Source of the DNA: an uncultured Erysipelothrix sp.
GTDB taxonomy: Bacteria > Bacillota_I > Bacilli_A > Erysipelotrichales > Erysipelotrichaceae
Reading direction: 5' to 3'
Assembly: GCA_947631935.1 (NCBI GenBank)
Contig: CANRNG010000002.1
Coordinates: forward strand, 1 to 64,000
DNA length: 64,000 nucleotides
The translations under genes and the position numbers were made by a program. This document shows positions 1-64,000 of this stretch, piece by piece. Position 1 is the first letter of the stretch, and the number at the start of each line of letters is the position of its first letter. The notes beneath the pieces were generated by a model. It had not been told where the DNA came from, ran no database searches, and saw only the letters and a list, made by a program, of their open reading frames with translations.

Positions 1-1397
1 TCAAACACTTGATTCTGTTTATAATCATAAACAAAAACCAATTGATCCTTTGCGCTTTCGATATAATCTGCATGAATTCCCATTTTAAAATGATGTTCCA
101 GTGGATACTTCAAACTCAAACTATAGGCACCTGGCTGTTTGATATATTGATAAATAGAGTTTGTGGTTAAAACTTCAATAAAATTAAAACTCAAGATCGC
201 ATCTTTATCCGATTTTTCATTAAAAATAAATTGAATTTTGGGGTTCATTTCCATATCCACCAAATGAATCACCAAATATTGTTCACTTTCTAATTTACCC
301 AATAACTCAGAAGGAACGACAATTTGATTAAAATAAGAAAAATTATCCCGCATCATCGCACTGGGTAAAGAGATATAAATATGACTGGTCTCATATAAGT
401 CCATATAGGTTGCAATTGAAGCAACAGGCAATTCCAAATCATAACGATTGTTATTGTAGTAAGTATCCTGATGAAGTGTTAAATGTAGACCTGCAGAACC
501 TTCATTATAAACATCCAAAGAAATGGTTTGAATTTCAGAGGTGGTTGCTTTTCTTTTGACTGTAACTTCAAGCTTTGCTTCTATATCATTCACCTTAGCA
601 ATAATAGAAGTTTCACCTTCTTTTAAACCCGTAATGATGCCATCTTCAAGTTGCACAATACTATTATCTGAAACCGTGTATTTTATATTCTTTTGAGTTG
701 TCGTATCATAAGGCACATAAATGATTTGAGGGATATTACGTTTTTCATCAATTTCCAAAACGATTTTATCTGGATTGAACTCCATTTTCTTAAGCGGTAC
801 TGTAACAAATAACTCCATTGTCTCAACGTGATTATCTAAAGTTGCTGTAATGGTTGTTTTACCAATTTTCAATCCTGTGACACGCCCATTTACAACCGTC
901 GCAACATCCGGATTGGATGAACGCCATACGACATTCGATTCATGAATCGTACTGGGCGAAATTTCAAATTCAATATCATAGTAAAGATCACGAATTAAGT
1001 AGAATGTGTTTTCTTTAAAGGTTATGGTTCCGGTTAAAGGCAATACCGTAATCGAAAAATCTTGGGTATAGTGTTCTTCTTTATTATCAACACGCACCAA
1101 AAGTGTGACCGTTGCATTACCGGCAGCTTTCCCCGTAATCGTAAGTTCTCCATTCAAAAGCTCAGCAACTACCACATCTGTATTTGACGATGTGACGATG
1201 GTTTTATAAGGTTCTTCCAATACAATTGAATAAGGAATGGTTTGCGTGGTGTTCACATCAATTTGGTAAGCATCCCTTTGCACCACGATAACGGGATCTG
1301 CTTCTACTAAAGGTTCACTATCCTGAGCCAAAATTGGGTTAAAAAAAACAAACGCCAATAAGGATAAAATCAATACTTGCTTGATAAAATTTTGCAT
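1..1397 (-). CDS. Secreted protein with repeated bacterial Ig-like (Big_2-like) domains; C-terminus runs off the window
   Basis: Not in the ORF track because it runs off the edge. Translates from ATG at 1397 (MQNFIKQVLILSLLAFVFFNPILAQDSEP..., signal peptide) with a strong RBS (aaggaggt). Repeated motifs such as SSNPDVATVVNGRVTGLKIGKTTITA and SDNSIVQLEDGIITGLKEGETSIIAKV are typical of Big_2. Confidence 0.75.
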   Translation of the reverse strand, partial: MQNFIKQVLILSLLAFVFFNPILAQDSEPLVEADPVIVVQRDAYQIDVNTTQTIPYSIVLEEPYKTIVTSSNTDVVVAELLNGELTITGKAAGNATVTLLVRVDNKEEHYTQDFSITVLPLTGTITFKENTFYLIRDLYYDIEFEISPSTIHESNVVWRSSNPDVATVVNGRVTGLKIGKTTITATLDNHVETMELFVTVPLKKMEFNPDKIVLEIDEKRNIPQIIYVPYDTTTQKNIKYTVSDNSIVQLEDGIITGLKEGETSIIAKVNDIEAKLEVTVKRKATTSEIQTISLDVYNEGSAGLHLTLHQDTYYNNNRYDLELPVASIATYMDLYETSHIYISLPSAMMRDNFSYFNQIVVPSELLGKLESEQYLVIHLVDMEMNPKIQFIFNEKSDKDAILSFNFIEVLTTNSIYQYIKQPGAYSLSLKYPLEHHFKMGIHADYIESAKDQLVFVYDYKQNQVF

Positions 1398-1417
1398 AAA
1401 GGTGACCTCCTTACTTA

Positions 1418-2968
1418 TTATTTTAACATATCTATTTGAAAAGATAATTTGAATCTTGGGTGAAATTGAAAACTCCCAACCAAAACTTCTGCAGCATTCA
1501 AATCTTTGGGTGTTGCAGTGGCATTAAAGTAAACCGCATCTTTAAACCAATAATTGCTAAAGACATATTTATAACCAAAACCATTCAACTTAACCATTTT
1601 ATAATCCAAGGGTTTATCAATCGCAAACAGCGGTAATTTAAAACCTTCACCAAAGGGTTCAAATTGATTCAAGTTTTTAAAATCAACATCCTGAAGTTTT
1701 TCTTCAAGATAGACAATTTCAGATGTGGTAGAAACATCCTTTAATGTCGCAACCACGGCCTCTACATCACGTTTGAAGTTTTCGAAATGAGATACTTTTA
1801 TACTCATTCCAAAAGCAAAATCATGTCCTCCGAAGGCTTCAAAATAATCTGGATTTAAATGATCAAATAAAGACTTGAGCGAAATCGTATTGGAACGGGC
1901 ACTCCCCTTATAGACCTGACCTGACTTTTTTAAAATGAATGCAGGCTTCTCGGTTAGATTGATAACTTGATTGGCAACAATCCCCAAAACCCCCTCATGG
2001 AAGCTATCATCCACAATTACATCTACCAAACCAGAACCCATTTTTGAGATCGCAATATCTTTTGCGATTTGACCTTTTTTCTTACGCACATCATCAATCA
2101 CAAAAATTTGACTGGCATAATTCTTAATCAACTGGGCATCATCACTCAATAAATAGGCCACCATCGTATTCATATTGACTTGATCCGCCATCCTACCTAT
2201 TGAGTTGATCTTTGGAATGACTTTAAAAGCCAAGACCGTTGCGTCATACGCTGTTTGTTTGGATATGGCATCAATATTTAAAATAGCGTTTTCATTTAAT
2301 ACCTTTAATCCAGCCTTAATGATTTCACGATTCTTGCCCCAAACAGGCATCACATCCGCAATGGTCGCCAAGGCGGCATAGGCTTTAATTTTAGGGGTCA
2401 AATAACCCACGTGTTCTGCAACCAAATACATCAAGCCACTGGCACACATGCTCCCAAAGTATGCATCCAAGTAGTGTGAATGCAGTAAAGGCACCTCTAA
2501 TTTTGATTCAATGAGATGGTGATCAACCACCGCAACTTTCATTCCCAGTGAAAGCGCATGTTTAATCTCAAGTTGTGCCTTAACACCATTATCAACCAAG
2601 AGTAAGTGTGTATAGCCCTTTTCATGGGCCATATCGACCGTATTTACGGAAATACCATAACCCTCATCAAAACGATTTGGAATATAGTATCCTACAGCAT
2701 CTACCCCCAAATGATGGGCAAGCGTTTTAGCAATGGCGGTACTACAAACACCATCCGCATCGTAGTCTCCCCCAATCATTAATTTATCGGCACCCTTTAT
2801 AAAATCAGCGATTTCGCTGACAGAAGGATGATCACATTGCTGATGCACATCATGCATAAGCTCATAGACCCTTTCATCACTTAAATTCAAAATCCCCATT
2901 ATTTTTTGAATAAAGGTACCGTATCCTTCAAAACGCGGATCCTTTTCCAATTGACTATATGCGACCAT
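1418..2968 (-). CDS. recJ: RecJ-like single-stranded-DNA exonuclease (DHH/DHHA1)
   Basis: MIGGDYDADGVCSTAIA, VDHH motif, GGHDFAFG (DHHA1) motif. Confidence 0.85.
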   Translation of the reverse strand: MVAYSQLEKDPRFEGYGTFIQKIMGILNLSDERVYELMHDVHQQCDHPSVSEIADFIKGADKLMIGGDYDADGVCSTAIAKTLAHHLGVDAVGYYIPNRFDEGYGISVNTVDMAHEKGYTHLLLVDNGVKAQLEIKHALSLGMKVAVVDHHLIESKLEVPLLHSHYLDAYFGSMCASGLMYLVAEHVGYLTPKIKAYAALATIADVMPVWGKNREIIKAGLKVLNENAILNIDAISKQTAYDATVLAFKVIPKINSIGRMADQVNMNTMVAYLLSDDAQLIKNYASQIFVIDDVRKKKGQIAKDIAISKMGSGLVDVIVDDSFHEGVLGIVANQVINLTEKPAFILKKSGQVYKGSARSNTISLKSLFDHLNPDYFEAFGGHDFAFGMSIKVSHFENFKRDVEAVVATLKDVSTTSEIVYLEEKLQDVDFKNLNQFEPFGEGFKLPLFAIDKPLDYKMVKLNGFGYKYVFSNYWFKDAVYFNATATPKDLNAAEVLVGSFQFHPRFKLSFQIDMLK

Positions 2969-4598
2969 AACTCACTATCCTTCTCATCATCCATCCAAAA
3001 ATTAACATCGATGTTATCGATAGCATCAATAACACGGTTGATTCGACTACAAAACTAAAATTCGTTGAAACAAAAAGTAAAATGGGTAAGTAAATTAAAA
3101 CAAGAATGGTAGCATTACGCGACACAAAATTTAAAATACCCGTCTCCGTAAATAAATCCTCAGAAATTTGAACAATCATAAAATTATAAATCAAATTGAA
3201 GCGAATCATTGAAATCATGGGTACACTTACTGGAACCTTATAGATATTCACAAATAAATATAAGAAAATGTAAGACCCTATGGTTAAGACGATATACTGT
3301 AAAGCATGGACTTTGGATCTGATTAAATACATCACAACGGCCAAAACCAAGACACTCATCATAATAAGAAAATCAAAGACATAGGATTCAAATAGAAAAG
3401 TCTCTAAATTCGTAGCATAAACTTGGCTCACTGAATCCAATTTAATATCAATGTCATCTTTGACTGCCCTTAACATGGTTTGATCTGTTAGAGAATCAAA
3501 GATGAACCAAGTTTCCATTTCTTCACTGATATTATACTCAATCACGTGATCCATCAATCCGTAACGACCCAAGGATCCTTGAACCTCAAGGAAACTGGAA
3601 ACATCATTTTTATTCACCACTAAAATAGATTCTTGAGAAAAACCACTGCTATGCGGTGTCGTCTCACTTTGAATCGTTCCGAAAATAATTGTCACAAAAA
3701 GAATCAAAAGCCCAACCGCAAAAACTGCAATTTTATTGCTTAAGAAAAATGGGGCGTTAATACCAGAACGTTTTAAGAACAAGCGACCATAACTGGAGTC
3801 ATTCAAATAGTAAAGATAGAAATAATCCAATCCAAACCACAACACAAAAGCAAAGACAACTAAAAATAAACCTTGAAAGACTAAATAAAGGACAATAGAT
3901 ATAGAGATGACTGAATCATCTAAAAGATAAAACAATCCACCTAATAATAAGGTGTTTACCGCAATAATCCAAACATTGCGTGCCAATAACTTTGAACTTT
4001 CCTTTTCTAGTATGCGATTCATCAACCACAACATCAGATTCAATAGCATCAAAACATAACATAAAATTATAAACCAGGAATTACCATTTAAATAGAAATT
4101 GAGTTCTTTCCCAAAATAAACGGGTGTTAAAATAAATATTGTCATAACCAAACTCATAAAGAAGCCCAGTAAACGATAGCGATAGGTCCATAATGCGATG
4201 GTGATTCCAAAGAAAAGAACCATATACATTTGCATGGATAAAATTGTATAACCGATATTAGAAATAGAGCCAAAAGTCCCAGAATTTAAAATGGGTCTAT
4301 CCGACATGTAGCGTGTATAATAGGTCAAGATTCTCTCCATATCACCCACACCTTCAATTTTAATTAGCGAATAGCCATCTTTTAAATCAATGACCTCCAG
4401 TTCAGCATTATTTTGTGAAACCCTTTCTTGAAACTGAACAAAGTTACTAGAAGTTTCTACATCCTCTGAAATTATTAACAATTCACGACCAAATCCAGCG
4501 CCATAATTATAGTTGTTGGCACTCAAAATCAAATGTGAAACCACACTTAAGAGTAGTATAAATACAATACCCAGTCCGAACAGTTTGTTAAATTTCAC
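2955..4598 (-). CDS. 12-TM membrane protein with duplicated SecD/SecF-like topology (putative highly diverged SecDF)
   Basis: Two halves, each one TM + ~80-100 aa extracytoplasmic domain + five TMs; sits between a ComN-like gene and recJ. No clear SecD/SecF signature motifs seen. Confidence 0.5.
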   Translation of the reverse strand: MKFNKLFGLGIVFILLLSVVSHLILSANNYNYGAGFGRELLIISEDVETSSNFVQFQERVSQNNAELEVIDLKDGYSLIKIEGVGDMERILTYYTRYMSDRPILNSGTFGSISNIGYTILSMQMYMVLFFGITIALWTYRYRLLGFFMSLVMTIFILTPVYFGKELNFYLNGNSWFIILCYVLMLLNLMLWLMNRILEKESSKLLARNVWIIAVNTLLLGGLFYLLDDSVISISIVLYLVFQGLFLVVFAFVLWFGLDYFYLYYLNDSSYGRLFLKRSGINAPFFLSNKIAVFAVGLLILFVTIIFGTIQSETTPHSSGFSQESILVVNKNDVSSFLEVQGSLGRYGLMDHVIEYNISEEMETWFIFDSLTDQTMLRAVKDDIDIKLDSVSQVYATNLETFLFESYVFDFLIMMSVLVLAVVMYLIRSKVHALQYIVLTIGSYIFLYLFVNIYKVPVSVPMISMIRFNLIYNFMIVQISEDLFTETGILNFVSRNATILVLIYLPILLFVSTNFSFVVESTVLLMLSITSMLIFGWMMRRIVSYGRI

Positions 4599-4876
4599 CG
4601 TAAAACTCCTTGCAGGATTTTATCCAATCCTTCTTTACTGGTATTCATCGTCGCATCCAACGTTAAATAACGAATAATTTCATCCGTAGATATATTGAGA
4701 ATTCTATCCGTCAACTCATGCAAAAACTGTGGTTTTTGTCTTTTAAAAACCAGTTTCGAAAAAATACGTTCTAAATCATCAAATCGTATTTGATCAAACC
4801 CTTCTTGTTGTAGCTTTCTGAGTCTGATAGAAATTAAGAGCTCAATATATTGTTGATTCATATCCATTAAAAACAC
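4595..4876 (-). CDS. Small ComN-like post-transcriptional regulator family protein
   Basis: 93 aa (SIRLRKLQQEGFDQIRFDDLERIF...LTDRILNISTDEIIRYLTLDA); small size, fold pattern and position upstream of the SecDF-like gene match ComN. Confidence 0.5.
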   Translation of the reverse strand: MFLMDMNQQYIELLISIRLRKLQQEGFDQIRFDDLERIFSKLVFKRQKPQFLHELTDRILNISTDEIIRYLTLDATMNTSKEGLDKILQGVLR

Positions 4877-4912
4877 CTCTAGTTTATATTATAACACGGT
4901 CACAAAATAAAA

Positions 4913-4930
4913 AAAGGTATCGCTACCTTT
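4913..4930 (-). terminator. Rho-independent terminator at murD 3' end
   Basis: AAAGGTA-loop-TACCTTT followed by T-run on the minus strand, overlapping the murD end. Confidence 0.6.
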
Positions 4931-6200
4931 CTTTAAGTTTATTTACCATATTTTTAAAAGCAATACCCCTGGCTTCGAAATTCTCAAATTGATCATAAGA
5001 AGCACATGCTGGTGATAAAAGAATGACATCCCCCACCTCTGATATTGTCATTGCCTTATCCAAAGCATCCTGCATAGCGTCCACAATATAGGCTTCTTTA
5101 AATACTTGTTTTAACAAGTATTTACTTTCACCAAATAAAATAACCGCTTTGGGATTAAATTGAGACAACAAATCGAATTTAATCTTTTTATCATACCCAC
5201 CCGCCAATAAAATTACAGGTTTATCAAAGGATTGCAATGCTTTTTCAGTGCTTTCAGGATTGGTTGCCTTAGAATCATTGTAAAATACCCTTCCATCAAG
5301 GGTATCTACATATTCCAATCGATGCTCAACACCTTTAAAGCTTGAAACAACCGCTTGAATATCTATTAGTGATACACCCGCTAAATAAGCCATGGTGCTC
5401 GCAAACATCATATTTAATAGATTATGTGCTCCCACCAGTTTCATCGTTTGAGTTTCAAACAACATGACCGTTTTGAAATATACTTTTTGATCAATAATAT
5501 AAATATCTGCTTTTTTAGTAAGGGATAAATCAAGTGTATTTTTATTTTTATTGGTAAGTTTAACGATATTTTTATCATCAATATTACGGATAAAAATATC
5601 GGCTTGATCCACGATCTTTAATTTGGCTTGGTAGTAATCATTTTCATCTTGATAGCGATCCAAATGATCGGGTGTCAAGTTTAATAAGCCATAAACCTTG
5701 GGTTTGAAGTTGGGTGTTCCTTCCATTTGAAACGCTGATATTTCAATCGCAACGTCAATGGGGATATCTTTAGTTTCCAAAACGACTTCACTCAAAGAAA
5801 CCCCAATATTCCCGGCCAAAACGGCAGATTCATTTTTGCGCTTCAACATTTCATAAAGTATTGAAGTCGTTGTCGTTTTACCATTGGTTCCAGATATCGC
5901 ATAGTACAGACCTTGGGAGTGAAATCTAAAAGCAAGATCAATTTCATTTAAAACCGTCTTGAATCGTTTCACCAATGGGTGATCATTTGGAATTCCAGGA
6001 TTTTTTACAACCAAATCAAAATGGTCAAAGCGATCTGTATCAGCGTCATCCAAGATAACCTCAATTCCCCCATCTTCCAGTTCTTTTCTTTTATCAAAGT
6101 CATCACGAGCGACCAATACAACGTGGTATCCCAGATGTTTTAATAGTAAGGCAGCACCACTACCACTCCGTGCACCACCGATAACCAGTGCATTTTTCAT
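4923..6200 (-). CDS. murD: UDP-N-acetylmuramoylalanine--D-glutamate ligase
   Basis: SGTNGKTTTTSILYEML P-loop, LAGNIGVSLSE, HRLEYVDTLDGRVFYNDSKATNPEST. Confidence 0.95.
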   Translation of the reverse strand: MKNALVIGGARSGSGAALLLKHLGYHVVLVARDDFDKRKELEDGGIEVILDDADTDRFDHFDLVVKNPGIPNDHPLVKRFKTVLNEIDLAFRFHSQGLYYAISGTNGKTTTTSILYEMLKRKNESAVLAGNIGVSLSEVVLETKDIPIDVAIEISAFQMEGTPNFKPKVYGLLNLTPDHLDRYQDENDYYQAKLKIVDQADIFIRNIDDKNIVKLTNKNKNTLDLSLTKKADIYIIDQKVYFKTVMLFETQTMKLVGAHNLLNMMFASTMAYLAGVSLIDIQAVVSSFKGVEHRLEYVDTLDGRVFYNDSKATNPESTEKALQSFDKPVILLAGGYDKKIKFDLLSQFNPKAVILFGESKYLLKQVFKEAYIVDAMQDALDKAMTISEVGDVILLSPACASYDQFENFEARGIAFKNMVNKLKER

Positions 6201-7154
6201 TTAAATCAATCCTATCCAATAGCCAATCAATGCAAATACAAGCGCTAAAATCCAAAAGAAGTGCACCACACGGTGTTCCTTCCAACCACTAATAATAAAA
6301 CTATAGTGAATCGGTGTATATTTGAATACACGTTTACGCGTAAATTTAAAGACAACTTGTTGAATCACAACAGTCACGGTCTCATAAACAAAGACACCCC
6401 CGATAACAATCGATAAAACTTCAATTTTTAGGTATACAGAAGCAATCGCAAATAAAGCACCCAAAGCCAATGATCCGACATCGCCCATAAATATTTTTGC
6501 AGGCGCATAATTATAAACTAGGAAAGCAAATAAAGCCCCTAAAACAGCAAATAGAAATATAGCCAATTCAGGTTCTACACCTACAGCCATGATTAATAAC
6601 GGTACTAAAGCAATGATGGTGGTACCAGAAGCCAATCCATCCATACCATCGGTTAGGTTTACAGCATTTGAATAGGCCATAAACATAAAAACAACAAACG
6701 CAAAATAGAAATATCCCAAATCAATTGATGCGTTGATAATCGGAATTCGAAGGGTATTATCCCCACCCATTTTTAGATATAAGGCATAGAAGATGGCTGC
6801 AATGATGAATTGCACCATTAATTTTGTTTTTGCGGACAAACCATCATTCTTACCCTCTTTGATAATTTTATAATCATCAATAAAGCCCAGTAATCCATAA
6901 CTCAAATAAACAATGATCAATGAAATATATTTTAAATTTAATGATTTAATAGACAAAACAAAGGATACGATAATGGGTAATAATACAAAGAGCACACCCC
7001 CAAAGGTTACCGTTTTTTCTTTTTCCTTAAATTCATCTAAGGCATATTCACTGACCTCTTGTTGGGCTAAAGACGTCTTTAAAAACGCAATAAACCGAGG
7101 GTATAGTATAAACCCCAAAATAAATGTCGTAACAAATGCAATATATCCTATCAT
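6201..7154 (-). CDS. mraY: Phospho-N-acetylmuramoyl-pentapeptide transferase
   Basis: NAVNLTDGMDGLASG, FMGDVGSLALGA; polytopic; next to murD. Confidence 0.95.
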   Translation of the reverse strand: MIGYIAFVTTFILGFILYPRFIAFLKTSLAQQEVSEYALDEFKEKEKTVTFGGVLFVLLPIIVSFVLSIKSLNLKYISLIIVYLSYGLLGFIDDYKIIKEGKNDGLSAKTKLMVQFIIAAIFYALYLKMGGDNTLRIPIINASIDLGYFYFAFVVFMFMAYSNAVNLTDGMDGLASGTTIIALVPLLIMAVGVEPELAIFLFAVLGALFAFLVYNYAPAKIFMGDVGSLALGALFAIASVYLKIEVLSIVIGGVFVYETVTVVIQQVVFKFTRKRVFKYTPIHYSFIISGWKEHRVVHFFWILALVFALIGYWIGLI

Positions 7155-7165
7155 GTAAATACTTC

Positions 7166-9334
7166 CTATTCTAATTCAACTGTTAAGGTCATATCCTTAA
7201 CCACAGCCGTCCCTACAGGGTAGGATTGTGTCTTCACAAAACCACTTCCAGAAATGACCACTTCTATTTTAGCAAAATTCGACCAAGCATTCACCTCTTT
7301 TAGTGACCAATTTTTCAAATCAGGAATTACCAGACCCTCTTTTTTAGTTAAAAGAATCACACGTTCACTATTCAGTAAAGTTACGCCTTGTTTGGGATAT
7401 TGATCTATAACCGTAGATCCATTACCCAAAACAACCACATTATATCCCTGTTCCTTTAATTCATTGCGAACATCAACCACAGGACGATTGATATAATTTT
7501 CAATTTCAGATTTATGAACTACTTTATCATCATCATCACTGGTACCATTGGTTTCTGATGGATAGGTTGAAATGACGGTTTTTATGACATCTTTAACTTC
7601 TTCAGCCGCACTCCAAGTACGGTGTCCATCATTGGCGATATATGCGTAGTAAAACACATACTCAGGATCTTCATATGGAAAAGCCAATACTGCTGAATAC
7701 AAATAGGTGCTTTTACTATATTGACCATCAATAACCATTTCTGCTGTACCACTTTTACCCATGATACTGACTTCATCCATCTTATAACGATGGTTTCCAA
7801 ATGTTTGGACATTGACGTTTTCATACAAGGCATCGCGGACCAACTGTACCGTTTCTTCTTTAAATACTTTTTCACCTTTTTGAACTTTTGCTTGAAACTC
7901 AACATTGCCAGTATTTGGATCAATAATAGAATCAACAATATAAGGTTTAATAACAGTACCATCACCAAAAACGGCTGAATGGCTTTGTAGTATTTGTAGC
8001 ATGGTTACGGTAGAACCCTGACCAAATCCATTGGTAATTTTTTCATGGTGATAACCCCAAAGTTCAGTCCCAGTTGCCTCAGGTACCCGTCCAAAACCTG
8101 TTTTTTCATAAAATCCCAAACGGTGCATATAATCTTGAAATATATCGGGATTCATTTTATTGGTTAAAAGTTCCGCAATCATAACGTTAGAGGATCTTTG
8201 AAATCCTTCTTTAAATGTGATAATTGGATAAACTTCACCAGAAGGGTTATGAATCGTAACCGTATAAGGTCCTGGCGTACTGGCTCTTGAGACAGCCCCT
8301 GTATCAGGATCCGTTCTTAAATAAAATGGTTTTCCATCATAAAGATCTTCTGGAGAAATGGCCCCTTCATTGATACCCACTGCATAGGTAATGGTTTTCA
8401 TAGTTGAACCTGGCTCATACTCATATTCTGTCGCCCGGTTTAAGTACAATGTATTGGGATCTTCAACATCAAACGAAGGCGCATCTGATATCGCCAAGAT
8501 GGCACCCGTTTTGACATTCATAATTGCACCCCAAGCTTCTGAAGCTTGGATATCTTCTTTGTTTATAAATTGATTTAAAGCATTGTCCAGTGAAGACTGA
8601 ATAATTTTGTCGATGGTTAATTTAACATTCTTACCATCTGTTGCTTCATGAGATAAGGAGTCGATCGTATCAAAACGATACATACCACTATCCTGACGAT
8701 AGACCTCTACACCATTTTCGCCATTTAAAACATCATCATAGTATTCTTCAATCCCCATGACACCCACTTGTTGCTCAAGCTTTTCATCAAAGACCGTTAA
8801 ACCCAAAAGTGTGGTCGCAAAGCGACTGGAGTAATAATCACGTTTAATAGCAGGGGTAAATCCCAAACCAGTTATCCCAGAGTTTTCCAAGGCTTCTTTT
8901 TGTTGAACTGTCACGTATTTGCCATAGGTACCAAATTCAATTTGTTTGGCATCGGCATTGAGTCTTTCATACACAAAATCATAAGGCGCACTAAGGATTG
9001 TTGAAATGGTAGTCGCAGCCGCTTCCTTATCTGTAACATAAGCGGGTACATTACCAATATCAAAACGATCTTCTGCAATATAGGCATTGAGGGTATAGGT
9101 ATTCATATCTTCTACCAAAATATTATTTTTAATATCTAAGATATTTCCCCTTTTTGCATATATGGGTTGTTCTACCGTATGAATTCCTTGAACAACTTCT
9201 TTAACATTGGTTCCTGAATTCACATGATAACCCAGAACAGACACTATAAAAACATTGACTGTGAGCACAGAAAATACGATCACAATCAATGTAAATACTT
9301 TAAGAATTCTTCTGTTCTGAAACTTTTTCACCAC
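7166..9334 (-). CDS. pbpB: Division-type penicillin-binding protein (transpeptidase) with C-terminal PASTA domains
   Basis: YEPGSTMKT, QRSSNV, MGKSGTAEM motifs; PASTA-like C-terminus; dcw position. Confidence 0.9.
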   Translation of the reverse strand: MVKKFQNRRILKVFTLIVIVFSVLTVNVFIVSVLGYHVNSGTNVKEVVQGIHTVEQPIYAKRGNILDIKNNILVEDMNTYTLNAYIAEDRFDIGNVPAYVTDKEAAATTISTILSAPYDFVYERLNADAKQIEFGTYGKYVTVQQKEALENSGITGLGFTPAIKRDYYSSRFATTLLGLTVFDEKLEQQVGVMGIEEYYDDVLNGENGVEVYRQDSGMYRFDTIDSLSHEATDGKNVKLTIDKIIQSSLDNALNQFINKEDIQASEAWGAIMNVKTGAILAISDAPSFDVEDPNTLYLNRATEYEYEPGSTMKTITYAVGINEGAISPEDLYDGKPFYLRTDPDTGAVSRASTPGPYTVTIHNPSGEVYPIITFKEGFQRSSNVMIAELLTNKMNPDIFQDYMHRLGFYEKTGFGRVPEATGTELWGYHHEKITNGFGQGSTVTMLQILQSHSAVFGDGTVIKPYIVDSIIDPNTGNVEFQAKVQKGEKVFKEETVQLVRDALYENVNVQTFGNHRYKMDEVSIMGKSGTAEMVIDGQYSKSTYLYSAVLAFPYEDPEYVFYYAYIANDGHRTWSAAEEVKDVIKTVISTYPSETNGTSDDDDKVVHKSEIENYINRPVVDVRNELKEQGYNVVVLGNGSTVIDQYPKQGVTLLNSERVILLTKKEGLVIPDLKNWSLKEVNAWSNFAKIEVVISGSGFVKTQSYPVGTAVVKDMTLTVELE

Positions 9335-9639
9335 TAATCACCCAAGTTGACAAATACAGAGTTTTCGGTGAAATGTTGTAAGCCGGCTTGTTCTGCTTTT
9401 TCCACGATGTTTGCATAATCACCCAAAGCATTTGCCTCTCTTAAAAGTGTTTCATTGGTACGTTTTACTGCATCAATCGCAATGTTGGTGCTTTCTATTT
9501 GACGGGCCACTTTTGCGTTATCTGAGCGCACGAATACAGCAGACGTAAACCAAAAACCAATTGCGAGTATCAGCGTTAATTGTGCCACTGCTGACCAATT
9601 AATTTTTCTAACTGTTCTTTTCTTGATAATTTTAGCCAT
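9334..9639 (-). CDS. ftsL: Cell division protein FtsL-like
   Basis: Small single-TM coiled-coil protein between rsmH and pbp. Confidence 0.7.
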   Translation of the reverse strand: MAKIIKKRTVRKINWSAVAQLTLILAIGFWFTSAVFVRSDNAKVARQIESTNIAIDAVKRTNETLLREANALGDYANIVEKAEQAGLQHFTENSVFVNLGD

Positions 9640-10543
9640 CTTCATGCGTCCTTTCTATACAACGTAAGATTGCACTGTGTGCCCTGTTGTTACTTTCGAT
9701 TTCATCTTTGGAAGGTTTTAATGCCTTATGAATCCATTTAAAATTGATATTTTTTTCAATTGGAACTGGAATTCTTGGATCTACCTTTTCAGGTGTAGCC
9801 CATTCATTCATCAAGTTCTTTACCAAACGATCTTCAATTGAATGGAAGGTAATCACCACAAGTCTGCCTCCCACTTTCAAACGATTTTTAGCCTGAACTA
9901 AGGCCGATTCAATATCCCCCAATTCATTGTTGACTTCCATACGAATGGCTTGGAATGTTTTTTTAGCAGGATGTCCTTTACGCAAGGCGTAATTTGGATA
10001 CGCTTTTTTAATACATTCAACCAATTCAAAGGTGGTCATGACGGGTCTATTTTCAACAATATTTCTTACAATGCCTTTGGCATAGCGTTCATCAGCGTAA
10101 TTTTTCAAAATACGTTCCAGATGTTCAGGCTCATAAGTATTTACTACTTCATAGGCACTGAGAGCTTGAGTTTGATCCATTCGCATATCCAACGCATTAT
10201 CATAGCGATAGGAGAATCCACGATCTTGTTGATCAAATTGGGGAGAAGATACCCCCAAATCAAACAATGCCCCATCAATTTTATCGATTTCATTTTCATC
10301 CAAATGCTTCTCAATCATTGAAAATGAATCATGGATAAGAATCATCTTATTTAAATTTAATATTTCTTTTGCGTAGTTAATGGCATCCAAATCTTTATCA
10401 AAAGCCATCAACTTACCTGTATCTAATTGTTTGAGAATTTCCTGAGTATGACCAGCCCTTCCCAATGTTGCGTCAATGTAGACACCAGCTTCTTTTATAT
10501 CCAAAGCTTCAATGGATTCTTTTTTTAATACTGATATATGCAT
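9632..10543 (-). CDS. rsmH: 16S rRNA (cytosine(1402)-N(4))-methyltransferase
   Basis: MHISVLKKESIEAL, YIDATLGRAGHTQEIL, GALFDLGVSSPQFD, VITFHSIEDRLVK. Confidence 0.95.
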   Translation of the reverse strand: MHISVLKKESIEALDIKEAGVYIDATLGRAGHTQEILKQLDTGKLMAFDKDLDAINYAKEILNLNKMILIHDSFSMIEKHLDENEIDKIDGALFDLGVSSPQFDQQDRGFSYRYDNALDMRMDQTQALSAYEVVNTYEPEHLERILKNYADERYAKGIVRNIVENRPVMTTFELVECIKKAYPNYALRKGHPAKKTFQAIRMEVNNELGDIESALVQAKNRLKVGGRLVVITFHSIEDRLVKNLMNEWATPEKVDPRIPVPIEKNINFKWIHKALKPSKDEIESNNRAHSAILRCIERTHEDG

Positions 10544-10971
10544 TAGAAGAACTCCGTTAGCGTTTCCGCAATATCTTCGAAACTTTCACTCGCAACATCA
10601 TAGTATGCGTTCCAGCGGTCTAAGTCCCAAATCTCAACATGATCACTTACCCCAATCACAACACATTCTTTATCCAAAGATGCTTCTTTGATAAGGGGTT
10701 GGGGTAAACGAATTCTACCTTGAGAATCTACGGTACATTCTGAAGCTTTAGCCATGATCATGTGCGTAAAGCGACGGGCTTCTCTTTTGGTAGCAGGTAA
10801 TGCCTGTAGTTTTTCGTAAAGTGCTTGCCATTTTTCCATGGTATAAATTGCCAAACATCCATCGAGCCAACGTGTTACAACCATTTCATCGCCCAAACCA
10901 TCACGAAACTTCGCAGGAATGATAATGCGACCTTTGGTATCTAAATTGTGTTGGAATTCACCCATGAACAT
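10543..10971 (-). CDS. mraZ: Transcriptional regulator MraZ
   Basis: MFMGEFQHNLDTKGRIIIPAKFRDGLG, SQGRIRLPQPL. Confidence 0.95.
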   Translation of the reverse strand: MFMGEFQHNLDTKGRIIIPAKFRDGLGDEMVVTRWLDGCLAIYTMEKWQALYEKLQALPATKREARRFTHMIMAKASECTVDSQGRIRLPQPLIKEASLDKECVVIGVSDHVEIWDLDRWNAYYDVASESFEDIAETLTEFF

Positions 10972-10980
10972 CTTGAAATT

Positions 10981-11023
10981 CACCACTTTCTACCACTTAT
11001 ACCCACTTTCTACCACAATTATA
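10981..11023 (-). promoter_or_regulatory. mraZ/dcw promoter with MraZ-box array
   Basis: Minus strand: TATAAT (11018-11023) then GTGGTAGAAA GTGGGTATAA GTGGTAGAAA GTGGTGAATT with 10-bp period. Confidence 0.8.
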
Positions 11024-11116
11024 GCACACTTACTTATTATTTGAACTCTTTTGCATAAAAAAAAGATGGATTTCTCCATCTAAAATAAAAAAAGTGATTT
11101 GCATAAAGCAAACCAC

Positions 11117-12613
11117 CTATTTACGTTTTAATATTGTTCTCACCAGATCCACCTTCATAAACCATACAGAAGCAAAATAAGTTAATACCCCTGCTAGGAT
11201 TGAAACAATCACAAGAAGCCGATTTGAGACATCTGATAAAGCATACTTTATTACAAAGATGACGATTCCCATCAAAATAGATGACAAGGCAATCTTACCC
11301 AAATCCGAGATAATCGCCCGCATCCCCAATCGCTTAAATTTGATGAGTAGTGTATTAAACAAATATACACAGATAAAGAGGGCTGCGATGGATCCTGCGA
11401 AAGTCAATCCAGCAATTCCAAAGAAATAACCCAAAACCAAAAATAATGTAACATCAACCAGAACATAATAGACTTGTGCTCTCAGCGGTGTTTTCATATC
11501 CTGATAAGAGTAATGGATACGAATGAACAAATCTCTAAGCCCCATGAATAAGAGACCCACCACATTCCCCAAGAAGACATTACCTAAAATGGAGAGTTCA
11601 GCCTGGGTCACCTTACCCCCACCATAAACAAAGGCGACTACTTCATGACTTAAAGACGCCAATCCAACGGTAGTTGGGATAACAAACAGTGCCATTAAGA
11701 GAATGGCATCATTCATTAAATGAATGACTCTGGGTTTATCATCAACCGATGCAGCATGCGAAATGGTTGGATAAGCAACCGATAAGATACCATTAATAAA
11801 CAAACCCGTCGCAAACCCCATGATTCTAAAAGAATTGTTGATATAAGTATATCCACCATCCCCATGAATCACTGTAGCATAAGATCGCATAAACAAGTCA
11901 TCTAAAGTAATCACCACGGTTGATATTAATAATGGCATGGCAAATTGGATCATCTTTATTAAGTTTTCATCTTTAAAATCTAAGACAAAACTGTACCGAA
12001 AGCCAAACTTATGCATATAAATAAACATCATCACACCTTGAAGTGTGATCCCAAGCAATGCAGCATAAGGTAAAATATTTAGATTGTTGGTATTATGGGC
12101 CGCAACCGTTGCACCAATGATGATGATATTCGTTGGAATGGGTATTAAATTGGGTAAGATAAAGCTATCATTGACATTGAGATAACCTGTTCCCAATTGA
12201 ACAACCGCAATCGAAATAACAGAAAACGAAATGATGCGCACAAACTGCGTTGCCAATGCATGGGTTTCTTCACCAAAACCCGCCCCAGCAACCTTTACAA
12301 CCACACCTGGCACTAAAAACATAATAACCCCTAATATGAGCGCAAAGATACCTAAAATGTTAAAGATATTGTTGACAAAATAGCTTGCCTCATCTTTATC
12401 ATTATTACGAATTCTTGTATACATTGGGATAAACCCAGTCACAAGGGCTGCAACAATGACCACTAAAAGGGATGAAGGAATCCCATATGCCAAGTTAAAG
12501 GCATCACTGACAATCCCAAAGCCAAAGAAATGGGTGACAAGCTTGTCGCGAAGAAAACCAAAAAGCTTTGCAATCACAGTGACAATCATCACAATTAAGG
12601 TTGTTTTTTTCAT
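11117..12613 (-). CDS. murJ: Lipid II flippase MurJ (MVF family)
   Basis: KLFGFLRDKLVTHFFGFGIVSDAFNLAYGIPS; 13-14 TM; next to murB. Confidence 0.85.
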   Translation of the reverse strand: MKKTTLIVMIVTVIAKLFGFLRDKLVTHFFGFGIVSDAFNLAYGIPSSLLVVIVAALVTGFIPMYTRIRNNDKDEASYFVNNIFNILGIFALILGVIMFLVPGVVVKVAGAGFGEETHALATQFVRIISFSVISIAVVQLGTGYLNVNDSFILPNLIPIPTNIIIIGATVAAHNTNNLNILPYAALLGITLQGVMMFIYMHKFGFRYSFVLDFKDENLIKMIQFAMPLLISTVVITLDDLFMRSYATVIHGDGGYTYINNSFRIMGFATGLFINGILSVAYPTISHAASVDDKPRVIHLMNDAILLMALFVIPTTVGLASLSHEVVAFVYGGGKVTQAELSILGNVFLGNVVGLLFMGLRDLFIRIHYSYQDMKTPLRAQVYYVLVDVTLFLVLGYFFGIAGLTFAGSIAALFICVYLFNTLLIKFKRLGMRAIISDLGKIALSSILMGIVIFVIKYALSDVSNRLLVIVSILAGVLTYFASVWFMKVDLVRTILKRK

Positions 12614-12623
12614 AAGATACCTC

Positions 12624-13505
12624 TTAAATTACACGCCATTCTAGTTCAAGATCTACATCAAATTCTACTTTAACACGCGTAATACATTCTTCAATCACAG
12701 CTTGCATGTCTTCAACTGTGGCATTTTTTACATTCACAATGAATCCAGGATGTTTTTCAGAGACCATGGCATCGCCAATTCTAAAACCTCGCAAGTTAAC
12801 TGTATCAAAAAGCTTCCAAACATAAAGCCACTCCCCATCTTTATCTTTAGGACGTTTGAATACAGATCCAGCATTCGCAAAATTACGGGGTTGTTTCACA
12901 TAACGTTCATGACGATATTCTAATATTTTACTTAAGACTTCATTATAATTACCAGGAATGGCTTTGATACCACATCTTAAAACATAAACTGGCATATCAT
13001 TCAATCTAGAATAGCGATAGGAAAAAAAGTCATCTTCAGGAACAATTCTTTGAATCTCATCTTTCTCATAATCATATACTTCAATCCAATTGACGTATTG
13101 ACCAATGGTATATTGCCATTGACCTGCATTCATGAAAAGCGCACCCCCAATGGTTCCAGGGATATCTTCAGCGAAGGCCAACTCCCCTAAAGATTGTTCA
13201 CAAGAAAACCAAGCCAAACGATGGAGTCTTGTTCCTGCTTCACAGATAATCTCATTACCATCAAAATCAATGTCACTGATCAAATTGGTAATGATAAAAC
13301 AATAACTTTCATCGTAATAATTTTTAGAAAATAATAGGTTTGAACCATTTCCAATAATAATAATTTTCTTATCACCAAAGGCACGCAATGCAGACACAAA
13401 GCTTTCCATTGAATATGGCATTACAACGGTATGGGCTGTAACGTCAAGACGCAATGTATTGTATCGTTTCATAGAAGCGTGATTCATCACGAAATAATTT
13501 GTCAT
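12624..13505 (-). CDS. murB: UDP-N-acetylenolpyruvoylglucosamine reductase
   Basis: IIGNGSNLLFSK, GIPGTIGGALFMNAGQW-type motif, FKRPKDKDGEW, SEKHPGFIVN. Confidence 0.9.
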   Translation of the reverse strand: MTNYFVMNHASMKRYNTLRLDVTAHTVVMPYSMESFVSALRAFGDKKIIIIGNGSNLLFSKNYYDESYCFIITNLISDIDFDGNEIICEAGTRLHRLAWFSCEQSLGELAFAEDIPGTIGGALFMNAGQWQYTIGQYVNWIEVYDYEKDEIQRIVPEDDFFSYRYSRLNDMPVYVLRCGIKAIPGNYNEVLSKILEYRHERYVKQPRNFANAGSVFKRPKDKDGEWLYVWKLFDTVNLRGFRIGDAMVSEKHPGFIVNVKNATVEDMQAVIEECITRVKVEFDVDLELEWRVI

Positions 13506-13534
13506 AATAACTCCTTTTTTACTGTAAATAAAAA

Positions 13535-13554
13535 AATCTTGGTAAACCAAGATT
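13535..13554 (-). terminator. Terminator downstream of rpmF
   Basis: AATCTTGGT aa ACCAAGATT with T-run on the minus strand. Confidence 0.6.
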
Positions 13555-13561
13555 AAAAAAT

Positions 13562-13705
13562 TTATTTTGTATCACGATCTACGCGATGTGGCAACTTCCA
13601 TTCTCCTGTAACTTCATCTTTAACGATGGTTACTCTTGGTAGTTTAACATGTGTTCTTCTTTTTGCTTTGCGGTGTCGCGAAGTTCTTCTCTTTGGTACT
13701 GCCAT
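13562..13705 (-). CDS. rpmF: 50S ribosomal protein L32
   Basis: Read by eye (missing from ORF track): [47 protein letters not shown]. Confidence 0.9.
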
Positions 13706-13724
13706 GTGGTTTCACCTCCATATT

Positions 13725-14246
13725 TTAATCTTCAAATTTAAATGCTTTTAATTTTTCAAGTCTAGGATCAATCGTTTCTTCCTTTTGTTTTTGAAGTGCT
13801 GTTTCGGTTAAAACTTCCCAACCTTCCCCCGCAGGATATTGTTCTAACTCAGGATCCACAACCTTCATTGGAATTTCGGCAATCACAGCACTCAAGATAT
13901 AAGGAAGTAAATCTACTTCTAAATCACTGACTGCAATTACATCATCTAGATCCGCCTCATCAATGTTATCACTGAAACTGAAAACTTCCGATAACTGGGT
14001 ATCAAGTTCAACATCAAGTGGTTTCAAAGTGATGGCACAAGGAACAACGACTTGACATGAAATTTCTAAACCAACCACAAATTCTTGTGCTTTGGCATCA
14101 TAGAAACCAGTCCCAGTTACCTCGATCTCACTTATTTCAGTAAATCGATTGCTTGGAGTCAGAACATTTTCATCAACTTGGATGACCTCGTTAATTGAAA
14201 ACGCGGCATTGCCCTTTTCCTCCAAATCATATAAATGGAATTTCAT
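13725..14246 (-). CDS. DUF177/YceD family protein
   Basis: Upstream of rpmF; C-terminus EKLKAFKFED; start at MKFHLYDLEEK. Confidence 0.75.
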   Translation of the reverse strand: MKFHLYDLEEKGNAAFSINEVIQVDENVLTPSNRFTEISEIEVTGTGFYDAKAQEFVVGLEISCQVVVPCAITLKPLDVELDTQLSEVFSFSDNIDEADLDDVIAVSDLEVDLLPYILSAVIAEIPMKVVDPELEQYPAGEGWEVLTETALQKQKEETIDPRLEKLKAFKFED

Positions 14247-14345
14247 TTTCTCACCTTGCTTTAATCGCTTCTTAATTATAGAGAATAGTCCGTTAAATGT
14301 CAAATAAGAAATGCCGATATTCGAAATATTTTCACTTCTCAAAAG

Positions 14346-14367
14346 AAAAGAGCTATTCAGCTCTTTT
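14346..14367 (-). terminator. Hairpin terminator between xerC and DUF177 genes
   Basis: AAAAGAGC tattca GCTCTTTT. Confidence 0.5.
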
Positions 14368-14512
14368 CAAGTAAATTATAAGGGGAAAGAAATTATGCAC
14401 AAACAAGTATTCACAAGGGGTATGAATAAGGAGAATGTTTATACATGTAAGAATCCTTACACCTATATATTACAAGCTAAATGTGTTAAAGAGATTTAAA
14501 AACCATGGTAAA

Positions 14513-15409
14513 TTATGTGACTTCAACATCTTCCATAGCAGCTTCATAGACTGCTTTTAATTTTTTCATGGATACATGCGTATAAATTTGGGTTGTACTG
14601 ATGGACTCATGTCCCAGTAAACTCTGGACAATCTTTAAGCTTGCACCATTATCCAAAAGATGGGTCGCAAAGGTATGACGCAACATGTGGGGATGCAAAT
14701 GCATCCGCAATCCTGCTTTTTGGCCCTGAACTTTCATGATATGTTGAATGCCGCGAGAAGTTAAGGGTTCCCCTCTATTATTCACAAATAAATAACCATG
14801 TTCTTGATCCAAAAGTTTGTTTCTTACGACATCAATATAATGAATCAAACGCGGTGCTAGGGACTCATAAAAAAACAAATAACGTTCCTTATCCCCTTTA
14901 CCCACGACCATGAGCGTTCTATTTTTTATATCAAGGTCTTTGATCTTTAAATTTACAGCCTCGCTTACACGTAAACCACAAGCATACATCAATTCAATGA
15001 GGACACGATTGCGTTTACCCAAATCTGTTTCATCACATGATGTCAATAAATCTTCCAACTCACGTATCATTAAAAAACCAGGTAGTTTCTTATGGGATTG
15101 TCTAATTGAAATCGAAGTAAATGGATTGGATAATGCACCATAATTCAATTGCATGAATTTCATGAAGGTTCGCAAGCTTGAAATTTTTCGCGCAATTGAA
15201 GCCTGCGCCAATTTCATTTCAAGCAAGGCATTCACATAGGCATAGCCCAACCCCTGATTCAAATTAAGCAAGTCTTCCCCTTCCAAGTACTCCAAAAACT
15301 GCTCAATATCATGACGATAACTTTCGTCAGTATGTTCTGAAGCACTGTGGGTTATTTTAATATGCTTGAGGAAATTACTCAGATATTCTTGTTTTAAATC
15401 GGTGGACAT
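14513..15409 (-). CDS. xerC: Tyrosine recombinase XerC/XerD-type
   Basis: Catalytic RHRY set: [48 protein letters not shown]; downstream of trmFO. Confidence 0.85.
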
Positions 15410-16667
15410 GTTCTAAACTTCTTTGGGCCATCAACTCACGGTCTTTTACCCTGTTTTCAATAAGACCAAAGTTTGCATTCATGGGTTGAAATTGTTTTGG
15501 GTTTGCGCCAGCAACATAAGCAGCCATGGACCCCATAATGGTTTCCTTACTTAAAGCTTCCATTTCTTTTCCTGAAGCATATCTTCCCAAGTTTAATGCT
15601 GCATATAAGCCACTGGCTGCGGATTCAATATATCCTTCAACACCGGTCACTTGACCCGCAAAGAATATATTGGGATAATCTTTCATTTGGTAAAATGCAT
15701 TCAAACTGGTGGGTGAATTGATGAAAGTATTACGATGCATCACACCATAACGAACAATTTCAACATTTTCCAAACCAGGAATCATGCGAATGACACGTTT
15801 TTGGTCAGGCCACTTCATACGTGTTTGAAAGCCCACAAGGTTATATAAAGTACCCGCTGCATTGTCTTGTCTTAATTGCACGACTGCATAGGGTCTTGTG
15901 CCATCCGGTCTTTCAAGACCGACTGGTTTCATGGGTCCAAAGGTCAAAGTTTTATGACCCCGTTTGGCCATCTCTTCAACAGGCATACACCCTTCAAAAA
16001 CTTTAACATCTTCAAAATCACGCATCGGCGCAAGTTCTGATTCCATCACAGCTTGATGAAAAGCATCAAATTCTGCTTTGGTCATCGGACAGTTAATATA
16101 ATCTTTTCCATCCCCTTTATCATAACGACTCTTAAAGTAGGCAATATCAAAATTGATGGTCTCACCATCCACAATCGGTGCAACTGCGTCGTAAAAATAA
16201 AGTGAATCTTGATCAACCAACTTACCAATTGATTGACTCAAGGCATCACTGGTTAGAGGACCTGTCGCAATCAATGTGAGAATATTGGGATCTATTTCTG
16301 TCAATTCTTCATTTTTAATATGAATGTTTTCAAATTGAGAAAGTGCGTCCATAACTGCTTGTGAGAAGCCTTCTCTATCAACAGCCAATGCGCTTCCCGC
16401 AGGGATGCGTGCGCTATCGGCACTTCTCAAAATGATTGAGTCTAAAATACGCATTTCTTCTTTTAATAAGCCTGCTGCATTACTGAGCGCATCACTTCTA
16501 AATGAGTTGGTGCACACCAGTTCAGCAAAATTGCTGGTTTGGTGGGCAGGGGTCATCTTGACAGGGCGCATCTCATAAAGCTCAACCTCAAAACCTTGCT
16601 TCGCAAGTTGATAGGCAGCTTCAGATCCAGCCAAGCCAGCACCAATCACTCTAACTGTTTGCTTCAT
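15375..16667 (-). CDS. trmFO: Methylenetetrahydrofolate--tRNA-(uracil-5-)-methyltransferase
   Basis: [49 protein letters not shown]. Confidence 0.95.
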
Positions 16668-18651
16668 CTTTTTGTTTCACTTCTTTCTTAATATATCTAC
16701 ATTTAGGGAAATTACTACATCCTGTAAAGTAAGTGCCATAACGGTTCTTACGCTTGATTAAATCATGACCACATTCTGGACAGATTTCTCCAGTAGGCTC
16801 AGGCTCTTCTTTTTTATTTTCTTCCAAAGGACGGTTATAGCGACATTCTGGGAAATTATTACAAGCAATAAACTTACCATAACGGCCCGTTCGATACACC
16901 AAATCACCGCCGCAATCTGGACATACTTCTCCCACCATTTCAGGAGGCAATTTTTCCATATTTTTATCTGCAGCTTCTAAGAGTGGATAAAATAAGTCCA
17001 CAAAATCTCTTAAAGACTGAACACTGTCAACATCGCCCTCCGCAATCTTATCAAGGCGTGACTCCATTGCAGCTGTATAGTTAACGTTGATGATATTTTC
17101 AAAGTTTGCTTGAAGCGAATCATTGGTTAAAAATCCTTGTTCTGTGGGTTTGAAAACTTTGTTACGAGAGGTCTCACTCACCGCACCAAAGGATACATAA
17201 CCACGCGCCACAATGGTATCCATAATCATGGAGTAAGTACTTGGACGCCCGATTCCCTCTTCTTCCAATTCTTTAATTAAACGCGCTTCTGTATAGCGTG
17301 CTGGGGGTTGGGTGAAGTGTTGGGTGGGTTCAATTTTCTTAGCATTGTATTGTTTGGTTTCATCCAAAGCGCCAATGATCTTATCCGATGAATCTTCATA
17401 GCTATACACTTTCAAATATCCATCAAATTTTAATGTTTGACCCGATCCATTGAAATCGTAATCATTTTGCGTAAATACAACAGACACTGCATCATAGACA
17501 GCGGGTGCCATCAAAGAAGCCAATGCACGATAATAAATAAAGTGATATAACTTATATTCATCGGCCGATAAAACATCCTTAACTGACTCAGGTGTCCGAT
17601 TAATATTGGTAGGACGGATGGCCTCATGCGCATCTTGGGTATTCTCAGCCTTTTTACCCGCACGATAAGTACCCACATATTGCTTACCATAGTTCTCAAT
17701 AATATAGGCTTTGGTTTGTTTCACAAAGGTGTCAGATAAACGGGTAGAATCCGTACGCATATAGGTAATTAAACCTTCTGTCTCTTTGTCTATTGTGATT
17801 CCTTCATACAGCTTTTGTGCAATACGCATGGTACGCTTGGATTGAAAACCAAGTTTTGTGGAAGCTTCTTGTTGAAGTGTAGATGTAATAAAGGGTAATT
17901 TAGATTGTTTCTTACGATCTTTCTTCTCTAATTTTTTAATATCAAAAGGACCTTTAGTCGCATCGACTACGGCCATCGCTTCTTTTTCATTGGTAAGTTT
18001 TAATTTCTTGTTTTTATAGCGTTCTGCAAGCGTTTCAATTTCCACGCCTTCATTATCAAAGAACGCTTTCACATTCCAGTATTCTTCAGGAATAAAGGCT
18101 TCAATTTCTCTTTCTCGATCCACAACCAACTTTAAAGCAACAGACTGAACACGGCCTGCAGATTTTGATCTAATTTTGGATTGCAATAATTTTGAAAGTT
18201 TAAAACCAATGATTCTATCCAAGATACGTCTTGTTTCTTGGCTTTTTACCAAATCCATATCCAAAGGACGCGGATTTTCAAACGCTTTCAATACGGCATC
18301 CTTGGTAATTTCATTGAATACCACACGGTTGGACTCACTTACATCCAAGCCCAATTCATCCGCCAAATGCCAGGAAATCGCTTCCCCTTCTCGATCGGGG
18401 TCAGTGGCCAAATATATTTTATCTGCATTTTCTGCTTTGGCTTTTAAATCTTTAACTGTATCTCTTTTTTCTTTACTGATGACATACGTTGCCGCAAAAT
18501 CATTTTCAAAATCAACACCCAGACCATCTTTTCCGCGTGTCGCTAAATCACGAATATGTCCTTTGGAAGAAACTACTTTAAAATCCTTTCCAAGGTACTT
18601 CTCAATCGTTTTTGATTTAGAAGGAGACTCTACTATGACTAAGTTTTTCAT
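16651..18651 (-). CDS. topA: DNA topoisomerase I
   Basis: [48 protein letters not shown], two C-terminal Cys4 zinc fingers. Confidence 0.95.
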
Positions 18652-18676
18652 CTTATCAACTCCAATTTCTACTTTC

Positions 18677-19405
18677 CTATAAATGTTCGACACTTGTCAA
18701 GATATCTGCCCCCTCTTGAATCAATTGATTACATCCTTTTCCAGAAGGCATATCAATGGGATGGGGTAAACATAATATATGTCGATTTAATTTTAATGCC
18801 TCATTAACCGTGGTCATGGTGCCACTTCTTAAAGCTGCACTCATCACAAATAATTTAGGACTTAATGCCGCAATGATCCGATTTCGAAAAGGAAAAAAAT
18901 GCTTTTCTGGCATAATACCCGGTGGATATTCAGAAATAATACAATGACGTTTTCGAATCGTCTCAAAAAGACGCTGGTTCTCATAGGGATAGATTACGTC
19001 TATACCACACCCTAACACAGCGACCGTAAAAAAATCAAGCGCATTTTGATGTGAGACTGTGTCAATTCCCTTAGCGAGTCCTGAAACAATGACATAACGA
19101 GACTTTAAGTTATTGACCAATTGAATGGTCATTTCTTTGGCGTACATACTGGGAAATCGACTTCCCACCACCGATACTGATGGCTTATTTAAAAGTTCGA
19201 TATTGCCCTCATAAAATAAAACGAAAGGCGGTTCAGATAACTTATACAAAGATTTTGGATAGGCTGCATCGCCAATACAGATAAATTCACAATCAATCTT
19301 TGCGTGGGGTACCTTCACATTTGACTTTAGTATTTTATCTATTTTATGATAATCGCCTTCACAAAAAACCGCAATATCTTTTAATAATTCTCTCATTCTC
19401 ATCAC
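18677..19405 (-). CDS. dprA: DNA processing protein DprA (Smf)
   Basis: VVGSRFPSMYA, VSGLAKGIDTVSHQNAL, AVLGCGIDVIYP. Confidence 0.9.
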   Translation of the reverse strand: MMRMRELLKDIAVFCEGDYHKIDKILKSNVKVPHAKIDCEFICIGDAAYPKSLYKLSEPPFVLFYEGNIELLNKPSVSVVGSRFPSMYAKEMTIQLVNNLKSRYVIVSGLAKGIDTVSHQNALDFFTVAVLGCGIDVIYPYENQRLFETIRKRHCIISEYPPGIMPEKHFFPFRNRIIAALSPKLFVMSAALRSGTMTTVNEALKLNRHILCLPHPIDMPSGKGCNQLIQEGADILTSVEHL

Positions 19406-19437
19406 CCCTACTAAGTAGAGGAAAAAAAAGAGAAGTC

Positions 19438-20049
19438 CTAAATATCCAAGGATAGTTGGGCTTCATCTTTAAATCTAAACGTTTTACGATGTGCATCACA
19501 CCGACCATATTTTAAAATGGCTTCTTTATGTTTTTGGGTGCCATATCCTTTATGATCTTTAAAGCCATATTCAGGATACATGGCATCAAGTTCAAGCATG
19601 AAATCATCCCGCAAAGTCTTGGCCAATATACTGGCAGCCGCAATACTGATGGAACGGGAATCCCCCTTCACAATCGACACCACTGTTTTATCTTTAATCT
19701 CTAAAAGCATGTCATCACTTAAAACGACCGATACATCACTTTGAATAGAAATTTTCATCATGGCTTCTTTAACAACTTGATAAATATTCTTTTGGTCAAT
19801 GGTTTTAGCATCGATGATCTCGATATAAGTGCATAAAGCATCTCGGTAAATGATTTCTGACAATGCCCTTCTTTTTTTATCAGAAAGTTGCTTAGAATCA
19901 TTGATTAAGGGATGGTCGTATCCTTTTGGGAAAACAACCCCTGCTACCACACAAGGACCTGCCATGGGTCCACGTCCTGCTTCATCCAAACCCAACACAA
20001 GCGTATCCTTAGCCCAATACTGTGATTCAAACTCGTGGACTAATCCCAT
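19438..20049 (-). CDS. rnhB: Ribonuclease HII
   Basis: LGLDEAGRGPMAGPCVVAGVV, DSKQLSDKKR. Confidence 0.95.
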   Translation of the reverse strand: MGLVHEFESQYWAKDTLVLGLDEAGRGPMAGPCVVAGVVFPKGYDHPLINDSKQLSDKKRRALSEIIYRDALCTYIEIIDAKTIDQKNIYQVVKEAMMKISIQSDVSVVLSDDMLLEIKDKTVVSIVKGDSRSISIAAASILAKTLRDDFMLELDAMYPEYGFKDHKGYGTQKHKEAILKYGRCDAHRKTFRFKDEAQLSLDI

Positions 20050-20858
20050 ATTAAAGGACCCAAGCCACCATTTTGAATGTCATGTAAAAAAGTACGACGG
20101 GCTTTTTCAAAATCTGGATTCCCTTTCAAAACTAAGAAACCTTTGGACAATGCCAAATCATTAAAGAATGTATTTTTGTCGTTAAAACCATAGACAGACT
20201 TTAACAGTTTCCCAGATAAGCGGTTCAATGCATAATCTGTAATCAGTTCAAGTGGATAACCTGTTTCTTTGATGGAACCCACCAAGGCACATTTTATCCC
20301 CATCTCTTCGTTTTCAAATTTGGGCCATAAAACTCCGGGAGTATCAATGATTTCAAGCTCTGTACTTACTTTAATTAATTTCAAAGCTTGCGTAACACCG
20401 GGTCTATTTTCAACCTTTGCGGCTTTTCGAGAACCCAATTGGTTGATGATGGTTGATTTACCGACGTTGGGTACACCCACAATCATGGCACGTGAAGGTC
20501 TAGAACGAATGCCCCTTCTTCTATCCCGTTCATGTTTTTCTTGCATAATCAGCGCTGTTTTTTCAAGAACAAGACGTTTTATATTGTCATTTAAAACATC
20601 CACCACCAACACTTCAGCCCCTTGAGCAATCAGCTTTTTTTCCCATTTCTTAACGCCTTCAGCCTCTGCCAAATCTCTTTTGGTGAGGACCACCAATATT
20701 TTCTTTTGGTGGGTTGCACGGGCAAGGACGGGGTTACGCGTTGAAAAAGGCGCTCTTGCATCACGACACTCGATCACAAAGTCGACAGTATGAATCATAT
20801 CTTCAATCAAACGAATCGCTTTGGCCATATGGCCAGGAAACCATTGGACTTGGGTCAC
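20040..20858 (-). CDS. rbgA: Ribosome biogenesis GTPase YlqF/RbgA
   Basis: QWFPGHMAKA, circularly permuted G motifs TKRDLAE, GVPNVGKSTIIN, DTPGVLWPK. Confidence 0.95.
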   Translation of the reverse strand: MTQVQWFPGHMAKAIRLIEDMIHTVDFVIECRDARAPFSTRNPVLARATHQKKILVVLTKRDLAEAEGVKKWEKKLIAQGAEVLVVDVLNDNIKRLVLEKTALIMQEKHERDRRRGIRSRPSRAMIVGVPNVGKSTIINQLGSRKAAKVENRPGVTQALKLIKVSTELEIIDTPGVLWPKFENEEMGIKCALVGSIKETGYPLELITDYALNRLSGKLLKSVYGFNDKNTFFNDLALSKGFLVLKGNPDFEKARRTFLHDIQNGGLGPLIWD

Positions 20859-21472
20859 TGAGGGTCGCCTCCTAACGTTCTTATTTTATCAAATGGATAA
20901 ATAATAACACCATTCTTACTTTTAATTTGAGATGCATCAAAAGGACCATAAACCCGGGAATCACTTGATTTTAAACGATTATCTCCCAGTAAAAAGTACT
21001 GTTCACTTCCCAATATCACAGGACCAAAATCCGGTGTGAAATCAATGGTATGGTTGTCAGTTTCCGAACTCACATAGGCTTCCACCAAGAATGGTTCTGC
21101 TACAGGTAGCCCATTAATATAGAGAACATCGTTTTCATATTCTACGCGTTCCCCTGGTAAACCAATGACCCGTTTAACCAAATATTTTTGAGTTTCTTCG
21201 ATATATACAATGACCGTGTCAAATCGTTTAACACCACTAATTTTTAACCCTATAATGTTTGAAAAACCAACCTCTCTATCATGGAGTGCAGGGTACATGG
21301 ATTCGCCATCCACTCTAAAGGGTCTCACAATAAATTGGGTAATGATAAAGGCAACCGCAACATAAATAACAATGGTTTTAATGATATCTTTCAAAAACTC
21401 AATAAACTTATCATCTTGTTTGTTGAGAGTTTCTGTTTTTTCTACTACTTCATTTGTTTCTTTATCTAACAT
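20855..21472 (-). CDS. lepB: Signal peptidase I
   Basis: RVDGESMYPALHD, YLVKRVIGLPGE, FLLGDNRLKSSDSR. Confidence 0.95.
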   Translation of the reverse strand: MLDKETNEVVEKTETLNKQDDKFIEFLKDIIKTIVIYVAVAFIITQFIVRPFRVDGESMYPALHDREVGFSNIIGLKISGVKRFDTVIVYIEETQKYLVKRVIGLPGERVEYENDVLYINGLPVAEPFLVEAYVSSETDNHTIDFTPDFGPVILGSEQYFLLGDNRLKSSDSRVYGPFDASQIKSKNGVIIYPFDKIRTLGGDPQ

Positions 21473-21504
21473 TTATGTTGCCTACTTTCTTTGATATTTT
21501 GAAA

Positions 21505-21529
21505 AAAAGAGTCGTTGTACGACTCTTTT
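21505..21529 (-). terminator. Terminator downstream of rplS
   Basis: AAAAGAGTCGT tgt ACGACTCTTTT. Confidence 0.65.
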
Positions 21530-21530
21530 A

Positions 21531-21878
21531 TTACTTACGAATTTCAGTTAATCTTGCTGATTTACCAGAGCGCTTGCGTAAGTAGTATAACTTATTACGG
21601 CGAACTCTACCACGACGTAAGATTTTCACAGATTCAACAATGGGTGAATGAACAGGGAATGTTCTTTCAACACCAATACCTGATGAAATTTTACGCACTG
21701 TGTATTTTTCAGCAATGCCACGTCCTTCACGGCTGATAACAACCCCTTCAAACGCCTGAATACGTTCTTTTTCTCCTTCACGAATACGTACGTTTACCAC
21801 AACTGTGTCACCTGATTTAAATTCAGGTAAGTCGTCTCGCATTTGTGATTGAGTAATATTACGGACTAAATCCAACAT
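21531..21878 (-). CDS. rplS: 50S ribosomal protein L19
   Basis: [35 protein letters not shown]. Confidence 0.97.
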
Positions 21879-21991
21879 ATATAATCACGCCTTTCTATTA
21901 GGATAAAACTGGTTCATAATTCTATATTAGCGGAACCCGAGTGCTTAAAGCCTATATAATTTACCATAAAGCGCGTTTTAAAGCAAGTGAT

Positions 21992-23290
21992 TTAGCCAAA
22001 CATTCTTGAAAAGCTTCGCATTTGTTTTTGCATTTTCTTATACTGAGTTAAGAGTCTATTTACATCAGTTGTAGAAACACCGGCCCCTTTTGCGATTCGA
22101 TTTCTTCTACCAGAACGAATGATATCTGGATTGCGTCTTTCTTCAAGGGTCATACTTGAGATAATGGCTTCAGTTCTTCTTAAATTATCACTGGCATCAC
22201 TGTCATTGATTTGATTGGCCATTTGTCCCATTTGACCGGGTAACATCTTCATCAAACCACTTAATGGACCCATTTTAGATACTTGTTTGAGTTGAACCAA
22301 CATATCTTCCAAAGTAAATTCACCACGCATCATGCGTTCAGCAGATTTTTCTGCTGCTTCAAGATCCATTTTTTCTTGGGCTTTTTCAACCAATGAAACA
22401 ACATCACCCATCCCCAAGATACGGGATGCAATACGATCTGGGTGAAATACATCTAAGTCTTCAATACCTTCACCCACACCCACAAACTTCACAGGAACAC
22501 CTGTAACTTGTCTTACAGAAAGAATGGCTCCCCCACGGGCATCACCATCAAATTTGGTTGCCACAAGACCCGTAATATTGAGTTTATCAGAAAAACCTTG
22601 CGCAACATGAATCACATCTTGCCCACTCATTGCATCTACCGAAAGCAAGACTTCATCAGGCTTTGCTAGTTTCTCAATATCCGCAACTTGCTGCATGAGT
22701 TCATCATCAATTTGTAGACGTCCTGCCGTATCAATTAAAACAATATCATAGTCTTTGCCTTGGTTTAAGGCACCTTTAACCATCGTTACAGGGGTTTGGT
22801 TTGCTTCAAAATACACATCCACACCCATTTGTTCACCCAAGATTTGAAGTTGTTCAACAGCAGCCGGACGGGCTAAGTCAGCTGCCACCAATAGGACTTT
22901 CTTATTTTCCTTTTGTTTTAAGTGATTGGCAATTTTAGCAATGGATGTCGTCTTACCAGAACCCTGAAGACCCACCATCATTAAAACTCCTGGTTGTTGT
23001 TTAAAATCAAGTTCAGAAGTTTCACTTCCCAAAATTTCAACCAGTTTATCATTAACAACCTTCACAAACATCTCTGAAGGATCTACACCCCGTGTAACCT
23101 TCATTCCCAATGATTCTTGTTTAACATGATCTAACAACGTGTTAATGACTTCTAAGTTAACATCGGCTTCCAAAAGCGCGATTCGAATCTCACGCAGCGC
23201 ATCCTCTATATTCTTGTCACTTAAATTTGCTTTACCCGCAATTGAACGAAAAGTATCTTGTAATTTCGTTGATAAATTATCAAATGCCAT
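21992..23290 (-). CDS. ffh: Signal recognition particle GTPase Ffh
   Basis: GLQGSGKTTSIAKIANHLK, DTAGRLQIDDELM, C-terminal M domain MKMLPGQMGQM. Confidence 0.97.
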   Translation of the reverse strand: MAFDNLSTKLQDTFRSIAGKANLSDKNIEDALREIRIALLEADVNLEVINTLLDHVKQESLGMKVTRGVDPSEMFVKVVNDKLVEILGSETSELDFKQQPGVLMMVGLQGSGKTTSIAKIANHLKQKENKKVLLVAADLARPAAVEQLQILGEQMGVDVYFEANQTPVTMVKGALNQGKDYDIVLIDTAGRLQIDDELMQQVADIEKLAKPDEVLLSVDAMSGQDVIHVAQGFSDKLNITGLVATKFDGDARGGAILSVRQVTGVPVKFVGVGEGIEDLDVFHPDRIASRILGMGDVVSLVEKAQEKMDLEAAEKSAERMMRGEFTLEDMLVQLKQVSKMGPLSGLMKMLPGQMGQMANQINDSDASDNLRRTEAIISSMTLEERRNPDIIRSGRRNRIAKGAGVSTTDVNRLLTQYKKMQKQMRSFSRMFG

Positions 23291-23299
23291 ATCTTCCTC

Positions 23300-24490
23300 C
23301 TATAAGAACGATGTCTCTTCTTGATCAAAACTTCTCAAGACGATCGTTTCAGTATTTTCCAAAGCTTTTTCAATTAAAGCATCCATATCAAACTTCGTTT
23401 CATACTCCGCAATTTTCTCTGCCTTGGGTTTGGTGACAGGATTTCTAGGAGTAAAAATAGTACAGCAATCTTCAAAAGGTAAGATTGATGTTTCATAGGT
23501 GCCAATAGATTCAGCCAAGTTAATGATTTCAATTTTATCATAGGTCAATAAAGGACGCAAAACGGGTAACGTTGGAAACTTCGTAATGGCTTCCATACTT
23601 TGTAATGTTTGAGAAGCCACTTGACCCAAGTTTTCACCATTACCAATCGCCAATAGATGACGGTTTTCAGCAATTTGATTGCCAATTCTTAAAAAGAAAC
23701 GACGCATCATCGTAATCGCATAGCTCTCTGGCACTTTATTGTAAATATCCAATTGAATCTCAGTAAAATTAACAACATGGACGCGAATGGTGTGTTGGTA
23801 CTTGGTTAAGGTCTTTGCCAAATCCAAGACTTTATTTAAAGCCCCTTCTGAGGTATAAGGCGGTGATTGGAAATGAACACATTCAATTTCCACCCCACGC
23901 TTCATCATTAAATAAGATGCAACAGGAGAATCAATACCTCCAGACAACATCATCAACACCCTGCCTTGGATACCCACTGGGTATCCACCCAATCCATTAA
24001 TTTTATTAAGCATAATATAAGCCGCTTCCCGTCTTACCTCAATAATAATATTAATATCAGGACTGTGCACATCCACTTTATAATCTGTATTCATCAAAAT
24101 TTTAGTTGCCACATGACGGTTAATGGTATCTGAAATGTGTTCAAATGATTTATCATGTCTTCTTGAAAGCACCTTAAAAGTACTTCCGGATTCTTGTCCA
24201 ATAAAATGCAGTGCCACATCGGCAATAACATCCAAATCTCTTTCAACTTTCATCGCCATTGAAAAAGACGACAAACCAAAGACATCTTTGAGTGACTCTG
24301 ATATTGCCAACGCATCTTCACCATTTAAATGAATAAATAAACGATCAAAACGCTTATCAAAAGTTAAAGCAGGAAATCCTTTTAACTTTGATTTAATGTT
24401 TTTTACCAATTGATTGGTAAAGTCCCGACGGTTTTTACCTTTAGTAGATAATTCACCATAACGGACCATAATATGATCATAACTGTACAT
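23300..24490 (-). CDS. thiI: tRNA 4-thiouridine synthetase ThiI
   Basis: IMVRYGELSTKGKNRRDFTNQL, MLSGGIDSPVASYLMMKRG. Confidence 0.95.
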   Translation of the reverse strand: MYSYDHIMVRYGELSTKGKNRRDFTNQLVKNIKSKLKGFPALTFDKRFDRLFIHLNGEDALAISESLKDVFGLSSFSMAMKVERDLDVIADVALHFIGQESGSTFKVLSRRHDKSFEHISDTINRHVATKILMNTDYKVDVHSPDINIIIEVRREAAYIMLNKINGLGGYPVGIQGRVLMMLSGGIDSPVASYLMMKRGVEIECVHFQSPPYTSEGALNKVLDLAKTLTKYQHTIRVHVVNFTEIQLDIYNKVPESYAITMMRRFFLRIGNQIAENRHLLAIGNGENLGQVASQTLQSMEAITKFPTLPVLRPLLTYDKIEIINLAESIGTYETSILPFEDCCTIFTPRNPVTKPKAEKIAEYETKFDMDALIEKALENTETIVLRSFDQEETSFL

Positions 24491-25622
24491 AATTTTTCGT
24501 CTCCAATATTACACTAATACATTTATCGATGTCAGCTTCTTCTGTATCGTCTGATAAACTGATACGAATACTACTCAAACTTTCCATATCACTGCGCCCT
24601 AAAGCCTTTAATACGGGCGATGGACTGTTTGATTGAGAGTGACAGGTACTTCTTGCAGAAACCAGAATCCCCTTTTCATTAAGGGCATTCATCATAATCT
24701 CACTGCCCACATTTTGAATGGACAAATTAAAGATATAGGGGGTTCCTTCCCTAAAAGAATTTATCACAATTCCATCTACGTTTTCAAATGCTTCCCATAG
24801 TTTTTTATTTAATTTAACAATTCTTTGATAATTCGCATCTCTTTTCGCCTTTGCAAGACGCATCGTCTTCGCAAAAACGATGGCAGCAATTGAGTTTAAA
24901 GTTCCCCCTCTATTCCCAAACTCTTGTTGCCCTCCAGAAATTAAAGACTCAAATGGAACATTGGCTTTCTTAATTAACAAGCCACTCCCTTTTAAACCAT
25001 GAATTTTATGGGCCGACAAAGCAATACTGTCTACTTGTTTAAATGAAAGGTCTTCTTTAATAAAAGCCTGAACCCCATCCACATGAAAATATGCTTTTGA
25101 ATATTTCTTAATAATGGACGCATATTCAGATATCGGAAAGATACTGCCCACTTCATTATTAATGGCCATCATGGCCACCAAGATGGTATCATCTCGTAAC
25201 TTTGATTTCAACAATTCAGGATCAACATAGCCCTGCGCATTGACTGGTAAGTATTCAACTTCATATCCAAAAACACGTTCCAATTGTGATAAAGCATCCT
25301 GAACTGAGCTGTGTTCTATATTTGAAGTAAGAATATGTTTACGCGAAAGATCAGCAAACGCAATCCCTTTTATCGCAGCATTGTTACTTTCTGTTCCCCC
25401 AGAAGTAAAGATCACTTCATGCGGCAACACATTTAAATACTTCGCAATTTGTTTACGTGAATCACTGACCAAAGTTGAAACACGCTGACCCATTAAATGT
25501 AATGAATCAGCGTTTCCATAGTAACTTTTATGCAAAGTATCAACATCCTTAATAATCTCATCAAAGATAGGTGTTGTACTTGCTGCATCTAAATATATTA
25601 AATTATCGGGCACTTTTCGCAT
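24477..25622 (-). CDS. Cysteine desulfurase (NifS/IscS-type) coupled to ThiI
   Basis: YLDAASTTPIFDE, FTSGGTESNNAAIKG, SAHKIHGLKGSGLL, SARSTCHSQSNSPS. Confidence 0.9.
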   Translation of the reverse strand: MRKVPDNLIYLDAASTTPIFDEIIKDVDTLHKSYYGNADSLHLMGQRVSTLVSDSRKQIAKYLNVLPHEVIFTSGGTESNNAAIKGIAFADLSRKHILTSNIEHSSVQDALSQLERVFGYEVEYLPVNAQGYVDPELLKSKLRDDTILVAMMAINNEVGSIFPISEYASIIKKYSKAYFHVDGVQAFIKEDLSFKQVDSIALSAHKIHGLKGSGLLIKKANVPFESLISGGQQEFGNRGGTLNSIAAIVFAKTMRLAKAKRDANYQRIVKLNKKLWEAFENVDGIVINSFREGTPYIFNLSIQNVGSEIMMNALNEKGILVSARSTCHSQSNSPSPVLKALGRSDMESLSSIRISLSDDTEEADIDKCISVILETKNYVQL

Positions 25623-27342
25623 TTTTCTTAATCATCTCCTCATAGCGAGAATCCGGCTTATAGCGATCAACTGCATTAATAATCATGGTCAAACTTTGGG
25701 TATATTCACCATTATTAAAGGCCAATTCAGCTTTGGTAAGTTCCGAATCAATATCTGGCACATACGCACGATACTTATTCGCGTATACGATGGAATCTTC
25801 ACACATGTCCACTACACCCACTAAATTGTTAACATTATTATGCAACTTATAGATATAATCGATCGCTTCAGATACTGTACCATTTAAAGTCGGAATATCC
25901 AAAATAGTTTGATCTAACAAATCACTAATCTGACGTACATAAGCACGAGATTTTTGAAGATCGTAAGCATATTTTTCTGAAATTGAAGGCAAGGAACGTT
26001 TCTTTATTTTAACCTCAACATCATTGATAATTAAATAAAGTTTCATCAATTGTTTCTTCGCACGAATTTCATCCGCATTCGCTTGGTTTACTTGATGCAT
26101 GACTTCGTACAATGATTTTGCCAAAATTTCAATATCATGTTTGATTTCATTGGTTGAAACCAAAAGGACCGTAGCAGGCTTTTCTTTAGTTTCAACTTCA
26201 TTCAAGAGTTTTTCTCGATTCATGGATAAAGCCTGGGCCTTGTCACTAAACCCTGTGACGTTATGAACCAATTCCTCAAAATGGAAACGTTTCTCAACCA
26301 CAGGTGCTTTTTCCAACAATTCAGAAACATGTAACAACACCTCATCCAAAAGTGGAAATGCTTGCTGAATGACCAAATTCATTTCATGGTTCGCACTGAC
26401 TTCTTTTTCAATTTGGTATTGAATTTGTTCAAGACGGGTAAAAGTATTGGTCAAACTTTCATCACTGAAAGTAACATCTACCTCGGCAATACGCTTTAAA
26501 TCATCCTTCAAAACCTCAGCCAAAACGCCAATATTTTTCGGCACTTCTAAGTGTTCCAAATAAACATCATCACTTAAAACCTCTTGATAGGTTTCAGACA
26601 CTTTATCCAATAAGACCGGTATTTTACCCCGTGCCATTTCATAAAGCTTGGGTACTGAATCTAAATTGTTTTCATAACTTGTCAAATCATCATGTATTTC
26701 ATCAATGAGACCTTCAGCCTTTTCATAATCAGACGCAAACATCCATTCTTCAAATTGTGAGAATAAGGATTCAATATTCTTGGTCTGCGCTTCTAAAACA
26801 TCATAAGCATCACGATACATTCCCACGTTGCCCATGAGTTTTGTTTTTAAATTTCTAAATGTATCTTTTAAGACATTAATTTCATCTCTTTTTTCTTGTT
26901 CTTCCTCCAACACCTCATCAAGACGCGTATCCAAAGCCCGAGTCAAACGCAATGCCTCTTCCACCAACATTCCCAAATCTTCCATAGAACGACTTGCCAT
27001 TGATAGCTTATTAAACGCAAGTGCATCTTCAATGTCTTCCATTACTGTCGCAATTTCATCATGTCTTTTATCCAAATCGTCATATTCCAATTTCAGATTG
27101 TTATAAATCTTTTCTTTATCTGTATTGGATTTTGCGATACTGGACGCCTTGTTAAGTTTAAATGAAATGGGAATAGAAATACATTCATTATAAAGAATCT
27201 CATACTGGTTTAATTTCTTAGACACCGTTCTTTTCTTAAAAGACCTCACAATGTAAAAAAGAATCAATAAAAAAAGTATTCCTAATATACTTCCAAAAAC
27301 AATTGGTTTTGATAAAATTTGAATCAGTTCTTCAATAGACAT
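25603..27342 (-). CDS. ezrA: Septation ring formation regulator EzrA
   Basis: N-terminal TM followed by long coiled-coil; upstream of nifS-thiI as in Bacillales/Lactobacillales. Confidence 0.8.
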   Translation of the reverse strand: MSIEELIQILSKPIVFGSILGILFLLILFYIVRSFKKRTVSKKLNQYEILYNECISIPISFKLNKASSIAKSNTDKEKIYNNLKLEYDDLDKRHDEIATVMEDIEDALAFNKLSMASRSMEDLGMLVEEALRLTRALDTRLDEVLEEEQEKRDEINVLKDTFRNLKTKLMGNVGMYRDAYDVLEAQTKNIESLFSQFEEWMFASDYEKAEGLIDEIHDDLTSYENNLDSVPKLYEMARGKIPVLLDKVSETYQEVLSDDVYLEHLEVPKNIGVLAEVLKDDLKRIAEVDVTFSDESLTNTFTRLEQIQYQIEKEVSANHEMNLVIQQAFPLLDEVLLHVSELLEKAPVVEKRFHFEELVHNVTGFSDKAQALSMNREKLLNEVETKEKPATVLLVSTNEIKHDIEILAKSLYEVMHQVNQANADEIRAKKQLMKLYLIINDVEVKIKKRSLPSISEKYAYDLQKSRAYVRQISDLLDQTILDIPTLNGTVSEAIDYIYKLHNNVNNLVGVVDMCEDSIVYANKYRAYVPDIDSELTKAELAFNNGEYTQSLTMIINAVDRYKPDSRYEEMIKKNAKSAR

Positions 27343-27841
27343 AATACAATCACCTCAGCTGTTCATATTGTAACATATTTCTCACCATCCCCAAACATAG
27401 AAACGTCAAGTCTTTTCATATTTTCACTGACTGTTCACTCCTTTCTCATAGATAATCTCCTGTATACACTTTATGCGTGTAAAGTGAAATCAAAGATCTT
27501 TTAATAATTTTTAAACATGGTCACCGTTTTGGTGATGCTTTTGTTTGTGTAGATAAGCAGAGAATGTTTCAATCCTCCCAGGATGATGCATTGAATGTTT
27601 CATATTTATTTTGATATATGAATTCTAATTTTAGGCTTTTAAAGATTGCTTCGCTACTGCTTTTCATAAGGAGTTCATTTGTGACTCAATAATTTCTTAA
27701 TGTTAAAGACTGATAAGCGCGCGTCAATTTATTTATAAATTCTTTTCATCTATCATATATATAATATTGACATCGCTATTACTGTAGATATGTCTTTTCC
27801 ATTCCATAACGTAATTATCAGTGTAAAATATACCAACTAGA

Positions 27842-28450
27842 GCGAGCTCGCGATTCAAACTGAAATCAAACGACTTAAAGATAAAAATAATATGCTAAAA
27901 ATTATGCGGCGTTTATAAAGCGTGAAAATAAATAAGATTTAAATATATCGTCAAACATCACTCTAATAATAAGGAAAACCGTAGCGTATTCATAGAAAAT
28001 AAAGTGAGATGTGGTTCTTCCAAGAATTGCACTGGAACTCTTGGAATAATGTGGTGAGACTGTGCTTCCTGAAAATCACCTTAACCTTCAATGTCATCTG
28101 ATCACCTACCTTACTTATAGCGATGTCAGATTATACCTAAGCACCTGAATAGATTTGACAACACACATCCCACGATGGTTCGATATCCATTCTCATATGA
28201 AAAATCGATTGAAATGGATCCACCAATTCAATACTAAGGCAAACTTCCAAAGATAATTCATTCAGATTCCGGATTTCAATATCGACCCTAGACATACCAA
28301 GAACTCCTTGAAGACCAAGACTGAAATGAAGATTTTGTTTTATGAGTATCTAATTGATTATGATTCCAGTAAATGAATTCAAACTAAGTTTGGCATGTCA
28401 CCGAGAAAGCTTGAAGCGAAACTGTTGACGTCATCTAATTTAGCATAGAG
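27842..28450 (+). pseudogene. Decayed IS3-family transposase remnant (orfA tail and orfB fragments)
   Basis: QTEIKRLKDKNNMLKIMRRL (orfA coiled-coil-like); IHSDSGFQYR...TYQELLED; EYLIDYDSSK*IQTKFGMSPRK; stops and frameshifts between. Confidence 0.65.
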
Positions 28451-28579
28451 AAATCTATTGTAGTTCACAATTTTTAAAGTAAATTGACTGAATTATGTGA
28501 TTTTGAAATGTTGATTAAACCGCATATATATGGCATTTTTTTATTTTTCTTTGTGAAAAAAACCCATAATTTAATTAAT

Positions 28580-28607
28580 TTGACATTATTTTCACAAGTG
28601 CTATTAT
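28580..28607 (+). promoter_or_regulatory. Consensus-like extended -10 promoter of the sulfur operon
   Basis: TTGACA (28580-28585), 16-bp spacer, TGc + TATTAT (28602-28607); RBS aaggagga before ATG 28695. Confidence 0.7.
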
Positions 28608-28694
28608 TTAAGAGAATTACAAGGATTGTATCTAATAGAATAATTATCAAATCGTATTATCCTAATTAGAGCGTTCTGTGATAAGGAGGAAGGT

Positions 28695-30392
28695 ATGAGT
28701 AAAAGAGTTTTAATTGTTGGCGGTGTTGCTGGTGGAGCATCAGTTGCAACACGTGTTCGTCGATTAGATGAATCTGCAGAAGTAATCATGTTTGAAAAGG
28801 GTCCTCACGTATCGTTTTCTAATTGCGCTTTGCCTTTTCATTTAAGTGGTATCGTTGCATCATCCGATGATTTAGTATTAATGACACCTTGGGAGTTTGA
28901 ACATCAATATAATATTCAAGCGCGTATACATTCTGAAGTTGTTGGAATTAATCGTAATGATAAAACAATTGATGTTAAAAATGTCGTCACTAATGAGATA
29001 ACAAAAGAAGCATACGATGTGCTGGTATTATCTCCGGGCGCGAATGCGATAATACCAAAAGGCGTCGCAGGTGTAGATTTGAGACATGTCTTTACAGTGA
29101 GAAATGTTCCTGATATTGCAAATATCAAAACCCACATTGATGATAATAATGTAGAAGATATTGTCGTGGTTGGAGCTGGTTTTATTGGACTTGAAGTCGC
29201 TGAAAACCTAAAACTTGCAGGCAAGAATGTAACAATTGTCGAGGCCGCAAACCAAGTATTAACATTATTAGATTATGACATGGCACAAACTTTACATAGA
29301 GAAATTGTAAATCATGGTGTTAATCTCATAGTTGATGATTGTACAGTCGAAATTACAGAAGATGCTGTAGTGCTTCAATCTGGAAAACGTGTCAAAGCAC
29401 AAGCAGTCGTTATGGCAATTGGTGTAAAGCCAGAGGTATCTCTTGCGGTAGGTGCAGGTCTTGAAATTGGCGAAACTGGTGGAATTAAAGTAAACCATCA
29501 TTACCAAACTAATGACCCAAGTATCTATGCTGTAGGGGATGCTATTGAAGTTACACACTTCATTACACAAAAACCTACTCGTCTTACAATGGCAGGTCCA
29601 GCACAACGTCAAGCACGTGCAGCTGCTGATCATATGTATGGTAAGACCTACAGAAATAAAGGAATTATTGGTTCATCAGTAGTTCAAGTATTCGATATGA
29701 ATGCTGCTTCTACAGGACTCAATACTAAAGATTGCAAAGCATTGGGAATTGATCATAGAATTTCCTATGTAATTCCAGGTGATAAAGTTGGATTAATGCC
29801 AAATGCAAATCCCCTGTTCTTTAAATTGGTTTATGCATATCCAAGTGGACAAATTCTTGGTGCACAAGCTGTTGGTAAAGGGGCGGTAGACAAGAGAATT
29901 GATATTATTGCAACAATGATTACAATGCATGGTAATCTAGCTGACCTTGCTGAATTAGAACTTGCTTATTCACCCATGTATGGAACAGCAAAAGATGTTG
30001 TAAACCATGCCGCCTTAGTAGGACTTAACTTGCTAAATGGCGACTACAAACAAGTAGAAGTTTCTGAAGTACGTGGCCTAGTTGAAGGTGGAGCCTTTAT
30101 TATTGATGCTCGCGAACCCGATGAGTATGAAGAAGGACACTTAATTAATGCCGTTAATATTCCGTTAAGTCAATTTAGAAATCGTTTAGACGAAATCCCG
30201 AAAGATCAACCGGTATATGTACACTGTCGTTCAGCGCAACGTAGTTACAACATGACGCGTGCACTAAACCAATTGGGTTATAATGATGTATATAATATCT
30301 CAGGTTCTTACTTAGGTATTAGTGAATATGAATGGTATAATGACCAAATTAATGATAGAAAACCTATCGTTACAAAGTATAACTTTAATTAA
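28695..30392 (+). CDS. CoA-disulfide reductase / persulfide reductase fused to C-terminal rhodanese domain (CoADR-Rhod)
   Basis: FAD-binding VLIVGGVAGGASVATRVRRL; redox Cys SFSNCALPFHLSG; C-terminal rhodanese DAREPDEYEEGHL...VYVHCRSAQRS. Confidence 0.9.
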   Translation: MSKRVLIVGGVAGGASVATRVRRLDESAEVIMFEKGPHVSFSNCALPFHLSGIVASSDDLVLMTPWEFEHQYNIQARIHSEVVGINRNDKTIDVKNVVTNEITKEAYDVLVLSPGANAIIPKGVAGVDLRHVFTVRNVPDIANIKTHIDDNNVEDIVVVGAGFIGLEVAENLKLAGKNVTIVEAANQVLTLLDYDMAQTLHREIVNHGVNLIVDDCTVEITEDAVVLQSGKRVKAQAVVMAIGVKPEVSLAVGAGLEIGETGGIKVNHHYQTNDPSIYAVGDAIEVTHFITQKPTRLTMAGPAQRQARAAADHMYGKTYRNKGIIGSSVVQVFDMNAASTGLNTKDCKALGIDHRISYVIPGDKVGLMPNANPLFFKLVYAYPSGQILGAQAVGKGAVDKRIDIIATMITMHGNLADLAELELAYSPMYGTAKDVVNHAALVGLNLLNGDYKQVEVSEVRGLVEGGAFIIDAREPDEYEEGHLINAVNIPLSQFRNRLDEIPKDQPVYVHCRSAQRSYNMTRALNQLGYNDVYNISGSYLGISEYEWYNDQINDRKPIVTKYNFN

Positions 30393-30403
30393 AGGAGCAA
30401 ATA

Positions 30404-31705
30404 ATGGAAAAGAAATTTAATACAAACGAATTAATTATTGGTCTAGTTGTATTGGTTGGCTCAATTGCATTTGGACTGTCTAAATTGGCTTCCGACATGT
30501 TGGTATTTAGACTTATTATTGGTATTGGACTTGGTTATGTATTATCAAGGGCGTATACAGGATTTGCCGGAAGTGTGAACCGTGCTTATAATGGCGGTTC
30601 TACTAAATTAATGCGTGCTATGGTTATGATGTTCTTTGTAACTGCGGTCGCAGTGGCAGGGTTCTTAGTCTTTAATATTCAAGATGGTGAAGCCATTACT
30701 AAATATAACCTTTGGGTAAACCCAATTAACATTGGACTCTTATTGGGTGGATTGCTGTTTGGATTTGGAATGACATTCTCAACATGCTGTGCTTCAGGCG
30801 TAATGACAGACTTAGTAACTGACTTACCCAAAGCCTTCATTACACTTATTTTCTTTGCAATTGGTGTATTCGTTGGATTCCCACTTCAAAATACTGCTGA
30901 TTGGATCAATGTTTCTTGGTTCAATAGTGCAAGTTTTGAAAATGGTGTATTCATGCCTGATTTATTTAAAGGTACTCCATTAAATGGATTCTTAATGTCG
31001 GTAGTGGTTACGGGTATACTTTGTTTAATCATTGTAGTTATTTCATACTATTATGAGGCATCAAGAAAACGTAAAGGTACTTACCATGAAGTTCCTTCTG
31101 AAAGACTACAAGAATTAGATGCTAAAATTGAGGCTCCAGAAGATTCAAAATCAATGCCAGGATACTTGCTGGATAAGATCTTTGTAAAATCGTGGTCATT
31201 AACAACGGGTGCATTCTTATTATCTATCTTATTTATTACAATGTTTGCAGTTACTAAAGCTGGATGGGGAGCTTCTACTCCTTATGGACATTGGGTTGGT
31301 AAGGTGTTAACATTATTTGGTGTAAGTGGTGAATCACTTGAAGCCTTTACTCATGTAAAAGCAGAGACATTTACAGCTCCATTCTTAGCTAATGGAACAA
31401 CAGTTCAAAACATTGGTATCGTAATTGGTGCTTTGGTATTTACACTAACAAGTGGGCAAATGGCTAAAACAGCTCGTGGATTCTTTAGCTATCCAAAATG
31501 GCAATATCTATTATTCATAATGGGTGGATTCACGATGGGATTTGGAACCCGTTTATCTAACGGATGTAACGTGGGTGCATTATATACTCCAATCGCTAGT
31601 TTCTCGGTTGCTGGTTGGGTATTCTTCGCAGTCTTAGTTATTGGTGGAATCATCGGTAATATTGTTCAAAAGAAAATATTCGATGCAGCCGGTTCTGGTA
31701 AATAA
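30404..31705 (+). CDS. YeeE/YedE (TsuA-like) sulfur-compound transporter
   Basis: Duplicated motifs with conserved Cys: FGFGMTFSTCCASGVMTDL and GFGTRLSNGCNVGALYTPIASFS; polytopic. Confidence 0.85.
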   Translation: MEKKFNTNELIIGLVVLVGSIAFGLSKLASDMLVFRLIIGIGLGYVLSRAYTGFAGSVNRAYNGGSTKLMRAMVMMFFVTAVAVAGFLVFNIQDGEAITKYNLWVNPINIGLLLGGLLFGFGMTFSTCCASGVMTDLVTDLPKAFITLIFFAIGVFVGFPLQNTADWINVSWFNSASFENGVFMPDLFKGTPLNGFLMSVVVTGILCLIIVVISYYYEASRKRKGTYHEVPSERLQELDAKIEAPEDSKSMPGYLLDKIFVKSWSLTTGAFLLSILFITMFAVTKAGWGASTPYGHWVGKVLTLFGVSGESLEAFTHVKAETFTAPFLANGTTVQNIGIVIGALVFTLTSGQMAKTARGFFSYPKWQYLLFIMGGFTMGFGTRLSNGCNVGALYTPIASFSVAGWVFFAVLVIGGIIGNIVQKKIFDAAGSGK

Positions 31706-31766
31706 ATAATTAAACCCTAGGGGGTACAGGCGAAAACTTGTCCCCCTATTTTTAACTAAACGGAGT

Positions 31767-32543
31767 GTGCGAATGCAAAAAGAAATAAGAGTACATAGAT
31801 TAATTAGTATAGGAACATGGCTATTTATCATTGCTGTTTGGTTTGTGGTTACAAACTTTGACTTTGTAAATACTCGACTTATACCAACACCGCAACGGGT
31901 GTTTCAAACATTTATTTTAATTCTACAAAATGGATACAATGGAATTTCGTTTTTAAAACACTACGCCATGAGTATGGGCCGTATACTTTTAGCGGTAATA
32001 TTTGCGATTGTAACTGCGATACCTTTAGGCTTACTCAGTGGATATTTTCCAAAGGTTCGAGCTGTGGTAGATTCAATCGTAAACTTTTATAGACCCATTC
32101 CCCCTATGGCGTATTATGTTTTACTAATTATATGGTTGGGAATTGATGAAGAATCTAAAGTTATGTTATTATTTCTAGCAGCTTTTGCTCCGATATATAT
32201 TGCGTGTTCCTCTGCAGTAGGACGCGTACGCAGCGAATACATTCTTAGTGCCCAATCTTTAGGGGCCACTGAGGGCCAAGTTTTCTTTAAAATAATTTTA
32301 CCTGCTTGTGTTCCAGAAATATTTATTGGATTAAGAACGGCAGTAGGAGTGTGCTACACTACGCTTGTATCATCTGAAATGATTGCTGCAACCATGGGAA
32401 TTGGTTGGATGGCCATGGATGCCTACAATTATCTAAAGGTAGATGTGGTATTCATTGTTATAATAGTTATGGGAATTACAGGTATTATCATCGATGAACT
32501 CTTAAAATTACTAGGAAGAAAATTAGTATATTGGACAGAGTAG
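31767..32543 (+). CDS. TauC/SsuC-like ABC transporter permease
   Basis: FYRPIPPMAYYVLLIIWLGIDEESKV, QSLGATEGQVFFKIILPACVPEIFIGLR. Confidence 0.85.
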   Translation: MRMQKEIRVHRLISIGTWLFIIAVWFVVTNFDFVNTRLIPTPQRVFQTFILILQNGYNGISFLKHYAMSMGRILLAVIFAIVTAIPLGLLSGYFPKVRAVVDSIVNFYRPIPPMAYYVLLIIWLGIDEESKVMLLFLAAFAPIYIACSSAVGRVRSEYILSAQSLGATEGQVFFKIILPACVPEIFIGLRTAVGVCYTTLVSSEMIAATMGIGWMAMDAYNYLKVDVVFIVIIVMGITGIIIDELLKLLGRKLVYWTE

Positions 32544-32557
32544 TGAGGAGCAGTAAC

Positions 32558-33562
32558 ATGAAAAAAATAACAGTTATTTTAACGATCTTTCTATTGTTAG
32601 TAGGATGTAATGGTGATGAAGGAACCTCTGATAAACCAAGTAAAGTAAAGATTGGTATTATCCGTGTTCCCAATGATACTGCTGTTGCAATTCAACAAAA
32701 ATATTTTGATGCGTATTTTATGGATAAAGGTATTGAAACAGAGTTCATTTTCTTTGATTCAGGAGTCTCGGCTAACCAAGCTTTTGCCTCAGGTAGTATC
32801 GACTTTGCGGAAATGGGATTCACAAATGGCGTTGTTGCACTCGCAAATGAACTTCCGGTAAAATTAATTTGGATCCATGAAGTTCTGGGTACCAATGAAT
32901 CACTTGTAGTTAGAGATAAATCAATCAGTAGTGTGAAGGAACTTAAAGGTAAGAAAGTTGCTACCATATTTAGTTCAACATCACACCTAAGTTTATTAAA
33001 AGCGCTTGAAATGAATGGAATGAGCGAGAAAGACGTTACGCTACTAAATATGGAGACGGCTTCTATTGTTTCGGCATGGGATCGTGGTGATATTGATGCA
33101 GCGTATACATGGGAACCTACGCTTTCGCATATCAAAGATGAAGGTAAGACACTTGTAACGAGTGAAGACCTTGCGAAAGATGGAATTATGACGACTAACA
33201 TTCGTTTAGTGCACGAAGACTTTGCAGATAAATATCCCGATTTAGTGGTTGATTTTATTCGTGCGATCACAAAAGCAGGTGATTTATATCGTAGCAATCC
33301 TAATGAAGCGATTAAAGCAGCTGCAGAAAACATTGGGATCTCCTTTGAAGATGCAAAAACACAAATAGAAGGAACACGTTGGTTAACACCGCAAGAAGAA
33401 ATATCTTCAGACTATATGGGCGATAACGGCGATTTCTTAAAGATGTTCTTATCTACTTCTGAGTATTGGTATGCACAAGGGTTTACATCTCGTGTTCCAA
33501 GCGAACAAGAAATTCGTGACTTTATTGATATTTCATATATAGAAAAATCGTTAGAAAAATAG
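32558..33562 (+). CDS. TauA-like substrate-binding lipoprotein
   Basis: Lipobox LLLVGC; TauA-like SSTSHLSLLKALEMNG, AWDRGDIDAAYTWEP, TRWLTPQEE. ORF track start 32531; MKKITV start at 32558 preferred. Confidence 0.85.
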   Translation: MKKITVILTIFLLLVGCNGDEGTSDKPSKVKIGIIRVPNDTAVAIQQKYFDAYFMDKGIETEFIFFDSGVSANQAFASGSIDFAEMGFTNGVVALANELPVKLIWIHEVLGTNESLVVRDKSISSVKELKGKKVATIFSSTSHLSLLKALEMNGMSEKDVTLLNMETASIVSAWDRGDIDAAYTWEPTLSHIKDEGKTLVTSEDLAKDGIMTTNIRLVHEDFADKYPDLVVDFIRAITKAGDLYRSNPNEAIKAAAENIGISFEDAKTQIEGTRWLTPQEEISSDYMGDNGDFLKMFLSTSEYWYAQGFTSRVPSEQEIRDFIDISYIEKSLEK

Positions 33563-33570
33563 AGGTTATA

Positions 33571-34335
33571 ATGAGTGAACCAATTATCAGCTTGAACAAC
33601 GTAAGTAAAACTTTCGTGCGTTCTGAACAAGAAACACCTGCTCTTCGTAATATATCTTTAGATATATATGAAGGCGATTTTGTTGTAGTTCTCGGTCCAT
33701 CAGGTTGTGGAAAGAGTACGCTTCTAAATATTATTGCGGGATACATTGAACCTACAACTGGAACGTGTTTAATGCATGGCGTTCCAATCAAAAAACCAGA
33801 CGCTAATCGTGGAGTAGTATTCCAATCGGCCAACTTATACCCATGGCTTAATGTCAAAAATAACATTAATTTTTCTTTGCGAATGAAGAAGGAAAATAAG
33901 AAAGTTATCGAAGAAAAGACAGCGGTTATGCTTGATGAAATTATGCTTACAGACTTTAAAGAATACTATCCCCATGAATTATCAGGAGGGATGAGGCAAC
34001 GTGTATCATTGGGAAGATCTCTTATAAATGATCCGGAGATTCTTTTATTAGATGAACCCTTTGGTGCCTTAGATGCGCTAACGCGTTCATCTATGCAAAC
34101 GCTACTTTTAGAACTATGGAAAGATAAGAGAAGAACGCTTTTCTTAATTACTCATGATATTGAAGAAGCGTTAACTTTAGCTTCGAAAATATTGGTGATG
34201 AAGAAAAATCCTGGAGAAATTGCTGCTACTTTTGAGGTAAACTTCAATCTACGTATGAAAGAAAGTGATTACCGAGTAACGCTTGATCCAAAGTTTATTG
34301 AGTTAAAGAATGAAATCATTGAGCTGATACGATAA
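33571..34335 (+). CDS. TauB/SsuB-like ABC transporter ATP-binding protein
   Basis: GPSGCGKSTLLNIIAGY, ELSGGMRQRVSLGRSL, LLLDEPFGALD. Confidence 0.9.
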   Translation: MSEPIISLNNVSKTFVRSEQETPALRNISLDIYEGDFVVVLGPSGCGKSTLLNIIAGYIEPTTGTCLMHGVPIKKPDANRGVVFQSANLYPWLNVKNNINFSLRMKKENKKVIEEKTAVMLDEIMLTDFKEYYPHELSGGMRQRVSLGRSLINDPEILLLDEPFGALDALTRSSMQTLLLELWKDKRRTLFLITHDIEEALTLASKILVMKKNPGEIAATFEVNFNLRMKESDYRVTLDPKFIELKNEIIELIR

Positions 34336-34376
34336 ATGAAAACTAAGTCGAACTCCGTTATGATAAACTATATTTA

Positions 34377-34706
34377 TCATAGACATAACATTAAACTTAA
34401 TCGTGAGAAAAAAAGTTTTGAGACTGGTTTTAAATTTGCGATGATGGCATCAATTTCAACAACGGCATTCATGGGTAGTTGATGGACTGTAATGGCAACG
34501 TGGGCTTGTTTGTATTCGTCCATGAAGGCACCATAGATACCGTTGACACTTTGAAAATATACCATATCGATGAGGTAGATGATACGAGTAATCTGATAGT
34601 AAGCCCCTTCTAAAATAGTTTGTAGGTTTTTTAGGACTTGATGCGTTTGGGCTTCAATCCCTTCTTTTAATTGCATGGTTTCCAGCTTAAAAAGTGATGA
34701 TACCAT
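34377..34706 (-). pseudogene. Truncated RidA/YjgF-family remnant
   Basis: GIEAQTHQVLKNLQTILEGA...VHQLPMNAVVEIDAIIA matches the RidA C-terminal half; N-terminal ~40 aa missing, aberrant tail. Confidence 0.65.
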
Positions 34707-34899
34707 TTTGTTTTTTTTGCATCACTTAAATGGGCCTTATAATTCATCACCCTTCTAATTTCAAAAGAACCATTAACCTGCACATTTTCACATTTACGAT
34801 AAGATTTTTAAGGCCTCCCCTTTCATAATTTCTTTTGCCATATAAACTGATTCCATGTTAATCATGATATACCGCTTCTATTGATACTAGTACTTTATA

Positions 34900-35090
34900 A
34901 CTGAATGCGATAGATAACAATGTGAAAGTAATTTTATATTGGTTTCATATTGCATATTTTCTTTCAAATTTAAAACTACCTTTCTCATAATGTTGATCCT
35001 CCTTGAAGGACCATTGTATCACCTCGGGACATTATCCCTTTTGATATATTGAGACATTATCACTTTTAAGTCAGAATTTAAGTCAGAAAT
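34900..35090 (-). mobile_element. Possible end of a decayed insertion sequence
   Basis: GACATTATC units (ggGACATTATCcctttt ... gaGACATTATCactttt) next to an RBS and short decayed ORF (MRKVVLNLKENMQYETNIKLL...*). Confidence 0.35.
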
Positions 35091-35157
35091 ACACTTTATG
35101 AGTTGACTTTTGAAGTATTTTATCATATTATAATTAAGCGTTATGTATAGAACAGCA

Positions 35158-35285
35158 TGTAAAGTCATAAATCATAGTTTGATACGCGGCAGAATCCAAA
35201 GTACCCTCGCTGTAAGGCGGAAACGGATTAAATCAAACTCAGCTTGTGATGATTTACAAACTTGTCTATGACACGCTTACAGGAG
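35158..35285 (+). ncRNA. Structured 5' leader of rpsD (probable S4 autoregulatory leader)
   Basis: Nested pairing: TGTAAA/TTTACA, AAATCAT/ATGATTT, GTTTGAT/ATCAAAC, AATCC/GGATT directly upstream of rpsD. Confidence 0.65.
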
Positions 35286-35291
35286 GTCAAT

Positions 35292-35894
35292 ATGGCAAGA
35301 ATTAAAGGACCTGTATGGAAAAAATCCCGTCGTTTGGGTTTCTCAATCCTTGAAACAGGTGAGGAACTACAACGTCGCAATTATCCACCAGGACAACATG
35401 GAAATGCCCGTCGTCCAAAGTTAAGTAACTATGGACTACAATTACGTGAAAAACAACGTCTTCGTTTCATGTATGGAGTTACTGAAAAACAATTCTTTAA
35501 CACATACAAACGTGCGGTAAAAATGGAAGGTGTTTCTGGACACAACTTTATGAATCTTTTAGAATCAAGATTGGATAACGTTGTATACCGAATGAACCTA
35601 TCCCGTACCCGTCGTGGTGCAAGACAACTTGTGAACCATGGTCATATCTTAGTTAATGGTAAAAAAGTAGATATTCCATCATTCACAGTCAAACCAGGAC
35701 AAGTTATCGAATTACGCGAAAAATCACGTAACCTAAAAGTGATTAAAGAAGCACTTGAAGCAAACGTAGGACGCGTTGATTATGTTTCATTTGATGAAAC
35801 AAATATGAAGGGTGAATATGTTCGTTTACCTGAGCGTTCAGAATTAAATCAAGAAATCAACGAAGCACTCATTATCGAATTCTACAGTAGATAA
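35292..35894 (+). CDS. rpsD: 30S ribosomal protein S4
   Basis: [26 protein letters not shown]..., S4 RNA-binding domain. Confidence 0.97.
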
Positions 35895-35912
35895 TAATCG
35901 CTTCCCATTGAA

Positions 35913-35940
35913 AAAGAGGATCCAGTCGATCCTCTTTTTT
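35913..35940. terminator. Bidirectional terminator between rpsD and asd
   Basis: AAAGAGGATC cagtc GATCCTCTTTTTT. Confidence 0.75.
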
Positions 35941-36897
35941 CTATATCATTTTCTCTAAAATTTGTACCGTATTGGTGGCAGCGCCTTTTCTAATATTATC
36001 TGCCACACACCAGAAATTTAAACCATGTTCAACCGATGGATCTAAACGCAATCTACCAACATAGACATCATCCGTACCATCAACCATTTCAGCCAAAGGA
36101 TATAAGGAGCCATTCATATAAACAATCCCTGGTTGGTTGTTGAAGGCATCCTTCAATGCATTTAAATCCACTGCTTTATGGACTTCAACATTAATGGATA
36201 TCGCATGGGTATTGATAATGGGGACACGTACAGCGGTTGCTGTGACGGGAAGATTTTCTAAACCCAAAATCTTACGGGTTTCTTCAATCATCTTCATCTC
36301 TTCTTTAGTATAACCATTCTCTAAGAAAACATCGATTTCAGGAAGCACATTCTTTTGGATATTGTGTTTGAATTGTTTGGGTTCACCACTTAGAAGATCA
36401 TTCACGCCCCCTTGTCCTGCCCCAGATACTGCTTGAAATGTGGTGTACACAACACGTTTCAGACCAAATAAATCATCAATCACCTTTAAAGGAAGCACAG
36501 ATTGCGTAGTAGAGCAATTGGGATTTGCGACCAACATGACCTCATCTGTAATTAAGTCACCATTGATTTCAGGAACGACAAGGGGTGTATTTGCGTCCAT
36601 TCTATAAAAAGAGCTGTTATCAATGACACGTATATGATGCTTTAATGCGATTGGGATATATTTTTCAGAAATACTGCCACCTGCCGCAAAGAATAACACA
36701 TCCAAGTTTTTGTCTTCAAAGATGGATTCATTTAAAGCTTCAACCACCAACACTGTATCTTTATAAGGAATTTGTTTACCCTCAGAACGCGCTGAAGCAA
36801 AGAGTGATATTTTATCAATAGCCAAATCTCTTTCTTCTAAAACTTCCAAAATTTTCAAACCCACCATGCCAGTGGCTCCTACAATTCCAATATGCAT
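35941..36897 (-). CDS. asd: Aspartate-semialdehyde dehydrogenase
   Basis: GIVGATGMVGLKILEVLEER, VANPNCSTTQSVLPLK, TFQAVSGAGQGGV. Confidence 0.95.
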   Translation of the reverse strand: MHIGIVGATGMVGLKILEVLEERDLAIDKISLFASARSEGKQIPYKDTVLVVEALNESIFEDKNLDVLFFAAGGSISEKYIPIALKHHIRVIDNSSFYRMDANTPLVVPEINGDLITDEVMLVANPNCSTTQSVLPLKVIDDLFGLKRVVYTTFQAVSGAGQGGVNDLLSGEPKQFKHNIQKNVLPEIDVFLENGYTKEEMKMIEETRKILGLENLPVTATAVRVPIINTHAISINVEVHKAVDLNALKDAFNNQPGIVYMNGSLYPLAEMVDGTDDVYVGRLRLDPSVEHGLNFWCVADNIRKGAATNTVQILEKMI

Positions 36898-36919
36898 TGC
36901 TTTTCCTCCTATATATATA

Positions 36920-36944
36920 AAAACTGGCTTTTAAAGCCAGTTTT
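36920..36944 (-). terminator. Terminator hairpin
   Basis: AAAACTGGCTTTTAAAGCCAGTTTT. Confidence 0.55.
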
Positions 36945-36945
36945 C

Positions 36946-37515
36946 TTACTTACTTAAATAAGCATCAATTTCACTTAAAAACTGGTCACGAGACGCTTCT
37001 AAGTGTACTGTTGGACAATGGATCCAGGTAGTATTTTCAATTCCCACCATTCCAAAAGTTCCTGCAATAAGACTTTTCTCAATGGGGTCGCCTAACTGCT
37101 CAAAGATACCTTTTGTGATATTCGCTGTCGTAATAACTGCAGATTCTTTAATATCCAAGATACCCCGTAATTGTTTGTCTTCGTTTTCAATATATGAAGT
37201 TCCTTTTAATAAGACTTTGTCAAAGAAACCCTTTAACATCGCTGGCATTGAATACCACCAAATTGGGAAAATAAAGAACACTCTATCCGCTTCTTTAAGA
37301 CGGTTTACATATTCCGCTGCTTTAATATCAGCATATTGGCCTTTCCCAAAAACTGCCAAATCTTCTTGACGTATCACTGGGTCAAAGCCATCCTGATACA
37401 AATCAATCACATCCACTTGTTGGTTTTGTGCTTCAAGTTTTCCAATCACGGTTTTCAAAACATGATTGTTAAAGCTGCCATCCCAAGGATGCGCATATAC
37501 GATTAAGTTTTTCAT
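36946..37515 (-). CDS. NAD(P)H-dependent oxidoreductase, flavodoxin-like fold
   Basis: MKNLIVYAHPWDGSFNNHVL, IFPIWWYSMPAMLKGFFDKVLLKG. Confidence 0.85.
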   Translation of the reverse strand: MKNLIVYAHPWDGSFNNHVLKTVIGKLEAQNQQVDVIDLYQDGFDPVIRQEDLAVFGKGQYADIKAAEYVNRLKEADRVFFIFPIWWYSMPAMLKGFFDKVLLKGTSYIENEDKQLRGILDIKESAVITTANITKGIFEQLGDPIEKSLIAGTFGMVGIENTTWIHCPTVHLEASRDQFLSEIDAYLSK

Positions 37516-37570
37516 AGTTTCACCTTCCAATAATATTTTATCACTAAGGCAATAAGATTAACAGTCATTG

Positions 37571-38305
37571 TCATAAAATTTGGTCAAGAAATTGTTGTGT
37601 TCTTTCTTCTTTAGGATGATTCAAGATTGATTCAGGGGTGCCTTCTTCAATAATCTCCCCTTCGTCCATAAAAATAATTCGATCAGCGACATCTCTGGCA
37701 AAATTAAGCTCATGCGTCACAATAACCATGGTCATGCCACTTTTCGCCAAATCATTCATAACATTTAAGACCCCTTTGACCATTTCAGGATCTAAAGCAG
37801 AAGTGGGTTCATCAAACAACATGACCTCAGGCTTCATACACAAAGCACGCGCAATCGCCACCCTTTGTTTTTGGCCCCCACTTAAAGTGCTGGGGTAACT
37901 GTCTTCCTTATCCGGAATACCTACCATTTGTAAAAGTGACTTACCATATTCAACCGCTTCATCATCACCCATAATACCCAAACGAATGGGCGCAAGCGTA
38001 ATGTTTTTCATCACATTTAAGTGTGGGAAAAGATTAAAGTGTTGGAATACCATGCCAATCCTTCTACGTAGTATTGGTAAACTCTTTCTATTAGAGGTCA
38101 TCAAGTTATCCTCAAAATACACTTCCCCACCACTGGGTTCCTCAAGACGATTGATACATCTCAACAACGTACTTTTACCACTACCAGAGGGCCCAATAAT
38201 ACAAACAACCTCATTTTTCATAATCTCCAAATCAATGTCTTTAAGGACATGATTTTTTCCGAATTTTTTATTGATTTTATTAATTCTAATCACTGGATTA
38301 CTCAT
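37571..38305 (-). CDS. Polar amino-acid ABC transporter ATP-binding protein (GlnQ-type)
   Basis: [50 protein letters not shown]. Confidence 0.9.
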
Positions 38306-38972
38306 GTGCAACCCTCTTTTCAACATAACGACCCAAATAAGAAACGGGTGTAATAATAATTAAATATAAAACGCCAACCACAGTCCAAACTTGAAGTGTA
38401 TAAGATGCACTTCTCGCAATAATAATTTGTCCCGTTCGTACTATCTCCGCAAAACTGATAACCGATATAATGGATGTGTCTTTCAGTGAAATGATAAATT
38501 GATTTAAGATTGAAGGTACCATAATTTTTAAAGCTTGGGGTAAAATAATATCTTTCATCGTCATTTGAGGCGTCAGTCCAAGACTGAGTGCTGCTTCATT
38601 TTGACCATGATCCACCGCTAAGATACCACCCCGTATGATTTCAGCCATATAGGCCCCTGCATTAAAACTCAGCGCAATCACACCTGCTGTAAAAACAGTA
38701 AAACGAAATCCCTCAAGGCCAAGACTTCTCATGCCTTGAGGGATTCCAAAGTACACAAACATAATCAATACTATCATGGGCACACCGCGAAATAAATCGA
38801 CATAAACTCTACCCATAAACTTAAAAACTTTAATTTTTGATAAGGTAAAAAGACTGACAATCAGTCCAATCAGTGAAGCAAAGACAATGGATACGAGGGT
38901 CAATTTTAGTGTATTACCAAGCGCAGATATAAACACATCGCGATTGTCTAAAAAGATCTTCAGAATACCCAT
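38298..38972 (-). CDS. Polar amino-acid ABC transporter permease
   Basis: [41 protein letters not shown]. Confidence 0.9.
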
Positions 38973-38990
38973 CTATAACTCACCTTTCTT

Positions 38991-39725
38991 TTATTTTGTA
39001 TGTTTAGCGACGATGTCATCATAAGTGCCGTCTTCGATCAATTCTTTTAAACCGGCATTAAACTTCTCTAAAAGTTCTTGGTTTTCACCTTTCATAACCG
39101 CAAAAGCATTGAGCGTTGGGAAGACACGAACGCCATCCATAATCTCTAAGTTAACACCTTGTTTGATATTGAACTCTAAGATAGGTTCATCTTCAAAACA
39201 AGCTGCAGAGTTACCCAACTCAACATCCTGATACATCACAGGTGATGAATCAAAGTATGAAGTGGTAAACCCATATTCATCTTTAATACTTTCAGCATAA
39301 TCAGCTGAGGTGGTGCCTTCTTTTAGCGCAACGTTTTTCCCTCTTAAATCTTCAAGTGATTTTATATCTGATCCTGCCTTAACGCCGACAACAGCGTAAA
39401 CTTCAAAGTATGTGTCCGAGAAGTCATATTTTTCTTTACGTGCTTCTGTAACTGACATACCCGCAATTAATCCATGAGCTTGGCCAGATTCCAAAGCAGC
39501 CAATGCCGCTGAAAAGCCAAGGGCCTGTAATTCGATTTTAATACCCTGTCGCTCAGCTATGGTTGTGATTAAATCAACATCAATGCCGACGAATTCATTC
39601 TTATCATTGGTGTACTCAAATGGCGGAAATGCAGTATCAGTCGCGATAATATAAACATCATTTTTAGCACTACAACCCGCTAACAAGACTAGAAACAGAA
39701 GTCCTAGTATTAAAACCTTTTTCAT
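38991..39725 (-). CDS. Polar amino-acid ABC transporter substrate-binding lipoprotein
   Basis: MKKVLILGLLFLVLLAGC lipobox; ATDTAFPPFEYTNDKNEFVGIDVDLI. Confidence 0.9.
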   Translation of the reverse strand: MKKVLILGLLFLVLLAGCSAKNDVYIIATDTAFPPFEYTNDKNEFVGIDVDLITTIAERQGIKIELQALGFSAALAALESGQAHGLIAGMSVTEARKEKYDFSDTYFEVYAVVGVKAGSDIKSLEDLRGKNVALKEGTTSADYAESIKDEYGFTTSYFDSSPVMYQDVELGNSAACFEDEPILEFNIKQGVNLEIMDGVRVFPTLNAFAVMKGENQELLEKFNAGLKELIEDGTYDDIVAKHTK

Positions 39726-39872
39726 AAAAAGCCCTCCTTGAAACCCATTATAGCAAAAATGAAAGATAGTTTTCAAGTATATGTAAAGTTTTTCATTATG
39801 CGAAAATAAAAAACCATATTTACTTTCAGAAAAACATAATATGGTATATACTATTTTATGGAGGTAATACAT

Positions 39873-41687
39873 ATGAAAATGTTAAAAAGAAGTGAAGTCG
39901 ACATAAATACCACTTGGGATTTAACCGACTTATTTGAATCAGATGATTTATTCTATGAATCACTCAAAAACATAGAAACAGAAGTCAACAACTACGAAAA
40001 GACTTATAAAAATACGATTGTATCCAAGGATGTCGTGGTCAAAGCGCTAAAAGAACTTGAAGCCATTCAAGAAAAACTCGTGCGTTTATCAACCTATGCA
40101 TCTTTACATATGTCTGAGGACCAATCCAATCTTGAATCAGGTAAAAGAAGCGGTACCTTACAAATGACATTCAGTCGTGTCATACCCAAACTTAATTTTG
40201 TGAAACAAGAAATCAACCTTCTTGATAAAACGATTCTTGAAGCGGCAATGATTCAAGAACCAACCCTAAAAAAATATATAGAAGATGTTATTCGCAACCA
40301 AAAATACAATCTTGAACCTGTTGTAGAAGATGCGATCAGTACATTAAGTGCATCTTTAAGTGCACCCTATGAAGTCTATAACATGAATAAACTTGTAGAT
40401 ATGCAATTTAAACCCATTGAGATTGATGGAAAATCATTCCCCTTCTCATTTGGCTATTATGAAGACCAGTTGGCTTATGATACCAACAAAGAGATTCGCC
40501 ATGCTGCATATGATAGTTTCCACCAATCGCTCTCACAAAACCAAAATACCCATGCTGGTTTGTATAAGGCCCATGTTCTAAAAGAAAAAGCCATGGGTCA
40601 ACTCAAAGGCTTTGATGACACCATAGATTATTTACTCTTTGAGCAAGAAGTTTCAAGAGATATGTATGACCGTCAAATTGACTTAATCACCACCCATCTT
40701 GCCAAACCAATGCAAAAATTCGCCAAACATCTACAACACATCCATAAACTCGATAAGATGACTTATAAAGATTTACAATTGGTTGTAGACCCCGACTTTG
40801 AACCCAATATTTCAATCATGGAGGCCAAAAATTATTTACTGGATGGTTTATCGATTCTCGGTGAAGATTATCTTGAAATGGTGGAGAAAGCCTTTGAGGA
40901 TCGTTGGGTAGATTTCCCTCAAAACTTAGGAAAATCTACTGGAGCCTTTTGTTCATCTCCTTATGGTGTCCACCCCTATGTTCTCATTTCATGGACAGAA
41001 AAAATGCGTGAAGTATTCGTCATGGCCCACGAACTTGGGCATGCAGGACATTTCTACTTTGCAGGACAACACCAAACCCTCTTTAACACAAGGCCTTCTC
41101 TATACTTTATAGAAGCACCTTCAACCATGAACGAGCTCATCATGGCCAATCACATGAAAGAAAAGGCAGACAATCCAAGATTAAAACGTTGGATTTTGTC
41201 TACCATCATTTCAAGAACCTATTACCATAACTTTGTTACCCATTTACTAGAAGCGGCGTACCAAAGGGAAGTTTATAATACAATTGACCAAAATAAACCC
41301 CTCTCAGCCAATGTCTTAAACGGAATTTTTAGAAAGGTACTGGAAGATTTCTGGGGAGATGCGGTTGAAATTTCAGAAAATGCAGAGCTCACTTGGATGC
41401 GTCAACCCCACTACTATATGGGACTTTACCCCTACACCTACTCTGCTGGCTTGACCATCGCAACCGAAGTTTCACAAAAAATTATCAATAACGAACTTGA
41501 TATTGATAAGTGGAAAAATGTCTTGAAAGCAGGTGGCACTCAAAATCCACTAAACTTAGCTAAAATGGTTGGCGTGGATTTATCAACCGATGCGCCACTC
41601 ATGAATACAATTCACCATATTGAAGCCATGATTGATGAAATCATTGCCTTAACTGATATTATTGAAAATGAAGAAAGAGCGAAATAA
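39873..41687 (+). CDS. pepF: Oligoendopeptidase F (M3 family)
   Basis: VMAHELGHAGH zinc motif; M3B architecture. Confidence 0.9.
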   Translation: MKMLKRSEVDINTTWDLTDLFESDDLFYESLKNIETEVNNYEKTYKNTIVSKDVVVKALKELEAIQEKLVRLSTYASLHMSEDQSNLESGKRSGTLQMTFSRVIPKLNFVKQEINLLDKTILEAAMIQEPTLKKYIEDVIRNQKYNLEPVVEDAISTLSASLSAPYEVYNMNKLVDMQFKPIEIDGKSFPFSFGYYEDQLAYDTNKEIRHAAYDSFHQSLSQNQNTHAGLYKAHVLKEKAMGQLKGFDDTIDYLLFEQEVSRDMYDRQIDLITTHLAKPMQKFAKHLQHIHKLDKMTYKDLQLVVDPDFEPNISIMEAKNYLLDGLSILGEDYLEMVEKAFEDRWVDFPQNLGKSTGAFCSSPYGVHPYVLISWTEKMREVFVMAHELGHAGHFYFAGQHQTLFNTRPSLYFIEAPSTMNELIMANHMKEKADNPRLKRWILSTIISRTYYHNFVTHLLEAAYQREVYNTIDQNKPLSANVLNGIFRKVLEDFWGDAVEISENAELTWMRQPHYYMGLYPYTYSAGLTIATEVSQKIINNELDIDKWKNVLKAGGTQNPLNLAKMVGVDLSTDAPLMNTIHHIEAMIDEIIALTDIIENEERAK

Positions 41688-41696
41688 TCGCTCTTT
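41674..41696. terminator. Terminator between convergent pepF and nagA
   Basis: AAAGAGCGA aataa TCGCTCTTT; the pepF stop codon is in the loop. Confidence 0.65.
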
Positions 41697-41700
41697 TTGT

Positions 41701-42855
41701 CTATCGTTGATAGGCTACAACACCACGACAAATGGTGGTTTGTACCTCTATATTATCATTCACAATAATCACATCTGCATCTTTGCCAATGTTGATGCTT
41801 CCCTTACGTCCATATACCCCCAATTGTTTGGCCGAGTTGGTAGATGTCATTTTAATTAAAGCTTCCATTGAACAGCCTGTAAAGTTTTTAAGATTTCTGG
41901 CCACAAAGTCCATTTCAGCTACCGATCCAGCTAAGGAACCCGTATCAATACGACATTCCTTACCCTTTTTAGTTACCATTTGGCCCCCCAAATCATATTC
42001 TCCATCAGGCATCCCCTTCGCACGCATCGCATCGGAAATTCCAATAATGTTGTCTTCACCTTTAATCATGAATGTGGCTTTCACGGTTTCAGGCGCCACA
42101 TGAATCCCATCCACAATCAATTCAGCTTTTAACTGATCATTCATAAGCCCTGCTGTAACAGCACCGGGTATACGGTGAGAGTGTGGCAACATGGCGTTAT
42201 AGAAGTGCGTCATATTGGATAATCCATCTTTCATCGCATCCATAATTTGAAAATAATTCGCATCCGTATGACCTGACGAAGGTACCACACCCAATGAACA
42301 AAGATAATTCGTAAAATTATCATCTGCTTCTTCTGGTGCATAGGTAATCAATTTAATATGCCCTTTCGCAATGGCATTCAAACGATCGAAAATTTCAATG
42401 GTTGGCTTTTGAACATAGAGTGGGTTTTGAGCCCCAACATGTTTCTTAGAAATAAAAGGACCCTCCAAGTGGATTCCAAGCATTTCAGTTTGTCCAGGTT
42501 TATTATCGTTTTCCATGTACGCCACAATGGATTTTAGCGCCACTGAAATGGCTGCTTCAGATTGTGTCATGGTAGTAGGTAGATATGAGGTTGTACCTTC
42601 TTTAGGCAAGAAATTCACAATATTATCCAAGTCATTATGGGTACCATCCATATGGTCTGAACCATTGGCACCATGAATGTGTTGATCAATAAATCCAGGA
42701 ATCACCATTAGGCCCTTGGCATCGATTACTTCACCTGCATACTCAGGTTTGTATTGCATTGAACCGAATGATTTGATAATACCATTTTCAAGGATTAAGT
42801 ATCCATTTTCAATCAAACGTTTCTCAGTATAAATATTTCCATTAATAATAATCAT
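41701..42855 (-). CDS. nagA: N-acetylglucosamine-6-phosphate deacetylase
   Basis: PGFIDQHIHGANGSDHMDG, LEGPFISKKHVGAQ, MTHFYNAM. Confidence 0.92.
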   Translation of the reverse strand: MIIINGNIYTEKRLIENGYLILENGIIKSFGSMQYKPEYAGEVIDAKGLMVIPGFIDQHIHGANGSDHMDGTHNDLDNIVNFLPKEGTTSYLPTTMTQSEAAISVALKSIVAYMENDNKPGQTEMLGIHLEGPFISKKHVGAQNPLYVQKPTIEIFDRLNAIAKGHIKLITYAPEEADDNFTNYLCSLGVVPSSGHTDANYFQIMDAMKDGLSNMTHFYNAMLPHSHRIPGAVTAGLMNDQLKAELIVDGIHVAPETVKATFMIKGEDNIIGISDAMRAKGMPDGEYDLGGQMVTKKGKECRIDTGSLAGSVAEMDFVARNLKNFTGCSMEALIKMTSTNSAKQLGVYGRKGSINIGKDADVIIVNDNIEVQTTICRGVVAYQR

Positions 42856-42897
42856 TAGTATTACCTCCAAACAATACAATTATAACACTAATTGCTC

Positions 42898-42926
42898 TTG
42901 AAAAGTAGCAGATTTCAACCTATAAT
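42898..42926 (+). promoter_or_regulatory. Promoter of nagB
   Basis: TTGAAA, 17-bp spacer, TATAAT. Confidence 0.65.
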
Positions 42927-42950
42927 TGAATAAGAACTTGGAGGAAAAAA

Positions 42951-43655
42951 ATGAAAAAAATTATCGTTAAAGATCAAATCGAAGGTGCTGAAAAAGGCTA
43001 CGAAATTATCAAAGAAGCACTGGACAATGGTTCACTCAATGTTATTGGACTTGCAACAGGCAGTACACCCATTAAGCTCTATGAACGCTTAAGAAATTCT
43101 GATATTGATTTTACCAACACAGTATCCGTTAATTTAGATGAATATGTTGGATTAGAACCCACACATGACCAAAGCTATAACTACTTTATGAAGGAAAATT
43201 TATTTGACGCAAAACCATTTAAAGTGTCATATCTACCCAACGGCAGTAATTTGGATGCAGAAGCTGAAAGCACGCATTACGAAAAATTACTCAAAGAAAA
43301 TCCAGTTGACTTACAGATTTTAGGAATTGGAACCAATGGTCATATTGGATTTAACGAACCCGGTTCAGCATTTGATTCAAGAACCCGTAAAGTTGAACTA
43401 ACCGAAGAAACCATTGAAGCAAACTCACGTTTCTTCGCATCTAAAGATGATGTTCCTACCCATGCCTATTCTATGGGAATTGGTACCATCTTAGACAGCA
43501 AGAAAATTTTACTCTTTGCTTATGGTGAAGAAAAAGCAGATGCAATCGCATCCTTCATTAATGGAGCTATTACAGAAGATCTACCTGCTTCAGCCCTAAA
43601 AAATCATAATGATGTTACCATCATCATGGATGAAGCAGCTGCTTCAAAACTATAA
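42951..43655 (+). CDS. nagB: Glucosamine-6-phosphate deaminase
   Basis: [50 protein letters not shown]. Confidence 0.95.
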
Positions 43656-43662
43656 AAATGTA

Positions 43663-43688
43663 AAAAGTTGTGCCGAAACACAACTTTT
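43663..43688. terminator. Terminator between convergent nagB and DUF885 gene
   Basis: AAAAGTTGTG ccgaaa CACAACTTTT plus T-run. Confidence 0.7.
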
Positions 43689-43690
43689 TT

Positions 43691-45391
43691 TTAATCCAAA
43701 TATTGCTCCACTACATCAAATCGAGCGGATCCGATTTCCAATAATTTCTCATGGAATAAATAATCAGAATAATTATCCCACGAAGCTTTCGCTTCCTCTT
43801 TTAACATATTAATTTTAATACTCGAGACATAATACATTGGATAAACCGCAGGATGGGCAGCAATATAGACATACATTTCTGAAAAATCAGCTGCTGCTGC
43901 ACTGGCTGAAGCAAAACCCATATCTACTAAATAATCTTTCATTTCTTCTAAAGTCCATCCATCATAATGAATTCCAATATCAATCAAAACAGTGATGATT
44001 TGCGTGAGTTCTTGGTTCATGGCATACAGTTCCATAAAGTTTTCATCAGAGATATATTTAATGGCATAGGTTTCAACATAGTTGGCCCATCCTTCCGCAT
44101 TACCACTGACAGTTAAGATATTACGAATGGGGTGCGCACTTGTTTTTAAGTTGTAGTTAAACTGATACATATGCCCAGGAAAACCTTCATGCGCAAACAT
44201 GGTATAAAGTGCATTATTATACGCACCATTGATAAAGATATGTTGCTTCATCGAACTTTCATAATCCACGAAAGGCGTAAAGTAATAAGCAGGACTGGCC
44301 GACTCAGCCATGGATGGATCCACCGTATTAATATCATAATTCACCGCATCAATTTCAGGGAAATCCGCTTTAATCTCAACTTCTAAGAAATCCAACAAAG
44401 CCTTGCCATCTTCAAAATTGGGGTAAAAGTCGTCTTCATATAACTTATTAATTAAAGCCTCATCATAAGAAAATACTTCAATAATTTGAGATTGAAGCCT
44501 TTTTTGTAACAGCGACTTAATCTCCTTTACAGACATATCCAAGCCCGTATTTTGTTTCAAAAGATGCTCATAATATTTCGCACCATCTTTTTTATGAACC
44601 AAACCCGTTGTGGGTGCGGCCTTTATTTCAGAAAGCCTATCCGCTAAAAGTTTATAGCCTCCCGCAAATTTTTCATTCATCAAAATCGAATTTTGTTCTT
44701 TATATCCTTGGGTATCAAAATCAGCTTGATCCATTTTCTCATCAAACAATCGTTTTAAGAAATAATCATCTTTCATTGCTTCAGAAGCAGTGTTATCAGC
44801 CATATCGACAATCTTATCCAAGATTTCTTGACCATAACCCATATTTTTATCTTGACGCACAATCTCTAAATCTACATACATTTCTAAATATTCAGGTAAG
44901 GTATCTAAAAAATTAAAGTAACGTTCAACATCTTCTGCCGTTCTAAACTCATAAACCTCAAGATAGGTTGCGATATTGGCAATCATACTTCTAGCATAAC
45001 CCAAACGTTCACCTTCAGCATGGTAGTAATATAAATCATCATCCAAATAGCTTTTAAAAATTGAGACCAACACATCTCTATCAAGGGCTTCTTGGCCTTC
45101 TAAATCTTGATAAGCATCCAACATTTTAATGGAAGACTGATAAAATTCTTTGGATTCTTGATATTCTTCTAAAGTATTAAAACCAAGAACGTACATCCCT
45201 GGTTCAATATTAAAGGTAGTGGGGTCATTAAAAATTAAATTGATCCCCAAATCTTCTGGATCAATGACTTCCACCAACAAGCTATCGAGATACTCTTGAA
45301 AGGAAAGTTCTAAAACAATTTCAGGCTCCTTAGAAACACATCCAGTTAATACAAGGAATCCCATTAAAAATATAATTAATATTTTTTTCAT
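43691..45391 (-). CDS. DUF885-family lipoprotein (putative metallopeptidase)
   Basis: Lipobox LVLTGC; AHEGFPGHMYQF zinc-binding motif. Confidence 0.8.
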   Translation of the reverse strand: MKKILIIFLMGFLVLTGCVSKEPEIVLELSFQEYLDSLLVEVIDPEDLGINLIFNDPTTFNIEPGMYVLGFNTLEEYQESKEFYQSSIKMLDAYQDLEGQEALDRDVLVSIFKSYLDDDLYYYHAEGERLGYARSMIANIATYLEVYEFRTAEDVERYFNFLDTLPEYLEMYVDLEIVRQDKNMGYGQEILDKIVDMADNTASEAMKDDYFLKRLFDEKMDQADFDTQGYKEQNSILMNEKFAGGYKLLADRLSEIKAAPTTGLVHKKDGAKYYEHLLKQNTGLDMSVKEIKSLLQKRLQSQIIEVFSYDEALINKLYEDDFYPNFEDGKALLDFLEVEIKADFPEIDAVNYDINTVDPSMAESASPAYYFTPFVDYESSMKQHIFINGAYNNALYTMFAHEGFPGHMYQFNYNLKTSAHPIRNILTVSGNAEGWANYVETYAIKYISDENFMELYAMNQELTQIITVLIDIGIHYDGWTLEEMKDYLVDMGFASASAAAADFSEMYVYIAAHPAVYPMYYVSSIKINMLKEEAKASWDNYSDYLFHEKLLEIGSARFDVVEQYLD

Positions 45392-45397
45392 ATAAAC

Positions 45398-45961
45398 CTA
45401 CGCATCAGTTTCTGTTTCAGTCTCTTCTATTTCATCTGTTTCATCAGGTTCTACTACTTCTTGTGCATTATAATCCAATTCAAACTCAAAAAATTCTTTA
45501 AAAGTGTCCAACTTGGTGTAATTTTGCCAAGTTACCATGACTTGAATTGAAAGTGCAGGTTCTGTCAGTTTTTGTCTTACCAATACTGCGCCTTCTCGAT
45601 AATTTTTGTCTGTTCGGACTTGATTTGGGATCATGTTAAACCGTGCATCAAAGATACCAACTGAAGGCAACATACGATCAAATTCATCAAAACGTTCACG
45701 ATTTTCAATCACCATGATTTTCACATCATACATGGCAATCTTGGGTTCATCTACCACGACATAGTATTCATAACCCTCGCTGGTTTTTTCGATTTCAGCT
45801 TCTATACTAAAATTTCTAGAGCTTGATAAATACGTCGTTTCATTGATGATTGAATTCCAATAAAGCTCATACTGTAAAAGTGCATCTGCATCGATTTTAT
45901 CTTGGTTACTACACCCAACTAAAAGCAATATAGTTAAACATGACAAGATTATTTTTTTCAT
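45398..45961 (-). CDS. Lipoprotein of unknown function
   Basis: MKKIILSCLTILLLVGCSNQDK lipobox. Confidence 0.65.
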   Translation of the reverse strand: MKKIILSCLTILLLVGCSNQDKIDADALLQYELYWNSIINETTYLSSSRNFSIEAEIEKTSEGYEYYVVVDEPKIAMYDVKIMVIENRERFDEFDRMLPSVGIFDARFNMIPNQVRTDKNYREGAVLVRQKLTEPALSIQVMVTWQNYTKLDTFKEFFEFELDYNAQEVVEPDETDEIEETETETDA

Positions 45962-45971
45962 AAGTACCACC

Positions 45972-47222
45972 TTAGTTTACGTGATTGATAACATGGTAAG
46001 ATTTTTTACCACGACGAATTACAGTTACTTTACCTTCAATTGCACGCTCTTGATTGACTATATGATCCGAATCATCCATGAGTTCACCATTCAATCGAAT
46101 GGCATTGTTGGAAATGAGTTGACGTGCTTCTCTTTTAGAAGGTGCAATCTTGGCTTCAACCAACAAGTCCACTAAAGGCATAGATTCACTTAACTCAAAG
46201 CCTTCTGACCCTTCAAATAACATTTCAATCTGATCCAACGATAGATTTTGAATATCTCCTGAAAAGAAGGCATCCGTAAGATTTAAACTCAACTCCAAAC
46301 CTTTTTCACCATGAACCAAAATCGTCATTTCTTTGGCCAATTCTTTTTGGGCCAATCGTAAATGAGGTGCCTCCAAGAATGCTTTCTCAATTTCTAAAAT
46401 CTCTTCTTTTGATTTTAAACTTAAGCGCTTGGTAAAGTTCATAATATCATCGTCTGAAGTATTGATGAAAAATTGATAGAAGGCATAAGGAGATGTTAAT
46501 TTGGAATCAAGCCAAATATTTTGGCCTTCACTTTTACCAAACTTTGTACCATCTGCCTTGGTAATGAGTGGAGAAGTTACCCCAAAAACAGAGGCTTCAT
46601 GGCCATGGATTTTACGAATTAAATCGGTTCCACTAACCAAATTACCCCACTGGTCACTACCCCCAATTTGAACTTTTACGCCATAATCTTGATAAAGATG
46701 GTTAAAGTCAATGGCTTGAAGTAAGGTATAGGAAAACTCCGTAAAAGAAATTCCTGTTTCCAATCGACTCGCAACCGTATCCTTTGCGATCATATTTCCA
46801 ACCGAGAAAAATTTACCATAGTCTCTAAGAAAATCTAAAACTGTTAAATCTTTTAACCAAGTGTAGTTATTAATAACTTGAACAGGATTGTTGTCAGAAG
46901 TTAAGATACTTTCAATTTGCTGAGCGATTCCCGCCACATTTTCTTGAAGTTGCGTATCATTTAAAAGCTGTCTTTCAGTTGTGGGACGTGGATCACCAAT
47001 CATTCCAGTTCCCCCACCAATAAGTGCCAGCGGTTGATGGCCTTCTTTTTGGTAACGTTTCAACAAAATCAATTGTTGTAGATGCCCAATATGAAGTGAC
47101 GTCGCTGTGGGATCAAATCCACAATACAAGCGCGTTGGCTCTTTTAACTGCGCCTTAAGTCCTTCTAAATTGGTTACATCTTTAATTAAATTTCGCCACT
47201 GTAATTCTTCGATAAATTTCAT
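45972..47222 (-). CDS. tyrS: Tyrosyl-tRNA synthetase
   Basis: YCGFDPTATSLHIGHL, KFGKSEGQNIWLD, C-terminal S4 domain. Confidence 0.96.
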   Translation of the reverse strand: MKFIEELQWRNLIKDVTNLEGLKAQLKEPTRLYCGFDPTATSLHIGHLQQLILLKRYQKEGHQPLALIGGGTGMIGDPRPTTERQLLNDTQLQENVAGIAQQIESILTSDNNPVQVINNYTWLKDLTVLDFLRDYGKFFSVGNMIAKDTVASRLETGISFTEFSYTLLQAIDFNHLYQDYGVKVQIGGSDQWGNLVSGTDLIRKIHGHEASVFGVTSPLITKADGTKFGKSEGQNIWLDSKLTSPYAFYQFFINTSDDDIMNFTKRLSLKSKEEILEIEKAFLEAPHLRLAQKELAKEMTILVHGEKGLELSLNLTDAFFSGDIQNLSLDQIEMLFEGSEGFELSESMPLVDLLVEAKIAPSKREARQLISNNAIRLNGELMDDSDHIVNQERAIEGKVTVIRRGKKSYHVINHVN

Positions 47223-47234
47223 TTTAATCTCCTT

Positions 47235-48479
47235 TTAATTTTCAAGTGCCATCTTAATTTTCAAATAATTCCTTTGAATTAAATCTAAAATAATGGTATT
47301 TGCCAAATGGATGGTTGAATCATAAGGTGTGATACCATTTTGAATGTTGAATTGATGCATTTCAATCCATTTTTCTTCCTTATGAACCAAGTTTTTGGCC
47401 AAAAACTGGGCTTTTAACAAATTCGTTTTTTCACTTTTTATAATAATAGAATAATCATCATAGCGACTGATTATATATAATAAAGTCGCTTCAACAGAAT
47501 GGTTTTTTTGATAAAACGGAATAAAGTTATGAAACAAAGGTCTCATACCACTTTCACAAATCGCATATCGTTTTAATTCCAAGGTATTTAATTTTCCAAG
47601 TGAACCCTTTAAAGATTCATATACCCGCTTAATTTGATGGGTAATATCACGATAACCACTGGATTTCACAAGACCAATCAAAACCAATGTGCTCATAAAA
47701 ATAGGATATTGAAATGAGCTTTGTGTTAGCAGTGTGTGTTGAATTTCAGAATCAATTTTATTTTGTAAATCCAATATATTTTTATCACTGTTTAAATTAA
47801 ATGAAAGTATTTTAGAAACATTTTTCTGAAACGCTCTCAATAGATAGATAAATCTCTCATAATTCATTTGAAAGTTAACATCCGAGTGATTGGGTCCATA
47901 AACGCCCATACCAAAATCCTTGGTAAAGGCTGCAACATAGCCATAACTTAAAATACTAGATAGAATCAAATTTTTATCTGAATTTAGAATATACTTTTCA
48001 ACCGATCCCACAAATTGTTCCAAATACATGGGATCATCATTGATGGTATTTAAAACATCTACCAATGGTTTATTCAAAAAACTATCCATGCGTTCTTTGC
48101 CATTCAAATTGGAGCGTGTTACGGCTTCCCCTTTTGAATAGACTTCAGTTTGAATCGCAAATCCAAGAGGATGATAATCTTCATAATGAATCATTGTATT
48201 TTTAATGGCTTTTGCGTCTTGATCCAAATTGATATAAAAAATCAATCCATCTGCGTCAAAGGTATAAGACCAAGAATCTAAAATATAGCGATCCCACAAC
48301 TCAAAAAAAACAGAAATTACAGCATAAGAAACAGCATGATGTTGCCTGTTTACGCCCCCAAAAGCACCTCCCAAGACCAAGAGTGTTTCACTTTGGTTTT
48401 GAGCCATACTACGGATAATTTCTGATCGTTTTTCTCTAAGCTTATCAATCGAATCTGATGATAAAGGAACAATATGCAT
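47235..48479 (-). CDS. Diverged CitX-CitG-like fusion (citrate lyase prosthetic-group biosynthesis homologue), function uncertain
   Basis: CitX-like HPLGFAIQTEVYSKGEAVTRS; CitG-like GVYGPNHSDVNFQMNYERFIYLL and TQSSFQYPIFMSTLVLIGLVKSSG; no citrate lyase genes in window. Confidence 0.45.
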   Translation of the reverse strand: MHIVPLSSDSIDKLREKRSEIIRSMAQNQSETLLVLGGAFGGVNRQHHAVSYAVISVFFELWDRYILDSWSYTFDADGLIFYINLDQDAKAIKNTMIHYEDYHPLGFAIQTEVYSKGEAVTRSNLNGKERMDSFLNKPLVDVLNTINDDPMYLEQFVGSVEKYILNSDKNLILSSILSYGYVAAFTKDFGMGVYGPNHSDVNFQMNYERFIYLLRAFQKNVSKILSFNLNSDKNILDLQNKIDSEIQHTLLTQSSFQYPIFMSTLVLIGLVKSSGYRDITHQIKRVYESLKGSLGKLNTLELKRYAICESGMRPLFHNFIPFYQKNHSVEATLLYIISRYDDYSIIIKSEKTNLLKAQFLAKNLVHKEEKWIEMHQFNIQNGITPYDSTIHLANTIILDLIQRNYLKIKMALEN

Positions 48480-48558
48480 AGTCTACCTCTTTCCTTACTC
48501 TATTTTAACACATAAGGCATAATATTTCACAAGATAATTGATTATCAAAGCACAAAAA

Positions 48559-48640
48559 AAATTGAGTGGAGACTCAATTTCTTAATGCATCCTTAGGATG
48601 CGGTGGAGAAGAAATATTGTAAACTTTATTTACACTCTAA
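48559..48640 (-). ncRNA. Candidate small RNA / structured terminator element
   Basis: Minus strand: ATTTCTT...GCATCC taa GGATGC...AAGAAAT stem, then AAATTGAGT CTCC ACTCAATTTTTTTT terminator. Confidence 0.35.
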
Positions 48641-48708
48641 TAATAACCCATCTATAAGCTGTATAAGTGATGTGTATATGATAGAATTATGAAAAATATG
48701 TGAAACAA

Positions 48709-48735
48709 AAAAGAGTGCTTACCACCACTCTTTTT
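48709..48735. terminator. Bidirectional terminator downstream of MFS gene
   Basis: AAAGAGTG cttaccac CACTCTTTTTT. Confidence 0.6.
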
Positions 48736-48851
48736 TGCATATATAAATAAAGGAAAAGAATATGAAACAAAGGTCTCATTTTCTGTAGATTGGTTCTACA
48801 TATACATCTTAAATAATAACTATGGGCTTAGCTTGATAGACTGATGTTAAA

Positions 48852-49997
48852 TTATGTGATGTTAGTTGGTTTATAGATGCTCATCACAAGTATGGGCAAT
48901 AGGGTAAACAGTCCCAACCCCATTACAATCAATCGAATTGGGAATATTTCTCCCAAAAAACCTGTCATAATGGGGGATAAAATTGCTGCAAATCCACCGG
49001 TAAACGCAACAGAAACAAGTTGCCCCGAGGACCTTAAATGGATAGGACTTTCATTTAAAAACAATTCTTTTTGACTCATCAATAGAAACGGAAACGAAAT
49101 CATTTGAAGTGATGATAAAACAAACATCATATTGAGTTGATCAAAGACACCATAAAGCACAAATCTCAGACCCAAGAAAAATGTTCCCACCAACATCATC
49201 CGTTTGCCACCAATTTTAGCTAAAAACACACCCCCAAAAACCATCAAGGGTATTTCACTGAGTGCTTGAATAAACCAACGCAAACCAACATCCCCTTCAG
49301 TCCCATTTAAATGTAGGATATAATCCGTAACGGAAACAGAGTCTGCATTTTGAATAATCCAGGAAAGTGTATAGGCAATGATGAGAAGCAAATAATTTTT
49401 ATTATGAAAGAGTACTTTCAAATCTTTAAATCGGATGCTTTCTTTCGCTTCCTTAGTTGCATCCTCTAGAATCAACGAAAGCAATACAACTCCAAGGTTT
49501 GCGACAACAGACAACCACATCATGGCTGTATAGCCATGAACCACAATAACCTGACCCGCAAAATAGGATGAGATCGCCCATCCCATGGAACCAAAGCTTC
49601 GAATTTTACCAAAATGGCGATACATGCCATCCACTTCTATGACCCAGGTTTCAAGAATATTCCCTGCGATACGAATTAATGCCAATGTATTTCCCATTAA
49701 AAATAAATGCACCCAGAAGTGTTTTCCATTTAAAACAAAAGTCATGATAGAAAAACCCACTAAAATAATGGTTGCGTAAATCATGATTTTCTTTAAAGTT
49801 TGGTGCTTATCAGCCAAATAACCCACGTAAAACTGCGCAACCATGGCAATGAGTGCTTGAGCGGCTATAATTAAACCCCTTTGACTGGATGAATATCCGA
49901 TTTCAGTTAAGTACGGAATGGCTTGGGTATTGATCATGGCGTGGGCCACAAAAGCCACAAACATCAATACACAAAAACTATACAATTGTTTTTTCAA
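48852..49997 (-). CDS. Major facilitator superfamily transporter
   Basis: 12 TM; GYLADKHQTLKK loop motif. Confidence 0.8.
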   Translation of the reverse strand: MKKQLYSFCVLMFVAFVAHAMINTQAIPYLTEIGYSSSQRGLIIAAQALIAMVAQFYVGYLADKHQTLKKIMIYATIILVGFSIMTFVLNGKHFWVHLFLMGNTLALIRIAGNILETWVIEVDGMYRHFGKIRSFGSMGWAISSYFAGQVIVVHGYTAMMWLSVVANLGVVLLSLILEDATKEAKESIRFKDLKVLFHNKNYLLLIIAYTLSWIIQNADSVSVTDYILHLNGTEGDVGLRWFIQALSEIPLMVFGGVFLAKIGGKRMMLVGTFFLGLRFVLYGVFDQLNMMFVLSSLQMISFPFLLMSQKELFLNESPIHLRSSGQLVSVAFTGGFAAILSPIMTGFLGEIFPIRLIVMGLGLFTLLPILVMSIYKPTNIT

Positions 49998-49999
49998 AA

Positions 50000-50545
50000 T
50001 TACCTCTCTTCTTCTGTGATTATCACATCACAAGCAACATCTAATGTTGATTGAAAATTAAAATCCACTTTTTGCATCGCAAATGCAAGGCCCACTTTAA
50101 GCCCCTTTGTTTTGACTAGAAATTGATCGTAGTAACCTTTACCATATCCCACACGATAGCCTTTTTCATTAAAGGCCAATAAAGGCACAAAGATTAAGTC
50201 AAAATCGACTGCTTGATATTCTAAATGGGTTGTGGGTTCTAAAACATTGAAATGACCCTTAGATAAATCATTAAAACTTTCGATTCTAAAGAATTTCATG
50301 GTGCCTTGATCAATCTTGGGGCAACACACAACCTTCCCTTCATCTAGTAATGTTTTAATAAACTTATGGGTATCTACCTCTGTATTAAATGACACAAAAA
50401 CAGCAATAACTTCTTTATCTTGAGCAATCTCAAGTGCTTTTGAATAAATCAAAGCTTCTTTATCCAAACGGTTATCCAGTTCTTGTCTTTTAACCATCAT
50501 TGTTTTACGTATTTCTTTTTTATCCAACAGAACCCTCCATCTCAA
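50000..50545 (-). CDS. 5-formyltetrahydrofolate cyclo-ligase
   Basis: [26 protein letters not shown]. Confidence 0.9.
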
Positions 50546-51944
50546 GCTTCATGAGTTGATTGAGTTCTACCGCATACTCCATGGGTAACTCTCGGGTGAA
50601 AGGTTCCAGAAATCCCAATATAATTGTTTCAGCTGCTTGTTCTTCTGTAAGACCCCGACTCATCAAATAAAAGAGTTCATCTTCGGAAATCTTAGAAACG
50701 GCAGCTTCATGTTCAAGTATGGAATCGGGTGTATCTATAATATTAACTGGCATCGTATCACTTTTAGAAAGTGGATCAAGAATTAAAGTATCACATTCAA
50801 CTTTGGTTTTGGCATTTTTCGCCCGTTCATCATGATGCACAATACCCCGATAATGAACTTCACCCCCATTTCTTGAAACTGATTTAGAAATAATGGTACT
50901 TTGCGTATTGGGCGCTTGGTGATACATTTTGGCACCCGTATCTTGAATTTGCCCCTTTCCTGCTACTGCAATGGTTACAGTCATGGCCTTGGCGCTGTCT
51001 CCTTTTAAAATACAGGATGGGTATTTCATAGTTCGATAAGAACCAATATTACCATCAATCCACTCCATCAAACCATTCGCATCAACCGATGCACGCTTGG
51101 TGACCAGGTTATAGACATTGTGAGACCAGTTTTGAATGGTCGTATAGCGACATTTTGCGTTTTCATGCACAAATATCTCTACCACAGCTGCATGCATGGC
51201 ATGGTCTGAATAAATGGGTGCTGTACAGCCTTCAACATAATGTACTTCAGCCCCTTCATCCACAATAATCAAGGTTCTTTCAAACTGTCCCATCGCCTGT
51301 GCATTGATTCTAAAATAAGATTGTAAAGGTTTATCCAGTTTAACCCCTTTGGGTACATAAATGAAACTACCTCCTGACCAAACAGCGGTATTCAGGGCAG
51401 AAAATTTATTATCATCAAAAGGCACCAAGGTACCAAAATATTCTTTCACCAGATCAGGGAATTTTTTTAAAGCAGAATCCATATCATAGAAATGGACCCC
51501 CTTTTCAACTACTTCTTTTATAACATTGCGATAAACCATTTCAGAATCATATTGCGTTGCAATCCCACTTAAAAACTTGGCTTCTGCCTCTGGAATTCCC
51601 AGTTTATCAAAAGTATCACGAATGGTTTGAGGCACATCCTCCCAACGACGCTCCATTTTATCCGATGCTTTCAAATAATAAATATAATCATCGAAATTAA
51701 TCTTTGATAAATCACTACCCCACGTAGGCATCTCTCTTTCAACAAAGTGATGGTACGCTTCCAGGCGTTTTTCAAGCATCCACTGTGGTTCATTTTTAAG
51801 ACGTGATATCTCTTTAACGATAGATTCACTCAATCCTTTATCAAATTGAACAACCGCCTCAATATCATCCTTAAACCCATACGCATACGAAGTGCTGGGA
51901 AGACGATCTAAATCTGATATTTTATCATTTGACATACGTTTCAC
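50520..51944 (-). CDS. sufB: Fe-S cluster assembly protein SufB
   Basis: [51 protein letters not shown]. Confidence 0.96.
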
Positions 51945-52368
51945 CTACCTCATTTAAAACAAACCGCAATCCACGCCATCCCAAAGTCGCACATTGAATG
52001 CGATTGGCCTGACGACCCAAATTTTGAAAGACAACAGCTTCCTTCAATAAATCTTCATCAAAATCTTCCAACCCAATCATATGGTCATAGGCATCTAAAA
52101 GAGCAAAAGCTTCTTTTAATGTCTTATGCATCATGAGTTCAGTCATAATAGAAGTACTCGACATGGAGATGGTACAACCCGTCCCTTCAAAAGCGATATC
52201 TTCAATCACGCCTTCTCTAACTTTAACATAAACCGTAATATCATCAATACAGGAATCACTGTCCATATGTTTATGGGGATAGCTGGCTTCTTCTCGTTTA
52301 TTTCTAGGATTTTCGTAGTGATCCATAATAATTTGACGATGAAACATCGGATTTTTTAACATACGCAT
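51925..52368 (-). CDS. sufU: Fe-S scaffold/sulfur-transfer protein SufU
   Basis: [34 protein letters not shown]. Confidence 0.92.
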
Positions 52369-52379
52369 CCCTTCCTTTA

Positions 52380-53588
52380 CTAAATATATAAATCAATTGT
52401 TTTTTCTAAGGTAATATCTTGAATCACAGCGATAAACTTATCGATATCTTCAATGGTATTATAAATAGATAAAGATATTCTTATGGAACTTTCAGTTTCT
52501 AAAACACCTTGAATTAACTTAGCACAATGATTGCCACTGCGTACATTAATATGATGGGCATTGAGATAAAAAGCCACATCTTGAGATGGAATATCTTTTA
52601 CATTGAATGAAACAATCCCCACCTCTGTATAAGGGTTATAAATAAGGATATGATCCATTTGATTCAATGCTTTCAGTAAATAATTTCTTAAAAAGACCTC
52701 ATGTTGATGAATGGCATCCAAACCCAAATCATCGATAAAATCCAAAGCAGCCCCCAAGCCTAAAACACCTTCTAAGTTGGGTGTTCCCGATTCAAACCTA
52801 AATGGAATATCTTTGAGTGTCACATTTCCCAAAATATCAAAACGGGCATTGGATCCACCGCCATAATGAAGCGGGATCATTTTTTCATAGTGTTTTTTCT
52901 TAGAAATTAAAACCCCCACCCCTGAAGGCCCAAACATTTTATGGGCGGAAAAACAAAAGAAATCAGGATTCAACGCCTTTAAGTCAATGTCAAAATGGCC
53001 CACCGATTGTGCACCATCGACACAAAGATAAGTTTGGTATTTTTGCGTCAACTTGGATATGGCCGCAATGTCTTGAATGACCCCTACCACATTGGATACA
53101 TGGGCCAATGACATCAGCTTTACACCTTTTTTAAGATGACTCTCCAAGATATCTAAATCTACTTTTCCTGCCACCAGTTTCATAAACTCAACTTTAGCCC
53201 CTGTTTCTTCCGCGATTTTATACCATGGCAAAAGATTGGAAGCATGTTCTGCTTCATTAACCAAAATAACATCATTTTCTTGCAATTTGTCTTTTAAAAA
53301 TCCAGTAGCCACCATATTTAAGGATTCACTGGCATTTTTGGTGAACACCACATCTTCCACACCCACATTGAAAAACTTGGCGAGATGGGCTCTAACCCCC
53401 TCATACATCTTTTCAGTTTGAGTGGAAGTATCATATTCTCCCCGATGAATATTGGAACTTAAATTTGTATAAAAATACATCACACGGTCTATCACTGCCT
53501 GTGGTTTTAGGCTCGTCGCCGCAGAATCAAAATAAACAACCTCAGGATTGTTTTTTAAGTATGGGAATTGGTTTCTAACATCTTTCAT
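52380..53588 (-). CDS. sufS: Cysteine desulfurase SufS
   Basis: VYFDSAATSLKPQAVIDRV, FSAHKMFGPSGVGVL, VRSGNHCAKL. Confidence 0.95.
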   Translation of the reverse strand: MKDVRNQFPYLKNNPEVVYFDSAATSLKPQAVIDRVMYFYTNLSSNIHRGEYDTSTQTEKMYEGVRAHLAKFFNVGVEDVVFTKNASESLNMVATGFLKDKLQENDVILVNEAEHASNLLPWYKIAEETGAKVEFMKLVAGKVDLDILESHLKKGVKLMSLAHVSNVVGVIQDIAAISKLTQKYQTYLCVDGAQSVGHFDIDLKALNPDFFCFSAHKMFGPSGVGVLISKKKHYEKMIPLHYGGGSNARFDILGNVTLKDIPFRFESGTPNLEGVLGLGAALDFIDDLGLDAIHQHEVFLRNYLLKALNQMDHILIYNPYTEVGIVSFNVKDIPSQDVAFYLNAHHINVRSGNHCAKLIQGVLETESSIRISLSIYNTIEDIDKFIAVIQDITLEKTIDLYI

Positions 53589-54340
53589 AATCGCTCAACC
53601 TTCGTTTCAATTTCACTGATTAATGCATTCTTAATCATCCCATCTTCAATGTCTTCTGTAATGGGTAAAAGATAGCCCCTCAAAATAAGACGATAGGCAT
53701 CTTTTTCTTTAATGCCCCGACTCATCAGATAATACAAATGTTCAATATTGGGGCGTCCGACACTGGCTGCGTGGGATGCAGCCACATCATTTTCATCAAT
53801 TAATAATTTGGGATACACAATCGCATTGGATTTTTCACCCAAGTTTAAGACACGGGTCATTTGGTGGGTTTCACTTTGAGAATACCCTTTTTCAATTTGC
53901 CCTGTTACTTCCATTTTAAATTTGGTGTCCCTTAATACAATGGCATGGTTATTCAGAGTCGCTTTAGTTCCCTTTGCTAAGTGGTGTGCCTTCATATCCC
54001 ATAACAATCCACCGGATACTAAGGATGCACCCTTAACATGCAAGGAACTTTCTGCACCCACCATTTCGAAACTTGTGGATTTAGTATGAAATCCTTCCGT
54101 TAATTCCGCATAAGCCAATTTTAAAGAGACGTGATCTTTTAATACTACGACCTCTTCAACTTCCAACTTTGTATCGGATTGGTTGACCCAAAGCACATTC
54201 CAATTTGAATAAGGTTCAAAGATAAGTTTGAAATTAAGTTTGCCCTTCCCTTTAACCAAGAAAACGCAGGACCCTTCTGTGTTTTTATCAAACACATGTT
54301 CAAATTGTGTTTCTTTTGAAACATCAATCTCCTTAATCAT
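53585..54340 (-). CDS. sufD: Fe-S cluster assembly protein SufD
   Basis: ASHAASVGRPNIEHLYYLMSRGIKEKDAYRLILRGYLLPI; between sufS and sufC. Confidence 0.88.
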   Translation of the reverse strand: MIKEIDVSKETQFEHVFDKNTEGSCVFLVKGKGKLNFKLIFEPYSNWNVLWVNQSDTKLEVEEVVVLKDHVSLKLAYAELTEGFHTKSTSFEMVGAESSLHVKGASLVSGGLLWDMKAHHLAKGTKATLNNHAIVLRDTKFKMEVTGQIEKGYSQSETHQMTRVLNLGEKSNAIVYPKLLIDENDVAASHAASVGRPNIEHLYYLMSRGIKEKDAYRLILRGYLLPITEDIEDGMIKNALISEIETKVERL

Positions 54341-55154
54341 GGGTATCTCCAAGTGCCTCTTTGAGTACACTTGAGGCAATTGATTCTGGTCTTTTCTCAA
54401 CTTTCTCATCCGCACGCTTGGCATCAATCCAATCATAACCTTCTTGGTCAATCTTTCGCACCAATGAAGCATCAGAACTCAATACAATTTTTCCATCTAT
54501 CATAATATGCGTATGGGTGGGTTCAATAAATTCAAAGAATCTTTCGTAATGAGATACCACCATCAGACCCATTTGACGCTCGTTTTGGGCTTCTTTCAAT
54601 ACATTCGCAACAATATGAAGCGCATCAATATCCAAACCCGAATCAATTTCGTCCAACATCGCAAAATGAGGGTTGAGCATCAAGAGTTGTAATATTTCAT
54701 TACGCTTCTTTTCTCCCCCGCTGAATCCTTCATTTAAAAATCGATGTGCCAAATCTGGTTTCATTCTTAATTTTTCTAAATTTGATTCCATTGATTTCAC
54801 AAAATCATACAAACCAACCGGCGTTTCACGCCTTGCGTTAATGGCTGATTTTAGAAAGTCTGAATTCGTTACGCCAGATACTTCTTGAGGATACTGCATC
54901 CCTAAAAATAGACCTGCCCTACTTCTTTCATCCACTTCCATCTCAAGCACATCTTCACCATCAAATGTAATGCTGCCTTCGGTGACTTCATAACGCGGAT
55001 GACCCATAATGGTCGATAAAAGTGTTGACTTTCCATTCCCATTGGGTCCCATAATCGCATGAATTTCATGGGAGTTAATTTCCAAATCAATGCCCTTTAA
55101 AATTTCTTTATCATCTATCGAAACGTGTAGATTTTTAATTGTTAATTTATGCAT
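54333..55154 (-). CDS. sufC: Fe-S cluster assembly ATPase SufC
   Basis: GPNGNGKSTLLSTIMGHPRYEVTEG, FSGGEKKRNEILQ. Confidence 0.96.
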   Translation of the reverse strand: MHKLTIKNLHVSIDDKEILKGIDLEINSHEIHAIMGPNGNGKSTLLSTIMGHPRYEVTEGSITFDGEDVLEMEVDERSRAGLFLGMQYPQEVSGVTNSDFLKSAINARRETPVGLYDFVKSMESNLEKLRMKPDLAHRFLNEGFSGGEKKRNEILQLLMLNPHFAMLDEIDSGLDIDALHIVANVLKEAQNERQMGLMVVSHYERFFEFIEPTHTHIMIDGKIVLSSDASLVRKIDQEGYDWIDAKRADEKVEKRPESIASSVLKEALGDTHD

Positions 55155-55273
55155 TCTATCACCTCATTACCCTTCGTATAATTATAGCATATAATGAGAA
55201 CTTAAAAAATAATGAAGCGTGTTGAACTTATCATTAAAATCAACTATAATAGACTAGACTCAAGGAGGATATT

Positions 55274-56248
55274 ATGCTTGAACAATTAAAAAAGAACTGG
55301 TTTGTTCTCGTGGTGGCTGCAATCTTATTGATAGCAAGTGGCGTATATGTAGTCGACCAAACAAAATCAGTAGTTAAAGGAAAAAAGGTAGATGGAGAAC
55401 AAGTTGTCTTCAGTATCGCCGGCCATAACTTCATGGCAAAAGACTACCAAGAAAGCTTGGATTCACTCTTAGGTGATTCAGCGCTTTACCAACTTTTTGA
55501 AAAAGAATTATTAACGAATTTAAGTATTTCTGAAGATGAGGCTGTGGATGCCAAATTACGCGCAGAAACGTACCTCAACAGTGTTAAACAATCTCAAGGT
55601 TCTAAAGGTCTTTCAAAATTGGATAGCGACCTTAAAGCACTTGGATATGATGGCACCGATTCACTTGCGCAATACTTTGAAAACATCACAAAGTATGAAA
55701 ACTTGGTTAAAGATTACTTTATGACTAACTATGACACACTCTTCAAAGACTATGTCGAAGAGAAGCAACCCAGATTGGTGAAACATATCTTGGTAAGCAT
55801 TGCTGATCCTGATAACTTAACTGAAGCAGAAACAGCTAAAATCGAACGTATCGAACAAGCTTTGGCTGATGGAAAAGCATTTGAAGAAGTCGCATTGTCA
55901 GAATCTGATGATACCAGCTCAGCAAAAAATGGCGGTTCATTGGGTGTTGTAGATGCAGATGCCAATTTGGTTGAATCTTTCTTAGATACAATGTTAACAC
56001 TCAACGCCGGCGAACAAAGCGGTTGGGTAGATTCAGATTATGGTAAACATTTAATTTATGTATCAGAAACAGATTTCGAAAAATTACTTAAGGACTCCGA
56101 CTATTTTACAGAATTAACCGAACTCAACGCAACTGAAGTAGGCAATGCCATTTGGGAAGCTGCTTCATCACTGGACATCAAGTTCATTGATCCTGAAGTT
56201 GAAAATAAAATTAAATCATTCTTAGGCATTGACAAGGAGGAAGCTTAA
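55274..56248 (+). CDS. PrsA-like membrane-anchored parvulin peptidyl-prolyl isomerase
   Basis: N-terminal TM; parvulin RLVKHILVSIADPDN...GGSLGVVDADANLVESFLDTMLTLNAGEQSGWV. Confidence 0.8.
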   Translation: MLEQLKKNWFVLVVAAILLIASGVYVVDQTKSVVKGKKVDGEQVVFSIAGHNFMAKDYQESLDSLLGDSALYQLFEKELLTNLSISEDEAVDAKLRAETYLNSVKQSQGSKGLSKLDSDLKALGYDGTDSLAQYFENITKYENLVKDYFMTNYDTLFKDYVEEKQPRLVKHILVSIADPDNLTEAETAKIERIEQALADGKAFEEVALSESDDTSSAKNGGSLGVVDADANLVESFLDTMLTLNAGEQSGWVDSDYGKHLIYVSETDFEKLLKDSDYFTELTELNATEVGNAIWEAASSLDIKFIDPEVENKIKSFLGIDKEEA

Positions 56249-57102
56249 TGAAAAAGATACTCCTAATCACAACACTTTTACTCACTCTGGTTGGATGTGC
56301 CAGCGCATCCATTGAAGCCCCTTCAAATAACGAACTCTTCTCAATTAATGGAAAAGTTTATACAGAAGCAGATGTCTTTAACTCCATGCACTTAAGTACG
56401 GGTGCACTACAGGTCGTTCGACTTGAAGCACAATCCGTACTACTAAACACATTGGTAGAAGAAGACAGCAATTTCCAAACACAATTGGATGAAATGTTGG
56501 CTGAAGTTAAAGAAAGCATTGGTGATAACTTCGATATTTTCTTGAAAGAAAACGGATTTGAAACTGAAGCACAATATGTTGACGAAATTTTGAAAGACAG
56601 TGTTAAATTAAATATTCTTTTAGCACAAGTAATGTCAGATGATTATGAAGCACTTAAAGTAAAAAGACCCCGCGAGGTTCGTATTGTTGAATTGGACGCA
56701 GATAAAGCAGAAGCTGCTCTAGCAGCTGCCAAATCTGGAACATCTCTAGAAGATGTAGCCGAAGAATTTGGTCGTACAGCAGCTACAAACCGTGGTAATA
56801 TCACTTTAGTCAGTGAACTCTCCACCCTTGACACTGGACCTTTAAACGTTTTATTAAACGCTACAGAGGTAGGATTGTTTGAAGAGATTATTCCAGCTTC
56901 AACTGGTTCTGTTAAATACTTAGTAGAAGTGGTTAACTTGGATGCAGATGCAATTAAAGATGCCGCTATCGAAGTATTCGCTCAAGACCAAACCCTTTCC
57001 AATCAATATTTGTCTGAACTCTTTATCAAACATGAATTCAAATTGTATGATCAATCACTGAAAGACCGTTTCAAAGAAAATTATCCAGACTATATTAAGT
57101 AA
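56248..57102 (+). CDS. PrsA-like lipoprotein with degenerate parvulin region
   Basis: Lipobox LTLVGC; stop/start overlap TAATG with upstream gene; weak parvulin-like fold pattern. Confidence 0.65.
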   Translation: MKKILLITTLLLTLVGCASASIEAPSNNELFSINGKVYTEADVFNSMHLSTGALQVVRLEAQSVLLNTLVEEDSNFQTQLDEMLAEVKESIGDNFDIFLKENGFETEAQYVDEILKDSVKLNILLAQVMSDDYEALKVKRPREVRIVELDADKAEAALAAAKSGTSLEDVAEEFGRTAATNRGNITLVSELSTLDTGPLNVLLNATEVGLFEEIIPASTGSVKYLVEVVNLDADAIKDAAIEVFAQDQTLSNQYLSELFIKHEFKLYDQSLKDRFKENYPDYIK

Positions 57103-57124
57103 AAAGACGCTACAATCAAAAGCG

Positions 57125-57237
57125 TAAACAAACCCCCATTATTTCTGATTACTAGAAACATGGGGGTTTTATTATTAGTTGATACTTTCAATTAATTCAT
57201 ACAAAAATAAAGGTACTCAGTTATATATGCATCTTGA
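57125..57237 (+). repeat. 113-bp direct repeat, copy 1 (contains terminator hairpin)
   Basis: taaacaaacccccat tatttctgattactagaaac atgggggtttta...gatactttcaattaattcatacaaaaataa...atgcatcttga. Confidence 0.85.
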
Positions 57238-57346
57238 GACTGTTTAAATCAGTCCTTTAGTCTTTAAATTTTCTAGGATGCTAGAGTCGGTTCACATTGG
57301 AGCTTTGTTTCTAAAATCATTATCCGCTATTCAAAATCGCAAATGC

Positions 57347-57628
57347 TTACCTATAGTTTAAGGAATATATAACGTTATCGGAGTCATACGGTTCAAAATC
57401 TCCAAAGAAATCCCAAAAGTATAGTACTGTTCCTTGTGTTCTGGTGTAATAAACCTTATAACCCAGGCCTAAATATGTTTTACTGTATTCATTTTCTTTA
57501 ACTTTAATAGAAAGTAACGGGGGTTTCTCAACTGTTAGTCTTAGATAATCAATAAAAAATGCAGTAAAAGCAACGACTGTTATGCAAACCAATGTAATGA
57601 TTACATTTTTAACCCATCTATTTTTCAA
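57347..57628 (-). CDS. Small single-TM protein of unknown function
   Basis: 93 aa; ...FIDYLRLTVEKPPLLSIKVKENEYSKTYLGLGYKVYY. Confidence 0.6.
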   Translation of the reverse strand: MKNRWVKNVIITLVCITVVAFTAFFIDYLRLTVEKPPLLSIKVKENEYSKTYLGLGYKVYYTRTQGTVLYFWDFFGDFEPYDSDNVIYSLNYR

Positions 57629-57755
57629 ATTATTTTCCTTCTTTCTAATAAAACGGCGATCCGACCATCTGCTTTAGATTTACTATTATCATTCTTGAAA
57701 TATCATATTAAGAGGTAGTGATCGGTAAGGCTACAGACCACTATTCCATTTTTAA

Positions 57756-58990
57756 TCATGATCTTATAAAGTAGTATTTTTCACCAACATCAATGTTTTC
57801 CCACCCGTTTATGGCAGAACTTGTCCAAGCATTATAATTTTTAGTGTGTTGTGCAATTTTCAAGTCATATACACCCTTGTTATCCGGTGCTCCTTTTGCG
57901 GTTATGAATCCTGTATGATCAATATCACCATCTCCTCCTTTATCAACTCCAATAAAATCTCCTCTAACTGCTAGTTGCGTAAATTGACTATATTGAGAAG
58001 GTCCGCGACCTGGTCCAACACCCATATATCTCGCAAATGTACTGGATCTTATCCAACTAACTGAATGGGTGTGTACATACGATACTTGACCAGGAGGATA
58101 TCCTGAATTGCTTATCTTTCGGGTATGCCACCACCCCGAATGCTCACTCGTATGCTTAACTTGACTCACACCCGCAGCCTCTAATATTTGCGAAGTAAAA
58201 TTTGTACAATCTGATCCTGAAAAATACTGATAAGTTGGAGTATTAATTGCCTCAGCATGTTTAGCAGCATAATTAACAGCCTTAGTGATCGCCCCAGACG
58301 AAAGTCCCATTGGTGCCACCATATTCAAATCAACTCCACTAGCTTTGTCGATTTTTGCTTCTAACTGATTTCCTTGTTCAACCAAATAACTTGTCAAGGG
58401 CAATAAATAATATAAATGTAATACTTCATCGGAAACCGATGTTTCATCAAGACCCGAAGTACGTAATGTCAAGTCAGACAAACTAGAATTTTGATTATTA
58501 TCACTATTAATAAATTCTAAAAAAAACTCGATTTCATCGTTTGATTCATTGTTCTCAAAAATATCTTTAAAACTGGTTATAGAGTCAAAAAGACTGTGTT
58601 CATAGTAATATATTGAATCTGATTCACTTGCAGAATCTAAAAAACTATAATAATAATCATAGAAATTACTAGCGGTAAGATTAGTCAAATCATATTCGTA
58701 TCTTAAATATTCAAAAACATTAGGAAAAGTTTCTTTGAGACTTTTCACGGCAGCCTCTCGATTCGTAAACTCTGGATACAAATCAGATTCTAAGTTTAAA
58801 AATTGAATTTGTTTTGTAACTTGAATTTCCCCAAATTCTTGAGGGGAATAGAAGGTTTGATATAATGAATCAATCGATAATTCATCAAAATCATCATTCC
58901 AATCTGCTTAAACATTAAGAGGTAAACATAACAAAAAGAGTGTATATATTAGCACCAATTTCTTAGTTATTTTTAATAACCTATCTATAC
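57756..58990 (-). pseudogene. Secreted Amidase_6-type (putative amidase) protein interrupted by an in-frame stop after the signal peptide
   Basis: ORF 57756..58781 has SDCTNFTSQILEAAG...GWWHT...SVSW...DIDHTGFIT; upstream in frame LKITKKLVLIYTLFLLCLPLNV*ADWNDDFDELSIDSLYQTFY with TAA at 58908-58910. Confidence 0.6.
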
Positions 58991-59339
58991 TTCCTTATTT
59001 TAAAATGGTTATTTTAATATCATATACATAAGCGTTTCAAAGCAATTTATGTTACGCTGAAAAGAAACTTATAGTTTGTGAGCAATATTATCTTCGTAAC
59101 TTCGAATACTCTACCACTCTATCTCTTGCTTTAGAAATCAATTTAAATTACAAATCATAAACATGTATAACTAAAGTTTCTTTAAAACGGAATAAGATAT
59201 CGCCATTTTTCATTTTTGAAATGCACATCCGACATTTGTTCCTTTCTATCTTTATTTATGTTCTTATAAACTTTCATAAGTAACTTATAAATCTTACCTT
59301 AAGCGTATTCCTCTTTTTGCACTAATTCAAGTGTAACTT

Positions 59340-59363
59340 CATGATTTTGCTAGCAAAATCATG
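59340..59363. repeat. 24-bp perfect palindrome
   Basis: CATGATTTTGCTAGCAAAATCATG. Confidence 0.9.
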
Positions 59364-59531
59364 CTTTCATTTAAATTTTTATTAAGTAATCAATGAATTT
59401 GTTAATGAACAAACAAAATTACACAAAGTTTCGAGATCATTACAATGATCAGTCTGTAACATTACGCATAAAATCATGCATTTTATAAAATTGGAAGAAA
59501 GCTTATTTAACAGCTTATAATCTACAGATAT

Positions 59532-59644
59532 TAAACAAACCCCCATGTTTCTAGTAATCAGAAATAATGGGGGTTTTATTTTTAAATGATACTTTCAATT
59601 AATTCATACAAAAACAAGGGTATCCAGTTATACATGCATCTTGA
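59532..59644 (+). repeat. 113-bp direct repeat, copy 2 (terminator hairpin interior inverted vs copy 1)
   Basis: taaacaaacccccat gtttctagtaatcagaaata atgggggtttta...gatactttcaattaattcatacaaaaacaa...atgcatcttga. Confidence 0.85.
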
Positions 59645-59797
59645 ACATTTTTATGATATTCTTTTATCCACTAGAACCTCCTTATGTGTTGTCATCTAAA
59701 CCTTAATAATAAAACTACGCAAGTGTTGTCCAAGCATCATAAAGGGCGAGGATATTGTTTAAAAACCCTCGCCCTATGTATGAATCAGCAGTCCTTT

Positions 59798-60544
59798 TTA
59801 AAACTCTAATTCTTTATTTCTATAAACCACATAGGATACAATCAACGAACCCACCACATAAGCCAACAGTATCAATACATTTGAATCAAAGGTCATACCC
59901 TTAGACCAATTGTACATCAATTCAGAAGATGCATTGGATGGCAAGTAAGCCGATAAGTCCCCAATCACATTCACCACTTTATTCCATCTGAATAACATGG
60001 TAATCAATGAAGCAAATACTTGCGTACTCAAGATACCATAGATTGCATAAGAAGCACCCACGGATTGGACCATGAATAAGAAGATGAGTGAAAGCGATAG
60101 ATAAACCAAATTACGTAAGAACACAACCACAATTTGTGCAATTACATAGTTTAATGATGCGGTACTAACCTCAATTCCCAGAATTACTGGAATCAAATAA
60201 AGGATAACAAATAATGCTAAATATGAAATAATGGAAACCATTAAAAAGAATAAAAACTTATATAATAAATATTGAATTCTGGTGTAACCGTGTCCCAATA
60301 CAGCCTGTGCATTATGAGATTTGAGATCTGAACCATAGGTAATCGCCAACAGATACATCCCAATCACCAAGGGTGATAAAACTGTAATAATTTCAACGAG
60401 CATCAACCAAGTGTTTAAGTCCATATTATGACGCATAAAACCAAAGACAACCCCATAGACTAAGAATAATAAAATTCCTGGAACTAAGAATGTATTTTTA
60501 TTTTTTAAGAGTTTATATAAATCTGCTTTAAGTAATGCGAACAT
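59798..60544 (-). CDS. ABC-2 type transporter permease
   Basis: Six predicted TMs; overlaps the ATPase gene at 60544. Confidence 0.75.
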   Translation of the reverse strand: MFALLKADLYKLLKNKNTFLVPGILLFLVYGVVFGFMRHNMDLNTWLMLVEIITVLSPLVIGMYLLAITYGSDLKSHNAQAVLGHGYTRIQYLLYKFLFFLMVSIISYLALFVILYLIPVILGIEVSTASLNYVIAQIVVVFLRNLVYLSLSLIFLFMVQSVGASYAIYGILSTQVFASLITMLFRWNKVVNVIGDLSAYLPSNASSELMYNWSKGMTFDSNVLILLAYVVGSLIVSYVVYRNKELEF

Positions 60545-61434
60545 TAGCGAATGCCTCCTTCAGTGAGTGAGAAATAAAATTCCTCAAGGTTTTGTCCCGT
60601 AAATTGTGCTTCTTTGACTGATACATCCGCTAAGATTAATGCTTTTAACAAACTGGGTGAATTTGTAATGTTGGATAAATAGTAAATACCCTCATTTTCA
60701 CGATACTCAATTTCTTTTTTATTTAAATATGTTACTAAAGCTTCCGGTGTATCTGTATTGATTTTATAGGTTTGGTGCATGTTATGTATATCTTCTCGCG
60801 AAATCTCAACCAACATTTTTCCATTGTCAATCATCCCAAAACGATCTGCAATCAAACTCAACTCATTCAAGATATGAGATGAAATGAGTAAGGTCATGCC
60901 ATAATCCGTATTCAATCTCTTAATCAAATTTCGGACATCCACAATACCTTGAGGATCCAATCCATTAATGGGTTCATCCAAAATAACAAACTTCGGACTC
61001 CCCATAATCGCATTCGCAATCCCCAACCGTTGTTTCATCCCCATTGAAAATGATTTAAACTTCTTATCGACTTGATCCAATCCAACAATTTTCAAGACAC
61101 GATCCACTTCAGATTTATCTTCAATCCCTTTTAGCTTTCTAAAATACTCAAGATTGTCTTTCGCATTCATATAACCATAGAAATGCGGTGAAATGTAAAA
61201 TCCAACTTCTTGTCTAGAAACCTTCAAATCTTGAGTACCCATAAGTTCAATACTACCCTGTTGGTATTCAGATAATCCCAGTATTTGTTTGAACAACGTG
61301 GTTTTACCTGCCCCATTTTTTCCAATCAATCCATAGATATCTCCCTCATGAATGGTCATACTAACATTTTCTAATGCTTTAAATTTACCATAAAACTTAT
61401 TTAAACCCTGAATTTTCAGTGTTTCTTTTGCCAT
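60544..61434 (-). CDS. ABC transporter ATP-binding protein (BcrA-like)
   Basis: GKNGAGKTTLFKQILGL, FSMGMKQRLGIANAIMG, ILDEPINGLDPQG. Confidence 0.88.
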   Translation of the reverse strand: MAKETLKIQGLNKFYGKFKALENVSMTIHEGDIYGLIGKNGAGKTTLFKQILGLSEYQQGSIELMGTQDLKVSRQEVGFYISPHFYGYMNAKDNLEYFRKLKGIEDKSEVDRVLKIVGLDQVDKKFKSFSMGMKQRLGIANAIMGSPKFVILDEPINGLDPQGIVDVRNLIKRLNTDYGMTLLISSHILNELSLIADRFGMIDNGKMLVEISREDIHNMHQTYKINTDTPEALVTYLNKKEIEYRENEGIYYLSNITNSPSLLKALILADVSVKEAQFTGQNLEEFYFSLTEGGIR

Positions 61435-61530
61435 CTTAAACGCCTCCTTGTTTCACTGTACTATGATAATAGCACAGTGCATTTAATTTGTAAAGTATGA
61501 TACAATATATATATAAAAATGGAGGTATTT

Positions 61531-61929
61531 ATGGATAACTTATTTATGAAAATTATTGATCGAGAAATTCCCGCAAAGATTATTTATGAAGATGAAGATG
61601 TTTTGGCATTTTTAGACATTGCCCAGAACACCAAAGGTCATACATTGGTTGTACCAAAGAAAGAAACAGCATCCGTTTTAACTGCCGATGCTGAAACCAT
61701 TACCCTGGTCAATTTGGCTGTACAAAAAATTGCTCAAAAATTGGTTAAAATCTTTGATGCTAAAGGGGTCAACATTCTTTCCAATGCGAATCCTGTTGCG
61801 GGTCAGACTGTCTTTCATTATCATGTTCATGTGATACCGCGTTATCATGAGAAAGAGTTGGAGTTTAAAACTCAAAATACAAATTATAATCTTGATGAGA
61901 TTTATCAAACGATTATAGATAGCATGTAA
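61531..61929 (+). CDS. HIT family protein
   Basis: MKIIDREIPAKIIYEDEDVLAFLDI, HYHVHVIPRY histidine triad. Confidence 0.93.
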   Translation: MDNLFMKIIDREIPAKIIYEDEDVLAFLDIAQNTKGHTLVVPKKETASVLTADAETITLVNLAVQKIAQKLVKIFDAKGVNILSNANPVAGQTVFHYHVHVIPRYHEKELEFKTQNTNYNLDEIYQTIIDSM

Positions 61930-61955
61930 AAAGGTGTTCCGGATGGAACACCTTT
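61930..61955. terminator. Terminator between HIT and YcxB-like genes
   Basis: AAAGGTGTTCC ggat GGAACACCTTT. Confidence 0.7.
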
Positions 61956-61958
61956 CTT

Positions 61959-62462
61959 CTATTTTAAAGCCGTTAAGATGGCTTCAGTATGGTAACCAGT
62001 ATTTCTATTCGCAATTAAGATTGCTTGTACACTGCTGATATAAACATAAATTACATCACCATTGACCACGATATCTTGTATCACGGATTTCGCAATCACC
62101 TCTTGATTATGTCCATCATGAATTATGATGATATCATCTAAAATTTCAAGATTTTTTTGACCTAAGCGTGCACGATTGTCCATTCGCCCTAGACTCACCT
62201 TAATTTCTTTTGATAAGAGTTTTCGGTGACGTTTATTAAAGGGAATCGTCCAATAGGCATAAAACCCAAGGGCTATCACCAACCATAAGTAAACAGATTG
62301 TTTAAAGATGCGCGTTCCTATCAAAACAATGACAGGCATGAAGACTGCTGGAATAACATATCGTAACCACAGACTTTGTTTCTTATAACTCTCAGATGAT
62401 TGATGATGATAGACTGAAAAATCAATATAGTCTTTTTCAGTTAAATCGTAATTAAGCTTCAT
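61959..62462 (-). CDS. YcxB-like two-TM membrane protein
   Basis: [23 protein letters not shown], two TMs, C-terminal YcxB-like region. Confidence 0.6.
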
Positions 62463-64000
62463 TTTCTTCTTTTTTAGGGCGTTCAATTAAAGCTTTACGA
62501 GATACGTTGACACGACCTCTATCGTCGATTTCAGTTACTTTAACCTTAACGATATCGTTTAGGTTTAAGACATCTTCAACTTTTTCAATTCGATCATGGT
62601 CAATTTTTGAAATATGAAGTAAACCATCTGTTCCCTTAAAGAGTTCAACAAAGGCACCAAATTTCTCAATTCTTACCACTTTTGCATCATAAATTTCGCC
62701 TACTTTGGCTTCTCTTACAATGTTTTCAATCATTTCTTTGGCTTTGTTAATCATAGCGCGATCATCGTGATAAATAACAACACGACCATCGTCTTCGATA
62801 TCAATCTTAACATTGCCACTTTCTTCAATGATTTGGTTAATGATTTTACCACCAGAACCAATTACATCGCGAATCTTGTCAACAGCAATGGTAAGTTGTG
62901 CAATCTTAGGTGCATATTGACCTACGTCTTCTCTTGGTGCATCTAAAGTTGCATTCATGGTTTCCATGATTTCTGTACGTCCTTTATGTGCTTGCGCCAA
63001 TGCTTCACGTAAGATTTCTTCAGTTAATCCATCAATTTTAATATCCATTTGTAGGGCTGTAATACCATTTTTGGTTCCGGCAACTTTAAAGTCCATATCA
63101 CCAAAATGGTCTTCCATTCCTTGAATATCGGTTAGGATTGTATAATGATCTCCATATTTAACCAGTCCCATCGCAATACCACTTACTGCAGCTTTGATTG
63201 GAACACCGGCAGCCATTAAGGCTAAAGATCCAGCACAGATACTTGCTTGAGAAGAAGAACCGTTGGATTCAAGCACTTCCGCTACAAGTCTAATGGCATA
63301 TGGGAATTCCTCAACAGAGGGTAGCACATAGCTTAAGGCTCTTTCACCCAATGCACCGTGACCAATTTCACGACGACCTGGTGATCCCATTCTTCCTGTT
63401 TCACCTACTGAGTAAGGTGGGAAGTTATAATGATGCATGAAACGTTTGTTTTCAACATCACTTAAATCATCAATAATTTGAGTATCACCCATTGCACCTA
63501 AAGTTGCGACAGAGAGTACTTGTGTTTCACCACGTGTAAACATGGCACTTCCATGAACACGGGGTAATAGATCGATTTGAGCATTTAAAGGTCTCACTTC
63601 ATCAGCACGACGTCCATCAGGTCTGATTTTCTCAACTGAAATTAGACGACGCACTTCATCAGCCACAATATTGTCACAAACTTCTTTGGCATAACTGATG
63701 GCTTTCTTTTTCTCATTTTCAGTTTCATATTCTTTGTTTTCAAAGTATTCAACTGCTTTTGCTTCATAAGCATCAATGGTATTATAGCGTTCTAATTTAC
63801 CTTCAATTGCCACAGCTTTACGAAGATCACTTTCAACCAATTCACTGACTTCTTGTGTGATGGCTTCAGGGACTGTATACAATTCAATTTCTATTTTTTC
63901 TTTTCCAATTTCTTTTGCGATTGTTTCTTGGAATTCACAAAGTTGTTTGATATATTCATGACCAAACATCATGGCTTCTAAGAACTTTTCTTCGCTCACT
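62452..64000 (-). CDS. pnp: Polyribonucleotide nucleotidyltransferase (partial, N-terminus beyond window)
   Basis: [34 protein letters not shown] and S1 domains. Confidence 0.95.

Follow-up and report, generated by a model that had tools for sequence, protein, structure and literature searches.

A SecDF derivative without proton relay or P1 head occupies the comN-recJ slot of Erysipelothrix

Introduction

What occupies the gene slot between comN and recJ in Erysipelothrix, a genus that includes an animal pathogen, and why is it kept there? SecDF assists the protein-export channel as an accessory motor, and the head of its P1 domain grasps the substrate. We analyzed a 64,000-nucleotide stretch of DNA from an uncultured Erysipelothrix sp. 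(contig CANRNG010000002.1, positions 1 to 64,000; hereafter the window), in which this slot encodes a 547-aa membrane protein. A sequence-only reading of the window had proposed that the protein is a highly diverged SecDF with a ComN-like partner, a relic or repurposed derivative whose P1 and P4 domains and conserved transmembrane (TM) residues have eroded. Here we follow that proposal through homology, anatomy, the history of the slot and selection.

Results

Gene order at the locus

The open reading frame, its neighbors and their 4-nt and 14-nt overlaps are as the sequence-only reading had described them:

1418..2968, minus strand: recJ (DHH/DHHA1); it starts within the SecDF gene, with a 14-nt overlap
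2955..4598, minus strand: SecDF derivative (relay-less, headless), 547 aa; its GTG start overlaps the comN stop by 4 nt; assigned from orthologues, slot and hhalign
4595..4867, minus strand: comN-type gene (Post_transc_reg), 90 aa from the ATG at 4867; PF13797 E 1.2e-9
4888..4896, minus strand: TGtTATAAT, resembling an extended -10 promoter element and lying beyond the murD end; read from the sequence

By Pfam, the recJ product carries DHH (2.9e-15) and DHHA1 (2.2e-10) domains, and the upstream ORF, earlier likened to the ComN family, indeed matches Post_transc_reg (38.2 bits against a cut-off of 25). Reaching to the GTG at 4876, this ORF (4595..4876) would encode 93 aa; the ATG at 4867 is the more likely start, however, because of the extended -10 element TGtTATAAT at 4896..4888, which is absent from the output of a consensus promoter scan and was found by reading the sequence only. 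A comN-secDF-recJ transcript would probably begin from this element. In B. subtilis, ComN exerts post-transcriptional control of comE, and its polar localization depends on DivIVA. The comN-secDF pair of B. subtilis has been handled as a single transcript (PMC8637298).

Inspection by eye of the flanking DNA, also on the minus strand, places a large protein with repeats like bacterial Ig-like (Big_2) domains directly after recJ (window 3..1397), and a cluster of cell-wall and division ORFs directly upstream of comN (4923..10986; murD, mraY, a penicillin-binding protein, an ftsL-like gene, rsmH/mraW and mraZ). In two Erysipelothrix clades (loci L002, L037, L004 and L005, and likewise L038 and L039), conservation of the DNA is far higher across the final ~40 nt of murD, the gap that follows and comN itself than in the flanks; within those clades comN has a pS of 0.03-0.18, against 0.2-0.7 for its neighbors, with saturation between clades. 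Either synonymous constraint or local recombination could account for this pattern.

An orthologue in every Erysipelothrix genome

An orthologue of the 547-aa protein (hereafter X) is present in 13 of 13 Erysipelothrix genomes, with named records from Erysipelothrix tonsillarum, E. anatis, E. aquatica and Erysipelothrix sp. HDW6A that place the window in this genus; the order murD-comN-X-recJ is common to these genomes (n = 13; in locus L036, murD lies beyond the fetched stretch). Because an orthologue fills the same slot throughout the genus, the ORF is, on this comparative evidence, no chance ORF. The headless form described below is likewise genus-wide and no peculiarity of the window's genome. 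PF02355 (SecD_SecF_C) has no match above cut-off in any of the 13 genomes, and a search of the window's genome (1.56 Mb, 98% complete), which the earlier reading had called for, found no canonical SecDF elsewhere. YidC is present in all 13.

A profile (A1) built from the alignment of the 13 proteins gave strong matches only within Erysipelothrix among the 395 genomes of the class that were searched. Within the family there was one further match, to the P4-less SecDF of G026 (genus g27), a form described below; two matches outside the family, at ~20 bits in hmmsearch, are an SMC-like ATPase and an MFS transporter and were rejected as false.

Homology to SecDF

Single-sequence comparison with Pfam and NCBIfam and a profile search of PDB sequences gave no useful match for the 547-aa protein. 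A PapG_C match (0.017, under the cut-off) is taken to be a chance one, and a locus search of related genomes with the window protein as query returned no match. Matches of A1 to canonical SecDF at 18-25 bits (hmmsearch) were not used alone as evidence, because unrelated proteins also reach ~20 bits. These blank single-sequence searches and the false matches near 20 bits would fit a reading in which X is not a SecDF at all, and another RND/MMPL-type or unrelated 12-TM protein has come to occupy the slot.

Profile-profile alignment argues against such a replacement. Using hhalign, A1 aligned to a profile of canonical SecDF alone with an E of 2.8e-11, and to a profile of canonical plus intermediate SecDF with a local E of 2.2e-18 over 554 of 568 columns; the homology spans both halves of the Erysipelothrix protein. 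The latter alignment has a global score of 153.7; reversed profiles scored 10.4-13.6, and none of 20 block shuffles exceeded 30.1. Fold comparison gave a divided result from AlphaFold models that are poor (mean pLDDT 48-51) and too weak for residue-level claims. With the weak model of the E. tonsillarum protein (five-sequence alignment, pLDDT 51), the best Foldseek match among 350,542 PDB chains is SecDF (5xan_B, E 8.7e-4), followed by further SecDF and RND pumps, with low TM-scores; by contrast, the window protein's own model matched only ferredoxin-like domains and no SecDF. Together, the controlled profile-profile alignment, synteny, the intermediate SecDF of the g50 sister lineage (below) and the fold search provide good support for descent from SecDF, as first proposed, and make an origin outside SecDF exceedingly improbable. 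Such erosion of the sequence would account for the failure of model-based searches to detect a SecDF in Erysipelothrix.

Anatomy of a stripped SecDF

The protein has the topology TM1, an ectodomain of ~80 aa, five TM helices, TM7, an ectodomain of ~85 aa and five further TM helices. This agrees with the two-half plan read earlier from the sequence (1+5 and 1+5, with ectodomains after TM1 and TM7), in part on the strength of low-confidence models. Three segments stand out:

4266..4502, minus strand: ectodomain 1, residues 33-111; ferredoxin domain like the P1 base, with no P1 head
4005..4085, minus strand: helix equivalent to SecD TM4, about residues 172-198; proton-relay Asp of canonical GMAVDSN absent
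3384..3644, minus strand: ectodomain 2, residues 319-405; P4-like ferredoxin domain; FLEvQxxL ... TWxxFD

A ferredoxin-like beta-alpha order is predicted in each ectodomain (DSSP of the low-confidence AlphaFold models). In ectodomain 1, GxGFGRE replaces GLDLQGG and a (T)FGS motif lies at the end of the domain. The P1 head, which in the canonical protein of locus L093 occupies roughly residues 130-244, is missing: ectodomain 1 is only ~80 aa long, the alignment has a gap across the head region, and a PF22599 search of the Erysipelothrix protein gave no match. Ectodomain 2, predicted as beta-alpha-beta-beta-alpha-beta, aligns to P4 in hhalign, and conservation is highest in the two ectodomains (values from TM1 through ectodomain 2). 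Erosion had been proposed for both P1 and P4; the loss of the P1 head bears this out for the former, whereas the conservation of the P4-like domain contradicts it for the latter. The Erysipelothrix form is a stripped SecDF, in which 12 TM helices and two ferredoxin-like ectodomains are kept and the head and relay Asp are lost.

Loss of the proton relay

In E. coli, both proton transport and the conformational cycle depend critically on D519 in TM4 of SecD and R247 of SecF (PMC8669966), and the P1 head is critical to translocation according to PMC9508474. All 13 canonical proteins have the TM4 Asp, whereas the 7 intermediate and 13 Erysipelothrix proteins all lack it. Across the 13 Erysipelothrix proteins, no TM core contains a conserved Asp, Glu, Lys or Arg, and the conserved charged columns are confined to loops and ectodomains. 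For the relay Arg of SecF (E. coli R247), the observation is that the TM cores as a whole hold no conserved Arg.

These observations bear on whether X might still be a motor, coupled to protons or sodium through other residues in a sequence that has merely drifted. Strong purifying selection (below) and the retained topology would fit such a motor. However, with 13 proteins offering no conserved Asp, Glu, Lys or Arg in their TM cores, and with the head that PMC9508474 considers critical missing, we regard continued motor activity as improbable.

History of the slot in the family

Other Erysipelotrichaceae genera encode a canonical SecDF of 760-770 aa in this place, immediately behind comN and close to or adjoining recJ; the slot and the linkage of comN, secDF and recJ are ancestral. 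In a single-gene RecJ tree (51 rows), g50 is the sister lineage of Erysipelothrix (support 100/97). The g50 SecDF (G049, L117) is 777 aa long, lacks the TM4 Asp and matches both the canonical (7e-37) and the Erysipelothrix (1.9e-9) profiles, and the motif runs from LGLDLQGG in canonical proteins through LGLGMGRD in g50 to GxGFGRD in Erysipelothrix. Because this sister form is full length yet without the Asp, with a motif that lies between the other two, the comparison suggests that the relay was lost first and the head second.

Genera g24 and g27 form a separate clade in the RecJ tree (100/99), and their SecDFs of 650-661 aa (L082-L084 and L086 in g27; L106 and L129 in g24) keep P1 and are without both P4 and the Asp. 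The family therefore holds at least two separate relay-less SecDF lineages. The P4-less genes lie in the same comN-recJ slot, with comN undetected in some of these loci.

Of 146 family genomes, ~61 encode a canonical SecDF, 10 the P4-less form, 1 the g50 form and 5 the Erysipelothrix form, and the remainder have no recognizable SecDF; these counts are approximate, as some genomes are incomplete. On well-supported branches of the RecJ tree the "lost" state needs at least six changes, and secDF is absent in the related genera g9 and g10. In several genera (L098, L103, L107, L114, L121, L123) secDF is gone and comN lies directly before recJ, with the neighbors kept.

YajC was tried as an indicator of a working SecDF complex and rejected, being present in genera without SecDF and missing in most genera with SecDF; because it does not track SecDF state, YajC in the window's genome lends no support to a Sec role. 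It is patchy across the family genomes, and genus g19 (G018, G068, G096) has two adjoining copies.

Selection on the remaining protein

Repeated loss of the gene elsewhere in the family raises the prospect that X is a decaying relic, on its way to the absence seen in neighboring genera. Divergence within the genus would fit, since X shares about 30% identity between Erysipelothrix subclades, against about 61% for recJ. By contrast, the gene is intact in 13 of 13 genomes and under strong constraint where dN/dS could be estimated, namely in the rhusiopathiae clade and the anatis/aquatica pair, the window's species having no close relative found. In the clade of L002, L037, L005 and L004, which we take to be that of E. 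rhusiopathiae from its named E. tonsillarum member (L134 = G109) and from knowledge of the genus, X has a dN/dS of 0.018-0.024, and the same pairs give higher values for recJ (0.040-0.045) and murD (0.045-0.075). The anatis/aquatica pair gives 0.055 for X, compared with 0.047-0.060 for canonical SecDF pairs and 0.12-0.22 for P4-less SecDF pairs (all Nei-Gojobori estimates, with the larger dS values near saturation). Because dN/dS is this low (0.018-0.055), X is, by the measure of sequence evolution, functional in both clades, and a relic on the way to loss is highly improbable. Of the two fates offered by the earlier reading, that of a relic therefore fails wherever it could be measured. The fast change between subclades fits a changed function as well as a relaxed one.

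Discussion

Descent, slot, retained fold and constraint lead us to think that X is probably a vertically inherited, non-motor SecDF that is kept as a passive subunit of the Sec holo-translocon. On this account, the secDF of Erysipelothrix would have been inherited vertically, the TM4 Asp of the relay lost in the ancestor common to Erysipelothrix and the g50 lineage, and the P1 head lost afterwards, in Erysipelothrix. The remaining 12-TM scaffold, with P1 base and P4, would bind SecYEG and/or YidC in the membrane; its ectodomains, lying over the channel exit, may stabilize the complex or hinder the back-sliding of emerging chains, with no proton-driven stroke.

The main rival is that SecDF has been repurposed and now serves other ends than Sec export, such as a lipid or cell-wall function or partnership with ComN at the membrane. 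The relay and head, the defining parts of the SecDF motor, are both lost, divergence between subclades was rapid before strong constraint set in inside one clade, and the tight linkage to comN is kept, all of which such a change of job would accommodate. However, the comN-secDF-recJ linkage is ancestral and hence does not point to a new partnership; X retains both ectodomains and the 12-TM plan of SecDF, and neither a new conserved polar site in the TM cores nor a new domain has appeared. We consider repurposing unlikely, although it is the alternative that most deserves attention.

If X is indeed a passive translocon subunit, it bears on what share of the benefit of SecDF is due to the proton-driven stroke, as opposed to mere membership in the holo-translocon. 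Erysipelothrix seems to have made this separation naturally, discarding relay and head while the rest is constrained as strongly as canonical SecDF. The chances are about even that the family records a SecDF retained by strong selection, after stepwise loss of its relay and then its substrate-binding head, as a translocon subunit that is useful for something other than the proton-driven pulling stroke, with a second clade also relay-less and having lost P4 instead. With five states of a single gene slot (canonical, relay-less full-length, headless, P4-less and absent), the family lends itself to a direct test of this question. In the open-access literature we found no description of a relay-less SecDF or of this Erysipelothrix protein.

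Comparison with known systems

Compared with the SecDF of Firmicutes such as B. subtilis (PF02355, PF21760, PF22599, PF07549), the Erysipelothrix form shares the slot after comN, the division of 12 TM helices into two halves, ferredoxin domains like the P1 base and P4, and vertical descent. It differs in its length (about 550-575 aa rather than 760-770), in having neither P1 head nor TM4 Asp, in GxGFGRD in place of GLDLQGG, and in escaping detection with Pfam models. SecDF2 of Vibrio, like other paralogues of SecDF, is also a variant of the SecDF motor, but those are ion-coupled (sodium) motors and not relay-less (PMC8082313). The g50 SecDF (G049, L117) is like the Erysipelothrix form in lacking the TM4 Asp and in its motif (GLGMGRD), whereas it is full length (777 aa) and retains a weak P1-head match (PF22599 E 0.002). 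Finally, the P4-less SecDFs of g24 and g27 occupy the same slot and also lack the TM4 Asp; they belong to a separate clade, however, and with P1 kept and P4 lost they are the mirror image of the Erysipelothrix form.
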